Shown: piece after piece, positions 1 to 64,000 of the stretch
How the letters are laid out: each line of letters opens with the position of its first letter
Position numbering within the stretch: position 1 is the stretch's first letter
NCBI GenBank assembly: GCA_026984735.1
Contig: JALSRN010000079.1
Coordinates: forward strand, 1 to 64,000
DNA: 64,000 nt
Reading direction: 5' to 3'
Source of the DNA: Sedimenticola sp.
Lineage (GTDB): Bacteria > Pseudomonadota > Gammaproteobacteria > Chromatiales > Chromatiaceae
Notes under the pieces: generated by a model
The model's input: the letters and a program-made list of their open reading frames with translations, nothing else
What the model was told of the DNA's origin: nothing
Database searches by the model: none
Made by a program: the position numbers and the translations under genes

Positions 1-1
1 G

Positions 2-124
2 TCGCCGGTGATGCACGCCCTACGCATCCGCCGTCGTGGCGACGAATTCGTTCAGGACTATCTCTTCGAGACCGACCTGCCGCCCCTGAGGCGCATTCCC
101 GAGCCGCGCCGCTTCCGCTTCTAG
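2..124 (+). CDS. C-terminal end of an unidentified protein (partial)
   Basis: An open frame enters from the left edge and ends at TAG (122-124), giving 40 residues rich in Arg that end in RRIPEPRRFRF. The codon choice is GC-rich like the neighbouring core genes, which supports real coding. I do not recognise the family from this tail. The stop codon directly abuts the first base of the multi-hairpin repeat at 125, so the repeat begins exactly where the gene ends. Confidence 0.5.
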   Translation, partial: SPVMHALRIRRRGDEFVQDYLFETDLPPLRRIPEPRRFRF

Positions 125-284
125 CAGGCTGTTGAAAAACAGCGTTTTTCGACAGCCTGTGCGGTACATGGATGTGCCGCCATTTTCGAGGGCCGTAAGC
201 CATTGAAAATGAAGGAACCGGGAAATCGCATTTTCCGGTTCCGTGGTTGAAAAAGTCCAGGGAAGGACTTTATTCAACATCTTG
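125..284 (+). repeat. Multi-hairpin repeat, copy A (MITE/REP-like, with terminal inverted repeats)
   Basis: This 160-bp element recurs in inverted orientation at 49921-50081, about 90% identical by eye over its whole length. Its ends are inverted repeats: CAGGCTGTTGAAAAA at the left, and the right end read on the other strand is CAAGATGTTGAATAA (CAGGATGTTGAAAAA in copy B). Inside lie five successive hairpins. The first has 16-bp arms (CAGGCTGTTGAAAAAC / GTTTTTCGACAGCCTG); the others use GCGGTACA/TGTGCCGC, CATTTTCGA/TTGAAAATG, GGAACCGGGAAA/TTTTCCGGTTCC and GTTGAAAAAGTCC/GGACTTTATTCAAC. It encodes no transposase. A non-autonomous mobile element is the best guess. Confidence 0.8.
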
Positions 285-362
285 CCAGCTCCGGTGGCGG
301 CGAGCGGTTCTGTGTCATTTCCGCAACAAATACGTCTTCTGTGATTTTTTTGCAAAAAAGTG

Positions 363-391
363 TTGCCTCTCGGCAAAAAAAGCACTAATAT
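363..391 (+). promoter_or_regulatory. Probable sigma-70 promoter of the porin gene
   Basis: A -35 TTGCCT (363-368), a 17-bp spacer and a -10 TAATAT (386-391) lie in an AT-rich stretch, placing transcription start near 398 and leaving a leader of about 47 nt before the porin ATG. It was found by eye, not by a matrix score. Confidence 0.5.
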
Positions 392-444
392 TTCGTCCGC
401 TTGGACAGCATTCTTTCAACCAACTCAGTAAGGAGTTACTCGCT

Positions 445-1566
445 ATGAAAAAGAAGCTTCTCGCTCTGGCAGTGGCCGCCGCCCTGCCCATGGCCACCCA
501 GGCGGCCAACGCCGAAGTGACCATCTACGGCAAGATCCATGCATCCATCGACTACCTGAACGCGGATCAAAACGATAACGGTTTCAAGGCTGATGGCATC
601 ACCCCCGCCACCAACGACAGCCTTTGGAACGTGGCCAGCCGCGCCTCCCGCCTCGGCTTCAAAGGTTCCGAGGATCTGGGCAACGGCATGAAGCTGATCT
701 GGAAACTGGAGAGCGGCATCGACGTGACCGGTGGCAGCGGCGGCCTCAGCGCCCGGAACCGCTACATCGGCCTGGCCGGCAACTGGGGTACCTTCCTCTA
801 CGGCATCCACGACACTCCGGTGAAGATCTCCACCGGCAAGCTGGACATCTTCGTGGACACCATCGCCGACTACAACCTGCAGGGTAGTGGTCTCGGCACC
901 GGCGGTCTGGTGGACATCCGCGCCCAGGACGCCATCGCCTACGTCTCGCCCAATTTCAGTGGCCTGACCCTCATCGGCGCCATCGTCCCCGATGCCAACT
1001 ATGGTGAGCAGGTGGGTGAGCAGGGCGACCTTGCAGGCGCCTACTCCATCGCCGCCATGTACTCCAACGGCGGTCTCTTCCTCGCTGGTGGCTACGAGAG
1101 CCTGGATGATGTCAAGAATGGTGGAGACGTCAGTCATTGGCGGATTGGCGCCGGCTACGACTGGGGCGACTTCCACATCGGCGGTGTCTACCAGCAGGCG
1201 GATGGCGCTCTCAGCGGTTACACTACTTCCAGCGGCAAGCCCAACGACTACAAGACCTACACCATCAACGGTTCCTACAAGTTCGGCAACAATGTGGTGA
1301 AGGCTATGTGGTTGGGTACCAAGTTCGATGACAACACCGTGCCTTACTATCGTGAAGCGGGTAAGGGTCCCAAGGCCGACGACACCTTCAACACCTGGGC
1401 CATCGGTCTGGATCACAACTTCTCCAAGCGGAGCAAAGTGTATGTCATCTATGCCGACAGCGACATGGCTCTTAATGGTAGCAATTTCAATAAGACTACC
1501 GGCGGCGTCGTTTCCCAGGCCCGCGAGCAGTCCGCCTTCTCCCTGGGCATGGTTCACAAGTTCTGA
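445..1566 (+). CDS. Gram-negative porin (OmpC/PorA-like, Porin_4 type)
   Basis: A 373-residue outer-membrane beta-barrel protein expected to form trimeric diffusion channels. The chosen ATG follows AAGGAG at 430-435 and opens a classic signal peptide: Lys-rich start, hydrophobic core, cleavage after ANA near residue 23. The mature protein starts EVTIYGKIHASIDYL, the usual first strand of this family. Further family marks are SRLGFKGSEDLGNGMK, the L3-like segment with RNRYIGLAG and YGIHDTP, and a C-terminal Phe (GMVHKF) that serves as the BAM recognition signal. The gene is monocistronic, with its own promoter and terminator. Solute specificity cannot be read from sequence. Confidence 0.93.
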   Translation: MKKKLLALAVAAALPMATQAANAEVTIYGKIHASIDYLNADQNDNGFKADGITPATNDSLWNVASRASRLGFKGSEDLGNGMKLIWKLESGIDVTGGSGGLSARNRYIGLAGNWGTFLYGIHDTPVKISTGKLDIFVDTIADYNLQGSGLGTGGLVDIRAQDAIAYVSPNFSGLTLIGAIVPDANYGEQVGEQGDLAGAYSIAAMYSNGGLFLAGGYESLDDVKNGGDVSHWRIGAGYDWGDFHIGGVYQQADGALSGYTTSSGKPNDYKTYTINGSYKFGNNVVKAMWLGTKFDDNTVPYYREAGKGPKADDTFNTWAIGLDHNFSKRSKVYVIYADSDMALNGSNFNKTTGGVVSQAREQSAFSLGMVHKF

Positions 1567-1611
1567 TCGAGCTTGAAGCCAGGCCCGGCATCTTCGGATG
1601 CGGGAAAGGTG

Positions 1612-1642
1612 AAAGGGAAGCGCTTCGGCGCTTCCCTTTTTT
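1612..1642 (+). terminator. Intrinsic terminator of the porin gene
   Basis: Perfect 12-bp stem AAAGGGAAGCGC / GCGCTTCCCTTT with a TTCG tetraloop (1624-1627), followed by a T-rich tail, 45 bp after the porin stop. Confidence 0.92.
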
Positions 1643-1749
1643 ATTGGTTTGGCCCTCTCCAACGCACACCCGGCCGTTCCAAGCCCGCCTTTGGCGAGAC
1701 GCCTTGCGAGAAGGCAGGGTCATGCCCACTCCCTGCTCAGGAAACGTCT

Positions 1750-1977
1750 TCAGCGCTCGTGCGCCTTGCGCGCCAGGCGGCGCTCCAGCAGGCGGGCGCG
1801 GGTGGCCTCGGGCAGCAGCTCCAGCGCTTCCACGCTGAAGGCCAGGGCGCAGGGGATGGGGGTGACGCCCCCCAGGTATTCGCTCATGCGGTTGCTGTGC
1901 ACGCACAGCGCCTTGGCCAGCTCGGCGGCGTTGAGGTTCCAGCGGCGCCTCACCGCTTCCAGCTCTTCGGCGGTCAT
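1750..1977 (-). CDS. Small helix-turn-helix (XRE-like) DNA-binding protein
   Basis: A 75-residue protein starting MTAEELEAVRRRWNL, with a good ribosome-binding site (AGGAGGAGAG) just upstream on the minus strand. The middle part, NAAELAKALCVHSNRMSEYL, reads like the two helices of a lambda-Cro/XRE HTH, followed by a helical tail ending in a basic RLLERRLARKAHER. A short HTH protein of this kind could be a stand-alone regulator or an antitoxin-like DNA binder, but no toxin partner is adjacent on the same strand. It is divergent from the membrane protein at 2083. Target unknown. Confidence 0.6.
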   Translation of the reverse strand: MTAEELEAVRRRWNLNAAELAKALCVHSNRMSEYLGGVTPIPCALAFSVEALELLPEATRARLLERRLARKAHER

Positions 1978-2082
1978 CTTCTCTCCTCCTGGTGTCGCTG
2001 TCCGGAAGAGCGCTCTTCCCGGACGGTGGCTCGATGCCTGGTTCATCCTGACAAAAGCGGGCCCGTTTGAGAAGATGTCGCC

Positions 2083-2565
2083 ATGAACTTCCTGCGGGTG
2101 TTTGTCGCCATCCTGGTGATCCAGTCGGCCACGGCGCTGTTGTCGGTGGTGGCCTTCCGGCAGGACTCCATGGAGGCGCGGCTGGCGTTGGTGGCGCCGG
2201 CGCTGGTGTTGGCCCTGGTGGCCGCCCTCTGGTTCTCGTCCTTGGTGGGGCAGCAGCGCCGCCTGTTGCGCAGCCGCCTGGAGGAGCGCTTCCGGCGCGA
2301 GCGGCAGAAGCTCCACGCCCGCGCCGAGCAGGAGAGGTCGCGGCTGGAGCAGCAGAGCCAGCGCCGCGTCGATCGCGAGCGCGACCGCATCCAGGCCAGG
2401 GCCAACCGCAAGGTGGCGCTGGCGGTGGGCGGCCTGGTGGCGGTGGGCGGCGTCATACTCTTCACCCAGTTCATGACCCTGGGGCTGCTGCTGGTCACCG
2501 GCGCGGGCAGCGGCGCGGCGGGCTATCTCCTCCGCGCCCGCAAGGAGCTGAAGGCGCGCGGCTGA
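2083..2565 (+). CDS. Membrane protein with a central coiled coil, function unknown
   Basis: A 160-residue protein. Residues about 3-25 and 31-52 are hydrophobic, followed by a strongly charged Arg/Glu/Gln stretch (about 55-108, for example RRERQKLHARAEQERSRLEQ) with the periodicity of a coiled coil, then two more hydrophobic segments (about 110-150) ending in a basic tail. This suggests a four-helix inner-membrane protein with a cytoplasmic or periplasmic helical rod between helix pairs. I do not recognise the family. The ribosome-binding site is weak (GAGAAGATG region upstream). Codon use matches core genes. Confidence 0.6.
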   Translation: MNFLRVFVAILVIQSATALLSVVAFRQDSMEARLALVAPALVLALVAALWFSSLVGQQRRLLRSRLEERFRRERQKLHARAEQERSRLEQQSQRRVDRERDRIQARANRKVALAVGGLVAVGGVILFTQFMTLGLLLVTGAGSGAAGYLLRARKELKARG

Positions 2566-2642
2566 AGAGGTTCTCTCGGTGAACTCCCCTTTTCGGTGCT
2601 TCCGTGCTTTTCGCCGTCTTTGCCGTCGGTCATAATGGAAGC

Positions 2643-2900
2643 ATGCGACTGACCGCCTCCCAAAGGGAAGCCATCCGCCGCATCGTGAAGCGGAGTGTGC
2701 CCGATGTCACTTTCATCGGCCTGTTCGGCTCGCGCCTGGACGACCATAGGAGAGGAGGCGACATGGGCCTCTACCTCGAACGGCCCGGCGGCCTTTCGCT
2801 GGAAGCGCAGGCCCGCCTGCTCGGCGAAAAAGAGCTGCCGGTTCTGGAAGAGATCGCCGAAAGGCTGATCGAATATTGCCGAAGCGAGACCGGCTGCTAG
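2643..2900 (+). CDS. MNT-type nucleotidyltransferase-like protein with degenerate active site
   Basis: An 85-residue protein. Residues 29-45 contain the signature of minimal (MntA-type) nucleotidyltransferases: GSR followed by RGGD and a hydrophobic strand (LYLE). Active members have GGDxD: both Asp residues bind metal. Here Asp40 is kept but the second position is Gly42 (sequence GDMGLYLE), so catalysis is doubtful. The C-terminal part (LGEKELPVLEEIAERLIEYC) is shorter than usual for the family. Such proteins are often antitoxins beside a HEPN toxin; none lies downstream. It may be a decaying orphan. The start was chosen at ATG 2643 with GGAA just upstream. Confidence 0.6.
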   Translation: MRLTASQREAIRRIVKRSVPDVTFIGLFGSRLDDHRRGGDMGLYLERPGGLSLEAQARLLGEKELPVLEEIAERLIEYCRSETGC

Positions 2901-3028
2901 TCCGGATAGTGTGCCCCGTACAAAGTGTGACTGCGGGCGAATGACAATAAGTTATTGAAAATACAATAAAAAACATCGAAAATTAGAGCGATCTGGCACA
3001 ATATCCGGGCTAGGCCGCTCGATCCGCT

Positions 3029-3688
3029 TCAGGGCACGATGGTGCGCGCCCCTTCCGGGGTGCCGAGAATGAGCACGTCGGCGGGGCGGTGGCCGAAGAT
3101 GCCCACGGTGACCACTCCGGCGATCTGGTTGATCTCGGTCTCCAGCTTCACCGGCTCCATGATCTCCAGGTTGTGGACGTCGAGGATGATGTTGCCGTTG
3201 TCGGTGATGAAGCCTTCGCGCCAGACGGGGGTGCCGCCCAGCTTCACCAGTTGCCGCGCCACGTAGCTGCGCGCCATGGGGATCACCTCCACCGGCAGGG
3301 GAAACCGGCCCAGCACGTCCACCAGCTTGGACTCGTCGGCGATGCAGACGAATTTCTTGCTGGCCGCGGCGATGATCTTCTCGCGGGTGAGGGCGCCGCC
3401 GCCGCCCTTGATGAGATGGAGCTGGCGGTTGGATTCGTCGGCGCCGTCCACGTAGATCTCCAGGTCGCCCACGGCGTTGAGGTCCAGCACCGGCATGCCG
3501 ATCTTCTTGAGCCGTTCGGTGGAGGCTTCGGAGCTGGAGACGGCGCCCTCGTAGCGCCCCTTGAGATCGGCCAGCAGGTCGATGAAATGGTTCACGGTGG
3601 AGCCGGTGCCGATGCCCAGCACGCCGCCGTCGGGCAGATATTCCAGGGCGGCTTCGGCCGCCTGGCGCTTGAGTTCTTCTGCGTTCAT
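3029..3688 (-). CDS. rpiA: Ribose-5-phosphate isomerase A
   Basis: 219 residues, the standard length. It interconverts ribose-5-phosphate and ribulose-5-phosphate in the non-oxidative pentose phosphate pathway (cytoplasm). Visible marks are the phosphate loop [13 protein letters not shown] (residues 25-37), VDGADE with Asp81 and Asp84, and [11 protein letters not shown] with Lys94 and catalytic Glu103; the numbering coincides with the E. coli enzyme. The start at 3688 was preferred because AGAGGAT precedes it and the family starts here; an upstream extension to 3739 has no similarity. It is divergent from parA and together with rpe (24619) covers both ribulose-phosphate isomerisations. Confidence 0.97.
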
Positions 3689-3870
3689 GGGGATCCTCTT
3701 ATTCGTTTCGGTTCGACCGCTGGCCCGGTAAATTACCACAAAACATTCGACCCGAGTTATGCGCCGGCGCCGGGAGCCGGGAAAATCCCGGATTCCGACG
3801 CTGCATTCGAGTTAAACTAACGGGCCCGGGCCGGGCGTCGCCTCGGCCCCGAATCGCGGAACCGGAGTTC

Positions 3871-4653
3871 ATGACGCGCACCATCAGCATTGCCAACCAG
3901 AAAGGGGGCGTGGGCAAGACCACCACGGCGGTGAACCTCGCCTCGGCGCTGGCGCGCGCCGGCAAGCGGGTGCTGCTGGTGGATCTCGACCCCCAGGGCA
4001 ACGCCACCACCGGCTGCGGGGTGGACAAGTTGGAGCTGGAGCTCTCCAGCTACGAGGTGCTGCTGGAGGACCGGCCGATGCGCCAGGCGCTCCAGCGCAG
4101 CGCCGGGGACGAGTTCGATCTGCTCCCCTCCAACACCGACCTCACGGCGGCGGAGGTGACCCTGATGAACCACCCCATGAAGGAGCGGCGCCTGGAGCTG
4201 GCGCTCAAGCCTTTGTTGCCGGCATACGACTACGTGCTCGTCGATTGTCCGCCGTCGCTGAGCATGCTCACCATCAACGCGCTGGTGGCGAGTGACGGGG
4301 TGCTGGTGCCGCTGCAGACCGAATACTATGCGCTGGAAGGGCTCACCGGCCTGCTCACCACCATCGAGAAGATCCGTGAGCTCTACAATCCCGGGCTGGA
4401 GCTGGAGGGGATCCTGCGCACCATGCACGATCTGCGCAACCGCCTCGCGGCGGAAGTGTCGCGCCAGCTCATCGGCCATTTCGGTGACCGGGTTTTCCGC
4501 ACCGTGATTCCGCGCAACGTGCGCGTCGCCGAGGCGCCCAGCCACGGACAGCCGGTGCTGCTCTACGACCGCTATTCCCGGGGCGCGGTGAGCTACATGG
4601 CCCTGGCCAGCGAGCTGCTGCGCCGGCACGCCGCCGAGAAGGCGACGGCTTGA
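3871..4653 (+). CDS. parA: Chromosome-partitioning ATPase ParA (Soj)
   Basis: 260 residues. A deviant Walker A P-loop NQKGGVGKTTTAVNLA lies at residues 8-23, LLVDLDPQGNAT is the A' region, and YVLVDCPPSLS is Walker B. This is the chromosomal Soj/ParA type, which binds DNA non-specifically as an ATP dimer and is released by ParB at parS. It lies 26 bp upstream of parB and just before the atp operon, the usual near-origin arrangement. The usual upstream genes mnmG and rsmG (gidA, gidB) are absent here; rpiA stands in their place, divergently. Confidence 0.96.
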   Translation: MTRTISIANQKGGVGKTTTAVNLASALARAGKRVLLVDLDPQGNATTGCGVDKLELELSSYEVLLEDRPMRQALQRSAGDEFDLLPSNTDLTAAEVTLMNHPMKERRLELALKPLLPAYDYVLVDCPPSLSMLTINALVASDGVLVPLQTEYYALEGLTGLLTTIEKIRELYNPGLELEGILRTMHDLRNRLAAEVSRQLIGHFGDRVFRTVIPRNVRVAEAPSHGQPVLLYDRYSRGAVSYMALASELLRRHAAEKATA

Positions 4654-4679
4654 GCGTTTCCAACATCCTTGGAGAGACC

Positions 4680-5558
4680 ATGGCAAAGAGAGGACTAGGT
4701 CGGGGGCTCGACGCCCTCCTGGGGGGCGGGGCCCCCGCCAGCAAGGAGAAGAAGGCGGCGGAGCCTGCCGGCGCGCCGGCGGCCATCGCCATCGATCTGG
4801 TGGAGCGCGGCCGTTTTCAGCCGCGGCGCAATTTCGACGAGGACAGCTTGCGCGAGCTGGCCGATTCCATCGCCGCCCAGGGCGTGGTGCAGCCGGTGGT
4901 GGTCAGGCCGGCGCGCGAGCCTGGCCGTTACGAGCTGATCGCCGGCGAGCGGCGCTGGCGCGCGGCGCAACTGGCGGGGCTGGCCGAGATCCCCGCGGTG
5001 ATCCGCGAAGTGGACGACCAGGCCGCCATGGCCATGGGGCTCATCGAAAACATCCAGCGCGACGACCTCAATCCGCTGGAGGAGGCTCAGGCGCTGCACC
5101 GCCTGCTGGAAGAGTTCGAGCTCACCCATCAGCAGATCGCCCAGGCGGTGGGCAAGTCGCGCACCACGGTGACCAACCTCATGCGGTTGCTGGAGCTCAA
5201 TGCCGACGTCAAGCGCCTGGTGGAGCGGGGCGAGCTGGAGATGGGGCACGCCCGGGCGCTGCTGGCGCTCGACGGCGAGCTCCAGAGCCGGGCGGCGGAG
5301 CGGGTGGTGAAGAAGGGGCTGTCGGTGCGGGAGACCGAGGCCCTGGTGCGCCGCTACAAGGAGCAGGACGGCGAGCCGCGGAAGAAGAGCGCGCCGGCTG
5401 CGGAGCCGGACCCCGACGTGCGCCGCCTGCTCCAGGATCTGAGCGATCGCCTCGGCGCTCCGGTCGATCTGAAGCCGTCCCGCGGCGGCAAGGGGCGGCT
5501 GGTGATCCGCTACAACAGCCTGGAAGAGCTCGAAGGGATCCTGTCGCACATCCGTTGA
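4680..5558 (+). CDS. parB: Chromosome-partitioning protein ParB (Spo0J)
   Basis: 292 residues starting [16 protein letters not shown], the conserved start of chromosomal ParB; GGAGAG lies upstream of ATG 4680. Domains: an N-terminal ParB/CTPase domain with [12 protein letters not shown] and [14 protein letters not shown], a central HTH ([20 protein letters not shown]) that reads parS, and a C-terminal dimerisation domain ending LEGILSHIR. It spreads along DNA as a CTP-dependent clamp and stimulates ParA. I did not find a convincing parS 16-mer in the window. Confidence 0.96.
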
Positions 5559-5610
5559 GGGAGGGCGGCCGCTCCGGGAATTCAATTACGGCGGCTAATC
5601 GCGCCATCTG

Positions 5611-5639
5611 TTGACCTTATATGGCGCTCTCCTTATAAT
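5611..5639 (+). promoter_or_regulatory. Near-consensus sigma-70 promoter of the ATP synthase operon
   Basis: TTGACC (5611-5616), a 17-bp spacer and TATAAT (5634-5639). The predicted start near 5646 gives a leader of about 40 nt before the AtpI ATG at 5686. This also argues against any AtpI start upstream of 5646. Confidence 0.85.
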
Positions 5640-5685
5640 TGCCGGCCTTTGTGGCGGTGCCACCCGTTGCCGGTGGCCGGGCGTG

Positions 5686-6060
5686 ATGCAAACCCCCGAT
5701 CGGAAAAGAGCCGCGCGGCTGCTCCGCAACCAGTTGTTGGTGCTGCTCGTCACCGTTCTGGCCGCGGGGGCCATGGGTAGGGAGGCGGCCTGGTCGGCCT
5801 TTCTCGGCGGCGCCATCGCGCTGGCGGCCAACGGGCTGTTCGCCGCGCTGCTCTTCGCCGCCTACGACGCGGGGGAGCCGGGGGCGCTGGCAACCAGAAT
5901 GTACGCGGCGGAGGTGGTGAAGCTCCTCTTCGTGGGGCTGGCCTTCGCGGCGGTTTTTTCGTGGATCGGGCCGCCGGACGTCGCGGCTCTTTTTGTGGCC
6001 TTTTTCGTGGTTCAGGTGGTCACGCCTCTGCTGGTGCACGCGCTGCCGGCGAGGGAGTGA
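5686..6060 (+). CDS. atpI: ATP synthase subunit I (assembly accessory protein)
   Basis: 124 residues with four hydrophobic segments: about 15-33, 38-62, 75-98 and 100-118. AtpI assists assembly or stability of the c-ring in the inner membrane and is the poorly conserved first gene of bacterial atp operons. The ATG at 5686 (MQTPDRKRAARLL) was chosen because the promoter -10 ends at 5639, so longer in-frame versions would begin upstream of the transcript. It is followed 27 bp later by atpB. Confidence 0.85.
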   Translation: MQTPDRKRAARLLRNQLLVLLVTVLAAGAMGREAAWSAFLGGAIALAANGLFAALLFAAYDAGEPGALATRMYAAEVVKLLFVGLAFAAVFSWIGPPDVAALFVAFFVVQVVTPLLVHALPARE

Positions 6061-7237
<1,177 letters not shown>

Positions 7238-7283
7238 AGACGGCCGGAGTGTTTTCAATCTCACTCACGACCAGGGTGGCAGG

Positions 7284-7754
7284 ATGAACATCAACCTCAC
7301 TCTCATCGCCCAGCTGGCCTCTTTCGTGGTGTTCGTCTGGTTCACCATGAAATACATCTGGCCGCCGATGGTGAAGGCGATGGAAGAGCGCAAGGCGCGC
7401 ATCGCCGACGGCTTGGCGGCCGCCGAACGCGGGGTCCGCGAGAAGGAGCTGGCCGAGCAGGTGGCCAAGGAGAAGCTGCACGAGGCCAAGCAGCAGGCGG
7501 CGGAGATCGTGGCGCGCGCGGAGAAGCGCGCCGCCGAGATCGTGGACGAGGCCAAGGAGCAGGCGCGCGCCGAGGGCGAGCGCATTCTGGCCGCGGCCCG
7601 CGCCGAGACCGAGCAGGAGCTCAACAAGGCGCGCGAGGCGCTGCGCGAGCAGGTGGGCGAGCTGGCCGTGGCCGGCGCCGAGAAGATCCTGCGCCGCGAG
7701 ATCGACGCCGCCGCGCACCAGGAGATCCTGAACGAGCTGGCGCAGCAGATCTGA
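7284..7754 (+). CDS. atpF: F1Fo ATP synthase subunit b
   Basis: 156 residues, the standard gammaproteobacterial length when started at [17 protein letters not shown]. One membrane helix (about 5-27) anchors a long charged coiled coil with many Ala/Glu/Lys/Arg repeats that forms the peripheral stalk together with delta. The start at 7284 was preferred over an in-frame upstream start that would extend into atpE. Confidence 0.95.
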
Positions 7755-7767
7755 GGAGCTTCGAACC

Positions 7768-8320
7768 ATGGCTGCGGATGCAATCACCATCGCCAGGCCC
7801 TATGCCGAAGCGCTCTTCCAGCGCGCTTTGGAGACGGACAGCCTGGCGGCGTGGAGCGAGAAGCTGGCGTTTCTGGCCGCCGTGGTCTCCGAGCCGCGGG
7901 CGCGCGCTTTTTTGAGCCATCCCGCGGTGGAAGGGGATCAGAAGGTGGCGCTGCTGGAGCAGGTCGCCGGCGAGCGCCTCGACGAAGAGGGGCGCAACCT
8001 GGTGCGCCTGCTGGTGGCCAACGGCCGCGTGGCGCTGTTGCCCGAGATCGATCTCCTCTTCCAGCGCATGCGCCAGGAGCGCGAGGGCGTACTGGAGGTG
8101 GAAGTGGCCACCGCCTACGCCCTGGAACCCGGCCTGGAGCAGGCCCTGCGGGAAGCCCTGGAGCGCAAGCTGGAGCGCAAGGTGGAGCTCAGCGCCACGG
8201 AAGATCCCGAACTCATCGGCGGCGCCCGGATCCGGGCGGGCGACCTGGTCATCGACGCATCGGTCGCCGGGCAACTGGCGCGGCTGGCCAACGAATTAGG
8301 AATCCAAACGGGTAAGCGAC

Positions 8321-8340
<20 letters not shown>
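7768..8340 (+). CDS. atpH: F1Fo ATP synthase subunit delta
   Basis: 190 residues. The N-terminal helical bundle begins [15 protein letters not shown]; the C-terminal part contains the family motif [28 protein letters not shown]. It joins the b stalk to the top of F1. GAGGAG lies upstream of ATG 7768. The reading frame runs 20 bp into atpA, so the tail ([11 protein letters not shown]) is somewhat longer than the usual 177-180 residues, and the two genes are likely translationally coupled. Confidence 0.95.
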
Positions 8341-9862
<1,522 letters not shown>

Positions 9863-9897
9863 TTCGCAACGGAAGCAACTGACATCAGAGGTATTCC

Positions 9898-10767
9898 ATG
9901 GCAGGCGCCAAAGAGATACGCACCCAGATCGGCTCCATCAAGAACACGCGCAAGATCACCCGCGCGATGGAGATGGTGGCCGCGGCCAAGATGCGCAAGG
10001 CGCAGGACCGCATGCTCGCTTCCAGGCCCTACGCCGAGAAGATGCGCCAGGTGATCGGCCATCTGTCGCTGGCCCATCCCGAGCAGAAGCACCCTTTCCT
10101 GGAGCGGCGCGAGGTGAAGACGGTGGGCTATATCATCGTCTCTTCCGACCGGGGGCTCTGCGGCGGGCTCAACAACAACCTCTTCCGCGCTCTGGTGAAC
10201 GAGGTGAAAGAGCACCAGGAGCGGGGCCAGCGGGTGAAATATTGCCTGGTGGGGAACAAGGCGGTGGCCTTCTTCAGCCGCGTGGGCGGCGAGGTGCTGG
10301 CCCAGGCCACCCATCTGGGCGACACCCCCCGGGTGGAGGAGCTGGTGGGTACCGTGAAGGTGATGCTGGACGCCTACGAGGCGGGCGAAGTGGACGAGGT
10401 GCGCATCGCCTACAACCGCTTCGTGAACACCATGACCCAGAATCCCACGGTGGAGACGCTGGTGCCGCTGCCCGAGGCCGACGCCGAGGAGCGCGAAAAG
10501 CTCAAGCACCACTGGGACTATATCTACGAGCCGGACGCCCGCGAGGTGCTGGAGGACCTGTTGGGCCGCTACCTGGAGTCGCTGGTCTACCAGGCGGTGG
10601 TGGAGAACGGCGCTTGCGAGCAGTCGGCGCGCATGGTGGCCATGAAGGCGGCCTCCGACAACGCCAGCAGCCTCATCGACGAGCTGGAGCTGGTCTACAA
10701 CAAGGCGCGCCAGGCGGCCATCACCCAGGAGATCTCCGAGATCGTCAGCGGCGCCGCGGCGGTGTGA
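9898..10767 (+). CDS. atpG: F1Fo ATP synthase subunit gamma
   Basis: 289 residues, the central rotor shaft. N-terminal coiled-coil helix [20 protein letters not shown] with the conserved [11 protein letters not shown], a Rossmann-like middle ([17 protein letters not shown]), and the C-terminal helix ending [20 protein letters not shown]. Order and length are canonical. Confidence 0.98.
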
Positions 10768-12207
<1,440 letters not shown>

Positions 12208-12226
12208 GCCTTTGGGGGACTGAACC

Positions 12227-12652
12227 ATGGCCATGACCGTACACGTCGACATCGTCAGCGCCGAAGGGGAGCTCTTCTCGGGCCAGGGCGAGATGATCTA
12301 CGCGCCGGCGGTGATGGGCGAGATCGGCATCGCGCCGCGGCACGCGCCACTGGTGACGCGGCTCAAGCCGGGCGACGTGCGGGTCGATCCCGGCCAGGGG
12401 AAACCCATGGAGCATTTCTACGTCTCCGGTGGAATCCTCGAAGTGCAGCCTTTTCGCGTCACCGTGCTGGCGGACACCGGCGTGCGCGCCACCGATCTGG
12501 ACGAGGCGGCTGCGCTGGAGGCCAAGAAACGGGCCGAAGAGGCGCTGGCCAACAAGACCGGTGAGATGGAGATCGCCCGCGCCCAGGCCGAGCTGGCCGA
12601 AGCGGTGGCCCAGCTGCAAACCATCGAAAAGCTGCGCAAGATGAAGAAATGA
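12227..12652 (+). CDS. atpC: F1Fo ATP synthase subunit epsilon
   Basis: 141 residues. The N-terminal beta-sandwich (VHVDIVSAEGELFSGQ, APRHAPLVTRLKPG) sits on the c-ring and gamma; the C-terminal helical hairpin (LEAKKRAEEALANK onward) can inhibit ATP hydrolysis. It is the last gene of the operon, followed by a terminator. Confidence 0.96.
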   Translation: MAMTVHVDIVSAEGELFSGQGEMIYAPAVMGEIGIAPRHAPLVTRLKPGDVRVDPGQGKPMEHFYVSGGILEVQPFRVTVLADTGVRATDLDEAAALEAKKRAEEALANKTGEMEIARAQAELAEAVAQLQTIEKLRKMKK

Positions 12653-12690
12653 AGCCGATCGTTCATGGATCGGCGGTTCTGTGATCCAGG

Positions 12691-12720
12691 CCCTGTCAGC
12701 GCTGCTGCCAGGGTTTTTCC
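12691..12720 (+). terminator. Intrinsic terminator of the atp operon
   Basis: Stem CCCTG.CAGC / GCTG.CAGGG with one internal mismatch (12691-12713) and a 3-nt loop, followed by TTTTT (12714-12718). Confidence 0.85.
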
Positions 12721-12742
12721 TTTCATTTAGAATGTGAAAACG

Positions 12743-13243
12743 ATGAGCGAAGAGAAGGTACAGCCGGGGAAATACGTCGCCATTCGCTACAGCATCCGCG
12801 ACGACGCCGGCAACGTGGTGGAGCAGCACGACCTGCCCGTGGGATTCGTCTACGGCTCGGACACGGAGCTCATCGGCGGCATGGACCAGGCCATCCTCGG
12901 CAAGGTGGCGGGGGATACGGTGGAGGTGGAGCTCAAGCCCCAGGAGGCTTTCGGCGAGCACGATCCGGCCCTCACCTTTACCGACGACATCGAGAACGTC
13001 CCCCCCCAGTTCCGGCGCGTGGGCGCGGAGGTGCAGATGCAGAACGAGGCGGGCGAGACCCGCACCTTCTACATCTCCCGCATCGAAGACGGCAAGGTGA
13101 CGGTGGACGGCAACCATCCTCTGGCCGGCAAGGCGCTGACCGTGCGGGTGGAGATCCTGGAGGTGCGGGACGCCAAGCCGGGGGAAGAGCTCACCAGCGG
13201 CATCCATGCGGTGAACATGCCGGGTTCGTCAACCGTCAATTGA
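12743..13243 (+). CDS. FKBP-type peptidyl-prolyl cis-trans isomerase, SlyD-like
   Basis: About 166 residues from ATG 12743; a GTG at 12734 would add three residues. The N-terminal FKBP part has VAIRYSIRDDAGNVVEQ and GFVYGSDTELIGGMDQAILG, then the inserted-flap chaperone domain (EAFGEHDPALTFTDD ... GAEVQMQNE) and NHPLAGKALTVRVEIL. This layout matches SlyD/FkpB-like isomerases. The His/Cys-rich nickel-binding tail of true SlyD is missing; the tail is NMPGSSTVN. So it probably folds proteins in the cytoplasm without the nickel-chaperone role. It has no convincing Shine-Dalgarno sequence. It stands alone between the atp terminator and glmU. Confidence 0.88.
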   Translation: MSEEKVQPGKYVAIRYSIRDDAGNVVEQHDLPVGFVYGSDTELIGGMDQAILGKVAGDTVEVELKPQEAFGEHDPALTFTDDIENVPPQFRRVGAEVQMQNEAGETRTFYISRIEDGKVTVDGNHPLAGKALTVRVEILEVRDAKPGEELTSGIHAVNMPGSSTVN

Positions 13244-13292
13244 CGATTTTGGGAAAGCTCCCATCGTCTGAACAGCATCGGGAAATCGAGGG

Positions 13293-14654
13293 ATGAAGCT
13301 GGGAATCGTCATCCTGGCCGCCGGCCAGGGCACAAGGATGAGGTCGCGCCTTCCCAAGGTATTGCACCAGTTGGCGGGGCGGCCCCTGCTGCAGCATGTG
13401 GTGGAGACGGCCTTCGCGCTGGCGCCCGAGCGCGTGGTGGTGGTCTACGGACATGGCGGCGAGGCAGTGCGCCGCGCGCTTGCCGACGAACGCCTCGTCT
13501 GGGTGGAGCAGCGTGAGCAGCTGGGCACCGGGCACGCCGTGCAACAGGCCCTTCCCGCCCTGGAAGGGCTCGACCGGGTGCTGGTGCTCTACGGCGACGT
13601 TCCCCTCATTCGCGCCGCCAGCCTGCGTCGCCTAATCGACACCACCGAATCGGCCCTGGGGCTGATGACCGTGAATCTCGCCGACCCCTCCGGCTACGGG
13701 CGCGTGCTGCGCGACCAGGCGGGCAACGTGCTCCGCATCGTCGAGGAGAAGGACGCTTCCGCAGAGGAGAAGGCGGTCACCGAGATCAATACCGGCATCC
13801 TGCTGCTGGAGGTGGAGCGGCTGAAGGAGTGGCTCGCCCGCCTCTCGCCCGACAACGCCCAGGGCGAGTACTACCTCACCGACGTCATCGCCATGGCGGT
13901 GCACGAAGGGGTGGCGGTCCACGTCGCCCAGCCCGCCGAGGCGGTGGAGGCGGAGGGGGTCAACACCCGCGCCCAGCTCGCCGCTCTGGAGCGGGTGTTC
14001 CAGCGCTGGCAGGCTGAAGAGCTGATGGCGCAAGGGGTCACGCTGCTCGATCCCGCCCGTTTCGATCTGCGGGGCAGCCTGCGAGCCGGCACCGACGTGG
14101 TGCTGGACGTCAACGTGATCCTGGAAGGCGAGGTGGCGCTGGGCGACGGGGTTCGGGTGGGTGCCAACACCGTGCTGCGCGACGTGCGCGTGGAGGACGG
14201 CGTCACCATCCTGGAGAACTGCGTCATCGAGCAGGCGCACATCGGACCGGGTTGCCGTATCGGCCCCTTCAGCCGCATCCGTCCCGGCACCGAGCTGGTG
14301 GGCGAGGCCCACGTGGGCAATTTCGTGGAGATCAAGAACTCCACCATCGGGCTCGGCTCCAAGGTGAACCACCTCAGTTATGTGGGCGACACCCACATGG
14401 GGGCGGGGGTCAATATCGGCGCCGGCACCATCACCTGCAACTACGACGGCGCCTACAAGCACCGAACCCTCATTGGCGACAACGCCTTCATCGGTTCCAA
14501 CACCGCCCTGGTGGCGCCGGTGACCGTGGGCGACGGCGCCACCGTCGGCGCCGGTTCCGTCATCGCCAAGGAGGCCCCGGCGCAGAAGCTCACCCTCACC
14601 CGTCCGCGCCAGGTGACCATCGAAGGCTGGAGCCGTCCACAAAAGGAGAAGTGA
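13293..14654 (+). CDS. glmU: Bifunctional UDP-GlcNAc pyrophosphorylase / glucosamine-1-phosphate acetyltransferase
   Basis: 453 residues. The N-terminal uridyltransferase domain begins with the nucleotide loop LAAGQGTRMRSRLPKVLH and has LYGDVPLI and EINTGILL. The C-terminal left-handed beta-helix (from about 250) holds the acetyltransferase, with VEIKNSTIGLGSKVNHLSY and NIGAGTITCNYDG. It makes UDP-N-acetylglucosamine for peptidoglycan and lipopolysaccharide. It is followed after 3 bp by glmS, so the two steps of amino-sugar supply are co-transcribed, as in many gammaproteobacteria after atp. Confidence 0.98.
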   Translation: MKLGIVILAAGQGTRMRSRLPKVLHQLAGRPLLQHVVETAFALAPERVVVVYGHGGEAVRRALADERLVWVEQREQLGTGHAVQQALPALEGLDRVLVLYGDVPLIRAASLRRLIDTTESALGLMTVNLADPSGYGRVLRDQAGNVLRIVEEKDASAEEKAVTEINTGILLLEVERLKEWLARLSPDNAQGEYYLTDVIAMAVHEGVAVHVAQPAEAVEAEGVNTRAQLAALERVFQRWQAEELMAQGVTLLDPARFDLRGSLRAGTDVVLDVNVILEGEVALGDGVRVGANTVLRDVRVEDGVTILENCVIEQAHIGPGCRIGPFSRIRPGTELVGEAHVGNFVEIKNSTIGLGSKVNHLSYVGDTHMGAGVNIGAGTITCNYDGAYKHRTLIGDNAFIGSNTALVAPVTVGDGATVGAGSVIAKEAPAQKLTLTRPRQVTIEGWSRPQKEK

Positions 14655-14657
14655 TCC

Positions 14658-16487
14658 ATGTGCGGCATCGTCGGCGCCATTGCGCAGAGGAACGTGACCC
14701 CCATTCTCATGGAGGGACTGCGCCGTCTCGAGTACCGCGGATACGATTCCGCCGGCATCGCCATTCGTGACGAGCAGGGGCGGTTGCAGCGCATCCGCTC
14801 GGTGGGCAAGGTGGCCGCCTTGCAGGCGCGGCTCGACGAGGCGCCTTTGACCGGCTCCCTGGGGATCGCCCACACCCGCTGGGCCACCCACGGCATTCCC
14901 GCGGAACGCAACGCCCACCCCCACATGAGCGGCGAGCAGGTGGCGGTGGTGCACAACGGCATCATCGAGAACCATGCCGAGCTGCGCAGCGAGCTGGAGG
15001 CCGACGGCTACCGCTTCGTCTCCGAAACCGACACCGAGGTGATCGCCCACCTGCTGGCCCGCGAGCTGGAGCGGGCCGGCGGCGATCTGGAGAAGGCGTT
15101 TCGCAGCGCCGTCGCCCGCCTGGTGGGCGCCTACGCCCTGGCGGTGGCGAGCCCCGCGGATCCCGACCGCATCATGGTGGCCCGCTCGGGCAGTCCCCTG
15201 GTGATCGGCGTGGGCAAGGGCGAGCATTTCATCGCCTCGGACGTTTTCGCGCTGCTGCCGGAGACCTCCGATTTCATCTTTCTGGAAGAGGGGGACTGGG
15301 GCGAAGTGCGCCGCGACGGCGTCTTCCTGCGCGACCGCGACGGCAATCCCGTGGAGCGGCCGGTGTCCTCCTCGCGGCTACACGCCGGAGCGGTGGACAA
15401 GGGCGCCTATCCCCACTACATGCTCAAAGAGATCTTCGAGCAGCCTTCGGTCATCGCCGAGACCCTGGAGGGTCGCATCTACAAAAGGCGGCTGCTGGAG
15501 GAGAGCTTCGGCCACGAGACTCGGGCACTCCTCGACGGCGCCCGCAACGTCCACATCATCGCCTGTGGCACCAGCTATCACGCCGGGCTGGTGGCGCGCT
15601 ACTGGTTCGAAGAGGTGGGCGTGCCCTGTCAGGTGGAGGTGGCCAGCGAGTTTCGCTACCGCAAAGTGGTGGTGCCGGAGAATACCCTTTTCGTCACCAT
15701 TTCCCAGTCGGGCGAGACCGCCGACACCCTGGCGGCGCTGCGGGGCAGCCGGGAGATGGGGTATCTGGGCAGCCTCACCATCTGCAACGTGCCCGAGAGC
15801 TCGCTGGTGCGCGAGTCCGACGTGGCGCTCATGACCCGCGCCGGCGCCGAGATCGGCGTGGCCTCCACCAAGGCCTTCACCACCCAGCTGGTGGCGCTGC
15901 GGCTGTTGGCGCTGGCCTTCGCCAAGCGGGGCGGTGCGCCCGATGCCTGGCTCGAGTCCCAGGTGGAAGAGCTCCAGGCGCTGCCCCGCCAGGTGGAGCA
16001 GGCGCTCAAGCTCAGCGAACCCATCCGGCGGATGGCGGAATCCTTCTCCGACAAGGAGAACGCCCTTTTTCTGGGGCGGGGAGCCTTCTACCCCATCGCC
16101 ATGGAGGGGGCGCTGAAGCTCAAGGAGATCTCCTACATCCATGCCGAGGCCTATCCGGCGGGAGAGCTCAAGCACGGCCCCCTGGCGCTGGTGGACGAGA
16201 AGATGCCGGTGGTCTGCGCCCTGCCCGACGATCCCTTGCTGGAGAAGGTGCTCTCCAACCTTCAGGAGGTGCGCGCGCGGGGCGGCGAGCTCTTTCTCTT
16301 CAGCGACCGGCGGGTGAAGATCGACCTGGACCGTTTTCAGAGCCTCACTCTGGACGACATCTGCCCCGGCACCTCCCCCATCGTCTACACGGTGCCCCTG
16401 CAGCTGCTCGCCTACCACGTGGCGGTGCTCAAGGGCACCGACGTGGATCAGCCGCGCAACCTGGCCAAGTCGGTGACGGTGGAGTGA
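14658..16487 (+). CDS. glmS: Glutamine--fructose-6-phosphate aminotransferase (isomerizing)
   Basis: 609 residues, the E. coli length. The mature N-terminal Cys of the class II glutaminase is in MCGIVGAIAQ; RRLEYRGYDSAGIAI and HTRWATHG follow. Two SIS sugar-isomerase domains carry ACGTSYHAG, SQSGETADT and the C-terminal KSVTVE signature. It makes glucosamine-6-phosphate. AAAAGGAG precedes the ATG. Its stop codon (16485-16487) abuts the stop of the convergent hemerythrin gene with no bases between. Confidence 0.98.
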   Translation: MCGIVGAIAQRNVTPILMEGLRRLEYRGYDSAGIAIRDEQGRLQRIRSVGKVAALQARLDEAPLTGSLGIAHTRWATHGIPAERNAHPHMSGEQVAVVHNGIIENHAELRSELEADGYRFVSETDTEVIAHLLARELERAGGDLEKAFRSAVARLVGAYALAVASPADPDRIMVARSGSPLVIGVGKGEHFIASDVFALLPETSDFIFLEEGDWGEVRRDGVFLRDRDGNPVERPVSSSRLHAGAVDKGAYPHYMLKEIFEQPSVIAETLEGRIYKRRLLEESFGHETRALLDGARNVHIIACGTSYHAGLVARYWFEEVGVPCQVEVASEFRYRKVVVPENTLFVTISQSGETADTLAALRGSREMGYLGSLTICNVPESSLVRESDVALMTRAGAEIGVASTKAFTTQLVALRLLALAFAKRGGAPDAWLESQVEELQALPRQVEQALKLSEPIRRMAESFSDKENALFLGRGAFYPIAMEGALKLKEISYIHAEAYPAGELKHGPLALVDEKMPVVCALPDDPLLEKVLSNLQEVRARGGELFLFSDRRVKIDLDRFQSLTLDDICPGTSPIVYTVPLQLLAYHVAVLKGTDVDQPRNLAKSVTVE

Positions 16488-16886
16488 TCAGTGGGCGCTG
16501 ATCCAGCTCCCCGCCTCCATGTCGGAGCCGAAGATATGGCCGGTGAGCCACTGCTCCAGGTGCTCGATGTCGCCCGCTGAAAGCGGACGGTTGGCTTCGA
16601 TGCGCCGGCGGTGGAGTTCGCGGATGCCGTCCAGCAGCTCCTGGTGCTCCTTGCGGTGCGCCTCCAGATCCGGATAGCCCGCCTCGAACATCAGCCGCTC
16701 CTCGTGCTTGAAGTGCCACTCGGTGCAGGCGAGGAGCTCTTCCAGCAAAAGCTCCACGTACTCCCGGGGCTCGTTCTGCTCCATGGCGTGGCCCAGGCGG
16801 TTGAAGCTTTCCACCAGCCGCCGGTGGTCCTCGTCGATCTCTTCCACCTGCACGCTCAGGGTCTTGTCCCAGATCAGGTCTCGCAT
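16488..16886 (-). CDS. Bacteriohemerythrin (single-domain O2-binding di-iron protein)
   Basis: 132 residues starting MRDLIWDKTLSVQV after GGAGGA. All iron ligands of the canonical fold are in place: His21, His58, Glu62 (HFKHE), His77, His81, His117 and Asp122 (HIFGSD). Such proteins bind O2 reversibly and are used for oxygen storage, delivery to oxidases, or sensing in micro-oxic bacteria. No output domain is attached. Convergent with glmS, abutting stop to stop; divergent from the small acidic protein at 17102. Confidence 0.93.
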   Translation of the reverse strand: MRDLIWDKTLSVQVEEIDEDHRRLVESFNRLGHAMEQNEPREYVELLLEELLACTEWHFKHEERLMFEAGYPDLEAHRKEHQELLDGIRELHRRRIEANRPLSAGDIEHLEQWLTGHIFGSDMEAGSWISAH

Positions 16887-17101
16887 GGCGCATCCTCCGG
16901 AAAAAAACCACGCTTTCATGGTAGGGCCTCCGCTGGTTGCAGGAAAGCCGGCGCCGCTCGGCTGCTGATCCAGATCAAGGGGCTGATGATGAGGGAGGAA
17001 AAGTTTTCACGGAACCATTGAGATCGGTCAATTCGCCCCCAGATGGCAATTAGTATATTAGAGTTAAATGAAATTCTTGCGCGAATACGCCGGAGGTTGC
17101 C

Positions 17102-17236
17102 ATGAGTGATGAAATGTTGAAAGTGGATTGCGCCGAGTGGCGCGAAGTGGCCGATGAGAACCCTTCCGAGATGGAGGTGGTGGTGGAGATGATGATCGAG
17201 GCCGAGGAGGAGCTCTGCTTCGAAGAAGCGGCCTGA
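17102..17236 (+). CDS. Small acidic protein, 44 residues, unknown function
   Basis: A short gene with GGAGG six bases before its ATG, and its own strong terminator 22 bp after its stop. The product begins MSDEMLKVDCAEWREVADEN and is highly acidic (many Glu/Asp, few basic residues) with two cysteines (residues 10 and 39). The Met-Glu-Val-Val-Val-Glu-Met-Met stretch could be an amphipathic helix. An AT-rich stretch (17041-17070, TTAGTATATTAGAG) could hold its promoter. I do not recognise a family. Confidence 0.6.
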   Translation: MSDEMLKVDCAEWREVADENPSEMEVVVEMMIEAEEELCFEEAA

Positions 17237-17258
17237 GGCGCTCCGCCGCCCGAACCCG

Positions 17259-17289
17259 GAACCCGCCGCTTGGCGGGTTCTCTTTTTTT
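17259..17289 (+). terminator. Intrinsic terminator after the 44-residue acidic protein
   Basis: Perfect 9-bp stem GAACCCGCC / GGCGGGTTC with a GCTT loop, followed by TCTTTTTTT. Confidence 0.93.
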
Positions 17290-17313
17290 GCAAGGGAGAA
17301 CCGTGCTGCCATA

Positions 17314-17823
17314 ATGGGCCTCATGGGGAGACCGCGGATCAGCATCATCGTGGCGCGGGCGCGCAACGGCGTCATCGGCCGGCGGAACCGGCTACCCTGG
17401 CGCCTGCCGGCGGACCTGCAGCGCTTCAAGGCGGTCACCATGGGCAAGCCCATGGTGATGGGGCGGCGCACCTGGGAGTCTCTGCCGGGATTGCTGCCGG
17501 GGCGTCGCCACATCGTGGTGAGTCGTGACCCCGCCTACGGGGCCGAGGGGGCGGAAGTGGCCTCCTCGCTGGCCGGGGCGGTGGCGCTGGCCGGCGCGGT
17601 GGAGGAGGTGATGGTGATCGGCGGCGCCCAGCTCTACCGCCAGGCGCTGCCCCTGGCGGAGCGCATCTACCTTACCGAAGTGGATGCGGAAGTGGAGGGG
17701 GATACTTGGTTTCCCTCCTTCGACGAGTCCGAATGGGAGGAGCGACGGCGGGAGGAGTTTCCGGCGGACGAGCGCAACGAGTTTCCCTACGCTTTCGTGA
17801 ACCTGGAACGGAGGAGACCATGA
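17314..17823 (+). CDS. folA: Dihydrofolate reductase
   Basis: 169 residues from ATG 17314; ATG 17323 (MGRPRISIIVA) is an alternative that fits the family start better. It reduces dihydrofolate with NADPH. Marks: NGVIGRRNRLPWRLPADLQRFK with the catalytic Asp, MVMGRRTWESLPGLLPGR, EVMVIGGAQLYRQALP and YLTEVDAEVEGDTWFP. A possible promoter (TTGCAA 17288, CATAAT 17310) overlaps the first ATG, which would make the transcript almost leaderless. The stop overlaps the start of the arfA-like gene (ATGA), suggesting translational coupling. Confidence 0.96.
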   Translation: MGLMGRPRISIIVARARNGVIGRRNRLPWRLPADLQRFKAVTMGKPMVMGRRTWESLPGLLPGRRHIVVSRDPAYGAEGAEVASSLAGAVALAGAVEEVMVIGGAQLYRQALPLAERIYLTEVDAEVEGDTWFPSFDESEWEERRREEFPADERNEFPYAFVNLERRRP

Positions 17824-17993
17824 AGAAGGGCAAAGCGAAACGGCTGGTGATGCAGCCGCGTTACCGCATGAGAGTGGTGCGCGACCGCCGCAAGTACAGC
17901 CGCAAGACGAAGCACAAAAAAGCCCCCGAAAACGGGGGCTTTTCCATGTTCGGCCCGATGGAGCGGTCTCTTTCTTTCCTCGCGCGAATGTGA
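17820..17993 (+). CDS. arfA: ArfA-like alternative ribosome-rescue factor with internal terminator
   Basis: 57 residues, very basic. Residues 13-33 (PRYRMRVVRDRRKYSRKTKHK) resemble the ArfA core FRxRVxxxKKGKGSYxRKxxH, with the GKGS part shortened. ArfA recruits RF2 to ribosomes stalled on non-stop mRNA as a backup for tmRNA. A strong hairpin lies inside the coding region at 17918-17943; termination there would yield a message without stop codon, ending around codon 41, after the whole basic core. In E. coli arfA exactly such an internal terminator or RNase III hairpin makes ArfA subject to tmRNA, so the layout supports the identification. The ATG overlaps the folA stop (ATGA). Identity rests on a short motif, so moderate confidence. 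Confidence 0.62.
   Translation: MKKGKAKRLVMQPRYRMRVVRDRRKYSRKTKHKKAPENGGFSMFGPMERSLSFLARM
17916..17945. terminator. Bidirectional intrinsic terminator inside the arfA-like gene
   Basis: Perfect 11-bp stem AAAAGCCCCCG / CGGGGGCTTTT around an AAAA loop. On the plus strand the tail is four T; on the minus strand it is six T (after GGGGGC), so it can also end the convergent lipoprotein/fructosamine-kinase transcript from the right. Confidence 0.85.
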
Positions 17994-18003
17994 TGAAGCC
18001 GAG

Positions 18004-18882
18004 TCAAACCTCCGCCAGCAGCCGTTCCATCATGTTCTGCGCCTGGCCCACGTAGCCGCCACCGAACATGTTGGCGTGGTTGAGGATGTGGTAGAGGTTG
18101 TAGAGGGTGCGACGCACGCCATAGCCGGGGTCGAGGGGCCAGACTGCCTGGTAGGCCTCATAGAAGGCGCCTCCGAAGCCGCCGAAGAGCTCGGTCATGG
18201 CGAGCTCTGCTTCGCGGTCGCCGTAATAGACCGCGGGGTCGTAGATCACCGGTCGGTCCTCCGGGTCGAAGGCGAGGTTGCCGCCCCAGAGATCGCCGTG
18301 GATCAGGCTGGGCGCGGGGGCGTGGTCGATGAGGGCCGGAAACCGCTCCAGCAGCGCCTCTCCCAGCCGTTGGAGCCGGCCGCCATAGCCGTTGCGCCTC
18401 GCCAGTTCCAGCTGGAACCCGAGCCGGCGCTCGCGCCAGAATTCGATCCACTCTGTCATCCAGTCGTTGGGCTGGGGGGTGGAACCGATGGTGTTGTCGC
18501 GATGCCAACCGAACGCCTCGGCCTGGTGGCGGTGCAGTTCCGCCAGTTGTTCGCCCGCGCGGGCCATGGCGCGTCCGGAGCCGGGGCCCATGGGGATGTG
18601 CTCCAGGACGAGAAAGCTCTGGCCCCGATGCCGGCCGCTGCAGAGCGGGCGGGGCACCCGGATGGCGCCGGCGCCGGCCAGCGCCTGAAGGCCGGCCGCC
18701 TCGGCCTCGAACATGTCGAGGCGGGAAGCGTCGTTGAGCTTGACGAACCAGGCGCTCTCGCCGTCCGCCAGCTTCACCGCGGTGTTGATGCAGCCGCCGC
18801 CGAGGGTGCGCGGAGGCGCGGGAGAGAAGGGACGGCCCGTCTCCTTGGAAATTCGTTCGGCGATGTGTTGCCAGATGTTCAG
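18004..18882 (-). CDS. Fructosamine kinase family protein (FN3K-like, YniA type)
   Basis: About 292 residues if started at CTG 18882. Family marks: LGGGCINTAVKL near the N-terminus, FLVLEHIPMG, LHRHQAEAFGWHRDNTIGST, and the kinase catalytic loop HGDLWGGNLAF with metal-binding IYDPAVYYGDREAELAM. It phosphorylates ketosamines or ribulosamines on glycated proteins or small amines to destabilise them (family knowledge). There is no ATG, GTG or TTG at the position where homologues begin (MWQxIAxxIS); CTG overlapping the stop of the upstream gene (CTGA) is the most plausible start, with GGGGA upstream. Confidence 0.88.
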   Translation of the reverse strand: MNIWQHIAERISKETGRPFSPAPPRTLGGGCINTAVKLADGESAWFVKLNDASRLDMFEAEAAGLQALAGAGAIRVPRPLCSGRHRGQSFLVLEHIPMGPGSGRAMARAGEQLAELHRHQAEAFGWHRDNTIGSTPQPNDWMTEWIEFWRERRLGFQLELARRNGYGGRLQRLGEALLERFPALIDHAPAPSLIHGDLWGGNLAFDPEDRPVIYDPAVYYGDREAELAMTELFGGFGGAFYEAYQAVWPLDPGYGVRRTLYNLYHILNHANMFGGGYVGQAQNMMERLLAEV

Positions 18883-19508
18883 ATCAGCCCGCTTCCCCGG
18901 AGTGAGTCGAGTACCTCGTCGGCGATCTCCCGAATGGTGCCGACGATGCTGCGTGGATTCTTGGTCTGGACGTTGGCGGCCCACAACATCTTCTCGCTGC
19001 GCGGCGAAAAATAGCGGAACTGCATCTTGAAATAGTCGTCCGCGCCGATGTAGCCGGGGCGGTAGATGCCGCGGTAGCTGCGGTAGTAGTAGTCGTAGAA
19101 GCCGTTGTAGTGGTAGCTGTCGGGAAACCAATCGAGTCGGCTGGGCACATGTTTGTGCTTCTTCTCCACCCCTTGGAGCTGGGCCACCAGAACCCCGTCG
19201 GCGCCGGACGCCGCCAACAGATGGCGCACCTCCGCCTCTTCATCCATATCGGTGCGGTGCGGGGCGAGGCGGTGGCTGGGTATCACCTCGAACCCCTTCG
19301 CCTTGGCCTCGGCCACGAAGTGGTCCTCGAAATAGGCGCGGGTGACCGGGTCCTTGATGAGAGAGAGCAGCAGAATGCGCTTGGCCTTGGGCCCGGAGAG
19401 CTTTTCCGCCCGCCACTTCTCGGTGATCTTGGTGGAGGAACAGCCGCTGGCCGCCAATGCTAAGATGGCCACGAAGAGCAGAAAGAGCGGGCGGGAAAAG
19501 GGGGGCAT
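18879..19508 (-). CDS. DUF4136-like lipoprotein
   Basis: 209 residues from ATG 19508. The start MPPFSRPLFLLFVAILALAASGC is a lipoprotein signal with lipobox AASGC, so it is likely anchored in the outer membrane facing the periplasm. The mature part has ILLLSLIKDPVTRAYFEDHF and an unusual Tyr-rich segment (YHYNGFYDYYYRSYRGIY), then a C-terminal WAANVQTKNPRSIVGTIREI resembling the GNA1162/DUF4136 family of unknown function. Its stop overlaps the presumed CTG start of the kinase gene, indicating a two-gene operon. Confidence 0.7.
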   Translation of the reverse strand: MPPFSRPLFLLFVAILALAASGCSSTKITEKWRAEKLSGPKAKRILLLSLIKDPVTRAYFEDHFVAEAKAKGFEVIPSHRLAPHRTDMDEEAEVRHLLAASGADGVLVAQLQGVEKKHKHVPSRLDWFPDSYHYNGFYDYYYRSYRGIYRPGYIGADDYFKMQFRYFSPRSEKMLWAANVQTKNPRSIVGTIREIADEVLDSLRGSGLI

Positions 19509-19600
19509 CCGGCGGAAAGAGTGGTGAAAACCGGCCCAGATGATACGGAGTGGCGGCGGCTTTGGCAACTTGGGGGGCGGGTTCTGGAGAGAATATTAGA

Positions 19601-19802
19601 ATATTGTTATACACAAGGGTTTTCAAAGGTCGAAAGCCGGGCGGCATCTTTTCCGGGCCTGCGGCCCGCACGCGCGGATTCAATGTATGTTATTGATAAT
19701 AGAAGAGTTGTCTTGATGGTTCCGGTGTCGTGGGAACGCTTTCGCCGCGGTTGTCCGGAAAGTCGCGCTGCAGCGAGAGAAAGATCCACAAAGTTATCCA
19801 CA
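19601..19802. promoter_or_regulatory. AT-rich intergenic region with DnaA boxes upstream of priA
   Basis: The 389-bp gap between the divergent lipoprotein and priA contains TTATACACA (19607-19615) and TTATCCACA (19794-19802), both matching the DnaA box consensus, plus a degenerate box AGATCCACA (19782-19790) beside the second. AT-rich tracts GAATATTAGAATATTG and GTTATTGATAATAGAAG lie between or next to them. There is no gene in the gap. It may be a DnaA-regulated promoter for priA, a DnaA-titrating site or part of an origin-like region. Confidence 0.45.
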
Positions 19803-19897
19803 GGGCGAAGGCGAAGCGGAGAACCCCTTTCCTTATGGCGGCGGAGATTCCCAACGGCCTTTTTCGGAGCCGTTCCCTCCTTTCTCCGGTGTCTTCC

Positions 19898-22099
19898 ATG
19901 AGCGGGTCGGTTCTGCGCGTGGCGTTGCCCGCCCCCGTCTGGGGGTTGTTCGACTATCTGCCGCCCCCGGGAGCGGAGCCCGATGAGCTGCAGCCGGGGC
20001 AGCGGCTGCTGGTGCCCTTCGGCCGCGGCCGGCGCTGCGGCCTGCTGGTGGAGCGGGCGGAGAGCTCCGAGGTGCCTCCAAGTCGTCTCAAAGCGGCGCT
20101 GGAGCTGCTCGACGAAGCGCCTCTGCTGTCTCCGGAACATCTCGATTTTCTGCGCTGGGTGGCCGACTACTACCACCATCCTCCGGGCGAGGTGCTGTTG
20201 CCGGCCCTGCCGCTGCGCCTGCGCAAAGGCAAGCCGCCCTTGCCCGATGTGCCGAAGGGGATCCGCCTCGCCGTGGAGGCGGCGGAGGCCGAAAGGCGAC
20301 TGCGCCGGGCGCCGAAGCAGCGGGAGGTGGTTCGCTGGCTGGCGGAACAGGGTGGCGCCGCTCCACTGACCGCTTTCCGAGCCCGATTCGAAAAGGGCCG
20401 GGCCGCCCTGCGCGCCCTGCAGGAGAAGGGGCTGGTGACGGAGTCGCCGCCGGAAGAGCCGCTGCAGTGCGGCGCTCGAACGCCGCCACCCTACCCCCTC
20501 ACCGCCGAGCAGGAGGCGGCGGTGGCCGCGGTGGCCGCGGAGCTGCGCCGGTTCCGCCCTTGGCTCCTGGAGGGAGTCACCGGCAGCGGCAAGACAGAGG
20601 TCTATCTTCGGCTGGCGCAACAGGTGCTGGAGGAGGGGCGCAGCGTGCTGCTGCTGGTGCCCGAGATCGCTCTCACCCCGCAGTTGGTGGCGCGCTTTCG
20701 CGAGCGGCTGGCGGTGCCGATCGCGCTGCTCCACTCCGGTCGCAGCGAAGGAGAGCGCGAGCGCGACTGGCAACGGGCGCGCAGCGGCCGGGCGCGGCTG
20801 CTCATCGGCACCCGCTCGGCGGTGCTCGCGCCTCTGCCCGACCTGGGGCTGGTGCTGGTGGACGAGGAGCACGACCCCTCCTACAAGCAGCAGGAGGGAG
20901 TGCGCTACTCGGCGCGCGATCTTGCCCTGGTGCGGGCGCAGCGGGCGGGTTGTCCGGCGGTGCTGGGCTCGGCCACCCCTTCGCTGGAGAGCCTGAGGAA
21001 CGCCCGCCAAGGGCGCTACGGCTGGCTTCGGCTGCGCCGGCGGCCCACGGGCGGCGGTCTGCCGCGCATGCGCCTGCTCGACATTCGCGGTCAACGGCTG
21101 GAAGGGGGGCTCTCCCGCCCCTTGCTGGAACGCATCGGCGAGACCCTCGACTCGGGCCGGCAGGTGCTGGTCTTCCTCAACCGTCGCGGCTACGCGCCGG
21201 TGCTCGCCTGCTACCAGTGCGGCTGGCTCTCGGAGTGCCCCCGTTGCGACGCGCGCCAGACCTGGCACCGTGGCTGGCGCAAGTTGGTCTGTCACCACTG
21301 CGGCAGCCAGCGGCCGGTGCCGTCTGGCTGCCCCGCCTGCGGCGCCGCCGATCTCCATCCCCTGGGCCAGGGCACCGAGCGGCTGGAGGAGGTGCTGGCG
21401 GCCCGTTTTCCCCGTCACCCCTTGGTGCGCATCGACCGCGACACCACGGCCGCGCGGGGGAGCGTGGAGAGGCTCCTGGAACGGGTGCGGAAAGGGGGCG
21501 CCGGTCTGCTGGTGGGCACCCAGATGCTCGCCAAGGGGCACCACTTTCCCGGCGTGGCCCTGGTGGCGATGGTGGATGTGGACGGAGGTCTCTTCAGCGC
21601 CGACTATCGGGCCGCCGAGCGCACCGCCCAGCTGGTGGTCCAAGTGGCGGGACGGGCGGGGCGGGGCGCCCATCCCGGGGAGATGATCCTGCAGACGCGC
21701 TATCCCGAGCACCCCTTGCTGCAGACTCTCGTGCGGGGCGGGTACGACGCTTTCGCCGAGGAGGCGCTGGCCGAGCGGAAAGCGGCGGAGCTGCCGCCCT
21801 TCAGCCGCCAGGCGCTGTTGCGCGCCGCGGCGGCGAGGATGGAGACCGCCGAGGAGTTCTTGCGGCAGGCGGCGGCGGCTGCTCAGTCGCAGGGGGAGTC
21901 CGGCCTCGTTCTGTGGGGGCCGGTGCCGGCGCCCATGTCGCGGCGGGCCGGACGGTATCGGGCCCAGTTGTTGTTGCAGGGTGCCCGCCGAGATGTCCTC
22001 CAGCGGGTTCTGCGCGCCCTGATGCCGCGGTTGCAGCGGCTGCCGGAGGCGGGCCGGGTACGCTGGTCGTTGGATGTGGATCCGCTCGATCTCTACTGA
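19898..22099 (+). CDS. priA: Primosomal replication protein PriA (3'-5' helicase)
   Basis: 733 residues from ATG 19898, almost exactly the E. coli length. The N-terminal 3'-DNA-binding domain begins VLRVALPAPVWGLFDYLPP. The helicase core has Walker A EGVTGSGKTEVYLRL (around 224-238), DEEHDPSYKQQEG, and GSATPSLES. A zinc-binding block of eight Cys (CYQCGWLSECPRCD ... CHHCG ... CPACG) follows. It reloads the replisome at collapsed forks. DnaA boxes lie just upstream. Confidence 0.97.
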   Translation: MSGSVLRVALPAPVWGLFDYLPPPGAEPDELQPGQRLLVPFGRGRRCGLLVERAESSEVPPSRLKAALELLDEAPLLSPEHLDFLRWVADYYHHPPGEVLLPALPLRLRKGKPPLPDVPKGIRLAVEAAEAERRLRRAPKQREVVRWLAEQGGAAPLTAFRARFEKGRAALRALQEKGLVTESPPEEPLQCGARTPPPYPLTAEQEAAVAAVAAELRRFRPWLLEGVTGSGKTEVYLRLAQQVLEEGRSVLLLVPEIALTPQLVARFRERLAVPIALLHSGRSEGERERDWQRARSGRARLLIGTRSAVLAPLPDLGLVLVDEEHDPSYKQQEGVRYSARDLALVRAQRAGCPAVLGSATPSLESLRNARQGRYGWLRLRRRPTGGGLPRMRLLDIRGQRLEGGLSRPLLERIGETLDSGRQVLVFLNRRGYAPVLACYQCGWLSECPRCDARQTWHRGWRKLVCHHCGSQRPVPSGCPACGAADLHPLGQGTERLEEVLAARFPRHPLVRIDRDTTAARGSVERLLERVRKGGAGLLVGTQMLAKGHHFPGVALVAMVDVDGGLFSADYRAAERTAQLVVQVAGRAGRGAHPGEMILQTRYPEHPLLQTLVRGGYDAFAEEALAERKAAELPPFSRQALLRAAAARMETAEEFLRQAAAAAQSQGESGLVLWGPVPAPMSRRAGRYRAQLLLQGARRDVLQRVLRALMPRLQRLPEAGRVRWSLDVDPLDLY

Positions 22100-22153
22100 A
22101 GCCCGCTTTCTGGTATCCTTGCCAGCTTGTCTGGAGTCTCTCTCCCATCCCCT

Positions 22154-23914
22154 ATGAAAGCGCAGATCGAACAGTTGGTGTCGGCGGCCCTGGAACGGCT
22201 GGTGGCCGAGGGAACGCTCGACGGCGGGCTGACCACGCAGCCGGTGGTCGAGCGGGCCCGGGGCGCCGGACACGGCGACTTCGCCACCAACGCGGCGCTG
22301 GTCAACGCCAAGGCGGCGCGCATGAAGCCCCGCGAGCTGGCGGAGCGGCTGGTGGCCGCCCTGCCCGACGACCGCCGCATCGCCAAGGTGGAGATCGCCG
22401 GCCCCGGCTTCATCAATTTCCACCTGGCCCCGGCGGCCTGGCGCCAGGTGGTGCCCGAGATCCTGGAGAAGTCCCACGACTACGGCCGTTCCGACCTCGG
22501 CGGGGGAAGGCGGGTGCAGGTGGAGTTCGTCTCGGCCAACCCCACCGGGCCGCTGCACGTGGGCCATGGCCGTGGCGCCGCCTACGGCGCGGTGGTGGCC
22601 GACCTGCTGGAGGCGGTGGGGTTCGACGTCCATCGCGAATACTATGTGAACGACGCCGGCCGCCAGATGGACATCCTTGCCGTCTCGGTGTGGCTGCGCT
22701 ATCTGGAGCTGGCCGGAGAGGAGCTCGCCTTTCCCGCCAACGGCTACCAGGGCGACTACGTCTGGGACATCGCCGCCACCCTCCACCGCGAGCACGGCGA
22801 CGACTACCGCCGCCCGGCCGCGCAGGTGTTCGAGGGGATTCCCGCGGACGCCCCCGCCGGCGGGGACAAGGAGAAGCACATCGACGCGCTCATCGCGCGC
22901 GCCCGGGAGCTGCTGGGCGACAACCGCTACCGCTACGTCTTCGAACTGGCGCTCAACACCATTCTCGACGACATCCGTGACGACCTGGAGAAGTTCGGCG
23001 TGGTCTACGACCAGTGGTTCTCCGAGCGCACCCTGGTGGAGTCGGGGGCGGTGAACCGCGCCCTGGAGCGGCTGCGGCAGGGGGGCTGGCTCTACGAGAA
23101 GGAGGGCGCGCTCTGGTTCCGCTCCACCGAGTTCGGCGACGAGAAGGACCGGGTGGTGGAGCGGGAGAACGGCCAGACCACCTATTTCGCCTCCGACATC
23201 GCCTACCACATGGACAAGCTGGAGCGCGGTTTCGACCGGATCATCGACGTCTGGGGCGCCGACCACCACGGTTACGTGCCGCGGGTGAAGGCGGCGCTGA
23301 AGGCGCTGGGCGACGATCCCGACAAGCTGGACGTGCTGCTGGTGCAGTTCGCCATCCTCTGGCGTGGCGGAGAGAAGGTGCCCATGTCCACCCGCTCGGG
23401 CGAGTTCGTCACCCTGCGTCAGCTGCGCAAGGAGGTGGGCCGCGACGCGGCGCGTTTTTTCTATGTGATGCGCAAGTGCGAGCAGCACATGGACTTCGAC
23501 CTGGACCTGGCCAAGTCCCAGAGCAGCGACAACCCGGTCTATTACGTCCAGTACGCCCACGCCCGGGTCTGCTCGGTGCTGCGTCAGGCGGCGGAGAAGG
23601 GGCTGCGCGTGGAGCCCAGCGAGGGGGACGCCAATCTGGAGCGGCTCGTCGAGCCCCACGAGCTGGCGCTGCTCAAGACCCTTTCGCGCTATCCCGAAGT
23701 GGTGGAGGCGGCGGCGCTCGGCGAGGAGCCCCACCTGCTCACCCACTATCTGCGCGAACTGGCCAACGAGTTCCATACCTACTACAACGCCCACCCCTTC
23801 CTGGTCGAGGACGAGGGGTTGCGCGACGCCCGCATCAAACTGATCCTCGCGGTGCGCGAAGTGGTGCGCAACGGTCTCGGGCTGCTGGGCGTTTCCGCCC
23901 CCGAGAGCATGTGA
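22154..23914 (+). CDS. argS: Arginyl-tRNA synthetase
   Basis: 586 residues. Class I synthetase charging tRNA-Arg: N-terminal additional domain, HIGH-type motif [13 protein letters not shown] (around 133-145), [18 protein letters not shown], and the KMSKS-equivalent [14 protein letters not shown]-terminal anticodon-binding helices with [23 protein letters not shown] 22154 chosen over an upstream TTG because homologues start MKAQIEQLV. It lies 55 bp after priA and 3 bp before the SPOR gene. Confidence 0.97.
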
Positions 23915-23917
23915 GGC

Positions 23918-24517
23918 GTGGCGCGGCGGGACTACAAGCACCGGGCCACGCGCCGCAAGAAGCGCCAGCCGACGCCTTTCTGGATCTGGTTGCTCGCCGG
24001 TTATCTCGCCGGCGCGGCCAGCGTGGGATTCCTTTGGTTGAAGTTTTCCGGCGAGCCGGAAGGCGGCGGATGGATCGGCACCCCTCCGCCCGCGCAGAAG
24101 CGGCGCGCCCTTGGCGGCGGCGAGAAAGCGGCGCCGAAAAAGAAGCCGCCGCGCCATCCTGATTTCGATTTCTACACCTTGCTGCCCGATCAGGAGGTGG
24201 TGATCCCCGAAGAGGAGCTGCGGCGTTCCGAGCCGCCGGCGGCGGAGCGGAAGAGGAGTGCCGGCCAGGCGCCGGCCGCGCCGTCGCGCAAATATCTGCT
24301 GCAGGTGGCGTCGGTGCGCACCCCCCGCGAGGCCGATGCCGTGAAGGCGAAGCTCGCTTTTCTCGGTCTGCAGGCGCAAGTGAGCCGCGCCACCATCAAA
24401 GGGATCACGTGGTACCGGGTGCGGCTGGGGCCCTATTCCACCAAGGCCGCCATGCAGCAGGCGCGCAAGCGGCTCTCCCGGTCGGGCTACTCCTCCCTGC
24501 CCATCGCGGTGAAATAG
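23918..24517 (+). CDS. SPOR-domain cell-division protein, FtsN-like
   Basis: 199 residues with a GTG start 3 bp after argS. Short basic cytoplasmic tail (RRKKRQPTPFW), one membrane helix (about 22-44), a Pro/Lys/Ala-rich periplasmic linker, and a C-terminal SPOR domain (about 122-199: KYLLQVASVRTPREADAVK ... WYRVRLGPYSTKAAM) that binds denuded septal peptidoglycan. Topology and location next to argS match FtsN of other gammaproteobacteria, but essential-domain sequence is too poorly conserved to insist on the name. Confidence 0.88.
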   Translation: MARRDYKHRATRRKKRQPTPFWIWLLAGYLAGAASVGFLWLKFSGEPEGGGWIGTPPPAQKRRALGGGEKAAPKKKPPRHPDFDFYTLLPDQEVVIPEEELRRSEPPAAERKRSAGQAPAAPSRKYLLQVASVRTPREADAVKAKLAFLGLQAQVSRATIKGITWYRVRLGPYSTKAAMQQARKRLSRSGYSSLPIAVK

Positions 24518-24618
24518 GCCTTTTCCTCAATGAAAAGCGGCGTCGATTCCGGTACCATTTGAAAACCTGACCCGACCCTCATGACGTTGGCCGGAGTTGC
24601 CGGCAGGGAGTTTTCACC

Positions 24619-25308
24619 ATGACCGATTTCGTTCTTGCGCCTTCCATCCTTTCGGCGGATTTCGCCAAGCTGGGCCAGGAGTGCGACGACGTGCTCGCCT
24701 CGGGGTGCGATTTCATCCACTTCGACGTGATGGACAACCACTATGTGCCCAACCTCACCATCGGGCCGCTGGTGTGCGAGGCGCTGCGCAAGCACGGCAT
24801 CGAGGCGGTCATCGACGTCCATTTGATGGTGAAGCCGGTGGACCGCATCATTGGCGATTTCGCCAAGGCCGGCGCCACCTACATCACCTTCCATCCCGAG
24901 GCCTCCGAGCACATCGATCGCAGCCTGCAGCTCATTCGCGATTCCGGCTGCAAATCGGGGCTGGTGTTCAACCCCGCCACGCCGCTCGACTACCTCGACT
25001 ACGTGATGGACAAGATCGACATGATCCTCATCATGTCGGTGAACCCGGGTTTCGGGGGGCAGAGTTTCATCCCCTCCGCGCTGGAGAAACTCCGTGAAGC
25101 GCGTCGGCGCATCGAAACCTCTGGGCACGAGATCCGCCTGGAGATCGACGGCGGCGTGAAGGTGGAGAACATCGCCGAGATCGCCGCGGCGGGCGCCGAC
25201 ACCTTCGTTTCCGGCTCCGGCATCTTTGGTTTCCGCAACGAGGACGATCCCAATAAGTACGACACCATCGTCGGGCGGATGCGCGAGGCGCTGGCCAAGG
25301 TGGGCTGA
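24619..25308 (+). CDS. rpe: Ribulose-phosphate 3-epimerase
   Basis: 229 residues, TIM barrel. Begins [18 protein letters not shown]; catalytic/metal residues in [41 protein letters not shown] and [12 protein letters not shown]. It interconverts ribulose-5-phosphate and xylulose-5-phosphate. AGGGAG precedes the ATG. It is followed 1 bp later by gph, a common gammaproteobacterial pair. Confidence 0.97.
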
Positions 25309-25309
25309 G

Positions 25310-25978
25310 GTGCCTTTCGAGCGGCCGCAGATGATCCTCATCGACGTGGACGGCACGCTGGTGGACAGCGTGCCGGACTTGGCCTTCTGCGTGGACGAGA
25401 TGATGAAGGCCATCGGGCGGGAGCCCCACGGCGAGGAGAAAGTGCGCGACTGGGTGGGCAACGGCGTGGAGCGGCTGGTGCGGCGCGCGCTGGTGGGCCG
25501 ACTGGAGGGAGAGCCGGACGAGGCGCTGTTCGAGAAGGCCTACCCTCTGTTCCTCGACTGCTACGCCGAGAACACCTCCAAGCGCTCCAGCCTCTATCCC
25601 GGCGTGCGGGAAGGGCTGGACTACCTGAAGGAGCAGGAGTATCCCCTCGGCTGCGTGACCAACAAGGCCGAGCGCTTCACCGTGCCGCTGCTCCAGGATT
25701 TGGGCATCTACGACTATTTCGGCATCGTCGTGGCTGGCGACACCCTTCCCCAGAAGAAGCCCGATCCCACGCCGCTGCTCTACGCTGCCGAGTATTTCGG
25801 CGCCGAGCCCGGAAAATGCCTGATGATCGGCGATTCGGTGAGCGACGTGAAGGCGGCGCGGGCGGCGGGGTTCGCCATCGTCTGCGTGAGCTACGGCTAC
25901 AACCACGGCGAGGACATCCGCATCCACCGCCCGGACGCGGTGATCGACTCCCTGGCGGAGCTCGAAAAACTGCTGTAG
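25310..25978 (+). CDS. gph: Phosphoglycolate phosphatase (HAD family)
   Basis: 222 residues from GTG 25310; ATG 25331 is the alternative. HAD motif [15 protein letters not shown], motif II CVTNKA, motif [11 protein letters not shown] and motif [14 protein letters not shown]. It removes 2-phosphoglycolate formed by DNA repair or by Rubisco oxygenation. Position directly after rpe, as in cbb-type and trp-linked operons, supports Gph over other HAD phosphatases. Confidence 0.93.
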
Positions 25979-26059
25979 CCGCGCAAGAGGCGTCTGGACT
26001 CCTCGCAAGGGGGACGGCGGCGGCTCGATCCGCGATTCATGCGATTGCCGGGAGTTTGC

Positions 26060-26088
26060 TTGCGTTTCCAACTTCGCTTGCGTACAAT
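26060..26088 (+). promoter_or_regulatory. Probable sigma-70 promoter of rpmE
   Basis: TTGCGT (26060-26065), 17-bp spacer, TACAAT (26083-26088); predicted start about 65 nt before the rpmE ATG. Confidence 0.6.
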
Positions 26089-26160
26089 TCGCCATCCTGC
26101 GGCGCCCGGGCGGGCGCCGGATCCGCGAAGAGACGAGGACGGCTCCGGCCGCGAACGGAA

Positions 26161-26361
26161 ATGAAAGCAGACATCCATCCCGAATATTGCGACATCAAGG
26201 TGACCTGCAGCTGTGGCAACAGCTTCGAGACCCGCTCCACTCTGTGCAAGGATCTGCACGTGGAGGTGTGCTCCGCCTGTCACCCCTTCTACACCGGCCA
26301 GCAGAAGATCGTGGACACCGCCGGTCGCGTGGACAAGTTCCGCAAGCGCTACGGCCGCTGA
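26161..26361 (+). CDS. rpmE: 50S ribosomal protein L31, zinc-binding form
   Basis: 66 residues. Starts MKADIHPEY and keeps the four zinc Cys: Cys16 and Cys18 (TCSCGN), Cys37 and Cys40 (VCSACHPF), so this is the Zn-containing L31 rather than the Cys-free paralogue made under zinc starvation. Ends with [10 protein letters not shown]. It has its own promoter and a weak terminator. Confidence 0.97.
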
Positions 26362-26385
26362 GCCGAGACGGTACTTGCAAAGCAC

Positions 26386-26410
26386 GGAGGCGCCCTGGAG
26401 GCGCCTCTTT
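26386..26410 (+). terminator. Probable terminator after rpmE
   Basis: Stem GAGGCGCC / GGCGCCTC with a short loop (CTGGA), followed by TTT and then TTT again after ACG; the T tract is weak. Confidence 0.55.
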
Positions 26411-26436
26411 ACGTTTCCGCTTGGGACGCCTACTCC

Positions 26437-27714
26437 ATGAGCAAAGACAAGGATCTGGATGCGGAGCTCAACCGAGCCGCGCTCGAGTACCACGCCGAGC
26501 CCGTGCCGGGCAAGATCAGCGTGGAGGTGACCAAGCCCGCCGGCTCCCAGCGCGATCTGGCGCTGGCCTACACGCCGGGCGTGGCCGAGCCGGTACGCCG
26601 CATCGTCGAAGACCCGGAGGCGGCCTACCGCTACACGGCCAAGGGCAACCTGGTGGCCGTGATCACCGACGGCACCGCCGTGCTGGGGCTGGGCAACACC
26701 GGGGCGCTGGCCGGCAAGCCGGTGATGGAGGGCAAGGCGGTGTTGTTCAAGCATTTCGCCGGCATCGACGTCTTCGATATCGAGGTGAACGCCGAACATC
26801 CCCAGGATTTCGTCGACACCGTGGTGCGCATCGCTCCCACTTTCGGCGGCATCAACCTGGAGGACATCGCCGCGCCCCACTGCTTCGAGATCGAACAGGC
26901 GCTCATCGAGCAGCTCGACATTCCCGTCTTTCACGACGACCAGCACGGCACCGCCATCATCATCGCCGCCGGCCTGCTCAACGCCCTGGAGCTGCAAGGC
27001 AAGAGGCTGGAGGACGCGCGCATCACCGTGCTCGGCGCGGGAGCGGCCGGCATCGCCGCGGTGCGGCTGCTGTGCAGCCTGGGAGCGCGACGCAGCCACA
27101 TTCTGGTGCTCGACCGCCAAGGCGTGATCCACACCGGGCGCCAGGGGCTCAATCCTTACAAATGGAGCGTGGCGGCGGATACGGATCTGCGCACCCTTGC
27201 GGAGGCGATGCGCGGTGCCGACGTCTTCATCGGCGTTTCCGGTCCCGATCTGGTGACGCCGGAGATGCTCGATTCCATGGCGGAGCGTCCCGTGGTCTTC
27301 GCTCTCTCCAACCCCGTTCCGGAAATCCGTCCCGAAGTGGCCAACGAAGTGCGCGACGATCTCATCATGGCCACCGGCCGCTCCGACTACCCCAACCAAG
27401 TGAACAACGTTCTCGGTTTTCCCTTCATCTTTCGCGGCGCCCTGGACGTGCGCGCCTGCTGCATCAACGAAGAGATGCAGATCGCCGCGGTGCATGCGCT
27501 CAAAAGTCTCACCCACGAGCCGGTGCCCGATTCGGTGCTCGAAGCCTACGGACTCGACCATCTGGAGGCGGGGCCGGGCTATATCCTTCCCAAGCCGCTC
27601 GATCCCCGTTTACGCGAGCGGGTACCGCCGGCGGTGGCGGCCGCCGCCATCCGAACCGGCGTGGCGCGCAGCGGCTGGCCGGAACACTATCCTTCCGTGG
27701 CCGATTTCGCCTGA
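26437..27714 (+). CDS. NAD(P)-dependent malic enzyme, short form
   Basis: 425 residues. Oxidative decarboxylation of malate to pyruvate. Marks: [12 protein letters not shown], the Rossmann loop [15 protein letters not shown], metal site [13 protein letters not shown] and ALSNPVPEI. Lacks the C-terminal phosphotransacetylase-like domain found in MaeB of enterobacteria, so it is the compact form. It lies immediately before mdh and gltA, forming a malate-pyruvate-oxaloacetate-citrate module. Confidence 0.93.
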
Positions 27715-27842
27715 GGTTTCCCCCTCGAAGAGTTTCGCTCTCCTCGCCACGGGCGAAGCGGTGCAGACCGTTTTCTGACGTTCTTCTGAAAGCTGCTATC
27801 CTTTCTTCATGGAAACGCTGGCAGAAAAAAAGACAATTGTCC

Positions 27843-27858
27843 TAGTACAATCGTACTA
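27843..27858. promoter_or_regulatory. Perfect inverted repeat ahead of mdh
   Basis: TAGTAC-AATC-GTACTA, 3 bp before the GAGGAGGAG ribosome-binding site of mdh. It could be an operator or a small leader hairpin that flanks the ribosome-binding site. Confidence 0.35.
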
Positions 27859-27873
27859 AAGAGGAGGAGCGGG

Positions 27874-28809
27874 ATGGAAAAGGTAGCCATCGTGGGAGCC
27901 GGCCGGGTGGGAGAGACCACGGCGCAGTTTCTGGCCGAACAGGAGATCGCCCGGCAAGTGGTGCTCATCGACGTTCGCGAGGACTGGCCGCAAGGAGTGG
28001 CGCTGGACATTCTTCAGACCTCGCCCTTCTTCCGCTTCGACACCCGGGTGGTCGGCAGCAACGACCCCGCCGCCATGAGCGGCGCCGATCTGGTGGTGAT
28101 CACCGCCGGGGTGCCGCGCAAGCCGGGCATGTCGCGCTCGGACGTGCTCGACACCAACGTGGCCATCATCGACAGCATTCTCGACGAGGTGATGCGCCAC
28201 GCCCCCGACGCCATGATTCTCATGGTGACCAACCCCGTGGACGTGCTCACCTGGCGGGCTTGGTGGCGCACCGGCTGGCCGCGGCAGCGGATCATGGGCC
28301 AGGCCGGGGTGCTGGACGCCTCGCGCATGGCGACCTTCATCGCCATGGCCACCGGCTTTTCCGTGCGGGACATCACCACCATCGTGTTGGGCGGCCACGG
28401 CGACAGCATGGTGCCTCTTCCCCGTTATTGCACGATCAATGGGATTCCTGTCGCCCATTTTCTCGATCAATCGCAAATCCGCGATATAATCCGCCGCACG
28501 CGCGACGGCGGGGCCGAGATCCTCGCTCTGCGCAAAAACTCCAGTGCCTACGACGCCCCTGGCGCTTCGGTCGCCGCCATGGTGGACGCCATCGCCCGCA
28601 ACCGGCGACGGCTGCTCCCCTGCGTGGCGATCCTGGACGGCGAATACGGCTTCTCCGACATCGCCATGGGCGTGCCCTGCGTGCTCGACCAGGAGGGGGT
28701 GAGCCGGGTGGTCGAGCTGGATTTGACCGAGGAGGAGCGGGGCTGGTTCGCCGGATCGGCGGCCGCCGTGGAGGCCGATATCGAACGGCTCGGGAAGGCG
28801 TCCGGCTGA
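27874..28809 (+). CDS. mdh: Malate dehydrogenase, lactate-dehydrogenase-like type
   Basis: 311 residues. Rossmann loop VAIVGAGRVGETTA; substrate Arg in GVPRKPGMSRSDVL; VTNPVDVLTW; catalytic His in VLGGHGDSMVPLPRYCTI. The sequence is of the LDH-like MDH group (with RxxGMSRxDLL pattern), not the E. coli/mitochondrial type. Asp in LIDVRED at the end of the second strand favours NAD. Strong GAGGAGGAG upstream. It probably feeds oxaloacetate to the citrate synthase encoded 48 bp downstream. Confidence 0.95.
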   Translation: MEKVAIVGAGRVGETTAQFLAEQEIARQVVLIDVREDWPQGVALDILQTSPFFRFDTRVVGSNDPAAMSGADLVVITAGVPRKPGMSRSDVLDTNVAIIDSILDEVMRHAPDAMILMVTNPVDVLTWRAWWRTGWPRQRIMGQAGVLDASRMATFIAMATGFSVRDITTIVLGGHGDSMVPLPRYCTINGIPVAHFLDQSQIRDIIRRTRDGGAEILALRKNSSAYDAPGASVAAMVDAIARNRRRLLPCVAILDGEYGFSDIAMGVPCVLDQEGVSRVVELDLTEEERGWFAGSAAAVEADIERLGKASG

Positions 28810-28857
28810 TCCTCTTCCGCGGCCGGGTTTCCAACGATTTTTGGAGCGGTGCACCAG

Positions 28858-30156
28858 ATGTCCAACAAGAAAGCGACCATCACTCTGCAGCCCGGTGGAG
28901 GTTCCTGGGAGTTCGACGTGCTCAGCGGCACCGAAGGGCCGTCGGCCATCGACATCCGCAAGCTCTACGGCGAGGCGGGCCTGTTCACCTACGACCCCGG
29001 CTTTCTCTCCACCGCCAGCTGCCACAGCGCCATCACCTACATCGACGGCGATCAGGGCATTCTGCGTTACCGCGGCTACCCCATCGAGCAGCTCGCCGAG
29101 CGGAGCACCTTCATCGAGGTGGCCTGGCTGCTGCTCTACGGCGAGCTGCCCACAGCGGAGCAGCTTCAGGAGTTTCGCGACATCATCACCTACCACACCA
29201 TGGTCAACGAGGCGTTGCTGCGCTTCTTCGAGGGCTACCACTACGATGCCCACCCCATGGCCATGATGGTGGGGGTGGTGGGCTCCCTGGCCGGCTTCTA
29301 CCACGACTCTCTGGACATCTTCGACCCCCGCCATCGCGACATCTGCGCCCACCGCCTCATCGCCAAGACGCCCACCATCGCCGCCGCCTGCCACAAGCAC
29401 AACATCGGCGAGCCCTTCATGTATCCGCGCAACGATCTCAGCTACGCGGCCAACTTCATGCACATGCTCAAGGGCACTCCCTGCGAGGAGTATCAGGTGG
29501 ATCCCTTGGCGGAGCGGGCGCTGGATCTGCTCTTCATCCTCCACGCCGATCACGAGCAGAACGCCTCCACCTCCACGGTGCGTTTGGCGGGCAGTTCCGG
29601 AGCCAACCCCTTCGCCTGCGTCTCCGCCGGCATCGCTTCTCTCTGGGGGCCGGCGCATGGCGGCGCCAACGAGGCGGTGTTGAAGATGCTCGAGGAGATC
29701 GAGCACGCCGGCAACATCCACAAGTTCATCGCCCGCGCCAAGGACAAGAACGATCCCTACCGGCTCATGGGGTTCGGCCACCGCGTCTACAAGAACTACG
29801 ACCCTCGCGCCCGCATCATCCGCGAGGTGTGTCACAAGGTGCTCGACGAACTGGCCGACAGCAACAATCCCCTCTTCGAGACCGCTCTGCGCCTCGAGGA
29901 GGAGGCGACCAACGACGAATATTTCATCGAGCGCAAGCTCTATCCCAACGTCGATTTCTATTCGGGCATCATCTATCGGGCCCTGGGCATTCCCGACAAC
30001 ATGTTCACCGTCATGTTCGCCATCGCACGTACCGTAGGCTGGGTGGCCCACTGGATGGAGATGGTTTCCGATCCCGAATTCCGCATCGGCCGGCCGCGGC
30101 AGATCTACGACGGCGCTCCCAAGCGGGATTACGTGTCGTTGGAAGAGCGCGGCTGA
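28858..30156 (+). CDS. gltA: Citrate synthase, type I hexameric form
   Basis: 432 residues from ATG 28858, preceded by GGAG. Catalytic residues are visible in [27 protein letters not shown] and the C-terminal [14 protein letters not shown]; the NADH-regulated hexameric group carries the N-terminal beta domain seen here ([20 protein letters not shown]). Entry enzyme of the TCA cycle. Last gene of the mae-mdh-gltA group; convergent with mrcA, with 19 bp between stops. Confidence 0.97.
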
Positions 30157-30175
30157 TTTTTCTTCGGGAGAACCT

Positions 30176-32620
30176 TCAGAAGAGGTCGTCGGTGCTGACG
30201 CCCGCCGCCGGTCCGCCTTCGCCGCCGGCGGTGTCGAAAGGCGTTTCCTCTCTTCGTTCCTCCAGCAACGGAGGCTCGGTGCCCGGCCGGAAGATCTCGA
30301 ACATGGTGCCGGGCCGTCTTCCGGAAACGCGCAAGCCGGTGGCCTTGTCGATGCGCGCCACCACCAGAGAGGGGGGCATTTTGGGAGGGTCGTCGGGAAT
30401 CCCTTTCAGCGCGGTCTTCATGAATTCCATCCAGGCGGGCAGGGCCACTCGGCCGCCCGTTTCCCGCCTGCCCAACGTCTGGTTGTCGTCGAATCCCACC
30501 CAGGCGATGGCGACGATGTGCTGGTTGTAGCCGTTGAACCAAGCGTCGCGCTGATCGTTGGTGGTGCCCGTCTTGCCGGCCAGGTCCTGCCGCCCCAGCG
30601 CGCGGGCGCGCCAGCCGGTGCCGCGGCGGACCACGTCCTGCATCATGGAGTACATGATGTAACGGTTCTCTTCGTTCAAGGTTCTGGGAGCGGGGTTGCA
30701 GCCGCTCTCTTCGGGTTTGCAGCCGGCTACCAGAGGTTCGGTATGGAACACTGTCTCCCCATTCCTGTCGATGCGCTGGATGTACCAGGGATCGATGAGA
30801 TAGCCGCCGTTGGCCAGCACCGAGTAGGCGCGAGCCATCTGCAAGGGAGTCACTTCGCCGCTGCCGAGGGCGAGGGAGAGGCTGTGGGGCAGTTTGTCGG
30901 GATCAAACCCGAAGCGGCGGGCGTGCTTCAACGCATGCTCGATTCCCATGGCGCGGAGCAGGCGGATGGAGACCAGATTGCGGGAATGGATCAACGCCTC
31001 GCGCAGGCGTGTGGGTCCGAAGAATTTGCCGCTGTAGTTCTGCGGGCGCCAGGCGTTGCCGCTGCCGTCGTCCTCGATCACCACGGGCGCGTCGTTGATG
31101 ACGCTGGCCGGAGTGAAGCCCGCCTCGAGGGCGGCGGAGTAGATGACCGCCTTGAAGCCGGAGCCTGGCTGCCGCTTGGCCTGAGTGACTCGGTTGAATT
31201 TGCTCAACGAAAAGTCGTAGCCTCCCACCAGCGCCAGGATGGCCCCGTTGGTGGGGTCCAATGAAACCAGTGCGCCGCTCGCCCGAGGCACCTGGGCCAG
31301 CCGCCAATAAGGAGGGGAGAGGTCTGCGGCTTTCTCTTTTCTCTTTTCGCTTTTTCCTTTCTTGGGAGGCGGGTCCTGCCACCGTTCGATACGGACCAGG
31401 TCTCCCGGCGCGAGTATGTCGGCGGCTCTCTTCGGCTTGGGGCCCCGCCTGTCCACCGTCAAATAGCGGCGGGCCCAACTCAATCCTTTCCACGGGAGAG
31501 TGATCTCGCCCAGACCGGCGGCCTGGACCACCGCCTCCTTTTCGCCCACCTCGAGGACCAGGGCGGGCCGCAAGCCGCCCACCACCGGATAGTTGCGCAG
31601 CACCGCTTCACGCGCTTCCGCGGTATCGGGGAGGGAATCGATGTGCGCTTCCGGCCCCCGCCAGCCGTGGCGGCGGTCGTAAAGTTCGAGCGCGTGGCGC
31701 AACGCCCGGTTGGCCGCGGTCTGCAGCTCGGCGCGCACCGTGGTCCACACTTCGAAGCCGCCGGTGTAGGCCTCTTCTCCATAGTTGTGCACCATGCGGT
31801 CCCGAACCATCTCGGCCACATAGGGGGCTTCCACCTCGATCTCGGCGCCATGGAGAGCGGCGGTGAGGGGGGCTTTCAGCGCCTGTTGCGCCTCGTTTTG
31901 GTCGATGTAGCCCAGATCGAGCATGCGGCGCAGGACATAGTTGCGTCGCTCCCTGGCGCGCGCGGGGTTGGTCAGGGGGTTGTAGCGGGAAGGCGCTTTG
32001 GGCAGGCCGGCGATCATGGCGATCTCGGGCAGGGTGAGCTGCTCCAGGCTCTTGCCGTAATAGACCTCGGCTGCCGCACGGATGCCGTAGGCGCGGTGCC
32101 CCAAGTAGATCTTGTTCAGATAGAGCTCGAGAATCTCGGGCTTGGTCAGTTCTTTTTCGATGTGCACGGCGAGGATGATCTCGCGGATCTTGCGGGTGAA
32201 GGTGCGTTCGCGGGTGAGGTAGAAGTTGCGCGCCACCTGCATGGTGATGGTGCTGCCGCCCTGGCGCTTTTTGCCGGTGAGGGCCAGGGCTACTGCAGCG
32301 CGCGCCAGCCCCACCGGATCGATGCCCCGGTGGCTAAAGAAGTGCTGGTCCTCGGCGGCCAGGAAGGCTTTCACCAGCAGAGAAGGGATCTCGTCGTAGC
32401 GGACCGGATAGCGCCGCTTCTCTCCATACTGGGCGATGAGCCGGCCTTCAGCGCTGTAGATGCGCAGCGGAACTTGCAGCTGGATCTTCCGCAGGTTGTC
32501 GATGGAAGGGAGGTCCCTTTCAAAATAGAAGTAGGCGCCTGCCGCCGCCAGGAGCCCCAGCACGACTCCCAGCAGGGTCAGCAACAGTCCGAATTTGATG
32601 ATTCTGCGTGGCCAGCCCAT
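30176..32620 (-). CDS. mrcA: Penicillin-binding protein 1A (glycosyltransferase/transpeptidase)
   Basis: 814 residues. One N-terminal membrane anchor (about 8-32). The GT51 domain has EDQHFFSHRGIDPVGLARA, KRQGGSTITMQVARN and IYLGHRAYGIRAAAEVY. The OB-like insert is followed by the transpeptidase domain with the active-site Ser in PGSGFKAVIYS, the SRN triad and AGKTGTTNDQRDAWF. It polymerises and cross-links peptidoglycan. Divergent from pilM, the familiar ponA/pilMNOPQ arrangement. No Shine-Dalgarno is seen; its leader instead reads TATCCTCCTTCACCC. Confidence 0.97.
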   Translation of the reverse strand: MGWPRRIIKFGLLLTLLGVVLGLLAAAGAYFYFERDLPSIDNLRKIQLQVPLRIYSAEGRLIAQYGEKRRYPVRYDEIPSLLVKAFLAAEDQHFFSHRGIDPVGLARAAVALALTGKKRQGGSTITMQVARNFYLTRERTFTRKIREIILAVHIEKELTKPEILELYLNKIYLGHRAYGIRAAAEVYYGKSLEQLTLPEIAMIAGLPKAPSRYNPLTNPARARERRNYVLRRMLDLGYIDQNEAQQALKAPLTAALHGAEIEVEAPYVAEMVRDRMVHNYGEEAYTGGFEVWTTVRAELQTAANRALRHALELYDRRHGWRGPEAHIDSLPDTAEAREAVLRNYPVVGGLRPALVLEVGEKEAVVQAAGLGEITLPWKGLSWARRYLTVDRRGPKPKRAADILAPGDLVRIERWQDPPPKKGKSEKRKEKAADLSPPYWRLAQVPRASGALVSLDPTNGAILALVGGYDFSLSKFNRVTQAKRQPGSGFKAVIYSAALEAGFTPASVINDAPVVIEDDGSGNAWRPQNYSGKFFGPTRLREALIHSRNLVSIRLLRAMGIEHALKHARRFGFDPDKLPHSLSLALGSGEVTPLQMARAYSVLANGGYLIDPWYIQRIDRNGETVFHTEPLVAGCKPEESGCNPAPRTLNEENRYIMYSMMQDVVRRGTGWRARALGRQDLAGKTGTTNDQRDAWFNGYNQHIVAIAWVGFDDNQTLGRRETGGRVALPAWMEFMKTALKGIPDDPPKMPPSLVVARIDKATGLRVSGRRPGTMFEIFRPGTEPPLLEERREETPFDTAGGEGGPAAGVSTDDLF

Positions 32621-32649
32621 GGGTGAAGGAGGATAGGCGAAAAGCCGAA

Positions 32650-32658
32650 ATTATATCA
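32650..32658 (-). promoter_or_regulatory. Extended -10 promoter element of mrcA
   Basis: On the minus strand TGATATAAT (TGn-TATAAT) lies about 30 bp upstream of the mrcA ATG, predicting a leader of only about 22 nt. No clear -35 is needed for extended -10 promoters. Confidence 0.6.
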
Positions 32659-32724
32659 GCTTGCGGTGCACCGGCTTCGGTTCCGTAATTATGATCTGGT
32701 TATCGAAACGCTGGGCCAGGGCGT

Positions 32725-32733
32725 TGTTATAAT
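32725..32733 (+). promoter_or_regulatory. Candidate extended -10 promoter of the pilMNOPQ operon
   Basis: TGTTATAAT (TGn-TATAAT) on the plus strand, 270 bp before pilM. If used, the pil transcript has a long leader that includes the palindrome at 32845-32868. Confidence 0.45.
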
Positions 32734-32844
32734 CGCTCTGCGCTTGGTGGCCATGAGTCCGCTCGTATTGAGATTCAGGTCGCAAAAAGACAATGCAAGC
32801 CCGAATGTTAGGGTAAATAATTAAAGCATTTCGTTTGATTTCTT

Positions 32845-32868
32845 GCTACATTTTGCGCAAAGTGTAGC
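32845..32868. promoter_or_regulatory. 24-bp palindrome in the pilM leader/intergenic region
   Basis: Arms GCTACATTTTGC and GCAAAGTGTAGC form an inverted repeat with a single mismatched pair and no spacer. Such symmetry suggests an operator for a dimeric regulator, or a hairpin in the leader RNA. The rest of the 383-bp mrcA-pilM gap shows no gene. Confidence 0.5.
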
Positions 32869-32925
32869 GGCGGCGCTCCAGGAAGGGGTGCGTGGAACCG
32901 GAACGAAGGAAGACGATCTGCATGA

Positions 32926-34076
<1,151 letters not shown>

Positions 34077-34077
<1 letters not shown>

Positions 34078-34685
34078 TGGCGCACATCAATCTGCTTCCC
34101 TGGCGGGAGAATCTGCGCAAACAGCGCAAGCGGGAGTTTTATCTCCAGCTGGTCGGCGCAGTCGTCGTGGCGTTGCTGGCGTTGGTTTTGTGGCATATCC
34201 AGGTGCAGAACCAGATCGCCTACCAGAAAAACCGCAATGCCTTCCTCAAGGCGGAGATCGCCAAAGTGGACAAGAAGATCCGGGAAATCAAAAACTTGGA
34301 GAAACGGCGTGCCGAGCTGGTAGCGCGCATGAACGTCATTCAGGAGCTTCAGGTGAGCCGGCCCCAGGTGGTGCACCTGTTCGACGAGCTGGTCAAGACC
34401 ATTCCCGATGGCGCCTACCTGGATCAGCTCAGCCAGAAAGGGGATCGGGTCACCCTGGAAGGGTGGGCCCAGTCCAACGCCCGGGTGTCCGCCTACATGC
34501 GGGCCATCGATCGCAGCGCCTGGATCAAGGACGCCGACCTGAAGATCATCCAGAGCGACGACAAGCGCAAGACCGAGGTTGGCATGAGCCGTTTCAAGCT
34601 GGTCGCCAAGCAGGCCAATCCAAATGCCAAGGCCAAGCCGAATGCCAAGGCCGGTGGTGCGCGGAAACGGGGGCGGCGTGGCTGA
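34077..34685 (+). CDS. pilN: Type IV pilus alignment protein PilN
   Basis: 202 residues. The conserved N-terminal INLLPWRENLRKQRKREF binds PilM; one membrane helix (about 24-42); periplasmic ferredoxin-like domain after a coiled coil; the C-terminal tail is Lys/Ala/Arg-rich (AKAKPNAKAGGARKRGRRG), longer and more basic than usual. Pairs with PilO in the inner membrane. Confidence 0.96.
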
Positions 34686-34718
34686 GCGGGAAGTTAAACG
34701 ATTTAGGGTGGAATTGGC

Positions 34719-35303
34719 ATGGATTTGAGCGAACTCAACGAGCTGACCCTGGACAATGTGGGGGATTGGCCGGCCTGGATCAAGGGAGTGGTGGTGGTGG
34801 TGCTCTGTGGCGCCCTCATCGCCGCTGGCTATTACTATCACATTCAGGATCTCTATGCGAACCTGCACAGAGTGGAGAAAGAGGAGCTTGCCCTGCGTCA
34901 GCAATTCGAGAAGAAGCAGGCCAAGGCGGTCAACCTGAACGCCTATCGGGCGCAGCTCAAGGAGATCGAAGAGTCATTCGGCGCCATGCTGCGGCAGCTG
35001 CCCGACAAGACCGAGGTGGCGGCCCTTTTGGTGGATGTCTCCCAGACCGGCCTGGCCGCAGGGCTGGAATTCGAGCTGTTCCAGCCCATGCCCGAGGTGA
35101 AGAAGGATTTCTATGCCGAGCTGCCCATCCGTATTCGGGTGGTGGGCAGCTATCACGAATTTGGAGAGTTCGTCAGCGGCTTGGCCGCTCTGCCGCGCAT
35201 CGTCACCGTACACAACGTGAAGATCTATAGACGCAAGGGAACGGACAAACTGGTGATGGAGGCTACGGCCAAGACCTACCGCTATCTCGAGGAGGAGGGC
35301 TGA
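34719..35303 (+). CDS. pilO: Type IV pilus alignment protein PilO
   Basis: 194 residues. Cytoplasmic tail with LNELTLDNVGDWPAWIKG, one membrane helix (about 24-44), coiled coil (LYANLHRVEKEELALRQQFE) and a periplasmic ferredoxin-like domain (FELFQPMPEVKKDFYAELPI). Heterodimer partner of PilN. Its stop overlaps the pilP ATG (TGATG). Confidence 0.96.
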   Translation: MDLSELNELTLDNVGDWPAWIKGVVVVVLCGALIAAGYYYHIQDLYANLHRVEKEELALRQQFEKKQAKAVNLNAYRAQLKEIEESFGAMLRQLPDKTEVAALLVDVSQTGLAAGLEFELFQPMPEVKKDFYAELPIRIRVVGSYHEFGEFVSGLAALPRIVTVHNVKIYRRKGTDKLVMEATAKTYRYLEEEG

Positions 35304-35824
35304 TGAGAAAGGGGTGCTACATCGTCTTGGCCGTGTTCCTGCTGGCGGGCTGTGAAAATCACGACATGCACGATCTCGAGAACTATGTCGCCGAGGTGAA
35401 AGCGCGTCCGCCCACGCCCATCGATCCGATTCCTCAGATCACTCAGGCAGAGACCTTTCTCTACATCGGGGATGATCGGCGCGATCCTTTCGAACCCACC
35501 AAAGAGATCGCCGACGTGCTGCAGGAGAGCACCGAGGAGGGGCCGCGTCCCGATCCCAACCGGCGCAAGGAAGAGCTCGAGTTCTTCCCCCTCGATTCTC
35601 TTAAGATGGTGGGCACCATGAATCGTAAGGGAACGATGTGGGGGCTGGTGCAGACGCCGGATGGTACCATCCACCGGGTGCGCGTCGGCAACCATCTTGG
35701 CCAGAACTATGGCCGCATCACGAGCATCGACGAGGAGCACATCAACCTGGTGGAGTTGATCCCGAACGGACGGGGAGGCTACCTCGAGCGCCAGGCATCG
35801 CTGGCATTGGGTGAACGATCTTAA
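35303..35824 (+). CDS. pilP: Type IV pilus lipoprotein PilP
   Basis: 173 residues. Lipoprotein signal ending LLAGC near residue 17; unstructured PilNO-binding segment; the beta-sandwich HR domain (FFPLDSLKMVGTMNRKGTMW ... VRVGNHLGQNYGRITSI). It bridges the inner-membrane PilNO complex and the PilQ secretin. Confidence 0.96.
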   Translation: MRKGCYIVLAVFLLAGCENHDMHDLENYVAEVKARPPTPIDPIPQITQAETFLYIGDDRRDPFEPTKEIADVLQESTEEGPRPDPNRRKEELEFFPLDSLKMVGTMNRKGTMWGLVQTPDGTIHRVRVGNHLGQNYGRITSIDEEHINLVELIPNGRGGYLERQASLALGERS

Positions 35825-35837
35825 GGGAGAGGCCGTA

Positions 35838-37958
35838 ATGGTAGTTGGCAAGATGACGATGAACAACAAAGCGCTGCTGCTGGCGGTGTTGCTGGCTTGG
35901 TTGCCGGCTTCGGGGGCGTGGGCCAACACGCTGAAACAGATCAGTTATTCCGTCCTCTCGGGAGGGCGCGTCCAGGTGGTTCTGGAAACCACCGACCCGG
36001 TGGGGAAGGTGAAGAGTTTCGCCACGGACCACCCCGCTCGGATCGCGGTGGATCTGGCGAACACTCACAGCGGCCTCGATTACAAGACCAAAAAGATCGC
36101 TTCCGGCATCGCGCGCAGCGTCACCGCCATCGAGGCGGGTGACAAGACCCGAGTGGTGGTCAGTCTGCTCAACAAGGCTCCCTACGAGGTTCACGCCAAG
36201 GGCAATCGCGTGGTGCTCATGATCAAAGGCGGTGGTTCCATGGTCTCCAGCGGTGAGACGGTGATCACCAGGAAGGCCGCCAAGTCCGCCATGCGGAACG
36301 GTGCGCCCCGCATCGAAAAGGTCGACTTCCGCCGCGGAGGCAAGGGGGTGGCCCGGGTGGAGGTGCGTCTGAGCAATCCCGACGTGACCGTGGACATGCG
36401 TCAAGAAGGGAGCTCGGTAGTGGTCGATTTCCTCGGGGTCAAGGTACCGCCCGATCAGGCGCGTGTGCTGGACGTCACCGATTTTGTCACTCCTGTGAAG
36501 ACCATTGCCACTTCGCCGCATCGGGGTGGGGCGCGCATGGTGATCAAAACGCAGGGCGAGTACGACTATCTCGCCTATCAAGCGGACGACCTCTATGTGG
36601 TGGAGTTCCGCGAAATGACCAAGCGGCAGAAGGAGGAGCGCAAGCGTAAGGAGCTGCTCTACACCGGCGACAAGCTCTCTCTCAACTTCCAGAGCATTCC
36701 GGTGCGTTCGGTGTTGCAGTTGCTCGCCGACTTCACTGGTCTCAACATGGTGGTGAGCGATTCGGTGGGGGGTGACATCACCCTGCGTCTGAAGAACGTG
36801 CCTTGGGACCAGGCTCTCGACATCATTCTCAAGAGCAAGGGACTGGCCATGCGCAAGAACGGCAACGTGATCCTTGTGGCACCCACCGAAGAGATCGCGG
36901 CGCGCGAAAAGTTGGAGCTGGAGGCGCAGAAACAGGTTCAGGAACTGGCGCCGCTCCATTCAGAGCTCATCCAGATCAACTACGCCAAGGCGCAGGCCCT
37001 GGCCGATCTGCTCAAATCGAAGGAGAACCGCCTGCTCTCCGAGCGGGGCAACGTCACCGTGGATTCGCGCACCAACACCCTGCTGGTGCAGGACACCGCG
37101 GCCAAGCTCGACGAAATCCGGGCGCTGGTGAAGAAGCTCGACGTTCCGGTTCGCCAGGTGTTGGTGGAATCTCGGGTGGTCATCGCCAACGACGATTTCG
37201 CCCGTGATCTCGGCGTGCGCTTCGGCTTCAACAAGGCGGGCGGGCCGAAGGGCACCGCCAACGGCAGCTGGATCGTTTCCGGCGGGCAACCGGGGGCTCA
37301 GGGAAGCGTCGGCACGGCCAACGGTTTGAACGACCCCTCGGGCGCCGCCGGCATCGACGCCCTCATGGTCAACCTGCCCAAGACGCTGGGTGGCAGCCGG
37401 GGCGGCGCGCTCAATGTGTTGGTGGGCACCGTGGGCTCCTATCTGCTGCAGCTCGAACTCACCGCCATGCAGCAGGAGGGCCGCGGCGAGATCATCTCCA
37501 ACCCCCGGGTGGTCACCTCCGACCAGAACAAGGCGGTGATCAAGCAGGGCCTGGAGATTCCCTACCAGCAGGCCACTTCCAGCGGTGCCACCTCGGTGCA
37601 GTTCAAAGAGGCGGTGCTGAAACTCGAAGTGACACCGCACATCACCCCCGACGACCGCATCATCATGGATTTGGTGGTGAGCAAGGACAATGCCGATTTC
37701 ACCCGCGCAGTGCTTGGCGTGCCTCCACTGGAAAAACGTGAAGTGGAAACCCGCGTACTGGTGGACAACGGTGAAACCGTGGTATTGGGCGGGGTTTTCG
37801 AGCGCAATCGTGCTCATAGTGAAGACAAGGTTCCTTTCTTCGGCGACCTTCCCGGCGTGGGGTGGGCCTTCAAGAAGCAGTACAAGGAAGACAAGAAGAA
37901 GGAGCTGCTCATCTTCATTACCCCCAAGATCATCAAGGATACCCTTTCGGTGCGCTGA
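35838..37958 (+). CDS. pilQ: Type IV pilus secretin PilQ
   Basis: 706 residues from ATG 35838, which follows AGGGAGAGG; a later start at MTMNNKALLL is possible. Signal peptide ending ASGAWA, AMIN domains that bind peptidoglycan (two beta repeats, about 35-260), STN/N0-N1 domains (LSLNFQSIPVRSVLQLLADF), and the secretin barrel with VLVESRVVIANDDFARDLGV and the C-terminal KKELLIFITPKII. It forms the outer-membrane pore for the pilus. Confidence 0.97.
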   Translation: MVVGKMTMNNKALLLAVLLAWLPASGAWANTLKQISYSVLSGGRVQVVLETTDPVGKVKSFATDHPARIAVDLANTHSGLDYKTKKIASGIARSVTAIEAGDKTRVVVSLLNKAPYEVHAKGNRVVLMIKGGGSMVSSGETVITRKAAKSAMRNGAPRIEKVDFRRGGKGVARVEVRLSNPDVTVDMRQEGSSVVVDFLGVKVPPDQARVLDVTDFVTPVKTIATSPHRGGARMVIKTQGEYDYLAYQADDLYVVEFREMTKRQKEERKRKELLYTGDKLSLNFQSIPVRSVLQLLADFTGLNMVVSDSVGGDITLRLKNVPWDQALDIILKSKGLAMRKNGNVILVAPTEEIAAREKLELEAQKQVQELAPLHSELIQINYAKAQALADLLKSKENRLLSERGNVTVDSRTNTLLVQDTAAKLDEIRALVKKLDVPVRQVLVESRVVIANDDFARDLGVRFGFNKAGGPKGTANGSWIVSGGQPGAQGSVGTANGLNDPSGAAGIDALMVNLPKTLGGSRGGALNVLVGTVGSYLLQLELTAMQQEGRGEIISNPRVVTSDQNKAVIKQGLEIPYQQATSSGATSVQFKEAVLKLEVTPHITPDDRIIMDLVVSKDNADFTRAVLGVPPLEKREVETRVLVDNGETVVLGGVFERNRAHSEDKVPFFGDLPGVGWAFKKQYKEDKKKELLIFITPKIIKDTLSVR

Positions 37959-37981
37959 CACGCCTTCAGGTGAAGCACTGG

Positions 37982-38005
37982 CAGGGCGCCTTTCGGGGCG
38001 CCCTG
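37982..38005 (+). terminator. Stem-loop after pilQ (possible weak terminator)
   Basis: Stem CAGGGCGCC / GGCGCCCTG with loop TTTCGG; only two T follow, so readthrough into aroK is likely. Confidence 0.5.
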
Positions 38006-38015
38006 TTCGTTGGGC

Positions 38016-38024
38016 TGCTATAAT
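38016..38024 (+). promoter_or_regulatory. Extended -10 promoter ahead of aroK
   Basis: TGCTATAAT (TGn-TATAAT) lies 28 bp upstream of the aroK ATG and directly after the pilQ stem-loop, giving aroKB its own start in addition to readthrough. Confidence 0.6.
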
Positions 38025-38052
38025 CCGCGTTTTTTCAACAGGTGGTTGATCG

Positions 38053-38571
38053 ATGCTGAAACCCAGTCGAATCTTTCTGGTCGGCCCCATGGGGGCGGGC
38101 AAGACCACCATCGGCCGGCAGCTGGCCCACTCCCTCGGCCTGGATTTCGACGACACCGACCAGGAGATCCAGCGGCGCACCGGCGTGGACATTCCCACCA
38201 TCTTCGAGTACGAGGGCGAGGAGGGCTTCCGCAAGCGGGAGAAGAAGGCCATCGCCGAGATGGTGGAGCGGGACAACGTCGTGCTGGCCACCGGCGGAGG
38301 CGCTGTCACCCAGCCCGAGAATCGCCGCCTGCTGGCCGCCCGTGGTTATGTCATCTATCTGGCCTGCTCCCCCGAACAGCAGTATGAGCGCACCTACAAG
38401 GACAAGAACCGCCCGCTGCTGCACACCGACGATCCGCTGCAGAAACTGCGTGAACTCAACGAGGAGCGCGATCCGCTCTACCGGGAGATCGCCGATTTGG
38501 TGGTCTCCACCGAAGGACGTTCCGCCCAGTCGGTGGTGAAGGAGGTGATCCGCCACTTCGAGGAGGCCTGA
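38053..38571 (+). CDS. aroK: Shikimate kinase
   Basis: 172 residues. P-loop [15 protein letters not shown], shikimate-binding [11 protein letters not shown] and [11 protein letters not shown], lid DKNRPLL. Shikimate to shikimate-3-phosphate in aromatic amino-acid synthesis. 4 bp upstream of aroB. Confidence 0.97.
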
Positions 38572-38575
38572 ATCC

Positions 38576-39679
38576 ATGAGCTCCATCCTGGCCTCTCTCG
38601 AGGTCGACCTGGGTGAGCGCAGCTATCCCATCCACATCGGTCAGGGCCTGCTCGACGAGGGGGGGCTCTTTCGTCCCTTCGTCGATTCCGGGCAGGTGAT
38701 GATCGTCAGCAACGAGGTGGTGGCGCCGCTCTACCTGGAGCGGCTGGAGCGTGCGCTGGAGGGCCTTCGCGTGGCCTCCGTGGTGCTTCCCGACGGCGAG
38801 GAGTTCAAGAATCTGGAGACGCTCAACCTCGTCTTCGACGCCCTGCTGGAGAACCGTTTCGACCGCGGCTGCACCCTGGTGGCGCTGGGGGGCGGCGTCG
38901 TTGGCGATATGACCGGTTTCGCCGCCGCCACCTACCAGCGCGGGGTGGACTTCATCCAGGTGCCCACCACTCTGCTCTCCCAGGTGGACTCCTCGGTGGG
39001 CGGCAAGACCGGCGTCAACCATCCGCTGGGCAAGAACATGATCGGCGCTTTCCACCAGCCGAAAGCGGTGATCATCGACATCGACACCCTCTCCACGCTC
39101 CCCGACCGCGAGCTCTCCGCCGGCCTGGCGGAGGTGATCAAATACGGGCTCATCGAGGACGAGGCGTTCTTCGGCTGGCTGGAGGGGAAAATGGCGGCGC
39201 TGCGCCGAAGAGAGCCCGCCGCCCTCGCCCACGCCATCGAGCGCTCTTGCGCCGACAAGGCGGCCGTGGTCGCCGAGGACGAGCGGGAAGCGGGCAAGCG
39301 CGCCCTGCTCAACCTGGGCCACACTTTCGGCCACGCCATCGAGACCGGCATGGGGTACGGAGAGTGGCTCCACGGCGAGGCGGTGGGGGCGGGCATGTGC
39401 ATGGCGGCCCGCCTTTCGCGGCGGCTCGGCTGGATGTCGCCGGAAGAGGTGGCGCGGGTAGAGCGCCTGGTGGACGCCGCCGGCCTCCCCACCCGGCCTC
39501 CCGCCCTGGGCGCCGACCGCTTCGAGGCGCTGATGGCGGTGGACAAGAAGGTGCAGGGCGGGCAGTTGCGGCTGGTGCTGTTGCGAGGCATCGGCAAGGC
39601 GGTGGTCACCGCCGATTTCTCCCGGCGGGCGCTGCGCGAGCTGCTGCAGGAAGAGGTGGGCGGCGAAGCCGGGTCCTAG
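38576..39679 (+). CDS. aroB: 3-dehydroquinate synthase
   Basis: 367 residues. NAD-binding [13 protein letters not shown] and [19 protein letters not shown]; active-site [20 protein letters not shown]; metal ligands in [11 protein letters not shown] (Glu), [12 protein letters not shown] (His) and [11 protein letters not shown] (His). Converts DAHP to 3-dehydroquinate. Co-transcribed with aroK. Confidence 0.98.
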
Positions 39680-39806
39680 AATGAAGCGGAACGGCCCCGC
39701 CGTGGCTGCCCCGCTCTTTGCTGGATTCACGGACACGATTGCAGTATTCTACCGGGTTCTCCGCGGACGCCGACGATTCCATGCGTCCGCAAGCTGAATT
39801 CTCACC

Positions 39807-39826
39807 GGTTGCAGCCCTCTGCAACC
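39807..39826 (+). promoter_or_regulatory. Leader hairpin upstream of gltB
   Basis: Perfect 8-bp inverted repeat GGTTGCAG-CCCT-CTGCAACC ending 23 bp before the gltB ATG. No T tract follows, so it is not a terminator; it may be an RNA leader element or an operator. Confidence 0.4.
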
Positions 39827-39849
39827 CCATGTCTGTGAAGAGGTTTGCC

Positions 39850-44478
<4,629 letters not shown>

Positions 44479-44527
44479 GGCGCGGGCGCGAGCCCCACGA
44501 AAAGGTTCAATGATCAGGTAACGAGCA

Positions 44528-45982
44528 ATGGGCAAGCCAACAGGTTTTCTGGAATACGAGCGTTTGGACCGCAGCTACGCGCCGGTCGCCGACCGCATCA
44601 CCCATTTCCATGAGTTCGTCATTCCCCTCACCGAGGAGCAGCTGCGGATCCAGGGGGCGCGCTGCATGGACTGCGGCATCCCTTTCTGTCACCAGGGATG
44701 CCCGGTGAACAATCTCATTCCCGACTGGAACGATCTGGTCTATCGCGACGACTGGCGCTCGGCCATGGAGACGCTCCACTCCACCAACAACTTTCCCGAG
44801 GTGACCGGCCGGATCTGTCCCGCGCCTTGCCAGGAGTCGTGCACCCTCAACCTGCAAGACATTCCGGTGACCATCAAGACCATCGAGTGCGCCATCGTGG
44901 ACAGGGCGTGGGAAGAGGGGTGGATCAAGCCGGTGATTCCCGCCCACCGCACCGGCAAGAAGGTGGCGGTGGTGGGTTCCGGGCCTTCGGGCCTGGCCTG
45001 CGCCCAGCAGCTCGCGCGCGCCGGTCACGAGGTGGTGGTCTATGAGAAGGCCGACCGCATCGGCGGCCTGCTGCGTTACGGCATCCCCGACTTCAAACTG
45101 GAGAAACGCATCCTCGACCGGCGCATCGCCCAGATGCGTGCCGAGGGGGTGGAGTTCCACGTCAATACCCACGTGGGGGTGGATCTTCCCTTCGACGAAC
45201 TGAAAGCCCGATTCGACGCCGTGGTACTGGCCGGCGGCTCCGAGAAGCCGCGCGATCTGCCGGTCCCCGGCCGGGAGCTCGAGGGCATCCATTTCGCCAT
45301 GGAGTTCCTCACCGCCAACTCCAAGGTGGTGCAGGGCGTGCCGGGCGCCGAGCGCGATTTCATCAGCGCCGAGGGCAAGGACGTGGTGGTGATCGGCGGG
45401 GGCGATACCGGATCGGACTGCGTGGGCACCTCCAACCGTCATGGCGCCCGCTCGGTGACCCAGTTGGAACTCATGCCCCGCCCGCCGGAGAAGGAGGTGA
45501 AGGAGCTCACCTGGCCCGACTGGCCCCACAAGCTGCGCACTTCCACCTCGCAGGAGGAGGGGTGCGAGCGCCTGTGGCAGGTGCTGACGAAAGAGTTCGT
45601 GGACGACGGCAAGGGCCACGTGAAGGCGCTGCGCTGCGTGCGCGTGGATTGGCGAAAAGATGACAGTGGCCGCTGGCAGATGTCCGAGGTGGAGGGCAGT
45701 CAGTTCGAGCTCAAGGCCGACCTGGTGCTGCTCGCCATGGGATTCCTCCATCCGGTGCATGAAGGGATGCTCGAGCAGGCGGGGGTGGAGCTGGACGAGC
45801 GCGGCAATGTGAAGAGTTCCACCGAAGGCGAGAAGGCCTACCACACTTCGGTGGAAGGGGTTTTCGCCGCCGGCGACATGCGCCGCGGCCAGTCGCTGGT
45901 GGTGTGGGCCATCCGCGAAGGGCGTCAGTGCGCCCGCGCGGTGGACGAGTACCTCACCGGCCGCACCGATTTGCCACGATAG
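44528..45982 (+). CDS. gltD: Glutamate synthase small subunit (GOGAT beta)
   Basis: 484 residues. N-terminal iron-sulfur Cys pattern [19 protein letters not shown] and [12 protein letters not shown]-binding [21 protein letters not shown]-binding [16 protein letters not shown]. It passes electrons from NADPH to GltB. Forty-nine bp downstream of gltB. Follows the canonical aroB-gltB-gltD order. Confidence 0.98.
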
Positions 45983-45996
45983 GAAGGTCTGTTTTG

Positions 45997-46020
45997 GGCG
46001 TCTGGTAAAATTGAGACGCC
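45997..46020. other. Stem-loop between gltD and pmbA
   Basis: GGCGTCT / AGACGCC with a 10-nt loop, in the 177-bp convergent gap. No T tract on either strand, so terminator function is uncertain. The rest of the gap shows nothing. Confidence 0.35.
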
Positions 46021-46159
46021 TCCCTGGCGTCAAGGGATCTGGTAGTTGCCATGGGTCATCTTCAGTAGATGTACCGATAAAGGGGTGACACGTTCAGGTC
46101 CAGGGCGAGCGCGCCTGGCCAGTATAAACGGGAGATGATTCCCTGCTGGGGAACGCCTC

Positions 46160-47485
46160 TCAATTCCCGGCGATGGTCATCCGCGCCACCAGCCAGGAGC
46201 CGGTGCGCACGCTGCCAGGGATCTCGTCGTCGCTCCCCACCGCCACCAGGTCGCGGTAGATGTCGCGCAGATTGCCGGCGATGGTGATCTCTTCCACCGG
46301 ATACTGGACCACCCCTTTCTCCACCCAGAAGCCGGCGGCGCCGCGCGAGTAATCGCCGGTCACCGGATTCACTCCCTGGCCCATGAGTTCGGTGACCAGC
46401 AGGCCGCGGTCCATCCGCCGCAACAGCTCGTCGAGAGACGGTCCGTTCGATTCGATGGCCAGGTTGCGCACCCCGCCGGCGTTGCCGGTGGTGCGCAGCC
46501 CCAGCTTGCAGGCGGAGTAGCTGTCCAGCACGTAGCTTTTCAGCACCCCTTGATGGATGAAATCCTGGGGCCGGGTGGCCACTCCCTCGTTGTCGAAAGG
46601 GGCGCTGGCCAGTCCCCGGGGGATCAGGGGATCTTCGTGGATGCGCACCCATTCGGGAAAGAGCTGCTCGCCCAGGGTGTCGAGCAGGAAGCTCGACTGG
46701 CGATACTGGGCATGGCCGCGAATGGCGCCGATGAGGCTGCGCAGGAGGCCCGGAGCCACGTCGGCGCGAAAGATCACCGGCGCCTCGCGGGTGCCGAGCT
46801 TGCGGGCTCCCAGCCGGGCCACGGCGCGTTCCGCGGCGCGGCGGCCGATCTGCGGCGGCGGGGCCAGCTCCTCGGCGGCGCGCTTGGTGTCGTACCACCA
46901 GTCGCGCTGCATGGAGTCGCCTTCACGGCCCATCACCACGCAGCTCAGGCTGTGGCGGGTGGTGGGATAGCCCCCCAGGAAGCCGTGGCTGTTGCCGTAG
47001 ACGAAGCTGCCTTCGTCGGTGGCGAGGTTGGCCCCTTCCGAGTTGGTGATGCGCGGATCGAAATCGAGCGCCGCCGCTTCGCACTCCTGGGCGAGGGCGA
47101 TGGCGTCCGCCGGCTCCAGTTCCCAGGGGTGGTGCAGATCGAGGTCGGGCCAGTCTCGGGCCAGGAGCTCGGGATCGGCCAGGCCGGCGCAGGGGTCTTC
47201 CGAGGTGTTTCGAGCGATGGCGCAGGCGCGCGCCACCGTCTCTTTCAGAGCGGCTGGCGACAGATCCGTGGTGTTGGCCGATCCCTTGCGGCGGCCGAAA
47301 TAGACGGTGACGCCCAGCCCCCGGTCGCGGTGGTGTTCGATGGTCTCCACCTCGCCCAGGCGCACCGTCACCGAAAGGCCGGCGCTGGAGGAGACCGCCG
47401 CTTCGGCGGCGTCGGCGCCCAGCCGCTTCGCTTCGGCCAAGAGATCGGCCACCCGCTCCTCGAGCTGCTCGATGGTCAGGCTCAC
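46160..47485 (-). CDS. pmbA: PmbA/TldE metalloprotease-partner subunit
   Basis: 441 residues. Partner of TldD in the TldD/E protease that trims unfolded peptides, matures microcins and degrades CcdA-like proteins. Has the modulator-of-gyrase fold with VTGDYSRGAAGFWVEKG and no HExxH, as expected for the E subunit; the metal is held by TldD. Its start overlaps the tldD stop by 4 bp (ATGA). Confidence 0.96.
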   Translation of the reverse strand: MSLTIEQLEERVADLLAEAKRLGADAAEAAVSSSAGLSVTVRLGEVETIEHHRDRGLGVTVYFGRRKGSANTTDLSPAALKETVARACAIARNTSEDPCAGLADPELLARDWPDLDLHHPWELEPADAIALAQECEAAALDFDPRITNSEGANLATDEGSFVYGNSHGFLGGYPTTRHSLSCVVMGREGDSMQRDWWYDTKRAAEELAPPPQIGRRAAERAVARLGARKLGTREAPVIFRADVAPGLLRSLIGAIRGHAQYRQSSFLLDTLGEQLFPEWVRIHEDPLIPRGLASAPFDNEGVATRPQDFIHQGVLKSYVLDSYSACKLGLRTTGNAGGVRNLAIESNGPSLDELLRRMDRGLLVTELMGQGVNPVTGDYSRGAAGFWVEKGVVQYPVEEITIAGNLRDIYRDLVAVGSDDEIPGSVRTGSWLVARMTIAGN

Positions 47486-48924
47486 AAAGCAGTCCCTCCC
47501 ACGGTGATCTCGTCCACTTTGACGGTGGGTTGCCCCACCCCCACCGGCACGCTCTGTCCCTCCTTGCCGCAGGTGCCCACGCCGGGATCGAGAGCCAGGT
47601 CGTTGCCCACCAGGCTCACCCGGGTCATCACATCGGGGCCATTGCCGATGAGAGTGGCCCCCTTCACCGGCGCGCCCACCCGCCCGTTTTCGATGAGATA
47701 GGCCTCGCTGAGGGAGAAGACGAACTTACCGGAGGTGATGTCCACCTGCCCGCCGGCGAAGTTGACGGCATAGAGCCCCTTCTTCACCGAGCGCAGAATC
47801 TCTCGAGGGTCGTGGTCGCCGCCGAGCATGTAGGTGTTGGTCATGCGCGGCAGGGGCAGGTGGGCGTAGGATTCCCGGCGGCCGTTGCCGGTGGGCGGCA
47901 CCCCCATGAGGCGGGCGTTGAAGCGGTCCTGCATGTAGCCGCGGAGGACGCCCTTCTCGATGAGCACCGTCTCGCCGGTGGGCGTGCCTTCGTCGTCCAC
48001 GGTGAGGGAGCCGCGCCGGCCGGGCAGGGAGCCGTCGTCCACCACGGTGCACAAGGGCGAGGCCACCCGTTCGCCGATGCGGCCAGAGAAGGCGGAGAGC
48101 CCCTTGCGATTGAAATCGCCCTCGAGGCCGTGGCCCACCGCCTCGTGCAGCAGGATGCCGGGCCAGCCGGGGCCGAGCACCACGGTCATGGGGCCGGCGG
48201 GCGTCTCTACTGCTTCCAGGTTCACGAGCGCCTGGCGCACCGCCTCGCGGGCGTAGCCCAGGGCGCGATCCTCTTCCACAAAGAGGTCGAGGGTGGTGCG
48301 CCCGCCGCCGCCGGCGCTGCCCTGCTCGCGGCGCCCCTTTTGCTCGACGATCACCTGGACGTTGCAGCGCACCAAGGGGCGCACGTCGGTGGCCAGCCGG
48401 CCCTGCTCGTCGAGCACCAGGATCACTTCGTGGACCGCCGCCAGCGACACCGTCACCTGCTGCACTCTCGGATCGGCGGCGCGGGCCGCGGCGTCCAGGC
48501 AGTGCAGCAGTTCGATCTTGGCTTCATCCGGGAGGCTGCTGATGGGATCGTCCACGGGATAGAGCGGCGCCACGGCGCCGGGGCTGCCCACCGCGATGCG
48601 GCCCGACTGGCCGGCGCGGGCGATGGCGCGAGCGCTGGCGGCCGCTTCCAGAAGGTTCTCCAGGGTGGGCTCTTCGGTGTAGGCGAAGCCGCTCTTCTCG
48701 CCGCTGATGGCGCGCAGGCCGACGCCCCGCTCCAGGCTGAAGTTCCCCTCCTTGACGATGCCGTCGTCCAGCACCCACGACTCCAGCCGGTGGAGCTGGA
48801 AGAAGAGGTCGGCGGCATCGACCCCCGGACCGCTGAGGCGCTCCACCGTTTCGCGCAGATGATGTTCGCCGAGTTCCGCCGGCTCCAGCAGGGTTTGTCG
48901 GGCGATCTGCAATGAAGTTTCCAT
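47482..48924 (-). CDS. tldD: TldD metalloprotease subunit
   Basis: 480 residues. Zinc-binding HEAVGHGLEGD with both His and the Glu, plus the C-terminal Cys in GVGTCGKEGQSVPVGVGQP. Catalytic half of the TldD/PmbA heterodimer. Six bp after the nitrilase gene on the same strand; the pair tldD-pmbA is contiguous here, whereas in enterobacteria pmbA is elsewhere. Confidence 0.97.
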   Translation of the reverse strand: METSLQIARQTLLEPAELGEHHLRETVERLSGPGVDAADLFFQLHRLESWVLDDGIVKEGNFSLERGVGLRAISGEKSGFAYTEEPTLENLLEAAASARAIARAGQSGRIAVGSPGAVAPLYPVDDPISSLPDEAKIELLHCLDAAARAADPRVQQVTVSLAAVHEVILVLDEQGRLATDVRPLVRCNVQVIVEQKGRREQGSAGGGGRTTLDLFVEEDRALGYAREAVRQALVNLEAVETPAGPMTVVLGPGWPGILLHEAVGHGLEGDFNRKGLSAFSGRIGERVASPLCTVVDDGSLPGRRGSLTVDDEGTPTGETVLIEKGVLRGYMQDRFNARLMGVPPTGNGRRESYAHLPLPRMTNTYMLGGDHDPREILRSVKKGLYAVNFAGGQVDITSGKFVFSLSEAYLIENGRVGAPVKGATLIGNGPDVMTRVSLVGNDLALDPGVGTCGKEGQSVPVGVGQPTVKVDEITVGGTAL

Positions 48925-48930
48925 GGCCGT

Positions 48931-49761
48931 TCAGCGGCAGTGCAGCCGTCGGTGGTCCAGGCTGGGAAAGTTGTGGCGGGTGGCCTCCTGGAAGCTGCGG
49001 TCGATCTCCGCCAGCACCGGGCCGTTGCCGCTGGTCTGTTCCGCCAGCTTGGTTCCCCAAGGGTCCACGATCATGCTATGGCCCCAGGTTTGGCGCCCGC
49101 TGATGTGGAATCCTCCCTGAGCGGCGGCCAGCACGAAGCTGAGGTTTTCGATGGCGCGGGCGCGCAGCAGCAGCTCCCAGTGCGCCTCGCCGGTCATGGC
49201 GGTGAAGGCGGCCGGCAGCGCCAGCAGTTCCATGCCCTGGTCCACCAGAGCGCGGAACAGCTCGGGAAATCGCAGGTCGTAGCAGACCGCCAGTCCCAGC
49301 CGGCCGAAAGGGGTCTCCACCACGCAGGGCCGGTCGCCCGGCTCGATGGTCTCCGACTCCACATAGTGCTCGCCGGTTTGCACCAAACGGGCGTCGAAGA
49401 GGTGCATCTTGTCGTAACGGGCCACGCGCTTTCCCTGGTCGTCGATGACCAGGCAGGCGGCGCGCACCTTGTTTTCATCGGCGGTGGCCAGAGGCACCGT
49501 CCCCCCCACCAGCCAGAGGCCCAGTCGTTGTGCGAGCTGCGAGAGAAAGTGCTGGATAGGGCCGTCCTGGTCCTCTTCACGGATCTCCAGCAGATCGTGG
49601 CAGCGCGCGCCCATGAAAGCGAAGTTCTCCGGCAGCACCACCAGCCGCGCGCCTTGTCGCGCGGCGTGTTCCACCAGCCTCTCGGTTTCGAGCAGATTGG
49701 CGTCGACGTTGGAGCCGGAGGCCAGCTGGATGCAGGCCGCGGTGAATTTTTCTTCGGTCAT
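48931..49761 (-). CDS. Carbon-nitrogen hydrolase, Nit-type omega-amidase family
   Basis: 276 residues. The nitrilase catalytic triad is visible: Glu45 (VVLPENFAF), Lys118 (YDKMHLFD) and Cys160 (AVCYDLRFPELFR). Members of this branch (Nit1/Nit2-like) hydrolyse deaminated glutathione or omega-amides such as alpha-ketoglutaramate; the dGSH-repair activity is the likelier one for the Nit1 branch, but substrate cannot be decided by eye. Located between yhdP and tldD as in many gammaproteobacteria. Confidence 0.92.
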   Translation of the reverse strand: MTEEKFTAACIQLASGSNVDANLLETERLVEHAARQGARLVVLPENFAFMGARCHDLLEIREEDQDGPIQHFLSQLAQRLGLWLVGGTVPLATADENKVRAACLVIDDQGKRVARYDKMHLFDARLVQTGEHYVESETIEPGDRPCVVETPFGRLGLAVCYDLRFPELFRALVDQGMELLALPAAFTAMTGEAHWELLLRARAIENLSFVLAAAQGGFHISGRQTWGHSMIVDPWGTKLAEQTSGNGPVLAEIDRSFQEATRHNFPSLDHRRLHCR

Positions 49762-49828
49762 CGTGCGGGCAATGTAAGTCTGGATGCGGCAAGGATAACA
49801 TGGGCGGGTGGGGACGGGTTTTCATGGG

Positions 49829-49850
49829 GATTCCCGCTTTCGCGGGAATG
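49829..49850. repeat. REP-type hairpin
   Basis: ATTCCCGC-TTTC-GCGGGAAT, a perfect 8-bp stem of the widespread REP class (read as VIPAKAGIP-like peptides when translated), in the untranslated gap upstream of the nitrilase gene. Confidence 0.75.
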
Positions 49851-49920
49851 ACGAGTAAGTGGAATGACGAAGCATAGCCGAGATCCGGGATCCGGCCGCC
49901 GTTGCGGGAACGCCATTTCA

Positions 49921-50081
49921 CAGGATGTTGAAAAAGTCCTTCCCTGGACTTTTTCACCCACGGAACCGGAAAATGCGATTTCCCGGTTCCTTCATTTTCA
50001 ATGACTTGCAGTCATCGAAAATGGCGGCACATCCCTGTACCGCACACAGGCTGTCGAAAAACGCCGTTTTACAACAGCCTG
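49921..50081 (-). repeat. Multi-hairpin repeat, copy B (inverted relative to copy A)
   Basis: 161 bp, bounded by CAGGATGTTGAAAAA on the plus strand and CAGGCTGTTGTAAAA on the minus strand. It carries the same five hairpins as copy A; the central one is better preserved here, CATTTTCGATGACT / AGTCATTGAAAATG. It differs from copy A by about a dozen substitutions and a 2-nt GT insertion. It lies between yhdP and the nitrilase gene within an otherwise co-oriented cluster, so its RNA would be in the operon transcript. Confidence 0.8.
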
Positions 50082-50123
50082 TTGTTAATTTCTTGGTGAG
50101 CGGTTCTCGAGGTGGCGGCTCTT

Positions 50124-53100
50124 TCAAGGGGCCTTGGGCTCTTTCTTCAAAGGGGCCACCTGGGGGTCGTCCCAGGAGCCGGTGACCGAATAATACCTTC
50201 GTTGCAGACGTTCCAGCTTTCCGGAGAATGCCTGCTGGGCCAACAGCGCCACCAGCCCCCCCACGGGGCCTCCGGCCAGGGCGCCGGCCACCGGCAGGGT
50301 GGCGTCGAGGCGCGGCGAGACGGTCACCACCTGGTCGTGTGTGCGCGCCACCAGGTCGGTGCTGCCGGCGATGCGGATCAGACTGGAGGGGGCGTTGATC
50401 TCCAGGTCGTTGGTGTAGAGTTTTCCCCGTTCAAGTCGGAAGGTGCCGAGGATGGTGTCGAAGGCGAGTCCCTGCTTGTAGAGATCCTTGAAGTCCAGTT
50501 TGAGCCGCCGGCCCAGCGCGCCGAAGTTGAGCAGCCCGAGAATCCGGGCCGCGCCCGGCTTGATGTTGAGAAACCGGCCGGCGGTCATGTCGAGCTGCAA
50601 ACGCCCTTCGAGGCGGCCCAGGCCGAACCGGAACGGCGCCCCGCGCCAGCCGAGATCGAAGCTGAAGTAGGCTTTGCTGCCGGCGAGGAAGTCCATCCGC
50701 AAGCCGTCACGCAGAAAGCGTCCCATGTCGTCGGTGTTGAGGGTTCCGCTCAGATGGGTCTCCTGGCGCCCTTCCGCCCGAGTCCATCGCCCCTGGGCTT
50801 CCAGCCGGGCGATGCCGCCCCGCAGGCTGAGGGTCTCCACCTTCTGTCCCTCCGGAAGGGGGGTCGAACGAATGCGCAGTTCGCCCAGGTCGGCCTGGTT
50901 GAGCCGGAATCGGCGGCTGTGCAGATCGATCAGCGCCACCCGCCGGGGATCGATGGGCGAGTCGGCCGTCTCCTTGGACGCCGCTTTCTGGAGGGTCTCC
51001 AGGCGCAGCCGGTCCAGATCGAGTTTCAGCCGTTGCCGCCCCTTCTCCTCCACCAGCTCCACCGCTCCGGCGGCGGCCTCGCCGTCGAGAGTCCCGCGCC
51101 ATCCGCCCTGGGTCCGGCGGGCCTCTAGCTTGAGGGGGCCGGCCGGCAGTGGATAGGCTTCCAGGCGATCGGTCTTCAGCATGACGGAGGTGATTTTGGA
51201 ACCCCCTTTCATGGAGCGTTCCGGCAGCTCCTGAAGCCAGCGAAGCCAGGGCTGCAGCGGCAAGCGAGAAAAGGCGGCGAGCAGCTTGAGGGAGCGGTCG
51301 GGAGCGAGCGTGGCGGTGAGCCCGAAGCGCTTTCCCATGCGCAGCGTGAATCGATTTTCCGTGCCACCCAGCCGCATGCCGATCACCGTCTCCCGGGCCT
51401 CCTTCGCGCTCTTTCCCAGCGGCGGCGGCAGGTCGAGCGACAGACCCTGGAGGTCGGAGCGGAGCTGGAGCGTCACCGGCGCCTTCTCTCCTTTGCCGTG
51501 GTTGGGCAGTTCCAGCTCCAGCTTCATGACGGCGGCGCCATCGGCGTGGAGCGCGGTCAGGAGAGGGTAGTGGCGCCCCAGGGCTTGCGCCGGGATCCTG
51601 CCCCTGGCCGTGATCCGGGTGGAGCCGTCGTCCGGGGCGACATCGAGGATGACGGGCTCGCCGAACGCCCGGCCCGTGACGCCCTGGCCCCGGATGCCGT
51701 CGTTGTCGATCTTCAGCCGCCCGGTCAATCGGTCCACGACCAGGCGTTGCGGCGCCCAGGAGAAGCGGGCGTCGCGGAACGACAGAGTGCCGTCGAAGCG
51801 GTAATCGTAGCGCCGGAAGGGAATGCGCAGGGTGGCTTGCAACCGGCCTCTGCCTCCCAGTTCGATGCCTTCGATCCGGCGCGCCAGCCGCTTCTTCAGC
51901 GGCGTCTCGCGCAGCAGCCGAAGCTGGTCGGCCAGAGGGCCCTGCGCCACGCCGGATATCTCCAGCGGCGCCAGCGGCTTGAGAGAACGGATGCGCGCCA
52001 CGGCGTCGTGGATCTCGCTCTTGTAGAGCCGCGCATGGCCCACCTCGATCTCCAGACTGTTGTCGTGAAAGCGCACCCACCCTTCGGCGCCCTGGAGGGT
52101 GGGCCACTCCTTGTGGTAGGCCAGAGCGATGTCTTCCGCCCGGAAGAGCACCTCGAAGTGCCCGTCGTGGCGCTCGTGGAAGGGGAAGCTGGTAAGCGGG
52201 CCGTGAAGGATGAAGCTGCCTTGGGGCACTCGGCCGAAGAGGATCGCCTCGTCCAGCCATTTCACCAGCTTGGGTTTCATGATGCCCACCGGATAGTAGC
52301 GGGGGGCGTGCGCGCCGTCGCCGTCACGAAAGTCGGTCTGGATGTCCGCGAAGAGAGGAGCCTTCTCCTCTTTGGACAGATGCAAGCGGGTACGGGTGGC
52401 CAGATCGGCGTTTTCCGCCACCAGGGCCGGAGCGTCCAGGCGCCACCCTTTTTCGGTATGGCGCCAGGTCAACGTCCCTTCGAGCCGCTCCAGCTCGATG
52501 GGCTGGCGGAACAGACGGGGCATCTCCACCGCGGTCTCCTCGCTGTGGAGCTGGAGTACGACTCCACTGGGGTCGGCCATGAGTTCAGCCTGTAAGCCTC
52601 GCACCCCCGGCACGCTTTTCCAAGGGTGGACACGCAGGCCGGCCAGCCGGGCGCGGGCACGCCAGTCGACGGTCCCCTCTTTCCGTTGCAGGAAGAGACG
52701 AAGCCCCTCCACCTTTCCGGTGGGGGCGATGGCCGAGACCATTTCCGCCTGGGCGGGCGGCAGCGGCAGCCAAGGCACCAGGGGGGTGAGGGCGGCGAGC
52801 TCCAGCTTGGAGACGCCCAGCAGGCGGTTTTCGCCGTCGCTCCGCATGGCCAGTTCCACCCCTTGCAGCGGCGGCGCGCCCTCTGCCTGGAGCGCTCCGC
52901 CGGCCAACTGCAGCAGCCAGCCCGTCTGGGTGGCCTTGAACAGCAGATCGCCGGCGATCTTCTCCAAATGGAAGGGCGGCGCCTGTGGCCGGGCGGCCTG
53001 GATGTCGGCGAGTTGGAACAGCAACCGGGTGGCGCGGTGGCTGCCGTTCTCCCAGCGGCTCCAGGCCTCCAGGTCCATTCGCGCGGAGCCGATGCGCATG

Positions 53101-53801
53101 CCTCGAGGCAGGTAAGGCGCGAGCAGGGAGGCGGGCTCGAGCCCCCGGCAGCGAAGCCAGAAGCGGGCCGACCAGCGGGTGCCGCTGAGGCGTCCCCGGA
53201 TCTCGCCGCGGAGGCGCAGGTCGAGGTTGCGCGAGGTGACCAGCAACTCCCGGACCTCGCCGCGGGCGCGCAGCTGCAGATCGAGATGCCGCTCCACCAC
53301 CGTGGCGTCCCGCTTGCGGTCTTCCCAGATCACCGTGGCGTTCTCGATGCGCAGCAGGGCGGGCGGGGTGAAGCGGCCTCCCTGGCCGGCGGGCAGGCCG
53401 ACGATGCGGGTGATCCCCTGCTCGTCGCGCACCACCCGCAGGCGGGTTCCCTGCAGATAGAGGGATACCGGCAGCGTCTGGCGGAAGCGGGGCAGGGCGC
53501 CGAGCGAGACGGCGGCCAGCACGTTGCCCAGATGGAGCCGCTCTTTTCCTTTTCCCACCGACAGGTCGCGCAGCCAGATCCGGGGAGTGAAGCCCCGCCA
53601 GCGGGTCTCGATGGCGGCTACCTGGACCGGCATGCCGAACAGCCGCCCGGCGAGCCGTTCCACCTGGCGCGGATGGTGTTCGGCATAGAGCGCCACGCCG
53701 AAGGAGAGCACCTTCAGCAGCGTGGCCGCCACCAGGGCCACGAAGAGCAGCCGGAGAGTGAAGCGGGCCAGACCCCGCAGCAGCAGGCCGACGAAGATCA
53801 A
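50124..53801 (-). CDS. yhdP: YhdP family AsmA-like envelope protein
   Basis: 1225 residues. One N-terminal membrane helix (about 10-30), then a very long beta-rich periplasmic body of the DUF3971/AsmA-like type ending in the AsmA-related C-terminus (LEINAPSSLIRIAGSTDLVA ... VVTVSPRLDATLPVAGAL). YhdP is one of the bridge proteins that move phospholipid to the outer membrane. It starts with TTG, whose last two bases overlap the rng stop (TTGA), showing translational coupling. Usual rng-yhdP order. Confidence 0.95.
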   Translation of the reverse strand: MIFVGLLLRGLARFTLRLLFVALVAATLLKVLSFGVALYAEHHPRQVERLAGRLFGMPVQVAAIETRWRGFTPRIWLRDLSVGKGKERLHLGNVLAAVSLGALPRFRQTLPVSLYLQGTRLRVVRDEQGITRIVGLPAGQGGRFTPPALLRIENATVIWEDRKRDATVVERHLDLQLRARGEVRELLVTSRNLDLRLRGEIRGRLSGTRWSARFWLRCRGLEPASLLAPYLPRGMRIGSARMDLEAWSRWENGSHRATRLLFQLADIQAARPQAPPFHLEKIAGDLLFKATQTGWLLQLAGGALQAEGAPPLQGVELAMRSDGENRLLGVSKLELAALTPLVPWLPLPPAQAEMVSAIAPTGKVEGLRLFLQRKEGTVDWRARARLAGLRVHPWKSVPGVRGLQAELMADPSGVVLQLHSEETAVEMPRLFRQPIELERLEGTLTWRHTEKGWRLDAPALVAENADLATRTRLHLSKEEKAPLFADIQTDFRDGDGAHAPRYYPVGIMKPKLVKWLDEAILFGRVPQGSFILHGPLTSFPFHERHDGHFEVLFRAEDIALAYHKEWPTLQGAEGWVRFHDNSLEIEVGHARLYKSEIHDAVARIRSLKPLAPLEISGVAQGPLADQLRLLRETPLKKRLARRIEGIELGGRGRLQATLRIPFRRYDYRFDGTLSFRDARFSWAPQRLVVDRLTGRLKIDNDGIRGQGVTGRAFGEPVILDVAPDDGSTRITARGRIPAQALGRHYPLLTALHADGAAVMKLELELPNHGKGEKAPVTLQLRSDLQGLSLDLPPPLGKSAKEARETVIGMRLGGTENRFTLRMGKRFGLTATLAPDRSLKLLAAFSRLPLQPWLRWLQELPERSMKGGSKITSVMLKTDRLEAYPLPAGPLKLEARRTQGGWRGTLDGEAAAGAVELVEEKGRQRLKLDLDRLRLETLQKAASKETADSPIDPRRVALIDLHSRRFRLNQADLGELRIRSTPLPEGQKVETLSLRGGIARLEAQGRWTRAEGRQETHLSGTLNTDDMGRFLRDGLRMDFLAGSKAYFSFDLGWRGAPFRFGLGRLEGRLQLDMTAGRFLNIKPGAARILGLLNFGALGRRLKLDFKDLYKQGLAFDTILGTFRLERGKLYTNDLEINAPSSLIRIAGSTDLVARTHDQVVTVSPRLDATLPVAGALAGGPVGGLVALLAQQAFSGKLERLQRRYYSVTGSWDDPQVAPLKKEPKAP

Positions 53802-55252
53802 ACCAGCACCACGTCGTACTGTTCCTGGGTGTAGAGGGACTCGGGCTGCAGCCGGATGGGTTTGCCGATGAACTGCTCCAGCTCGGCCAGCTCCTGGGAC
53901 TCCTCATCGAGAAGGCGGTCGATCACCTCGGGCGAGGCCAGCACCAGCAGCGATTCGCTCTCGAACTGACGCGCCTCGCGCAGGATTTCGCGGAAGATCT
54001 CGTAGCAGGTGGTCTGCGCCGTCTTGATGTAGCCGCGCCCGCCGCAGGTGGGGCAGTTGTCGCACAGCACGTGCTCCAGCGATTCGCGGGTACGCTTGCG
54101 GGTCATCTCCACCAGCCCCAGGGAAGAGACCTCGCAGATGGTGGTGCGGGCGTGGTCCTTGGCCAGATAGCGCTCCAGCGCGCGCATCACCTGGCGCTTG
54201 TGCTCCTCTTCCTTCATGTCGATGAAGTCGATGATGATGATGCCGCCGAGGTTGCGCAGCCGCAGCTGGCGGCAGATGGCCTGCACCGCTTCCAGGTTGG
54301 TCTTGAAGATGGTCTCTTCCAGGTTGTGGTGACCGACGAAACCGCCGGTGTTGACGTCGATGGTGGTCATCGCCTCGGTCTGGTCGATGATGAGGTGGCC
54401 TCCGGACTTCAGCTCCACCCGGCGCGCCAGCGCCTTCTGGATCTCGTCCTCCACGTTGTAGAGGTCGAAGATGGGGCGTTCGCCCGGGTAGTACTCGATG
54501 CGCTCGGCGATCTCCTTGTTGAACTGGCCGGCGAACTGCACCGCCTTCTCCCAGGTGGAGCGCGAGTCGATGCGCACCCGCTCCACCTCGGGGCCGGCGA
54601 GGTCGCGCAGGGCGCGCAGGGCCAGCGGCAGGTCCTCGTGAAGGAGCTGGATGCCCTTGGCCTGGGCCGCCTTCTCCTGGATCGACTCCCACAACTGCCG
54701 GAGGAAGAGCATGTCGGTGCGCAGCGCCTCTTCGTCGATGCCCTCGGCGGCGGTGCGGGCGATGAAGCCGCCCTCCATGCCGTACTCTTCCGAGACCTTT
54801 CTGAGGATGCCTTTCAAGCGCTGGCGCTCCTGCTCCTCCTCCACCCGTTGCGACACCCCCAGCGTGGTGCCGTTGGGCAGATAGACCAGATAGCGGGAGG
54901 GAATGGAGATGTTGGTGGTGAGCCGCGCTCCCTTGGTGCCGAGCGGGTCCTTCACCACCTGCACCACCACGTGGGCGCCTTCGCGCACCAGCCGGGTGAT
55001 GTCGGGGCGGCCGCCGTTCCCGTTGCCGTTGCTGATGTCGGCGGCGTGGAGGAAGGCGGCGCGCGCCAGGCCGGCGTCCACGAAAGCGGCCTGCATTCCC
55101 GGCAGCACGCGGCAGATCTTGCCTCGATAGATGTTGCCCACCAGGCCGCGGCTGGCGGTGCGCTCGATGAGCACCTCCTGCACCACCCCGTTTTCGATGA
55201 GGGCGACGCGGGTTTCGGGAGGGGTGACGTTGATGAGGATCTCTTCGCTCAT
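53798..55252 (-). CDS. rng: Ribonuclease G
   Basis: 484 residues. N-terminal S1 domain (GNIYRGKICRVLPGMQAAFV), RNase E/G catalytic core with the two metal Asp in TTIDVNTGGF and IIIIDFIDM, and the zinc-link CPTCGGRG near the C-terminus. Endonuclease for 16S rRNA 5' maturation and mRNA decay. Length matches RNase G, not the longer RNase E. Confidence 0.98.
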   Translation of the reverse strand: MSEEILINVTPPETRVALIENGVVQEVLIERTASRGLVGNIYRGKICRVLPGMQAAFVDAGLARAAFLHAADISNGNGNGGRPDITRLVREGAHVVVQVVKDPLGTKGARLTTNISIPSRYLVYLPNGTTLGVSQRVEEEQERQRLKGILRKVSEEYGMEGGFIARTAAEGIDEEALRTDMLFLRQLWESIQEKAAQAKGIQLLHEDLPLALRALRDLAGPEVERVRIDSRSTWEKAVQFAGQFNKEIAERIEYYPGERPIFDLYNVEDEIQKALARRVELKSGGHLIIDQTEAMTTIDVNTGGFVGHHNLEETIFKTNLEAVQAICRQLRLRNLGGIIIIDFIDMKEEEHKRQVMRALERYLAKDHARTTICEVSSLGLVEMTRKRTRESLEHVLCDNCPTCGGRGYIKTAQTTCYEIFREILREARQFESESLLVLASPEVIDRLLDEESQELAELEQFIGKPIRLQPESLYTQEQYDVVLV

Positions 55253-55388
55253 GAGGCTGGTCTCGTCATGGTTTACAGGGCGGAGTCGATGGGCGCCCCA
55301 GGTTCAGGTCATCCTACGGCATCCGGACGAGGTTGTGCCAAGGCCGGGCGATCGCCCTGGAACGCCGGGGGGATGGGCGGCCGCCGCT

Positions 55389-55955
55389 TCAAAGCGCTCC
55401 ATCCAGCCCCGCTTCCCGCAGCAACCTTCCCGTTTCGTAGAGCGGCAAACCCACGATTCCCGAGTAGCTGCCGCGGATCTCCCGAACGAAGAGCGCCGCC
55501 CGCCCCTGGATGGCGTATCCGCCCGCCTTGTCCAAGGGCTCTCCGGTGGCCCAGTAGGCCCGCGCCTGGCGCTCGGTGATGGGGGCGAAAGTCACCGTGC
55601 TGACGTTCAATCGGTAACGCAGCGCACCTTTGTGGAGCAGAGCCACCCCGCTCATCACTTCGTGCGTGCGGCCCCCCAGCGCCAGCAGCATCTCCACCGC
55701 GTGCGACCGGTCGCGGGGCTTGCCCAGAGGAGCGCCGTCCAGCACCACGGCGGTGTCGGCGGCCAGTATCGGCAACCGGGCCTGCCTCGCCGCGGCCGCG
55801 CGCGCCTTGGCTCGGGTGATCCGTTCCACATAGGCTTCGGCCGTTTCGCCCGCAACGTGCGATTCGTCCACCTCCACCGGCATCACCCGATATTGGACGC
55901 CGATCTGATCCAACAGTTCACGGCGGCGGGGCGAGGCGGAGGCGAGCAAAATCAT
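55389..55955 (-). CDS. maf: Maf-family nucleoside triphosphate pyrophosphatase
   Basis: 188 residues. Begins ILLASASPRRRELLDQIG with the phosphate-binding SxSPRR, then VDESH, ILAADTAVVLDG and the KP.D motif region (LGKPRDRSHAVEMLLALGGR), and GGYAIQGRAALFV. It hydrolyses non-canonical or canonical pyrimidine triphosphates (YhdE-type). Three bp after rlmH, and 136 bp before rng, which is the common order. Confidence 0.95.
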   Translation of the reverse strand: MILLASASPRRRELLDQIGVQYRVMPVEVDESHVAGETAEAYVERITRAKARAAAARQARLPILAADTAVVLDGAPLGKPRDRSHAVEMLLALGGRTHEVMSGVALLHKGALRYRLNVSTVTFAPITERQARAYWATGEPLDKAGGYAIQGRAALFVREIRGSYSGIVGLPLYETGRLLREAGLDGAL

Positions 55956-55958
55956 CTT

Positions 55959-56429
55959 TCAGGCGCGATGGTAAGGATGGTTGCGCATCAGGCTCCACGC
56001 CCGGTAGAGCGCTTCGGCCACCACCACCCGCACCAGCGGGTGGGGCAGGGTGAGGGGAGAGAGGGACCATCGCTCTTCGGCGGCCTCCACGCACTCTCGC
56101 GACAGCCCCTCGGGGCCGCCCACCAGCAGCGCCAGGTCGCGGCCGTCGGCCATCCAGCGCTCCAGGCGGCCGGCGAGCTGTTCGGTGCTCCAGCCGCGCC
56201 CCTTCACATCCAGAGCCACCACCCGGCTGCCCTTGGGCACCGCCTGCAGCAGCCGCTTCCCCTCCTCGCGCAGAACGCGGGCGATGTCGGCGCTCTTCCG
56301 CCGCGCCCCCGCGCCGATCTCCACCAGCTCCAGGGCGCACTCCGCGGGCAAGCGCCGGGCGTACTCGTGGTACCCCTCCTGCACCCAGCGCGGCATCTTC
56401 TCTCCCACGGCGACGAGGCGGATCTTCAT
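55959..56429 (-). CDS. rlmH: 23S rRNA (pseudouridine-1915-N3)-methyltransferase
   Basis: 156 residues, a SPOUT methyltransferase. [22 protein letters not shown] at the start; SAM-binding knot [12 protein letters not shown] and the C-terminal [24 protein letters not shown] signature. It modifies helix 69 of the 23S rRNA. First gene of the minus-strand cluster. Confidence 0.98.
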
Positions 56430-56676
56430 GACGATATTCTATTGCAACGGAAATTGCGTCCAGCGTCGCGACTGCGTGGATTGGATTTTCCATGGAGGGA
56501 TCGGGTACGCAAGCCGTATCCGGGCGAATGGCGCCGGGTTTGCGGTTGGGGCCTTGTTGAAATGGGGGCGATCATCAGGGAGCGCCTCGTCGGCCTGAGA
56601 GCCGTGCTTGGCGGCGCTGGCCGGCGGCCGAGGATGGTATCCTACCCGCTGTCGTCACCAACCCGCTTCGAGCCCC

Positions 56677-59367
56677 GTGGCCCCTGATTACGATCTCGTC
56701 CTCGTCGACGGCTCTTCCTATCTCTTCCGTGCCTTCCACGCCCTGCCGCCGCTCACCAACTCCAAAGGCGAGCCCACCGGCGCGGTGGTGGGGGTGGTCA
56801 ACATGTTGCGCAAGCTGGTCAACGAGTACCGCCCAAGGTACATGGCGGTGGTCTTCGACGCTCCCGGCAAGACTTTCCGCGACGAGCTCTACGAAGAGTA
56901 CAAGGCCAACCGCCCCCCCGCGCCCGAGGCGTTGAAGGCGCAGATCCCACTGTTGCACCGGATCGTCCAGGCCATGGGGCTGCCCCTGCTGATGGTGGAG
57001 GGGGTGGAGGCGGACGACGTCATCGGCACCCTCGCCAAGCGGGCGGCGGAGAAGGGGCTGAAGGTGCTCGTCTCCACCGGCGACAAGGACATGGCGCAAC
57101 TGGTGAACGACCGCGTCACCCTCATCGACACCATGACCGGCCGCATCCTCGACCCCCAAGGGGTGGAGAAGAAGTTCGGCGTGAAGCCCGGGCAGATCGT
57201 CGATTTTCTGGCGCTCACCGGCGACAGTTCCGACAACATTCCCGGCGTCCCCAAATGCGGCCCCAAGACCGCCGCCAAATGGCTGAGCCAGTACGGCTCT
57301 CTCGACGGGATCGTGGCCCATGCGAGCGAGATCAAGGGCAAGGTGGGAGAGAACCTGCGCGCCAGCCTCGATCAACTGCCCCTCTCCCGCGAGCTGGCCG
57401 CCATCCGCACCGACCTGGAGCTGGAGGTGGAACCGGAAGCGCTCCGGCCCCGGGAGCCGGACCGGAAGCGGTTGCGCGAGCTCTTCCAGCAGATGGAGGC
57501 GAGCCGCCTGCTGGCCACTTTGGAAGAGGAGAACCCCGATCCTCCGGCCGCCGCCGGCGACTACGCCCTCATCCTGGAGCGGGCCGATTTCGACCGGTGG
57601 CTGGCGCGACTTCAGGCGGCCGAGCTCTTCGCCTTCGACACCGAGACCACCAGCCTGGACTACATGCAAGCGGAGCTGGTGGGGCTCTCCTTCGCCGTGG
57701 AGCCGGGCGAGGCGGCCTATGTGCCGCTGACCCACCGCTACCCGGGAGCGCCCGATCAGCTCGACCGCCAGTGGGTGCTGGAACGGCTGCGACCCCTGCT
57801 CGAGGATCCCGGCCGCGCCAAGGTGGGGCAGAATCTCAAATACGACATGAGCATCCTGGCGCGCCACGGCGTGGCGCTGCGCGGCGTCGCCTTCGACACC
57901 ATGCTCGAGTCCTATGTGCTCGATTCCACCGCCACCCGCCACGACATGGATTCCCTCGCCCGCAAATACCTCGGCCGCCAACCGATCTCTTATGAGAAGG
58001 TCGCCGGCAAGGGCCGGGATCAGCTCACTTTCGACCAAGTGACGCTGGAGAAGGCCGCCCCCTACGCCGCCGAGGATGCCGACGTCACCCTGCAGTTGCA
58101 CCGCGCGCTCTGGCCGCGGCTGGAGGCCGAGCCGGGCTTGAAGTACGTCTTCGAAGAGATCGAGATGCCTCTGGTGCCGGTGCTCTCGCGCATGGAGCGC
58201 GCCGGCGTGCGCATCGACACCGCCCTTCTGCGGAGGCAGAGCGCCGAACTGGCCGAAAAGCTCCAGCGGCTGGAAGCGCGCGCCCACGAGATCGCCGGTC
58301 GCCCCTTCAACCTGGGTTCGCCCAAGCAGATCGGCCAGATCTTTTTCGAAGAGCTGGGCATGGAGGTGATCCGCAGGACGCCCAAGGGGGCTCCATCCAC
58401 CTCCGAGGCGGTGCTCCAGGAGTTGGCCGCGCGCGGCCACGAGCTGCCGGCGGTGATCCTGGAGCATCGCGGTCTGGCCAAGCTCAAGTCCACCTACCTG
58501 GACAAGCTGCCGCGCATGGTGGATCCCCGCACCGGCCGCGTCCACACCAGCTACCATCAGGCGGTGGCCGCCACCGGCCGGCTCAGCTCTTCCGACCCCA
58601 ACCTGCAGAACATTCCGGTGCGCACCGAGGAGGGGCGGCGTATCCGCAAGGCCTTCGTGGCCGAACCGGGGTGGAAGATGGTGGCCGCCGATTACTCCCA
58701 GATCGAGTTGCGCATCATGGCCCACCTTTCCGGCGACGAAGGGCTGCTGCGCGCCTTCGAACAGGGGCTGGACATTCACGCCGCCACTGCTGCCGAGGTG
58801 TTCGGCTTTGGATCGCCGGAGGCGGTGGAGCCGGAAGCGCGCCGTCGCGCCAAGGCGATCAACTTCGGGCTCATCTACGGCATGTCGGCCTTCGGCCTGG
58901 CGCGCCAGCTCGGCATCGGCCGCGACGAGGCGCAGCGGTACATCGACCTCTACTTCAGCCGCTACCCCGGCGTGCGCGACTACATGGAGCGCACCCGCGA
59001 GCGCGCCCGGGAACAGGGCTATGTGGAGACCCTGTTCGGCCGCCGCCTCCATCTGCCGGAGATCGACAGCCGCAACGGCCAGCGCCGCGCCGCCGCCGAG
59101 CGCACCGCCATCAACGCGCCCATGCAGGGCAGCGCCGCCGATATCATCAAGCGCGCCATGATCGCCATCGACCGCTGGCTGGAAGCGGAAAGGCCCGCGG
59201 TGCGCATGGTGATGCAGGTGCACGACGAGCTGGTTTTCGAAGTGCGTGAAGATCAGCTGGAGACCGCCACCGCCCGGATCGCCGCCCGCATGGAGCAGGC
59301 CGCGCAACTGAAGGTGCCGCTGGTGGTGGACGTGGGAGTGGGAGAGAACTGGGAGGCGGCGCATTGA
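56677..59367 (+). CDS. polA: DNA polymerase I
   Basis: 896 residues from GTG 56677 (VAPDYDLVLVDGSSYLFRAFH). Domains: 5' nuclease (1 to about 300; VFDAPGKTFRDELYEEYKANR, VSTGDKDMAQLV), 3'-5' exonuclease with DxE kept (FAFDTETTSLDYM, near 320), and polymerase with motif A DYSQIELRIMAHLSGD (near 672), O-helix RRRAKAINFGLIYGMSAFGL and motif C VMQVHDELVFEV (near 848). All three activities look intact. The 247-bp gap upstream, toward rlmH, shows no gene or strong promoter. Confidence 0.98.
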   Translation: MAPDYDLVLVDGSSYLFRAFHALPPLTNSKGEPTGAVVGVVNMLRKLVNEYRPRYMAVVFDAPGKTFRDELYEEYKANRPPAPEALKAQIPLLHRIVQAMGLPLLMVEGVEADDVIGTLAKRAAEKGLKVLVSTGDKDMAQLVNDRVTLIDTMTGRILDPQGVEKKFGVKPGQIVDFLALTGDSSDNIPGVPKCGPKTAAKWLSQYGSLDGIVAHASEIKGKVGENLRASLDQLPLSRELAAIRTDLELEVEPEALRPREPDRKRLRELFQQMEASRLLATLEEENPDPPAAAGDYALILERADFDRWLARLQAAELFAFDTETTSLDYMQAELVGLSFAVEPGEAAYVPLTHRYPGAPDQLDRQWVLERLRPLLEDPGRAKVGQNLKYDMSILARHGVALRGVAFDTMLESYVLDSTATRHDMDSLARKYLGRQPISYEKVAGKGRDQLTFDQVTLEKAAPYAAEDADVTLQLHRALWPRLEAEPGLKYVFEEIEMPLVPVLSRMERAGVRIDTALLRRQSAELAEKLQRLEARAHEIAGRPFNLGSPKQIGQIFFEELGMEVIRRTPKGAPSTSEAVLQELAARGHELPAVILEHRGLAKLKSTYLDKLPRMVDPRTGRVHTSYHQAVAATGRLSSSDPNLQNIPVRTEEGRRIRKAFVAEPGWKMVAADYSQIELRIMAHLSGDEGLLRAFEQGLDIHAATAAEVFGFGSPEAVEPEARRRAKAINFGLIYGMSAFGLARQLGIGRDEAQRYIDLYFSRYPGVRDYMERTRERAREQGYVETLFGRRLHLPEIDSRNGQRRAAAERTAINAPMQGSAADIIKRAMIAIDRWLEAERPAVRMVMQVHDELVFEVREDQLETATARIAARMEQAAQLKVPLVVDVGVGENWEAAH

Positions 59368-59369
59368 TG

Positions 59370-59400
59370 GCGGGGACGTCGTTCCCGCGCAGGCGGGGAC
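59370..59400. repeat. REP-like palindromic cluster after polA
   Basis: GCGGGGAC-GTC-GTTCCCGC-GCAG-GCGGGGAC: the middle arm can pair with either flank, as in REP elements. It sits immediately after the polA stop and may also slow 3' decay or end transcription. Confidence 0.55.
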
Positions 59401-59477
59401 CCTAACTGAGCTTCCCTGTGGGCCCGGCTCCATTTCGCTCTTGCTTTCATTCGTTCATTCTGTGAACATGCGCCGCC

Positions 59478-59753
59478 ATGGCGGCGGAACCCGACACTTC
59501 TCTCCACTACCGCATCCTCAAGTTGATCGAGGAGCGTCCCCAGATCAGCCAGCGTGAACTCTCTCGCGAGCTCGGCCTTTCTCTGGGCAAGGTCAACTAC
59601 TGCCTGCGCGCCTTCGCCCAGCGGGGGCTGGTGAAGGTCCGCAACTTCCGCCGCGCCGACAACAAGCGCGCCTACGCCTACTATCTCACTCCCGCTGGGA
59701 TCCAAAACCAAGTGCTAGTTGGGGAAACCCGATACTATCTCGCTGGAGATTAG
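59478..59753 (+). CDS. EPS-associated MarR-type transcriptional regulator, C-terminally truncated
   Basis: 91 residues. A winged-helix protein: HYRILKLIEERPQISQRELS, HTH LGLSLGKVNYCLRAFAQRGL, wing VKVRNFRRADNKRAYAYYLTPAGI. This is close to the small MarR-like regulators found at exopolysaccharide loci. Those usually continue for another 20-30 residues with a helix (T.RFL.RK..EYE.L..EI). Here the frame changes character after TPAGI and ends VLVGETRYYLAGD. The base composition also drops at this point, so the end was probably replaced by the insertion of the downstream island. Confidence 0.72.
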   Translation: MAAEPDTSLHYRILKLIEERPQISQRELSRELGLSLGKVNYCLRAFAQRGLVKVRNFRRADNKRAYAYYLTPAGIQNQVLVGETRYYLAGD

Positions 59754-60015
59754 CAAGGTGCAGTCAGCGAGTTATCTGGAATAAAGTATTGTGTGGTTTG
59801 AGGAAGTTCATGATCGAATGCCGACTGAAATATTGGCAGAGACAGGTCATATGGCATTAAAAATGCGTATGAGTCGTGTCGGGGTGTTTGCCTGGCGCCT
59901 GTGGTCGGTGCGTGAAAATTTTCCTTTTTTCTGATGGTTTTTATCCTGGCCAGGAACCTTGGTGTGTTCAATCGGATCGGCGACATCCAACATCGGCAAC
60001 TAGTGGTGGGTTTTT
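59754..60015. other. AT-richer gap at the start of the polysaccharide block
   Basis: 262 bp between the truncated regulator and the flippase. I see no gene, no JUMPstart/ops element and no transposase remnant. It has short stems (GAAAATTTTC followed by CTTTTTT near 59915-59932) that could end transcription from upstream. Confidence 0.4.
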
Positions 60016-61323
60016 TTGCGTAAGCAACTATTCGCCGTGGCGAACTTAACCATCTTCGCACAGGCCGCGGCATTTGCAAAGATGTGGATCACGGCATCCC
60101 TGTTCGGTGTAGGGTCCGTTCTGGATGGCTATTTTCTTGCCTTGACGGCACCAACCTTGATTGGCGGCATCGTTTCCGGTGGTTTGCAGACCGCTATTTT
60201 CCCGGTGCGCGCGCGTTTGGCAGAAAGACAGGGCCAGGAGGTAGCCGCGCGTTTTGAGCGCTCAATATTAGCAGGTGTATTGCTGCTGGGAACTATCCTT
60301 GCGTTTGTCGTTTTGCTCATCATGCCCGTCGTGATTGCTAGAGTAGGTGAAAGTCGATCCCACATGATTCAAAGTTCGGCGATTTTCGTGTTGCCATGGG
60401 CAGCAATGCTTGTTCCCCTCAATGCTGTGGGAGATACATTGGGGTATTTTCTTGCTTTTCGAGGCCGGTTTCCGATTGCAGCGGCCGCGCCCATAGCAAA
60501 TGCCCTGTTGGGCGCTGGGCTGTTGTTGGCTTGGCCAGAAGGTGGCCTACTGAATCTCGCTCTTGGTACTGTGCTAGGATTGATTCTGCAAGTTTTTATA
60601 TGCGCCTGGGGTTTGCAAAAGGCTGGATTCATATTTGCGGCTCCACTGGCTGGTGTCGCAGAGCGGATCAATGAATGGCGCGAAATGGCGTATTTATGTG
60701 GCTGGAGTCTGCCTGGCGTGGCTTTCTCCAATCTAACGGTTTCGCTGCCACCGTTAATGCTGGCCGCATATGGAGAAGGGGCAATTTCCGCATTCGGGTA
60801 TGCTTGGCGTTTGCATAACGTGGCAGTGCAAGTGGCCGTCATGGCCTTCTCGCCTGTCGTTCTGGCACGCTTCTCATCGCTGGTTGCACAAAATGCGCAT
60901 CGGGAAATCCGCCGATTGGTGCGCAAAGGTGCGCAGATGGCTATTGGGCTGGGTGCCATGGCCACTGTGTTCGTGTGGCTTTTTGGTGCGCCGTTCTTGG
61001 AGTTGGTTTTTCAGGGGAAATTTGATGCCAATGCTGCTAGTCACGTTGCCAAGCAATGGCTTTGGTTGACTGTAGGTTTGTTTCCCGCGGTTCAAGGTAA
61101 TGTTCTGGCAAAGCTGTGGCAGGCCCGTGGTCATGCACGCATGCTGTCATTTCTGGCAGGGGTAGGATTGATGGCATTTGTCGGCACGGAGTGGCTATTG
61201 TCGAAGCCTTTTGGTGAGCAAGCGGTATCTGCTGGACTTTCGATCTCGAGCATGGTGGTATTTCTGTTGTTATGGGGTCTTTATTCATCGCAAATACGCA
61301 CACGTATTGATTTTATTAGGTGA
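60016..61323 (+). CDS. MurJ/MviN-like polysaccharide flippase
   Basis: 435 residues. About twelve hydrophobic helices in MOP-flippase style; the N-terminus (LTIFAQAAAFAKMWITASLFG ... LDGYFLALTAPTLI) and ARFERSILAG resemble MurJ/MviN and the related lipid-linked oligosaccharide flippases. It is shorter than MurJ (about 510). Start at TTG 60016, with GGTGGG 6 bp upstream and an in-frame stop at 60001. In this setting it probably flips a surface-polysaccharide repeat unit across the inner membrane rather than lipid II. Codon use is less GC-rich than in the core. Confidence 0.83.
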   Translation: MRKQLFAVANLTIFAQAAAFAKMWITASLFGVGSVLDGYFLALTAPTLIGGIVSGGLQTAIFPVRARLAERQGQEVAARFERSILAGVLLLGTILAFVVLLIMPVVIARVGESRSHMIQSSAIFVLPWAAMLVPLNAVGDTLGYFLAFRGRFPIAAAAPIANALLGAGLLLAWPEGGLLNLALGTVLGLILQVFICAWGLQKAGFIFAAPLAGVAERINEWREMAYLCGWSLPGVAFSNLTVSLPPLMLAAYGEGAISAFGYAWRLHNVAVQVAVMAFSPVVLARFSSLVAQNAHREIRRLVRKGAQMAIGLGAMATVFVWLFGAPFLELVFQGKFDANAASHVAKQWLWLTVGLFPAVQGNVLAKLWQARGHARMLSFLAGVGLMAFVGTEWLLSKPFGEQAVSAGLSISSMVVFLLLWGLYSSQIRTRIDFIR

Positions 61324-61326
61324 TTA

Positions 61327-62328
61327 ATGGATACCGGTAACAAATCACATCCTACATCTGTGGAGGTATGTTGCCCACTATGTGGATCTAACCGCTCGCG
61401 CCAATTGTTTGATACACGCGATTATGCTTTTCATTGTTCGGATGAACGATTTACCTTGCAGCGTTGCAATGACTGTGGATGTGGTTACCTAAGTCCTCGT
61501 CCTCCAGAACATGAAATCTATCGGTATTATCCTAAGGAGTTTTACTGGTCGTGGGAAGGGGTGCAACAGGACTTATCTTGGTCAGAGGTAATTGAAAAGA
61601 GGCGCCAACAACTGGACGCCAAAGCAACATGGTTGGCTGACTTACCCCCGGGCAGGCTTCTTGATATCGGCGCGCAAAAAGGAGAATTTATTTGGTATAT
61701 GCGAAGCCTTGGCTGGGATGTCGAAGGAGTGGAACTGGACAACGACGTTCCCAATCCCTCTGACATGCCGATCCGGTATGGCGATTTTCTCGATATGGTG
61801 TTCGAGCCGGCCTCCTATGATTGCATAACCTTTTGGGCGGTTCTTGAACATGTCTATAAACCTGCAGCTTTTATTAGGAAGGCGGCATTCCTGTTGAAAC
61901 CTGGTGGACGCCTCGTAGCGTTGGTGACTAATCTGCAATCAATACAGGCGCGCTGGTATCATGCGGACGATTATCCCAGACACCTGACGATATTTACCGC
62001 AGCTGCACTTCGCAAGTTATGCCGGCGTGAGGGGTTGCGGTTGGTGCAGGTACGGACCGACCAGAAAATATTTGGCGGAGCACTGAATGGTGGGTTACTC
62101 TATGCCGTCAAGCGGCTTGGTGGCTACAGTCAGGACGAAGCTTTTTCCGAGTGGAAACAGCCGCATGATCCGGATCTGTTTTGGGGTTGCTGGCGAAGCC
62201 GCCCATCGCGCTTTGTTCGGGCCGTTAGTCGACTGGACCGGGCGATCACATGGCCGATTGAGAAACTGCTCGATTACCTCGGTTTTGGTTTTATCATGAC
62301 GTTTGTCATTGAAAAGCCCCATGAATGA
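61327..62328 (+). CDS. SAM-dependent methyltransferase with N-terminal zinc ribbon
   Basis: 333 residues. Four Cys of a zinc-ribbon (VCCPLCGSN ... CNDCGCGYLSPRPP) precede a Rossmann methyltransferase: motif I GRLLDIGAQKGEFIWYM, acidic end VEGVELD, motif II-like YDCITFWAVLEHVYKP, and LLKPGGRLVALV. This layout (class I SAM methyltransferase with N-terminal zinc finger) is common in glycan clusters, where it methylates sugars or lipid-linked intermediates. ATG 61327 follows the flippase stop by 3 bp. Confidence 0.85.
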   Translation: MDTGNKSHPTSVEVCCPLCGSNRSRQLFDTRDYAFHCSDERFTLQRCNDCGCGYLSPRPPEHEIYRYYPKEFYWSWEGVQQDLSWSEVIEKRRQQLDAKATWLADLPPGRLLDIGAQKGEFIWYMRSLGWDVEGVELDNDVPNPSDMPIRYGDFLDMVFEPASYDCITFWAVLEHVYKPAAFIRKAAFLLKPGGRLVALVTNLQSIQARWYHADDYPRHLTIFTAAALRKLCRREGLRLVQVRTDQKIFGGALNGGLLYAVKRLGGYSQDEAFSEWKQPHDPDLFWGCWRSRPSRFVRAVSRLDRAITWPIEKLLDYLGFGFIMTFVIEKPHE

Positions 62329-62349
62329 ATTGGAAAAACAAGGAACGAG

Positions 62350-63030
62350 ATGACTGACCGTTGGCTGGATTATTTCTCTCGCCAGGGCGGTTTGAGCGAG
62401 ACTTGGCTGAAGGCTGCTGTCACCCATTGGGGATTTCACGAAATCCTATATGGCATGATCCAGCGTTATTGCTCTCCTCCGGCACGTCTGCTCGATGTAG
62501 GATGCGGGCTGGGATGGTCGGACGCTTATTTGGCCTCTTGTGGCTACGAGATTCTGGGCATCGACAACGAAGAACGTCTAGTGGCACGTGCACGTGAATT
62601 GGCCGCTAACCTTGGAGTTCCAGCTCAATTCCAAGTAGCAGACGCTTTTGATCTTTCACCATTCTATGGCCAGTTTGATCTGGCCTATTCCTGCGGCGTG
62701 CTCGAACATTTCGACCGGGACGTTACGATTCAACTTCTGCGTGAGCAAGCAAGGTGTGCCCGCTATGTGCTGATCCAAATCCCAACGAAATATACTGCAT
62801 ATACCAATGAAATTACGGACGAACGCATTTACAATATCACGGAACTGAAGAGAATCGTGCGTGATGCGGGGCTTTCCGTTGTTGTTGCTTTTGGCTATGG
62901 AGATATAACCGTCACGCCAGCCCAGATCTGGGCCCGCAGGCTCATGCCCCGGGCGGCATGGCGCTGGCTTCAGAACCGCGGGTTTGCCTATAGCATTGCC
63001 GTCGTTGGGGAGGAAGCGGAGGCACGCTAG
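62350..63030 (+). CDS. Class I SAM-dependent methyltransferase
   Basis: 226 residues. Motif I RLLDVGCGLGWSDAYLA, acidic EILGIDNEERLV, the FDLAYSCGVLEHFDRD motif II region, and a C-terminal part reading AQIWARRLMPRAAWRWLQNR. Substrate unknown; small-molecule or glycan methylation is likely from context. Its TAG directly abuts the ATG of the next gene. Confidence 0.85.
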   Translation: MTDRWLDYFSRQGGLSETWLKAAVTHWGFHEILYGMIQRYCSPPARLLDVGCGLGWSDAYLASCGYEILGIDNEERLVARARELAANLGVPAQFQVADAFDLSPFYGQFDLAYSCGVLEHFDRDVTIQLLREQARCARYVLIQIPTKYTAYTNEITDERIYNITELKRIVRDAGLSVVVAFGYGDITVTPAQIWARRLMPRAAWRWLQNRGFAYSIAVVGEEAEAR

Positions 63031-63666
63031 ATGAAGCACCCACCTATCAGGTTGCTATGCGTCGAACGACTTAGTGCGGAAATTGCAAGCGCAGTACAAG
63101 TCCTCGACGCTGGCGCAGGCGGTCGCCGGCTGGCGCCTCACTGTACTACAGTAGACGTTGTCGCTATACCTGGTACAGATGTCGTGGCCGATATATGTAG
63201 TTCAGTCCCTTTCCCCGACGAATGTTTTGATTTAGTTATTTGTACCAGCGTTCTGGAACATGTAGAAGATCCCGAGTCTGCATTGAGAGAATTGCGCCGT
63301 GTTACTCGCCGAGGCGGCCGGATTTGGCTGGAGGTTCCATTCATTTACCATTTTCATGTCAGTTCCTGGGCTGATCGTGCAGATTTCCGGCGCTGGACGT
63401 TTGAGGGCGCTCGGCGGTTGTTGCCTGGCGATCATCTGTTGGAATATGGCATCAATGTTGGTATAGGTACATCACTTCGTCTGATGGCAGCGGAAACGCT
63501 CGCTACTCCCCTTTATGCTGAGAGGCATCAAGGAGCTTACTATTTGGCGCGATGGTTATTTTCTTGGCTAATGTATCCCCTCTCATGGCTAGACCGCTAT
63601 AAAAACCCAGATGGTCCCGCTAACCGAACGGCAGGTGGATTCTGGTTGCTGTTTGAGAAATCATAG
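63031..63666 (+). CDS. Class I SAM-dependent methyltransferase
   Basis: 211 residues. Motif I VLDAGAGGRRLAPH is short, then TVDVVAIPGTDVVADI, FDLVICTSVLEHVEDPESAL and the strand VTRRGGRIWLEVPF. The C-terminal half has two hydrophobic helices (YYLARWLFSWLMYPLSWLD), suggesting membrane association. Third methyltransferase in a row. Starts immediately after the previous stop. Confidence 0.82.
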   Translation: MKHPPIRLLCVERLSAEIASAVQVLDAGAGGRRLAPHCTTVDVVAIPGTDVVADICSSVPFPDECFDLVICTSVLEHVEDPESALRELRRVTRRGGRIWLEVPFIYHFHVSSWADRADFRRWTFEGARRLLPGDHLLEYGINVGIGTSLRLMAAETLATPLYAERHQGAYYLARWLFSWLMYPLSWLDRYKNPDGPANRTAGGFWLLFEKS

Positions 63667-64000
63667 ATGGAGGAGCCGAAAGTAAGGAAACGCCTGCTGT
63701 TTTCGGTTTCCAGCCTGTCTGCTGGAGGCGCGGAACGTGTGATCTCAGAGCTTGCTGGGTCCTTTGCCGAGACAGGCTGGGAAGTGGGGGTGTTGACGCT
63801 GGGAGGACAAGCGAACGACCACTACACTCTTCATCCTGAAGTGGAGCATATCGCGCTCGATCTCATTTGGGATTCTAGAAACCTATGGCAAAGCGTGGTC
63901 AGCAATGTACGTCGCAGTCGCATCATACGGCAGGCGGCGGTCCTATTTTCGCCGCAAGTCGTGATAAGTTTCATCGACCAGAACAACGTGAGGCTCCTTG
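63667..64000 (+). CDS. Glycosyltransferase, GT4-like (partial, runs off the window)
   Basis: 111 residues visible. Starts MEEPKVRKRLLFSVSSLSAG and continues GAERVISELAGSFAETGWEVGVLTL, the donor-independent N-terminal fold and the GGAER loop of GT4-type enzymes. Acceptor and linkage unknown. The gene continues past 64000. Confidence 0.8.
   Translation, partial: MEEPKVRKRLLFSVSSLSAGGAERVISELAGSFAETGWEVGVLTLGGQANDHYTLHPEVEHIALDLIWDSRNLWQSVVSNVRRSRIIRQAAVLFSPQVVISFIDQNNVRLL

Follow-up and report, generated by a model that had tools for sequence, protein, structure and literature searches.

A mobile five-hairpin element of putative IS5 type, with loops resembling CsrA-binding sites, in Sedimenticola and beyond

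Two inverted copies of an element of about 160 bp lie within a 64,000-nt stretch of Sedimenticola sp. DNA (the window; contig JALSRN010000079.1), and a first-pass annotation, made from the letters of that stretch, took them for a possible MITE whose folded RNA or single-stranded DNA is functional. The question raised by this locus is whether the element moves and, if so, why a repeat that encodes no transposase would carry an elaborate fold. As judged from sequence comparison, we consider it somewhat more probable than its contrary that the element is a transposon-borne CsrA ligand, that is, an IS5-family MITE with a conserved structured RNA cargo.

The two window copies

Both copies are full-length and, at 92% identity, slightly closer to each other than the earlier estimate of about 90%. 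Five consecutive hairpins are predicted in each of them, in agreement with the first-pass annotation, and the features of the two copies are as follows.

121–124 (no strand): CTAG, left flank of copy A; positions 285–288 read CCAG, with one mismatch, possibly a decayed target duplication
125–284 (+): copy A, complete element, given on the strand with the GGA loops
125–159 (+): copy A hairpin 1, including the left terminal inverted repeat
161–180 (+): copy A hairpin 2, with the loop motif CATGGATG (CANGGANG) at 167–174
181–211 (+): copy A hairpin 3, with one mismatched stem position
214–242 (+): copy A hairpin 4, with the apex CGC
246–278 (+): copy A hairpin 5, the stem overlapping the right terminal inverted repeat, with the loop motif CAGGGAAG at 258–265
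49921–50081 (−): copy B, complete element, with yhdP on one side and a carbon-nitrogen (CN) hydrolase gene on the other
50047–50081 (−): copy B hairpin 1, predicted fold
50024–50043 (−): copy B hairpin 2, with the loop motif CAGGGATG at 50030–50037
49993–50023 (−): copy B hairpin 3, arms perfect
49962–49990 (−): copy B hairpin 4, predicted fold
49927–49958 (−): copy B hairpin 5, with the loop motif CAGGGAAG at 49939–49946

The inverted ends are present as described, with CAGGCTGTTGAAAAA at the left of copy A and CAGGATGTTGAAAAA, after reverse complementation, at the right of copy B. The right end of copy A has drifted (two mismatches, and one extra base in the hairpin-5 stem), and the left end of copy B contains one mismatch. 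The computed folding energies are −84.7 kcal/mol for copy A and −87.4 kcal/mol for copy B, against shuffle means of −46.8 and −46.3, corresponding to z-scores of −9.8 and −10.4, and none of 200 shuffles folded equally well. All five differences between the copies that had been claimed for hairpin 3 are there; in the predicted fold its stem has the one mismatched position in copy A and none in copy B.

The gene order around copy B is yhdP, copy B, the CN-hydrolase gene and then tldD, and the GGA strand of the copy is codirectional with both of its neighbours. Beside the copy, at 49830–49849, lies a perfect 20-bp palindrome, ATTCCCGCTTTCGCGGGAAT, with no other site of this kind in the window when up to two mismatches are allowed; palindromes of this type are common in proteobacteria as small repeats. 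A TGTTATCCT/TGGTATTCTT-like box is found upstream of the CN-hydrolase gene (49790–49802, reverse strand), so placed that copy B sits between yhdP and the box, and a similar box occurs in the 10 relatives in which this junction is readable (L270–L274, L276, L278–L281).

Mobility and distribution

The family is multi-copy: the genome from which the window derives (G000; 2.44 Mb in 101 contigs) gives 12 DNA matches, nine near-full and three partial, where the first-pass annotation had allowed for the two window copies being the only ones. The search for the terminal pattern that it had proposed returned 46 sites at up to two mismatches, against one for the reversed control. Decayed or partial copies in this genome include L010, L011, L012, L026 and a match at position 98155 of contig C101. 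The assembly breaks at the repeat, because C101 ends inside a copy; two further copies, L004 and L005, are flanked on one side by almost identical sequence as far as the end of the contig, which may reflect a duplication or an effect of assembly. End palindromes also occur without the inner hairpins, in full (35 bp) at L059 and partially at L061.

The element has moved. At the yhdP/CN-hydrolase junction that holds copy B, 10 relatives have no element, which provides the flanking-site polymorphism that had been sought. The gap between the two genes measures 365 nt with copy B and 96–146 nt, without any element, in these relatives (of 14 CN-hydrolase loci, one belongs to the window genome itself, 10 are readable, two are without an adjoining yhdP match and one is truncated where its contig stops). 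Flanking duplications, likewise proposed as a check, were counted in two closed genomes, G158 and G007, using the 99 of 121 matches that score at least 80 bits; the remaining 22, at 41 bits or less, were dropped, and most of these overlap a strong match on the other strand. In G158 identical 4-mers flank 43 of 49 copies, where shuffling gives a mean of 8.3. In G007 they flank 19 of 36 copies with a recognised left end (5.4 after shuffling), 14 of the 50 copies in this genome having been left out for a left end off the pattern. Among these identical 4-mers, 36 in G158 and 18 in G007 read YTAR, the duplication typical of the IS5 group. G158 also duplicates off-consensus 4-mers such as TTCA, ACAA and CAAG, which points to genuine duplication and not just to a preferred target. 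The window copies themselves have no perfect duplication, the flanking pairs being CTAG/CCAG for copy A and ACAA/TGAA for copy B.

Autonomous insertion sequences with similar ends, which had been proposed for counting, are present in some carriers, namely G007, G158 and G124. The partner transposons encode DUF772/DDE transposases, which NCBIfam names as IS5 family. The transposon of G007 has the ends CAGGGTGTTGAAAAAC...CAGGCCGTTGAAAATA, is 1303 bp long and is present in two copies (L238, L241) with YTAR duplications; that of G158 (L233) has the ends GGAACTTCTGCAAAAGT...GGATGCTCTGAACAAGT, a length of 1158 bp and likewise a YTAR duplication; and related transposons with similar ends and YTAR duplications are found in G124 (L235, L239). 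Of the 12 IS5-type loci searched for ends, these four (L238, L241, L235 and L239) gave clear end pairs with YTAR duplications, and L233 was read by eye. L240 is a composite that begins at the end of an element, L246 has a different end with CTAG, the end pairs of L245 and L247 proved spurious, and no end pair was found in L237, L243, L234 and L244. In the window genome a search for PF05598 found no intact DUF772 transposase, only a single weak partial match, and in G052, with its 78 copies, no match; both results count against the reading of the element as an IS5-type MITE.

Taken together, the inverted ends, the 4-bp duplications, the IS5-family partners in some carriers, the many copies and the filled and empty site uphold the original MITE reading, and the element is best read as a non-autonomous transposon of IS5 type. 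It shares with IS5-group MITEs the terminal inverted repeats, the 4-bp YTAR duplications, the lack of an open reading frame, the high copy number and the company, in some carriers, of IS5-family transposons with similar ends. It differs from them in a covarying five-hairpin interior with conserved loops that is found across many genera and outside the class, and in having no intact partner in the window genome by PF05598. Given such partners, the interior could be imagined as the transposon's own control element, on which CsrA or another factor, binding the folded RNA or DNA, tunes transposition. The partner transposons examined, though, resemble the element at their ends alone (about 16 bp compared), and the candidate core inside the G158 transposon was rejected: the transposon at L233 begins directly behind a complete, separate element, with which it shares TTAG. 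We regard this explanation as highly improbable.

The element is widespread. Of 14 further genomes examined in the genus, 13 gave DNA matches; the exception is G012, and G011 has nothing better than a 38-bp end palindrome. A covariance model, R1, built from a MAFFT alignment (A2) of 26 hand-picked copies, recovers at E ≤ 1e-4 at least 71 copies in G007, 125 in G158, 78 in G052 and 34 in G294, all closed or near-closed genomes, with the best 150 candidates scored per genome. In a gammaproteobacterial sample R1 detects the structure in 58 of 274 genomes at this threshold (47 at E ≤ 1e-8), and in a sample of the phylum in 48 of 398, of which 44 lie outside Gammaproteobacteria and 36 belong to one family (f198). 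A pattern scan gave 24 carrier stretches, from metagenome-assembled genomes of Sedimenticola, Chromatiales and unclassified Gammaproteobacteria. Distant blastn searches returned no element match in a plasmid collection (both end types) or in a phage collection (one end type).

The fold and its conserved loops

The covariation that had been proposed as a check on the stems is present. In the structure-blind MAFFT alignment of 26 copies, 24 of the 46 pairs change on both sides, a count reached by none of 500 shuffles (mean 12.8) and higher than in all slid controls. Among 37 divergent copies, both-side changes are seen at 41 of the 46 pairs and 96.2% of the cells are paired, in an alignment that was itself fitted to the model. 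There is a modest excess of distinct stem changes that preserve pairing: 13 of 35 among the copies within G007, against a random expectation of 0.20 (p = 0.02), and 23 of 67 in 22 copies from other carriers, against 0.20 (p = 0.006; 22 of 23 hand-listed copies used). The order of the inner hairpins is constant, and the outer hairpins match the inverted ends and differ with them among groups (CAGGCTGTTGAAAAA, GGAAGCTCTGAATAA and others).

The loops of hairpins 2 and 5 are conserved as well. Hairpin 2 has the loop ACANGGANGU in most copies, and that of hairpin 5 is mostly CANGGANG-like or a shorter CAGGANG. In the SELEX consensus of Escherichia coli CsrA, RUACARGGAUGU, the ACA and the GGA are invariant (PMC4347634), and the structural literature gives (A/U)CANGGANG(U/A) for CsrA/RsmA (PMC6692469). 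Hairpin 2 fits both the SELEX consensus and CANGGANG. Of the 37 divergent copies, 35 have GGA in hairpin 2, 35 have it in the hairpin-5 stretch and 33 have it at both places; the full CANGGANG occurs in hairpin 2 of 33 and hairpin 5 of 18. For 14 copies outside Gammaproteobacteria the corresponding counts are 11, 13 and 11 for GGA and 10 and 11 for the full motif, one of the 15 rows of that alignment (A5) having been dropped as lying on the opposite strand.

R1 was trained on copies with GGA loops, a bias removed in a second model, R2, in which both loops were masked. R2 is found in 51 of the 274 gammaproteobacterial genomes, 50 of them common to R1, and its loops were counted in 61 copies on 60 stretches, chosen by hand among the matches listed, from 20 genomes. 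Hairpin 2 contains GGA in 55 of the 61 (GGA is thus lost in six) and the full CANGGANG in 50. In those 50 the first N is G, T, A or C in 20, 17, 8 and 5 copies and the second T, G, C or A in 30, 8, 6 and 6. For hairpin 5 the counts are 45 of 61 with GGA and 16 with CANGGANG, and GGA stands in both hairpins of 42; these three figures come from a crude loop finder, which at times selects the wrong hairpin. At least two GGA-loop hairpins, as looked for in a CsrA/Rsm-binding RNA, are thus present. In the 45 copies of G007 that are exactly 123 nt long, the N positions of the two loops deviate in 4, 6, 23 and 9 copies, and the fixed positions A, G, G and A in 0, 1, 1 and 0 copies of one loop and 1, 0, 0 and 1 of the other. 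Counted as distinct changes, 8 of 12 possible ones occur at N, compared with 4 of 24 at the other positions (Fisher p = 0.007). The 22 copies from other carriers give 6 of 12 and 2 of 24 (p = 0.009), with shared ancestry among copies as a caveat to both tests.

The fold has been maintained through compensatory change and the loop motif has been conserved, and the folded interior proposed by the first-pass annotation thus finds support both in the stems and in loops that match the CsrA ligand motif. In the main rival explanation the element would be purely selfish DNA whose hairpins matter as DNA, whether as cruciforms, as single-stranded hairpins in replication or transposition or as palindromes kept perfect by template switching, and whose loop motif is either a legacy of an ancestral RNA or a site for a DNA-binding protein. 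The target duplications, the IS5-type ends and the outer hairpins that track the inverted ends all agree with it, as do the lack of a consistent strand preference and of a promoter-like site reported below. A DNA role or template switching accounts for paired stems, but not for a fixed A, G, G and A amid varying N, and we hold this DNA-level reading, with its inherited motif, to be rather unlikely, if the most serious of the alternatives.

The hairpin 4 apex is C-purine-C in most of the divergent copies listed, and it and the hairpin 3 loop are also partly conserved (alignment A4); the partial conservation of these two loops is not accounted for by CsrA.

A candidate ligand of CsrA

Motif, fold and loop conservation suggest that the element works like a predicted CsrA/Rsm ligand. 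Two CsrA/RsmA-type hairpins (2 and 5), spaced by hairpins 3 and 4, would form the cargo of the MITE. An IS5-family transposase would act in trans on the ends of the element, a correctly oriented copy would be transcribed by read-through, and its RNA would bind a CsrA dimer via the loops of hairpins 2 and 5. Summed over a genome, the copies may act as CsrA decoys, or as portable landing sites that alter the fate of host messages.

The gene csrA itself (PF02599) is present in all 15 genomes of the genus and, as would be looked for with a CsrA/Rsm-binding RNA, in most carriers of two larger samples. In the class sample 235 of 274 genomes have it, with similar shares among carriers (51 of 58) and non-carriers (184 of 216; p = 0.68), genomes absent from the matches listed being counted as negative; its presence was therefore rejected as a discriminator within the class. 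The seven class carriers without a csrA match are drafts, 55 to 98% complete, and all 24 class carriers that are at least 99% complete have the gene. In the phylum sample csrA, counted in the same way, is found in 220 of 398 genomes and in 46 of the 48 carriers (Fisher p = 5e-11, a value that ignores kinship, 36 carriers being one family), the two carriers without a match being 74% and 69% complete. In each of the 11 carrier families at least one carrier has csrA, two of these families being represented only by weak element matches (E near 4e-5).

Context was analysed in the same 99 copies from G158 and G007 with a simple home-made gene caller, 20 copies that overlap a called frame being set aside. 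The copies are mostly intergenic. Those that follow genes are sense in 49 cases and antisense in 41 (p = 0.46), and both neighbours are sense in 28 and antisense in 20 (p = 0.31). G158 alone has a weak sense excess (18 vs 7, p = 0.04) that is absent in G007 (10 vs 13), and orientation bias as evidence for a cis role was therefore rejected; the lack of a strand preference in the pooled data weakens a cis role at every site. A consensus scan for one promoter type detected nothing promoter-like around either copy in the window, so that these two regions do not show the promoter expected, together with a terminator, of a stand-alone small RNA. The lack of a promoter-like site and of a pooled strand preference counts against the CsrA reading, as do the copies that have lost GGA, the low count of the full motif in hairpin 5, the uninformative distribution of csrA within the class and the frequency of CANGGANG in the window, where its 51 occurrences equal the number expected by chance, so that only its place in a hairpin loop counts.

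These positions could also be those of a REP- or BIME-like 3'-end structure, in which the hairpins protect or terminate messages and any loop sequence would do. The mostly intergenic copies, the excess of convergent over divergent junctions (21 vs 9) and, in both window copies, a stem within hairpin 1 that resembles a terminator and has a T run would fit such a role, but plain avoidance of promoters as targets yields an identical pattern, copies lie downstream of genes in antisense as well as in sense, and a structure of this kind has no need to keep a loop motif. We consider it unlikely. The element resembles REP and BIME sequences in being short, intergenic, hairpin-forming and present in many copies, and differs from them in its inverted ends, 4-bp duplications, IS5-type partner and five distinct hairpins in fixed order; membership of that class (a short palindrome without target duplication and with a RAYT partner) was rejected because target duplications are present.

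A match to a described family, the remaining way in which the annotation expected its reading to fail, did not emerge from an Rfam scan of the window, which gave none at gathering score. In a lax scan of 10 loci one element matched RsmV, an RNA of the CsrA clan, with 21 bits (E = 0.044) against a gathering score of 100; a second lax scan, of 12 loci, gave no match to the clan, a further point against the CsrA reading, and RsmV did not recur. Identity with a known Rfam family was accordingly rejected. The TwoAYGGAY RNA motif consists of hairpins with GGA-type loops and is similar to the element in that respect, but is absent among the matches of the two lax scans (22 loci in total). Like CsrB/C and RsmX/Y/Z/V, the element has several GGA-loop hairpins that fit the published consensus, and in G052 it forms tandem units; unlike these RNAs it is mobile, multi-copy and flanked by target duplications, and the window copies are without a promoter-like site. 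Among the titles listed in searches of open-licence PMC papers, none describes the element.

If the CsrA reading is true, a mobile element spreads ready-made sites at which a global post-transcriptional regulator binds, and so parallels in bacteria the transposons that disperse transcription-factor sites; the growth and rewiring of the CsrA regulon would be testable genome by genome, and the retention of a five-hairpin fold by so small an element over such distances would be explained. Even without CsrA, a widespread covarying structure without an Rfam match at gathering score merits a family entry. More tentatively, and short of calling it probable, we suggest that a CsrA ligand has travelled with this family through Gammaproteobacteria and one or more further class-level lineages of the phylum, the family swapping its outer ends to match the available IS5-type transposase, and that it plants CsrA sites in numbers from tens to over a hundred per genome, buffering free CsrA and recruiting genes into the regulon, with the tandem units of G052 coming near the many-site layout of CsrB.

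In those G052 arrays a unit of hairpins 5-2-3-4 recurs in head-to-tail order about every 124 bp, by which the GGA loops are multiplied. The core-unit arrays lie at L262–L266 and comprise three units at L262, three at L264 and as many as six adjacent matches at L266. Outside the element, hairpins that resemble the CsrA type were observed at L089 (1712–1770), where two small palindromes, GCACAGGGATGTGC and GTACATGGATGTAC, stand close together, the second of them inside a longer stem.
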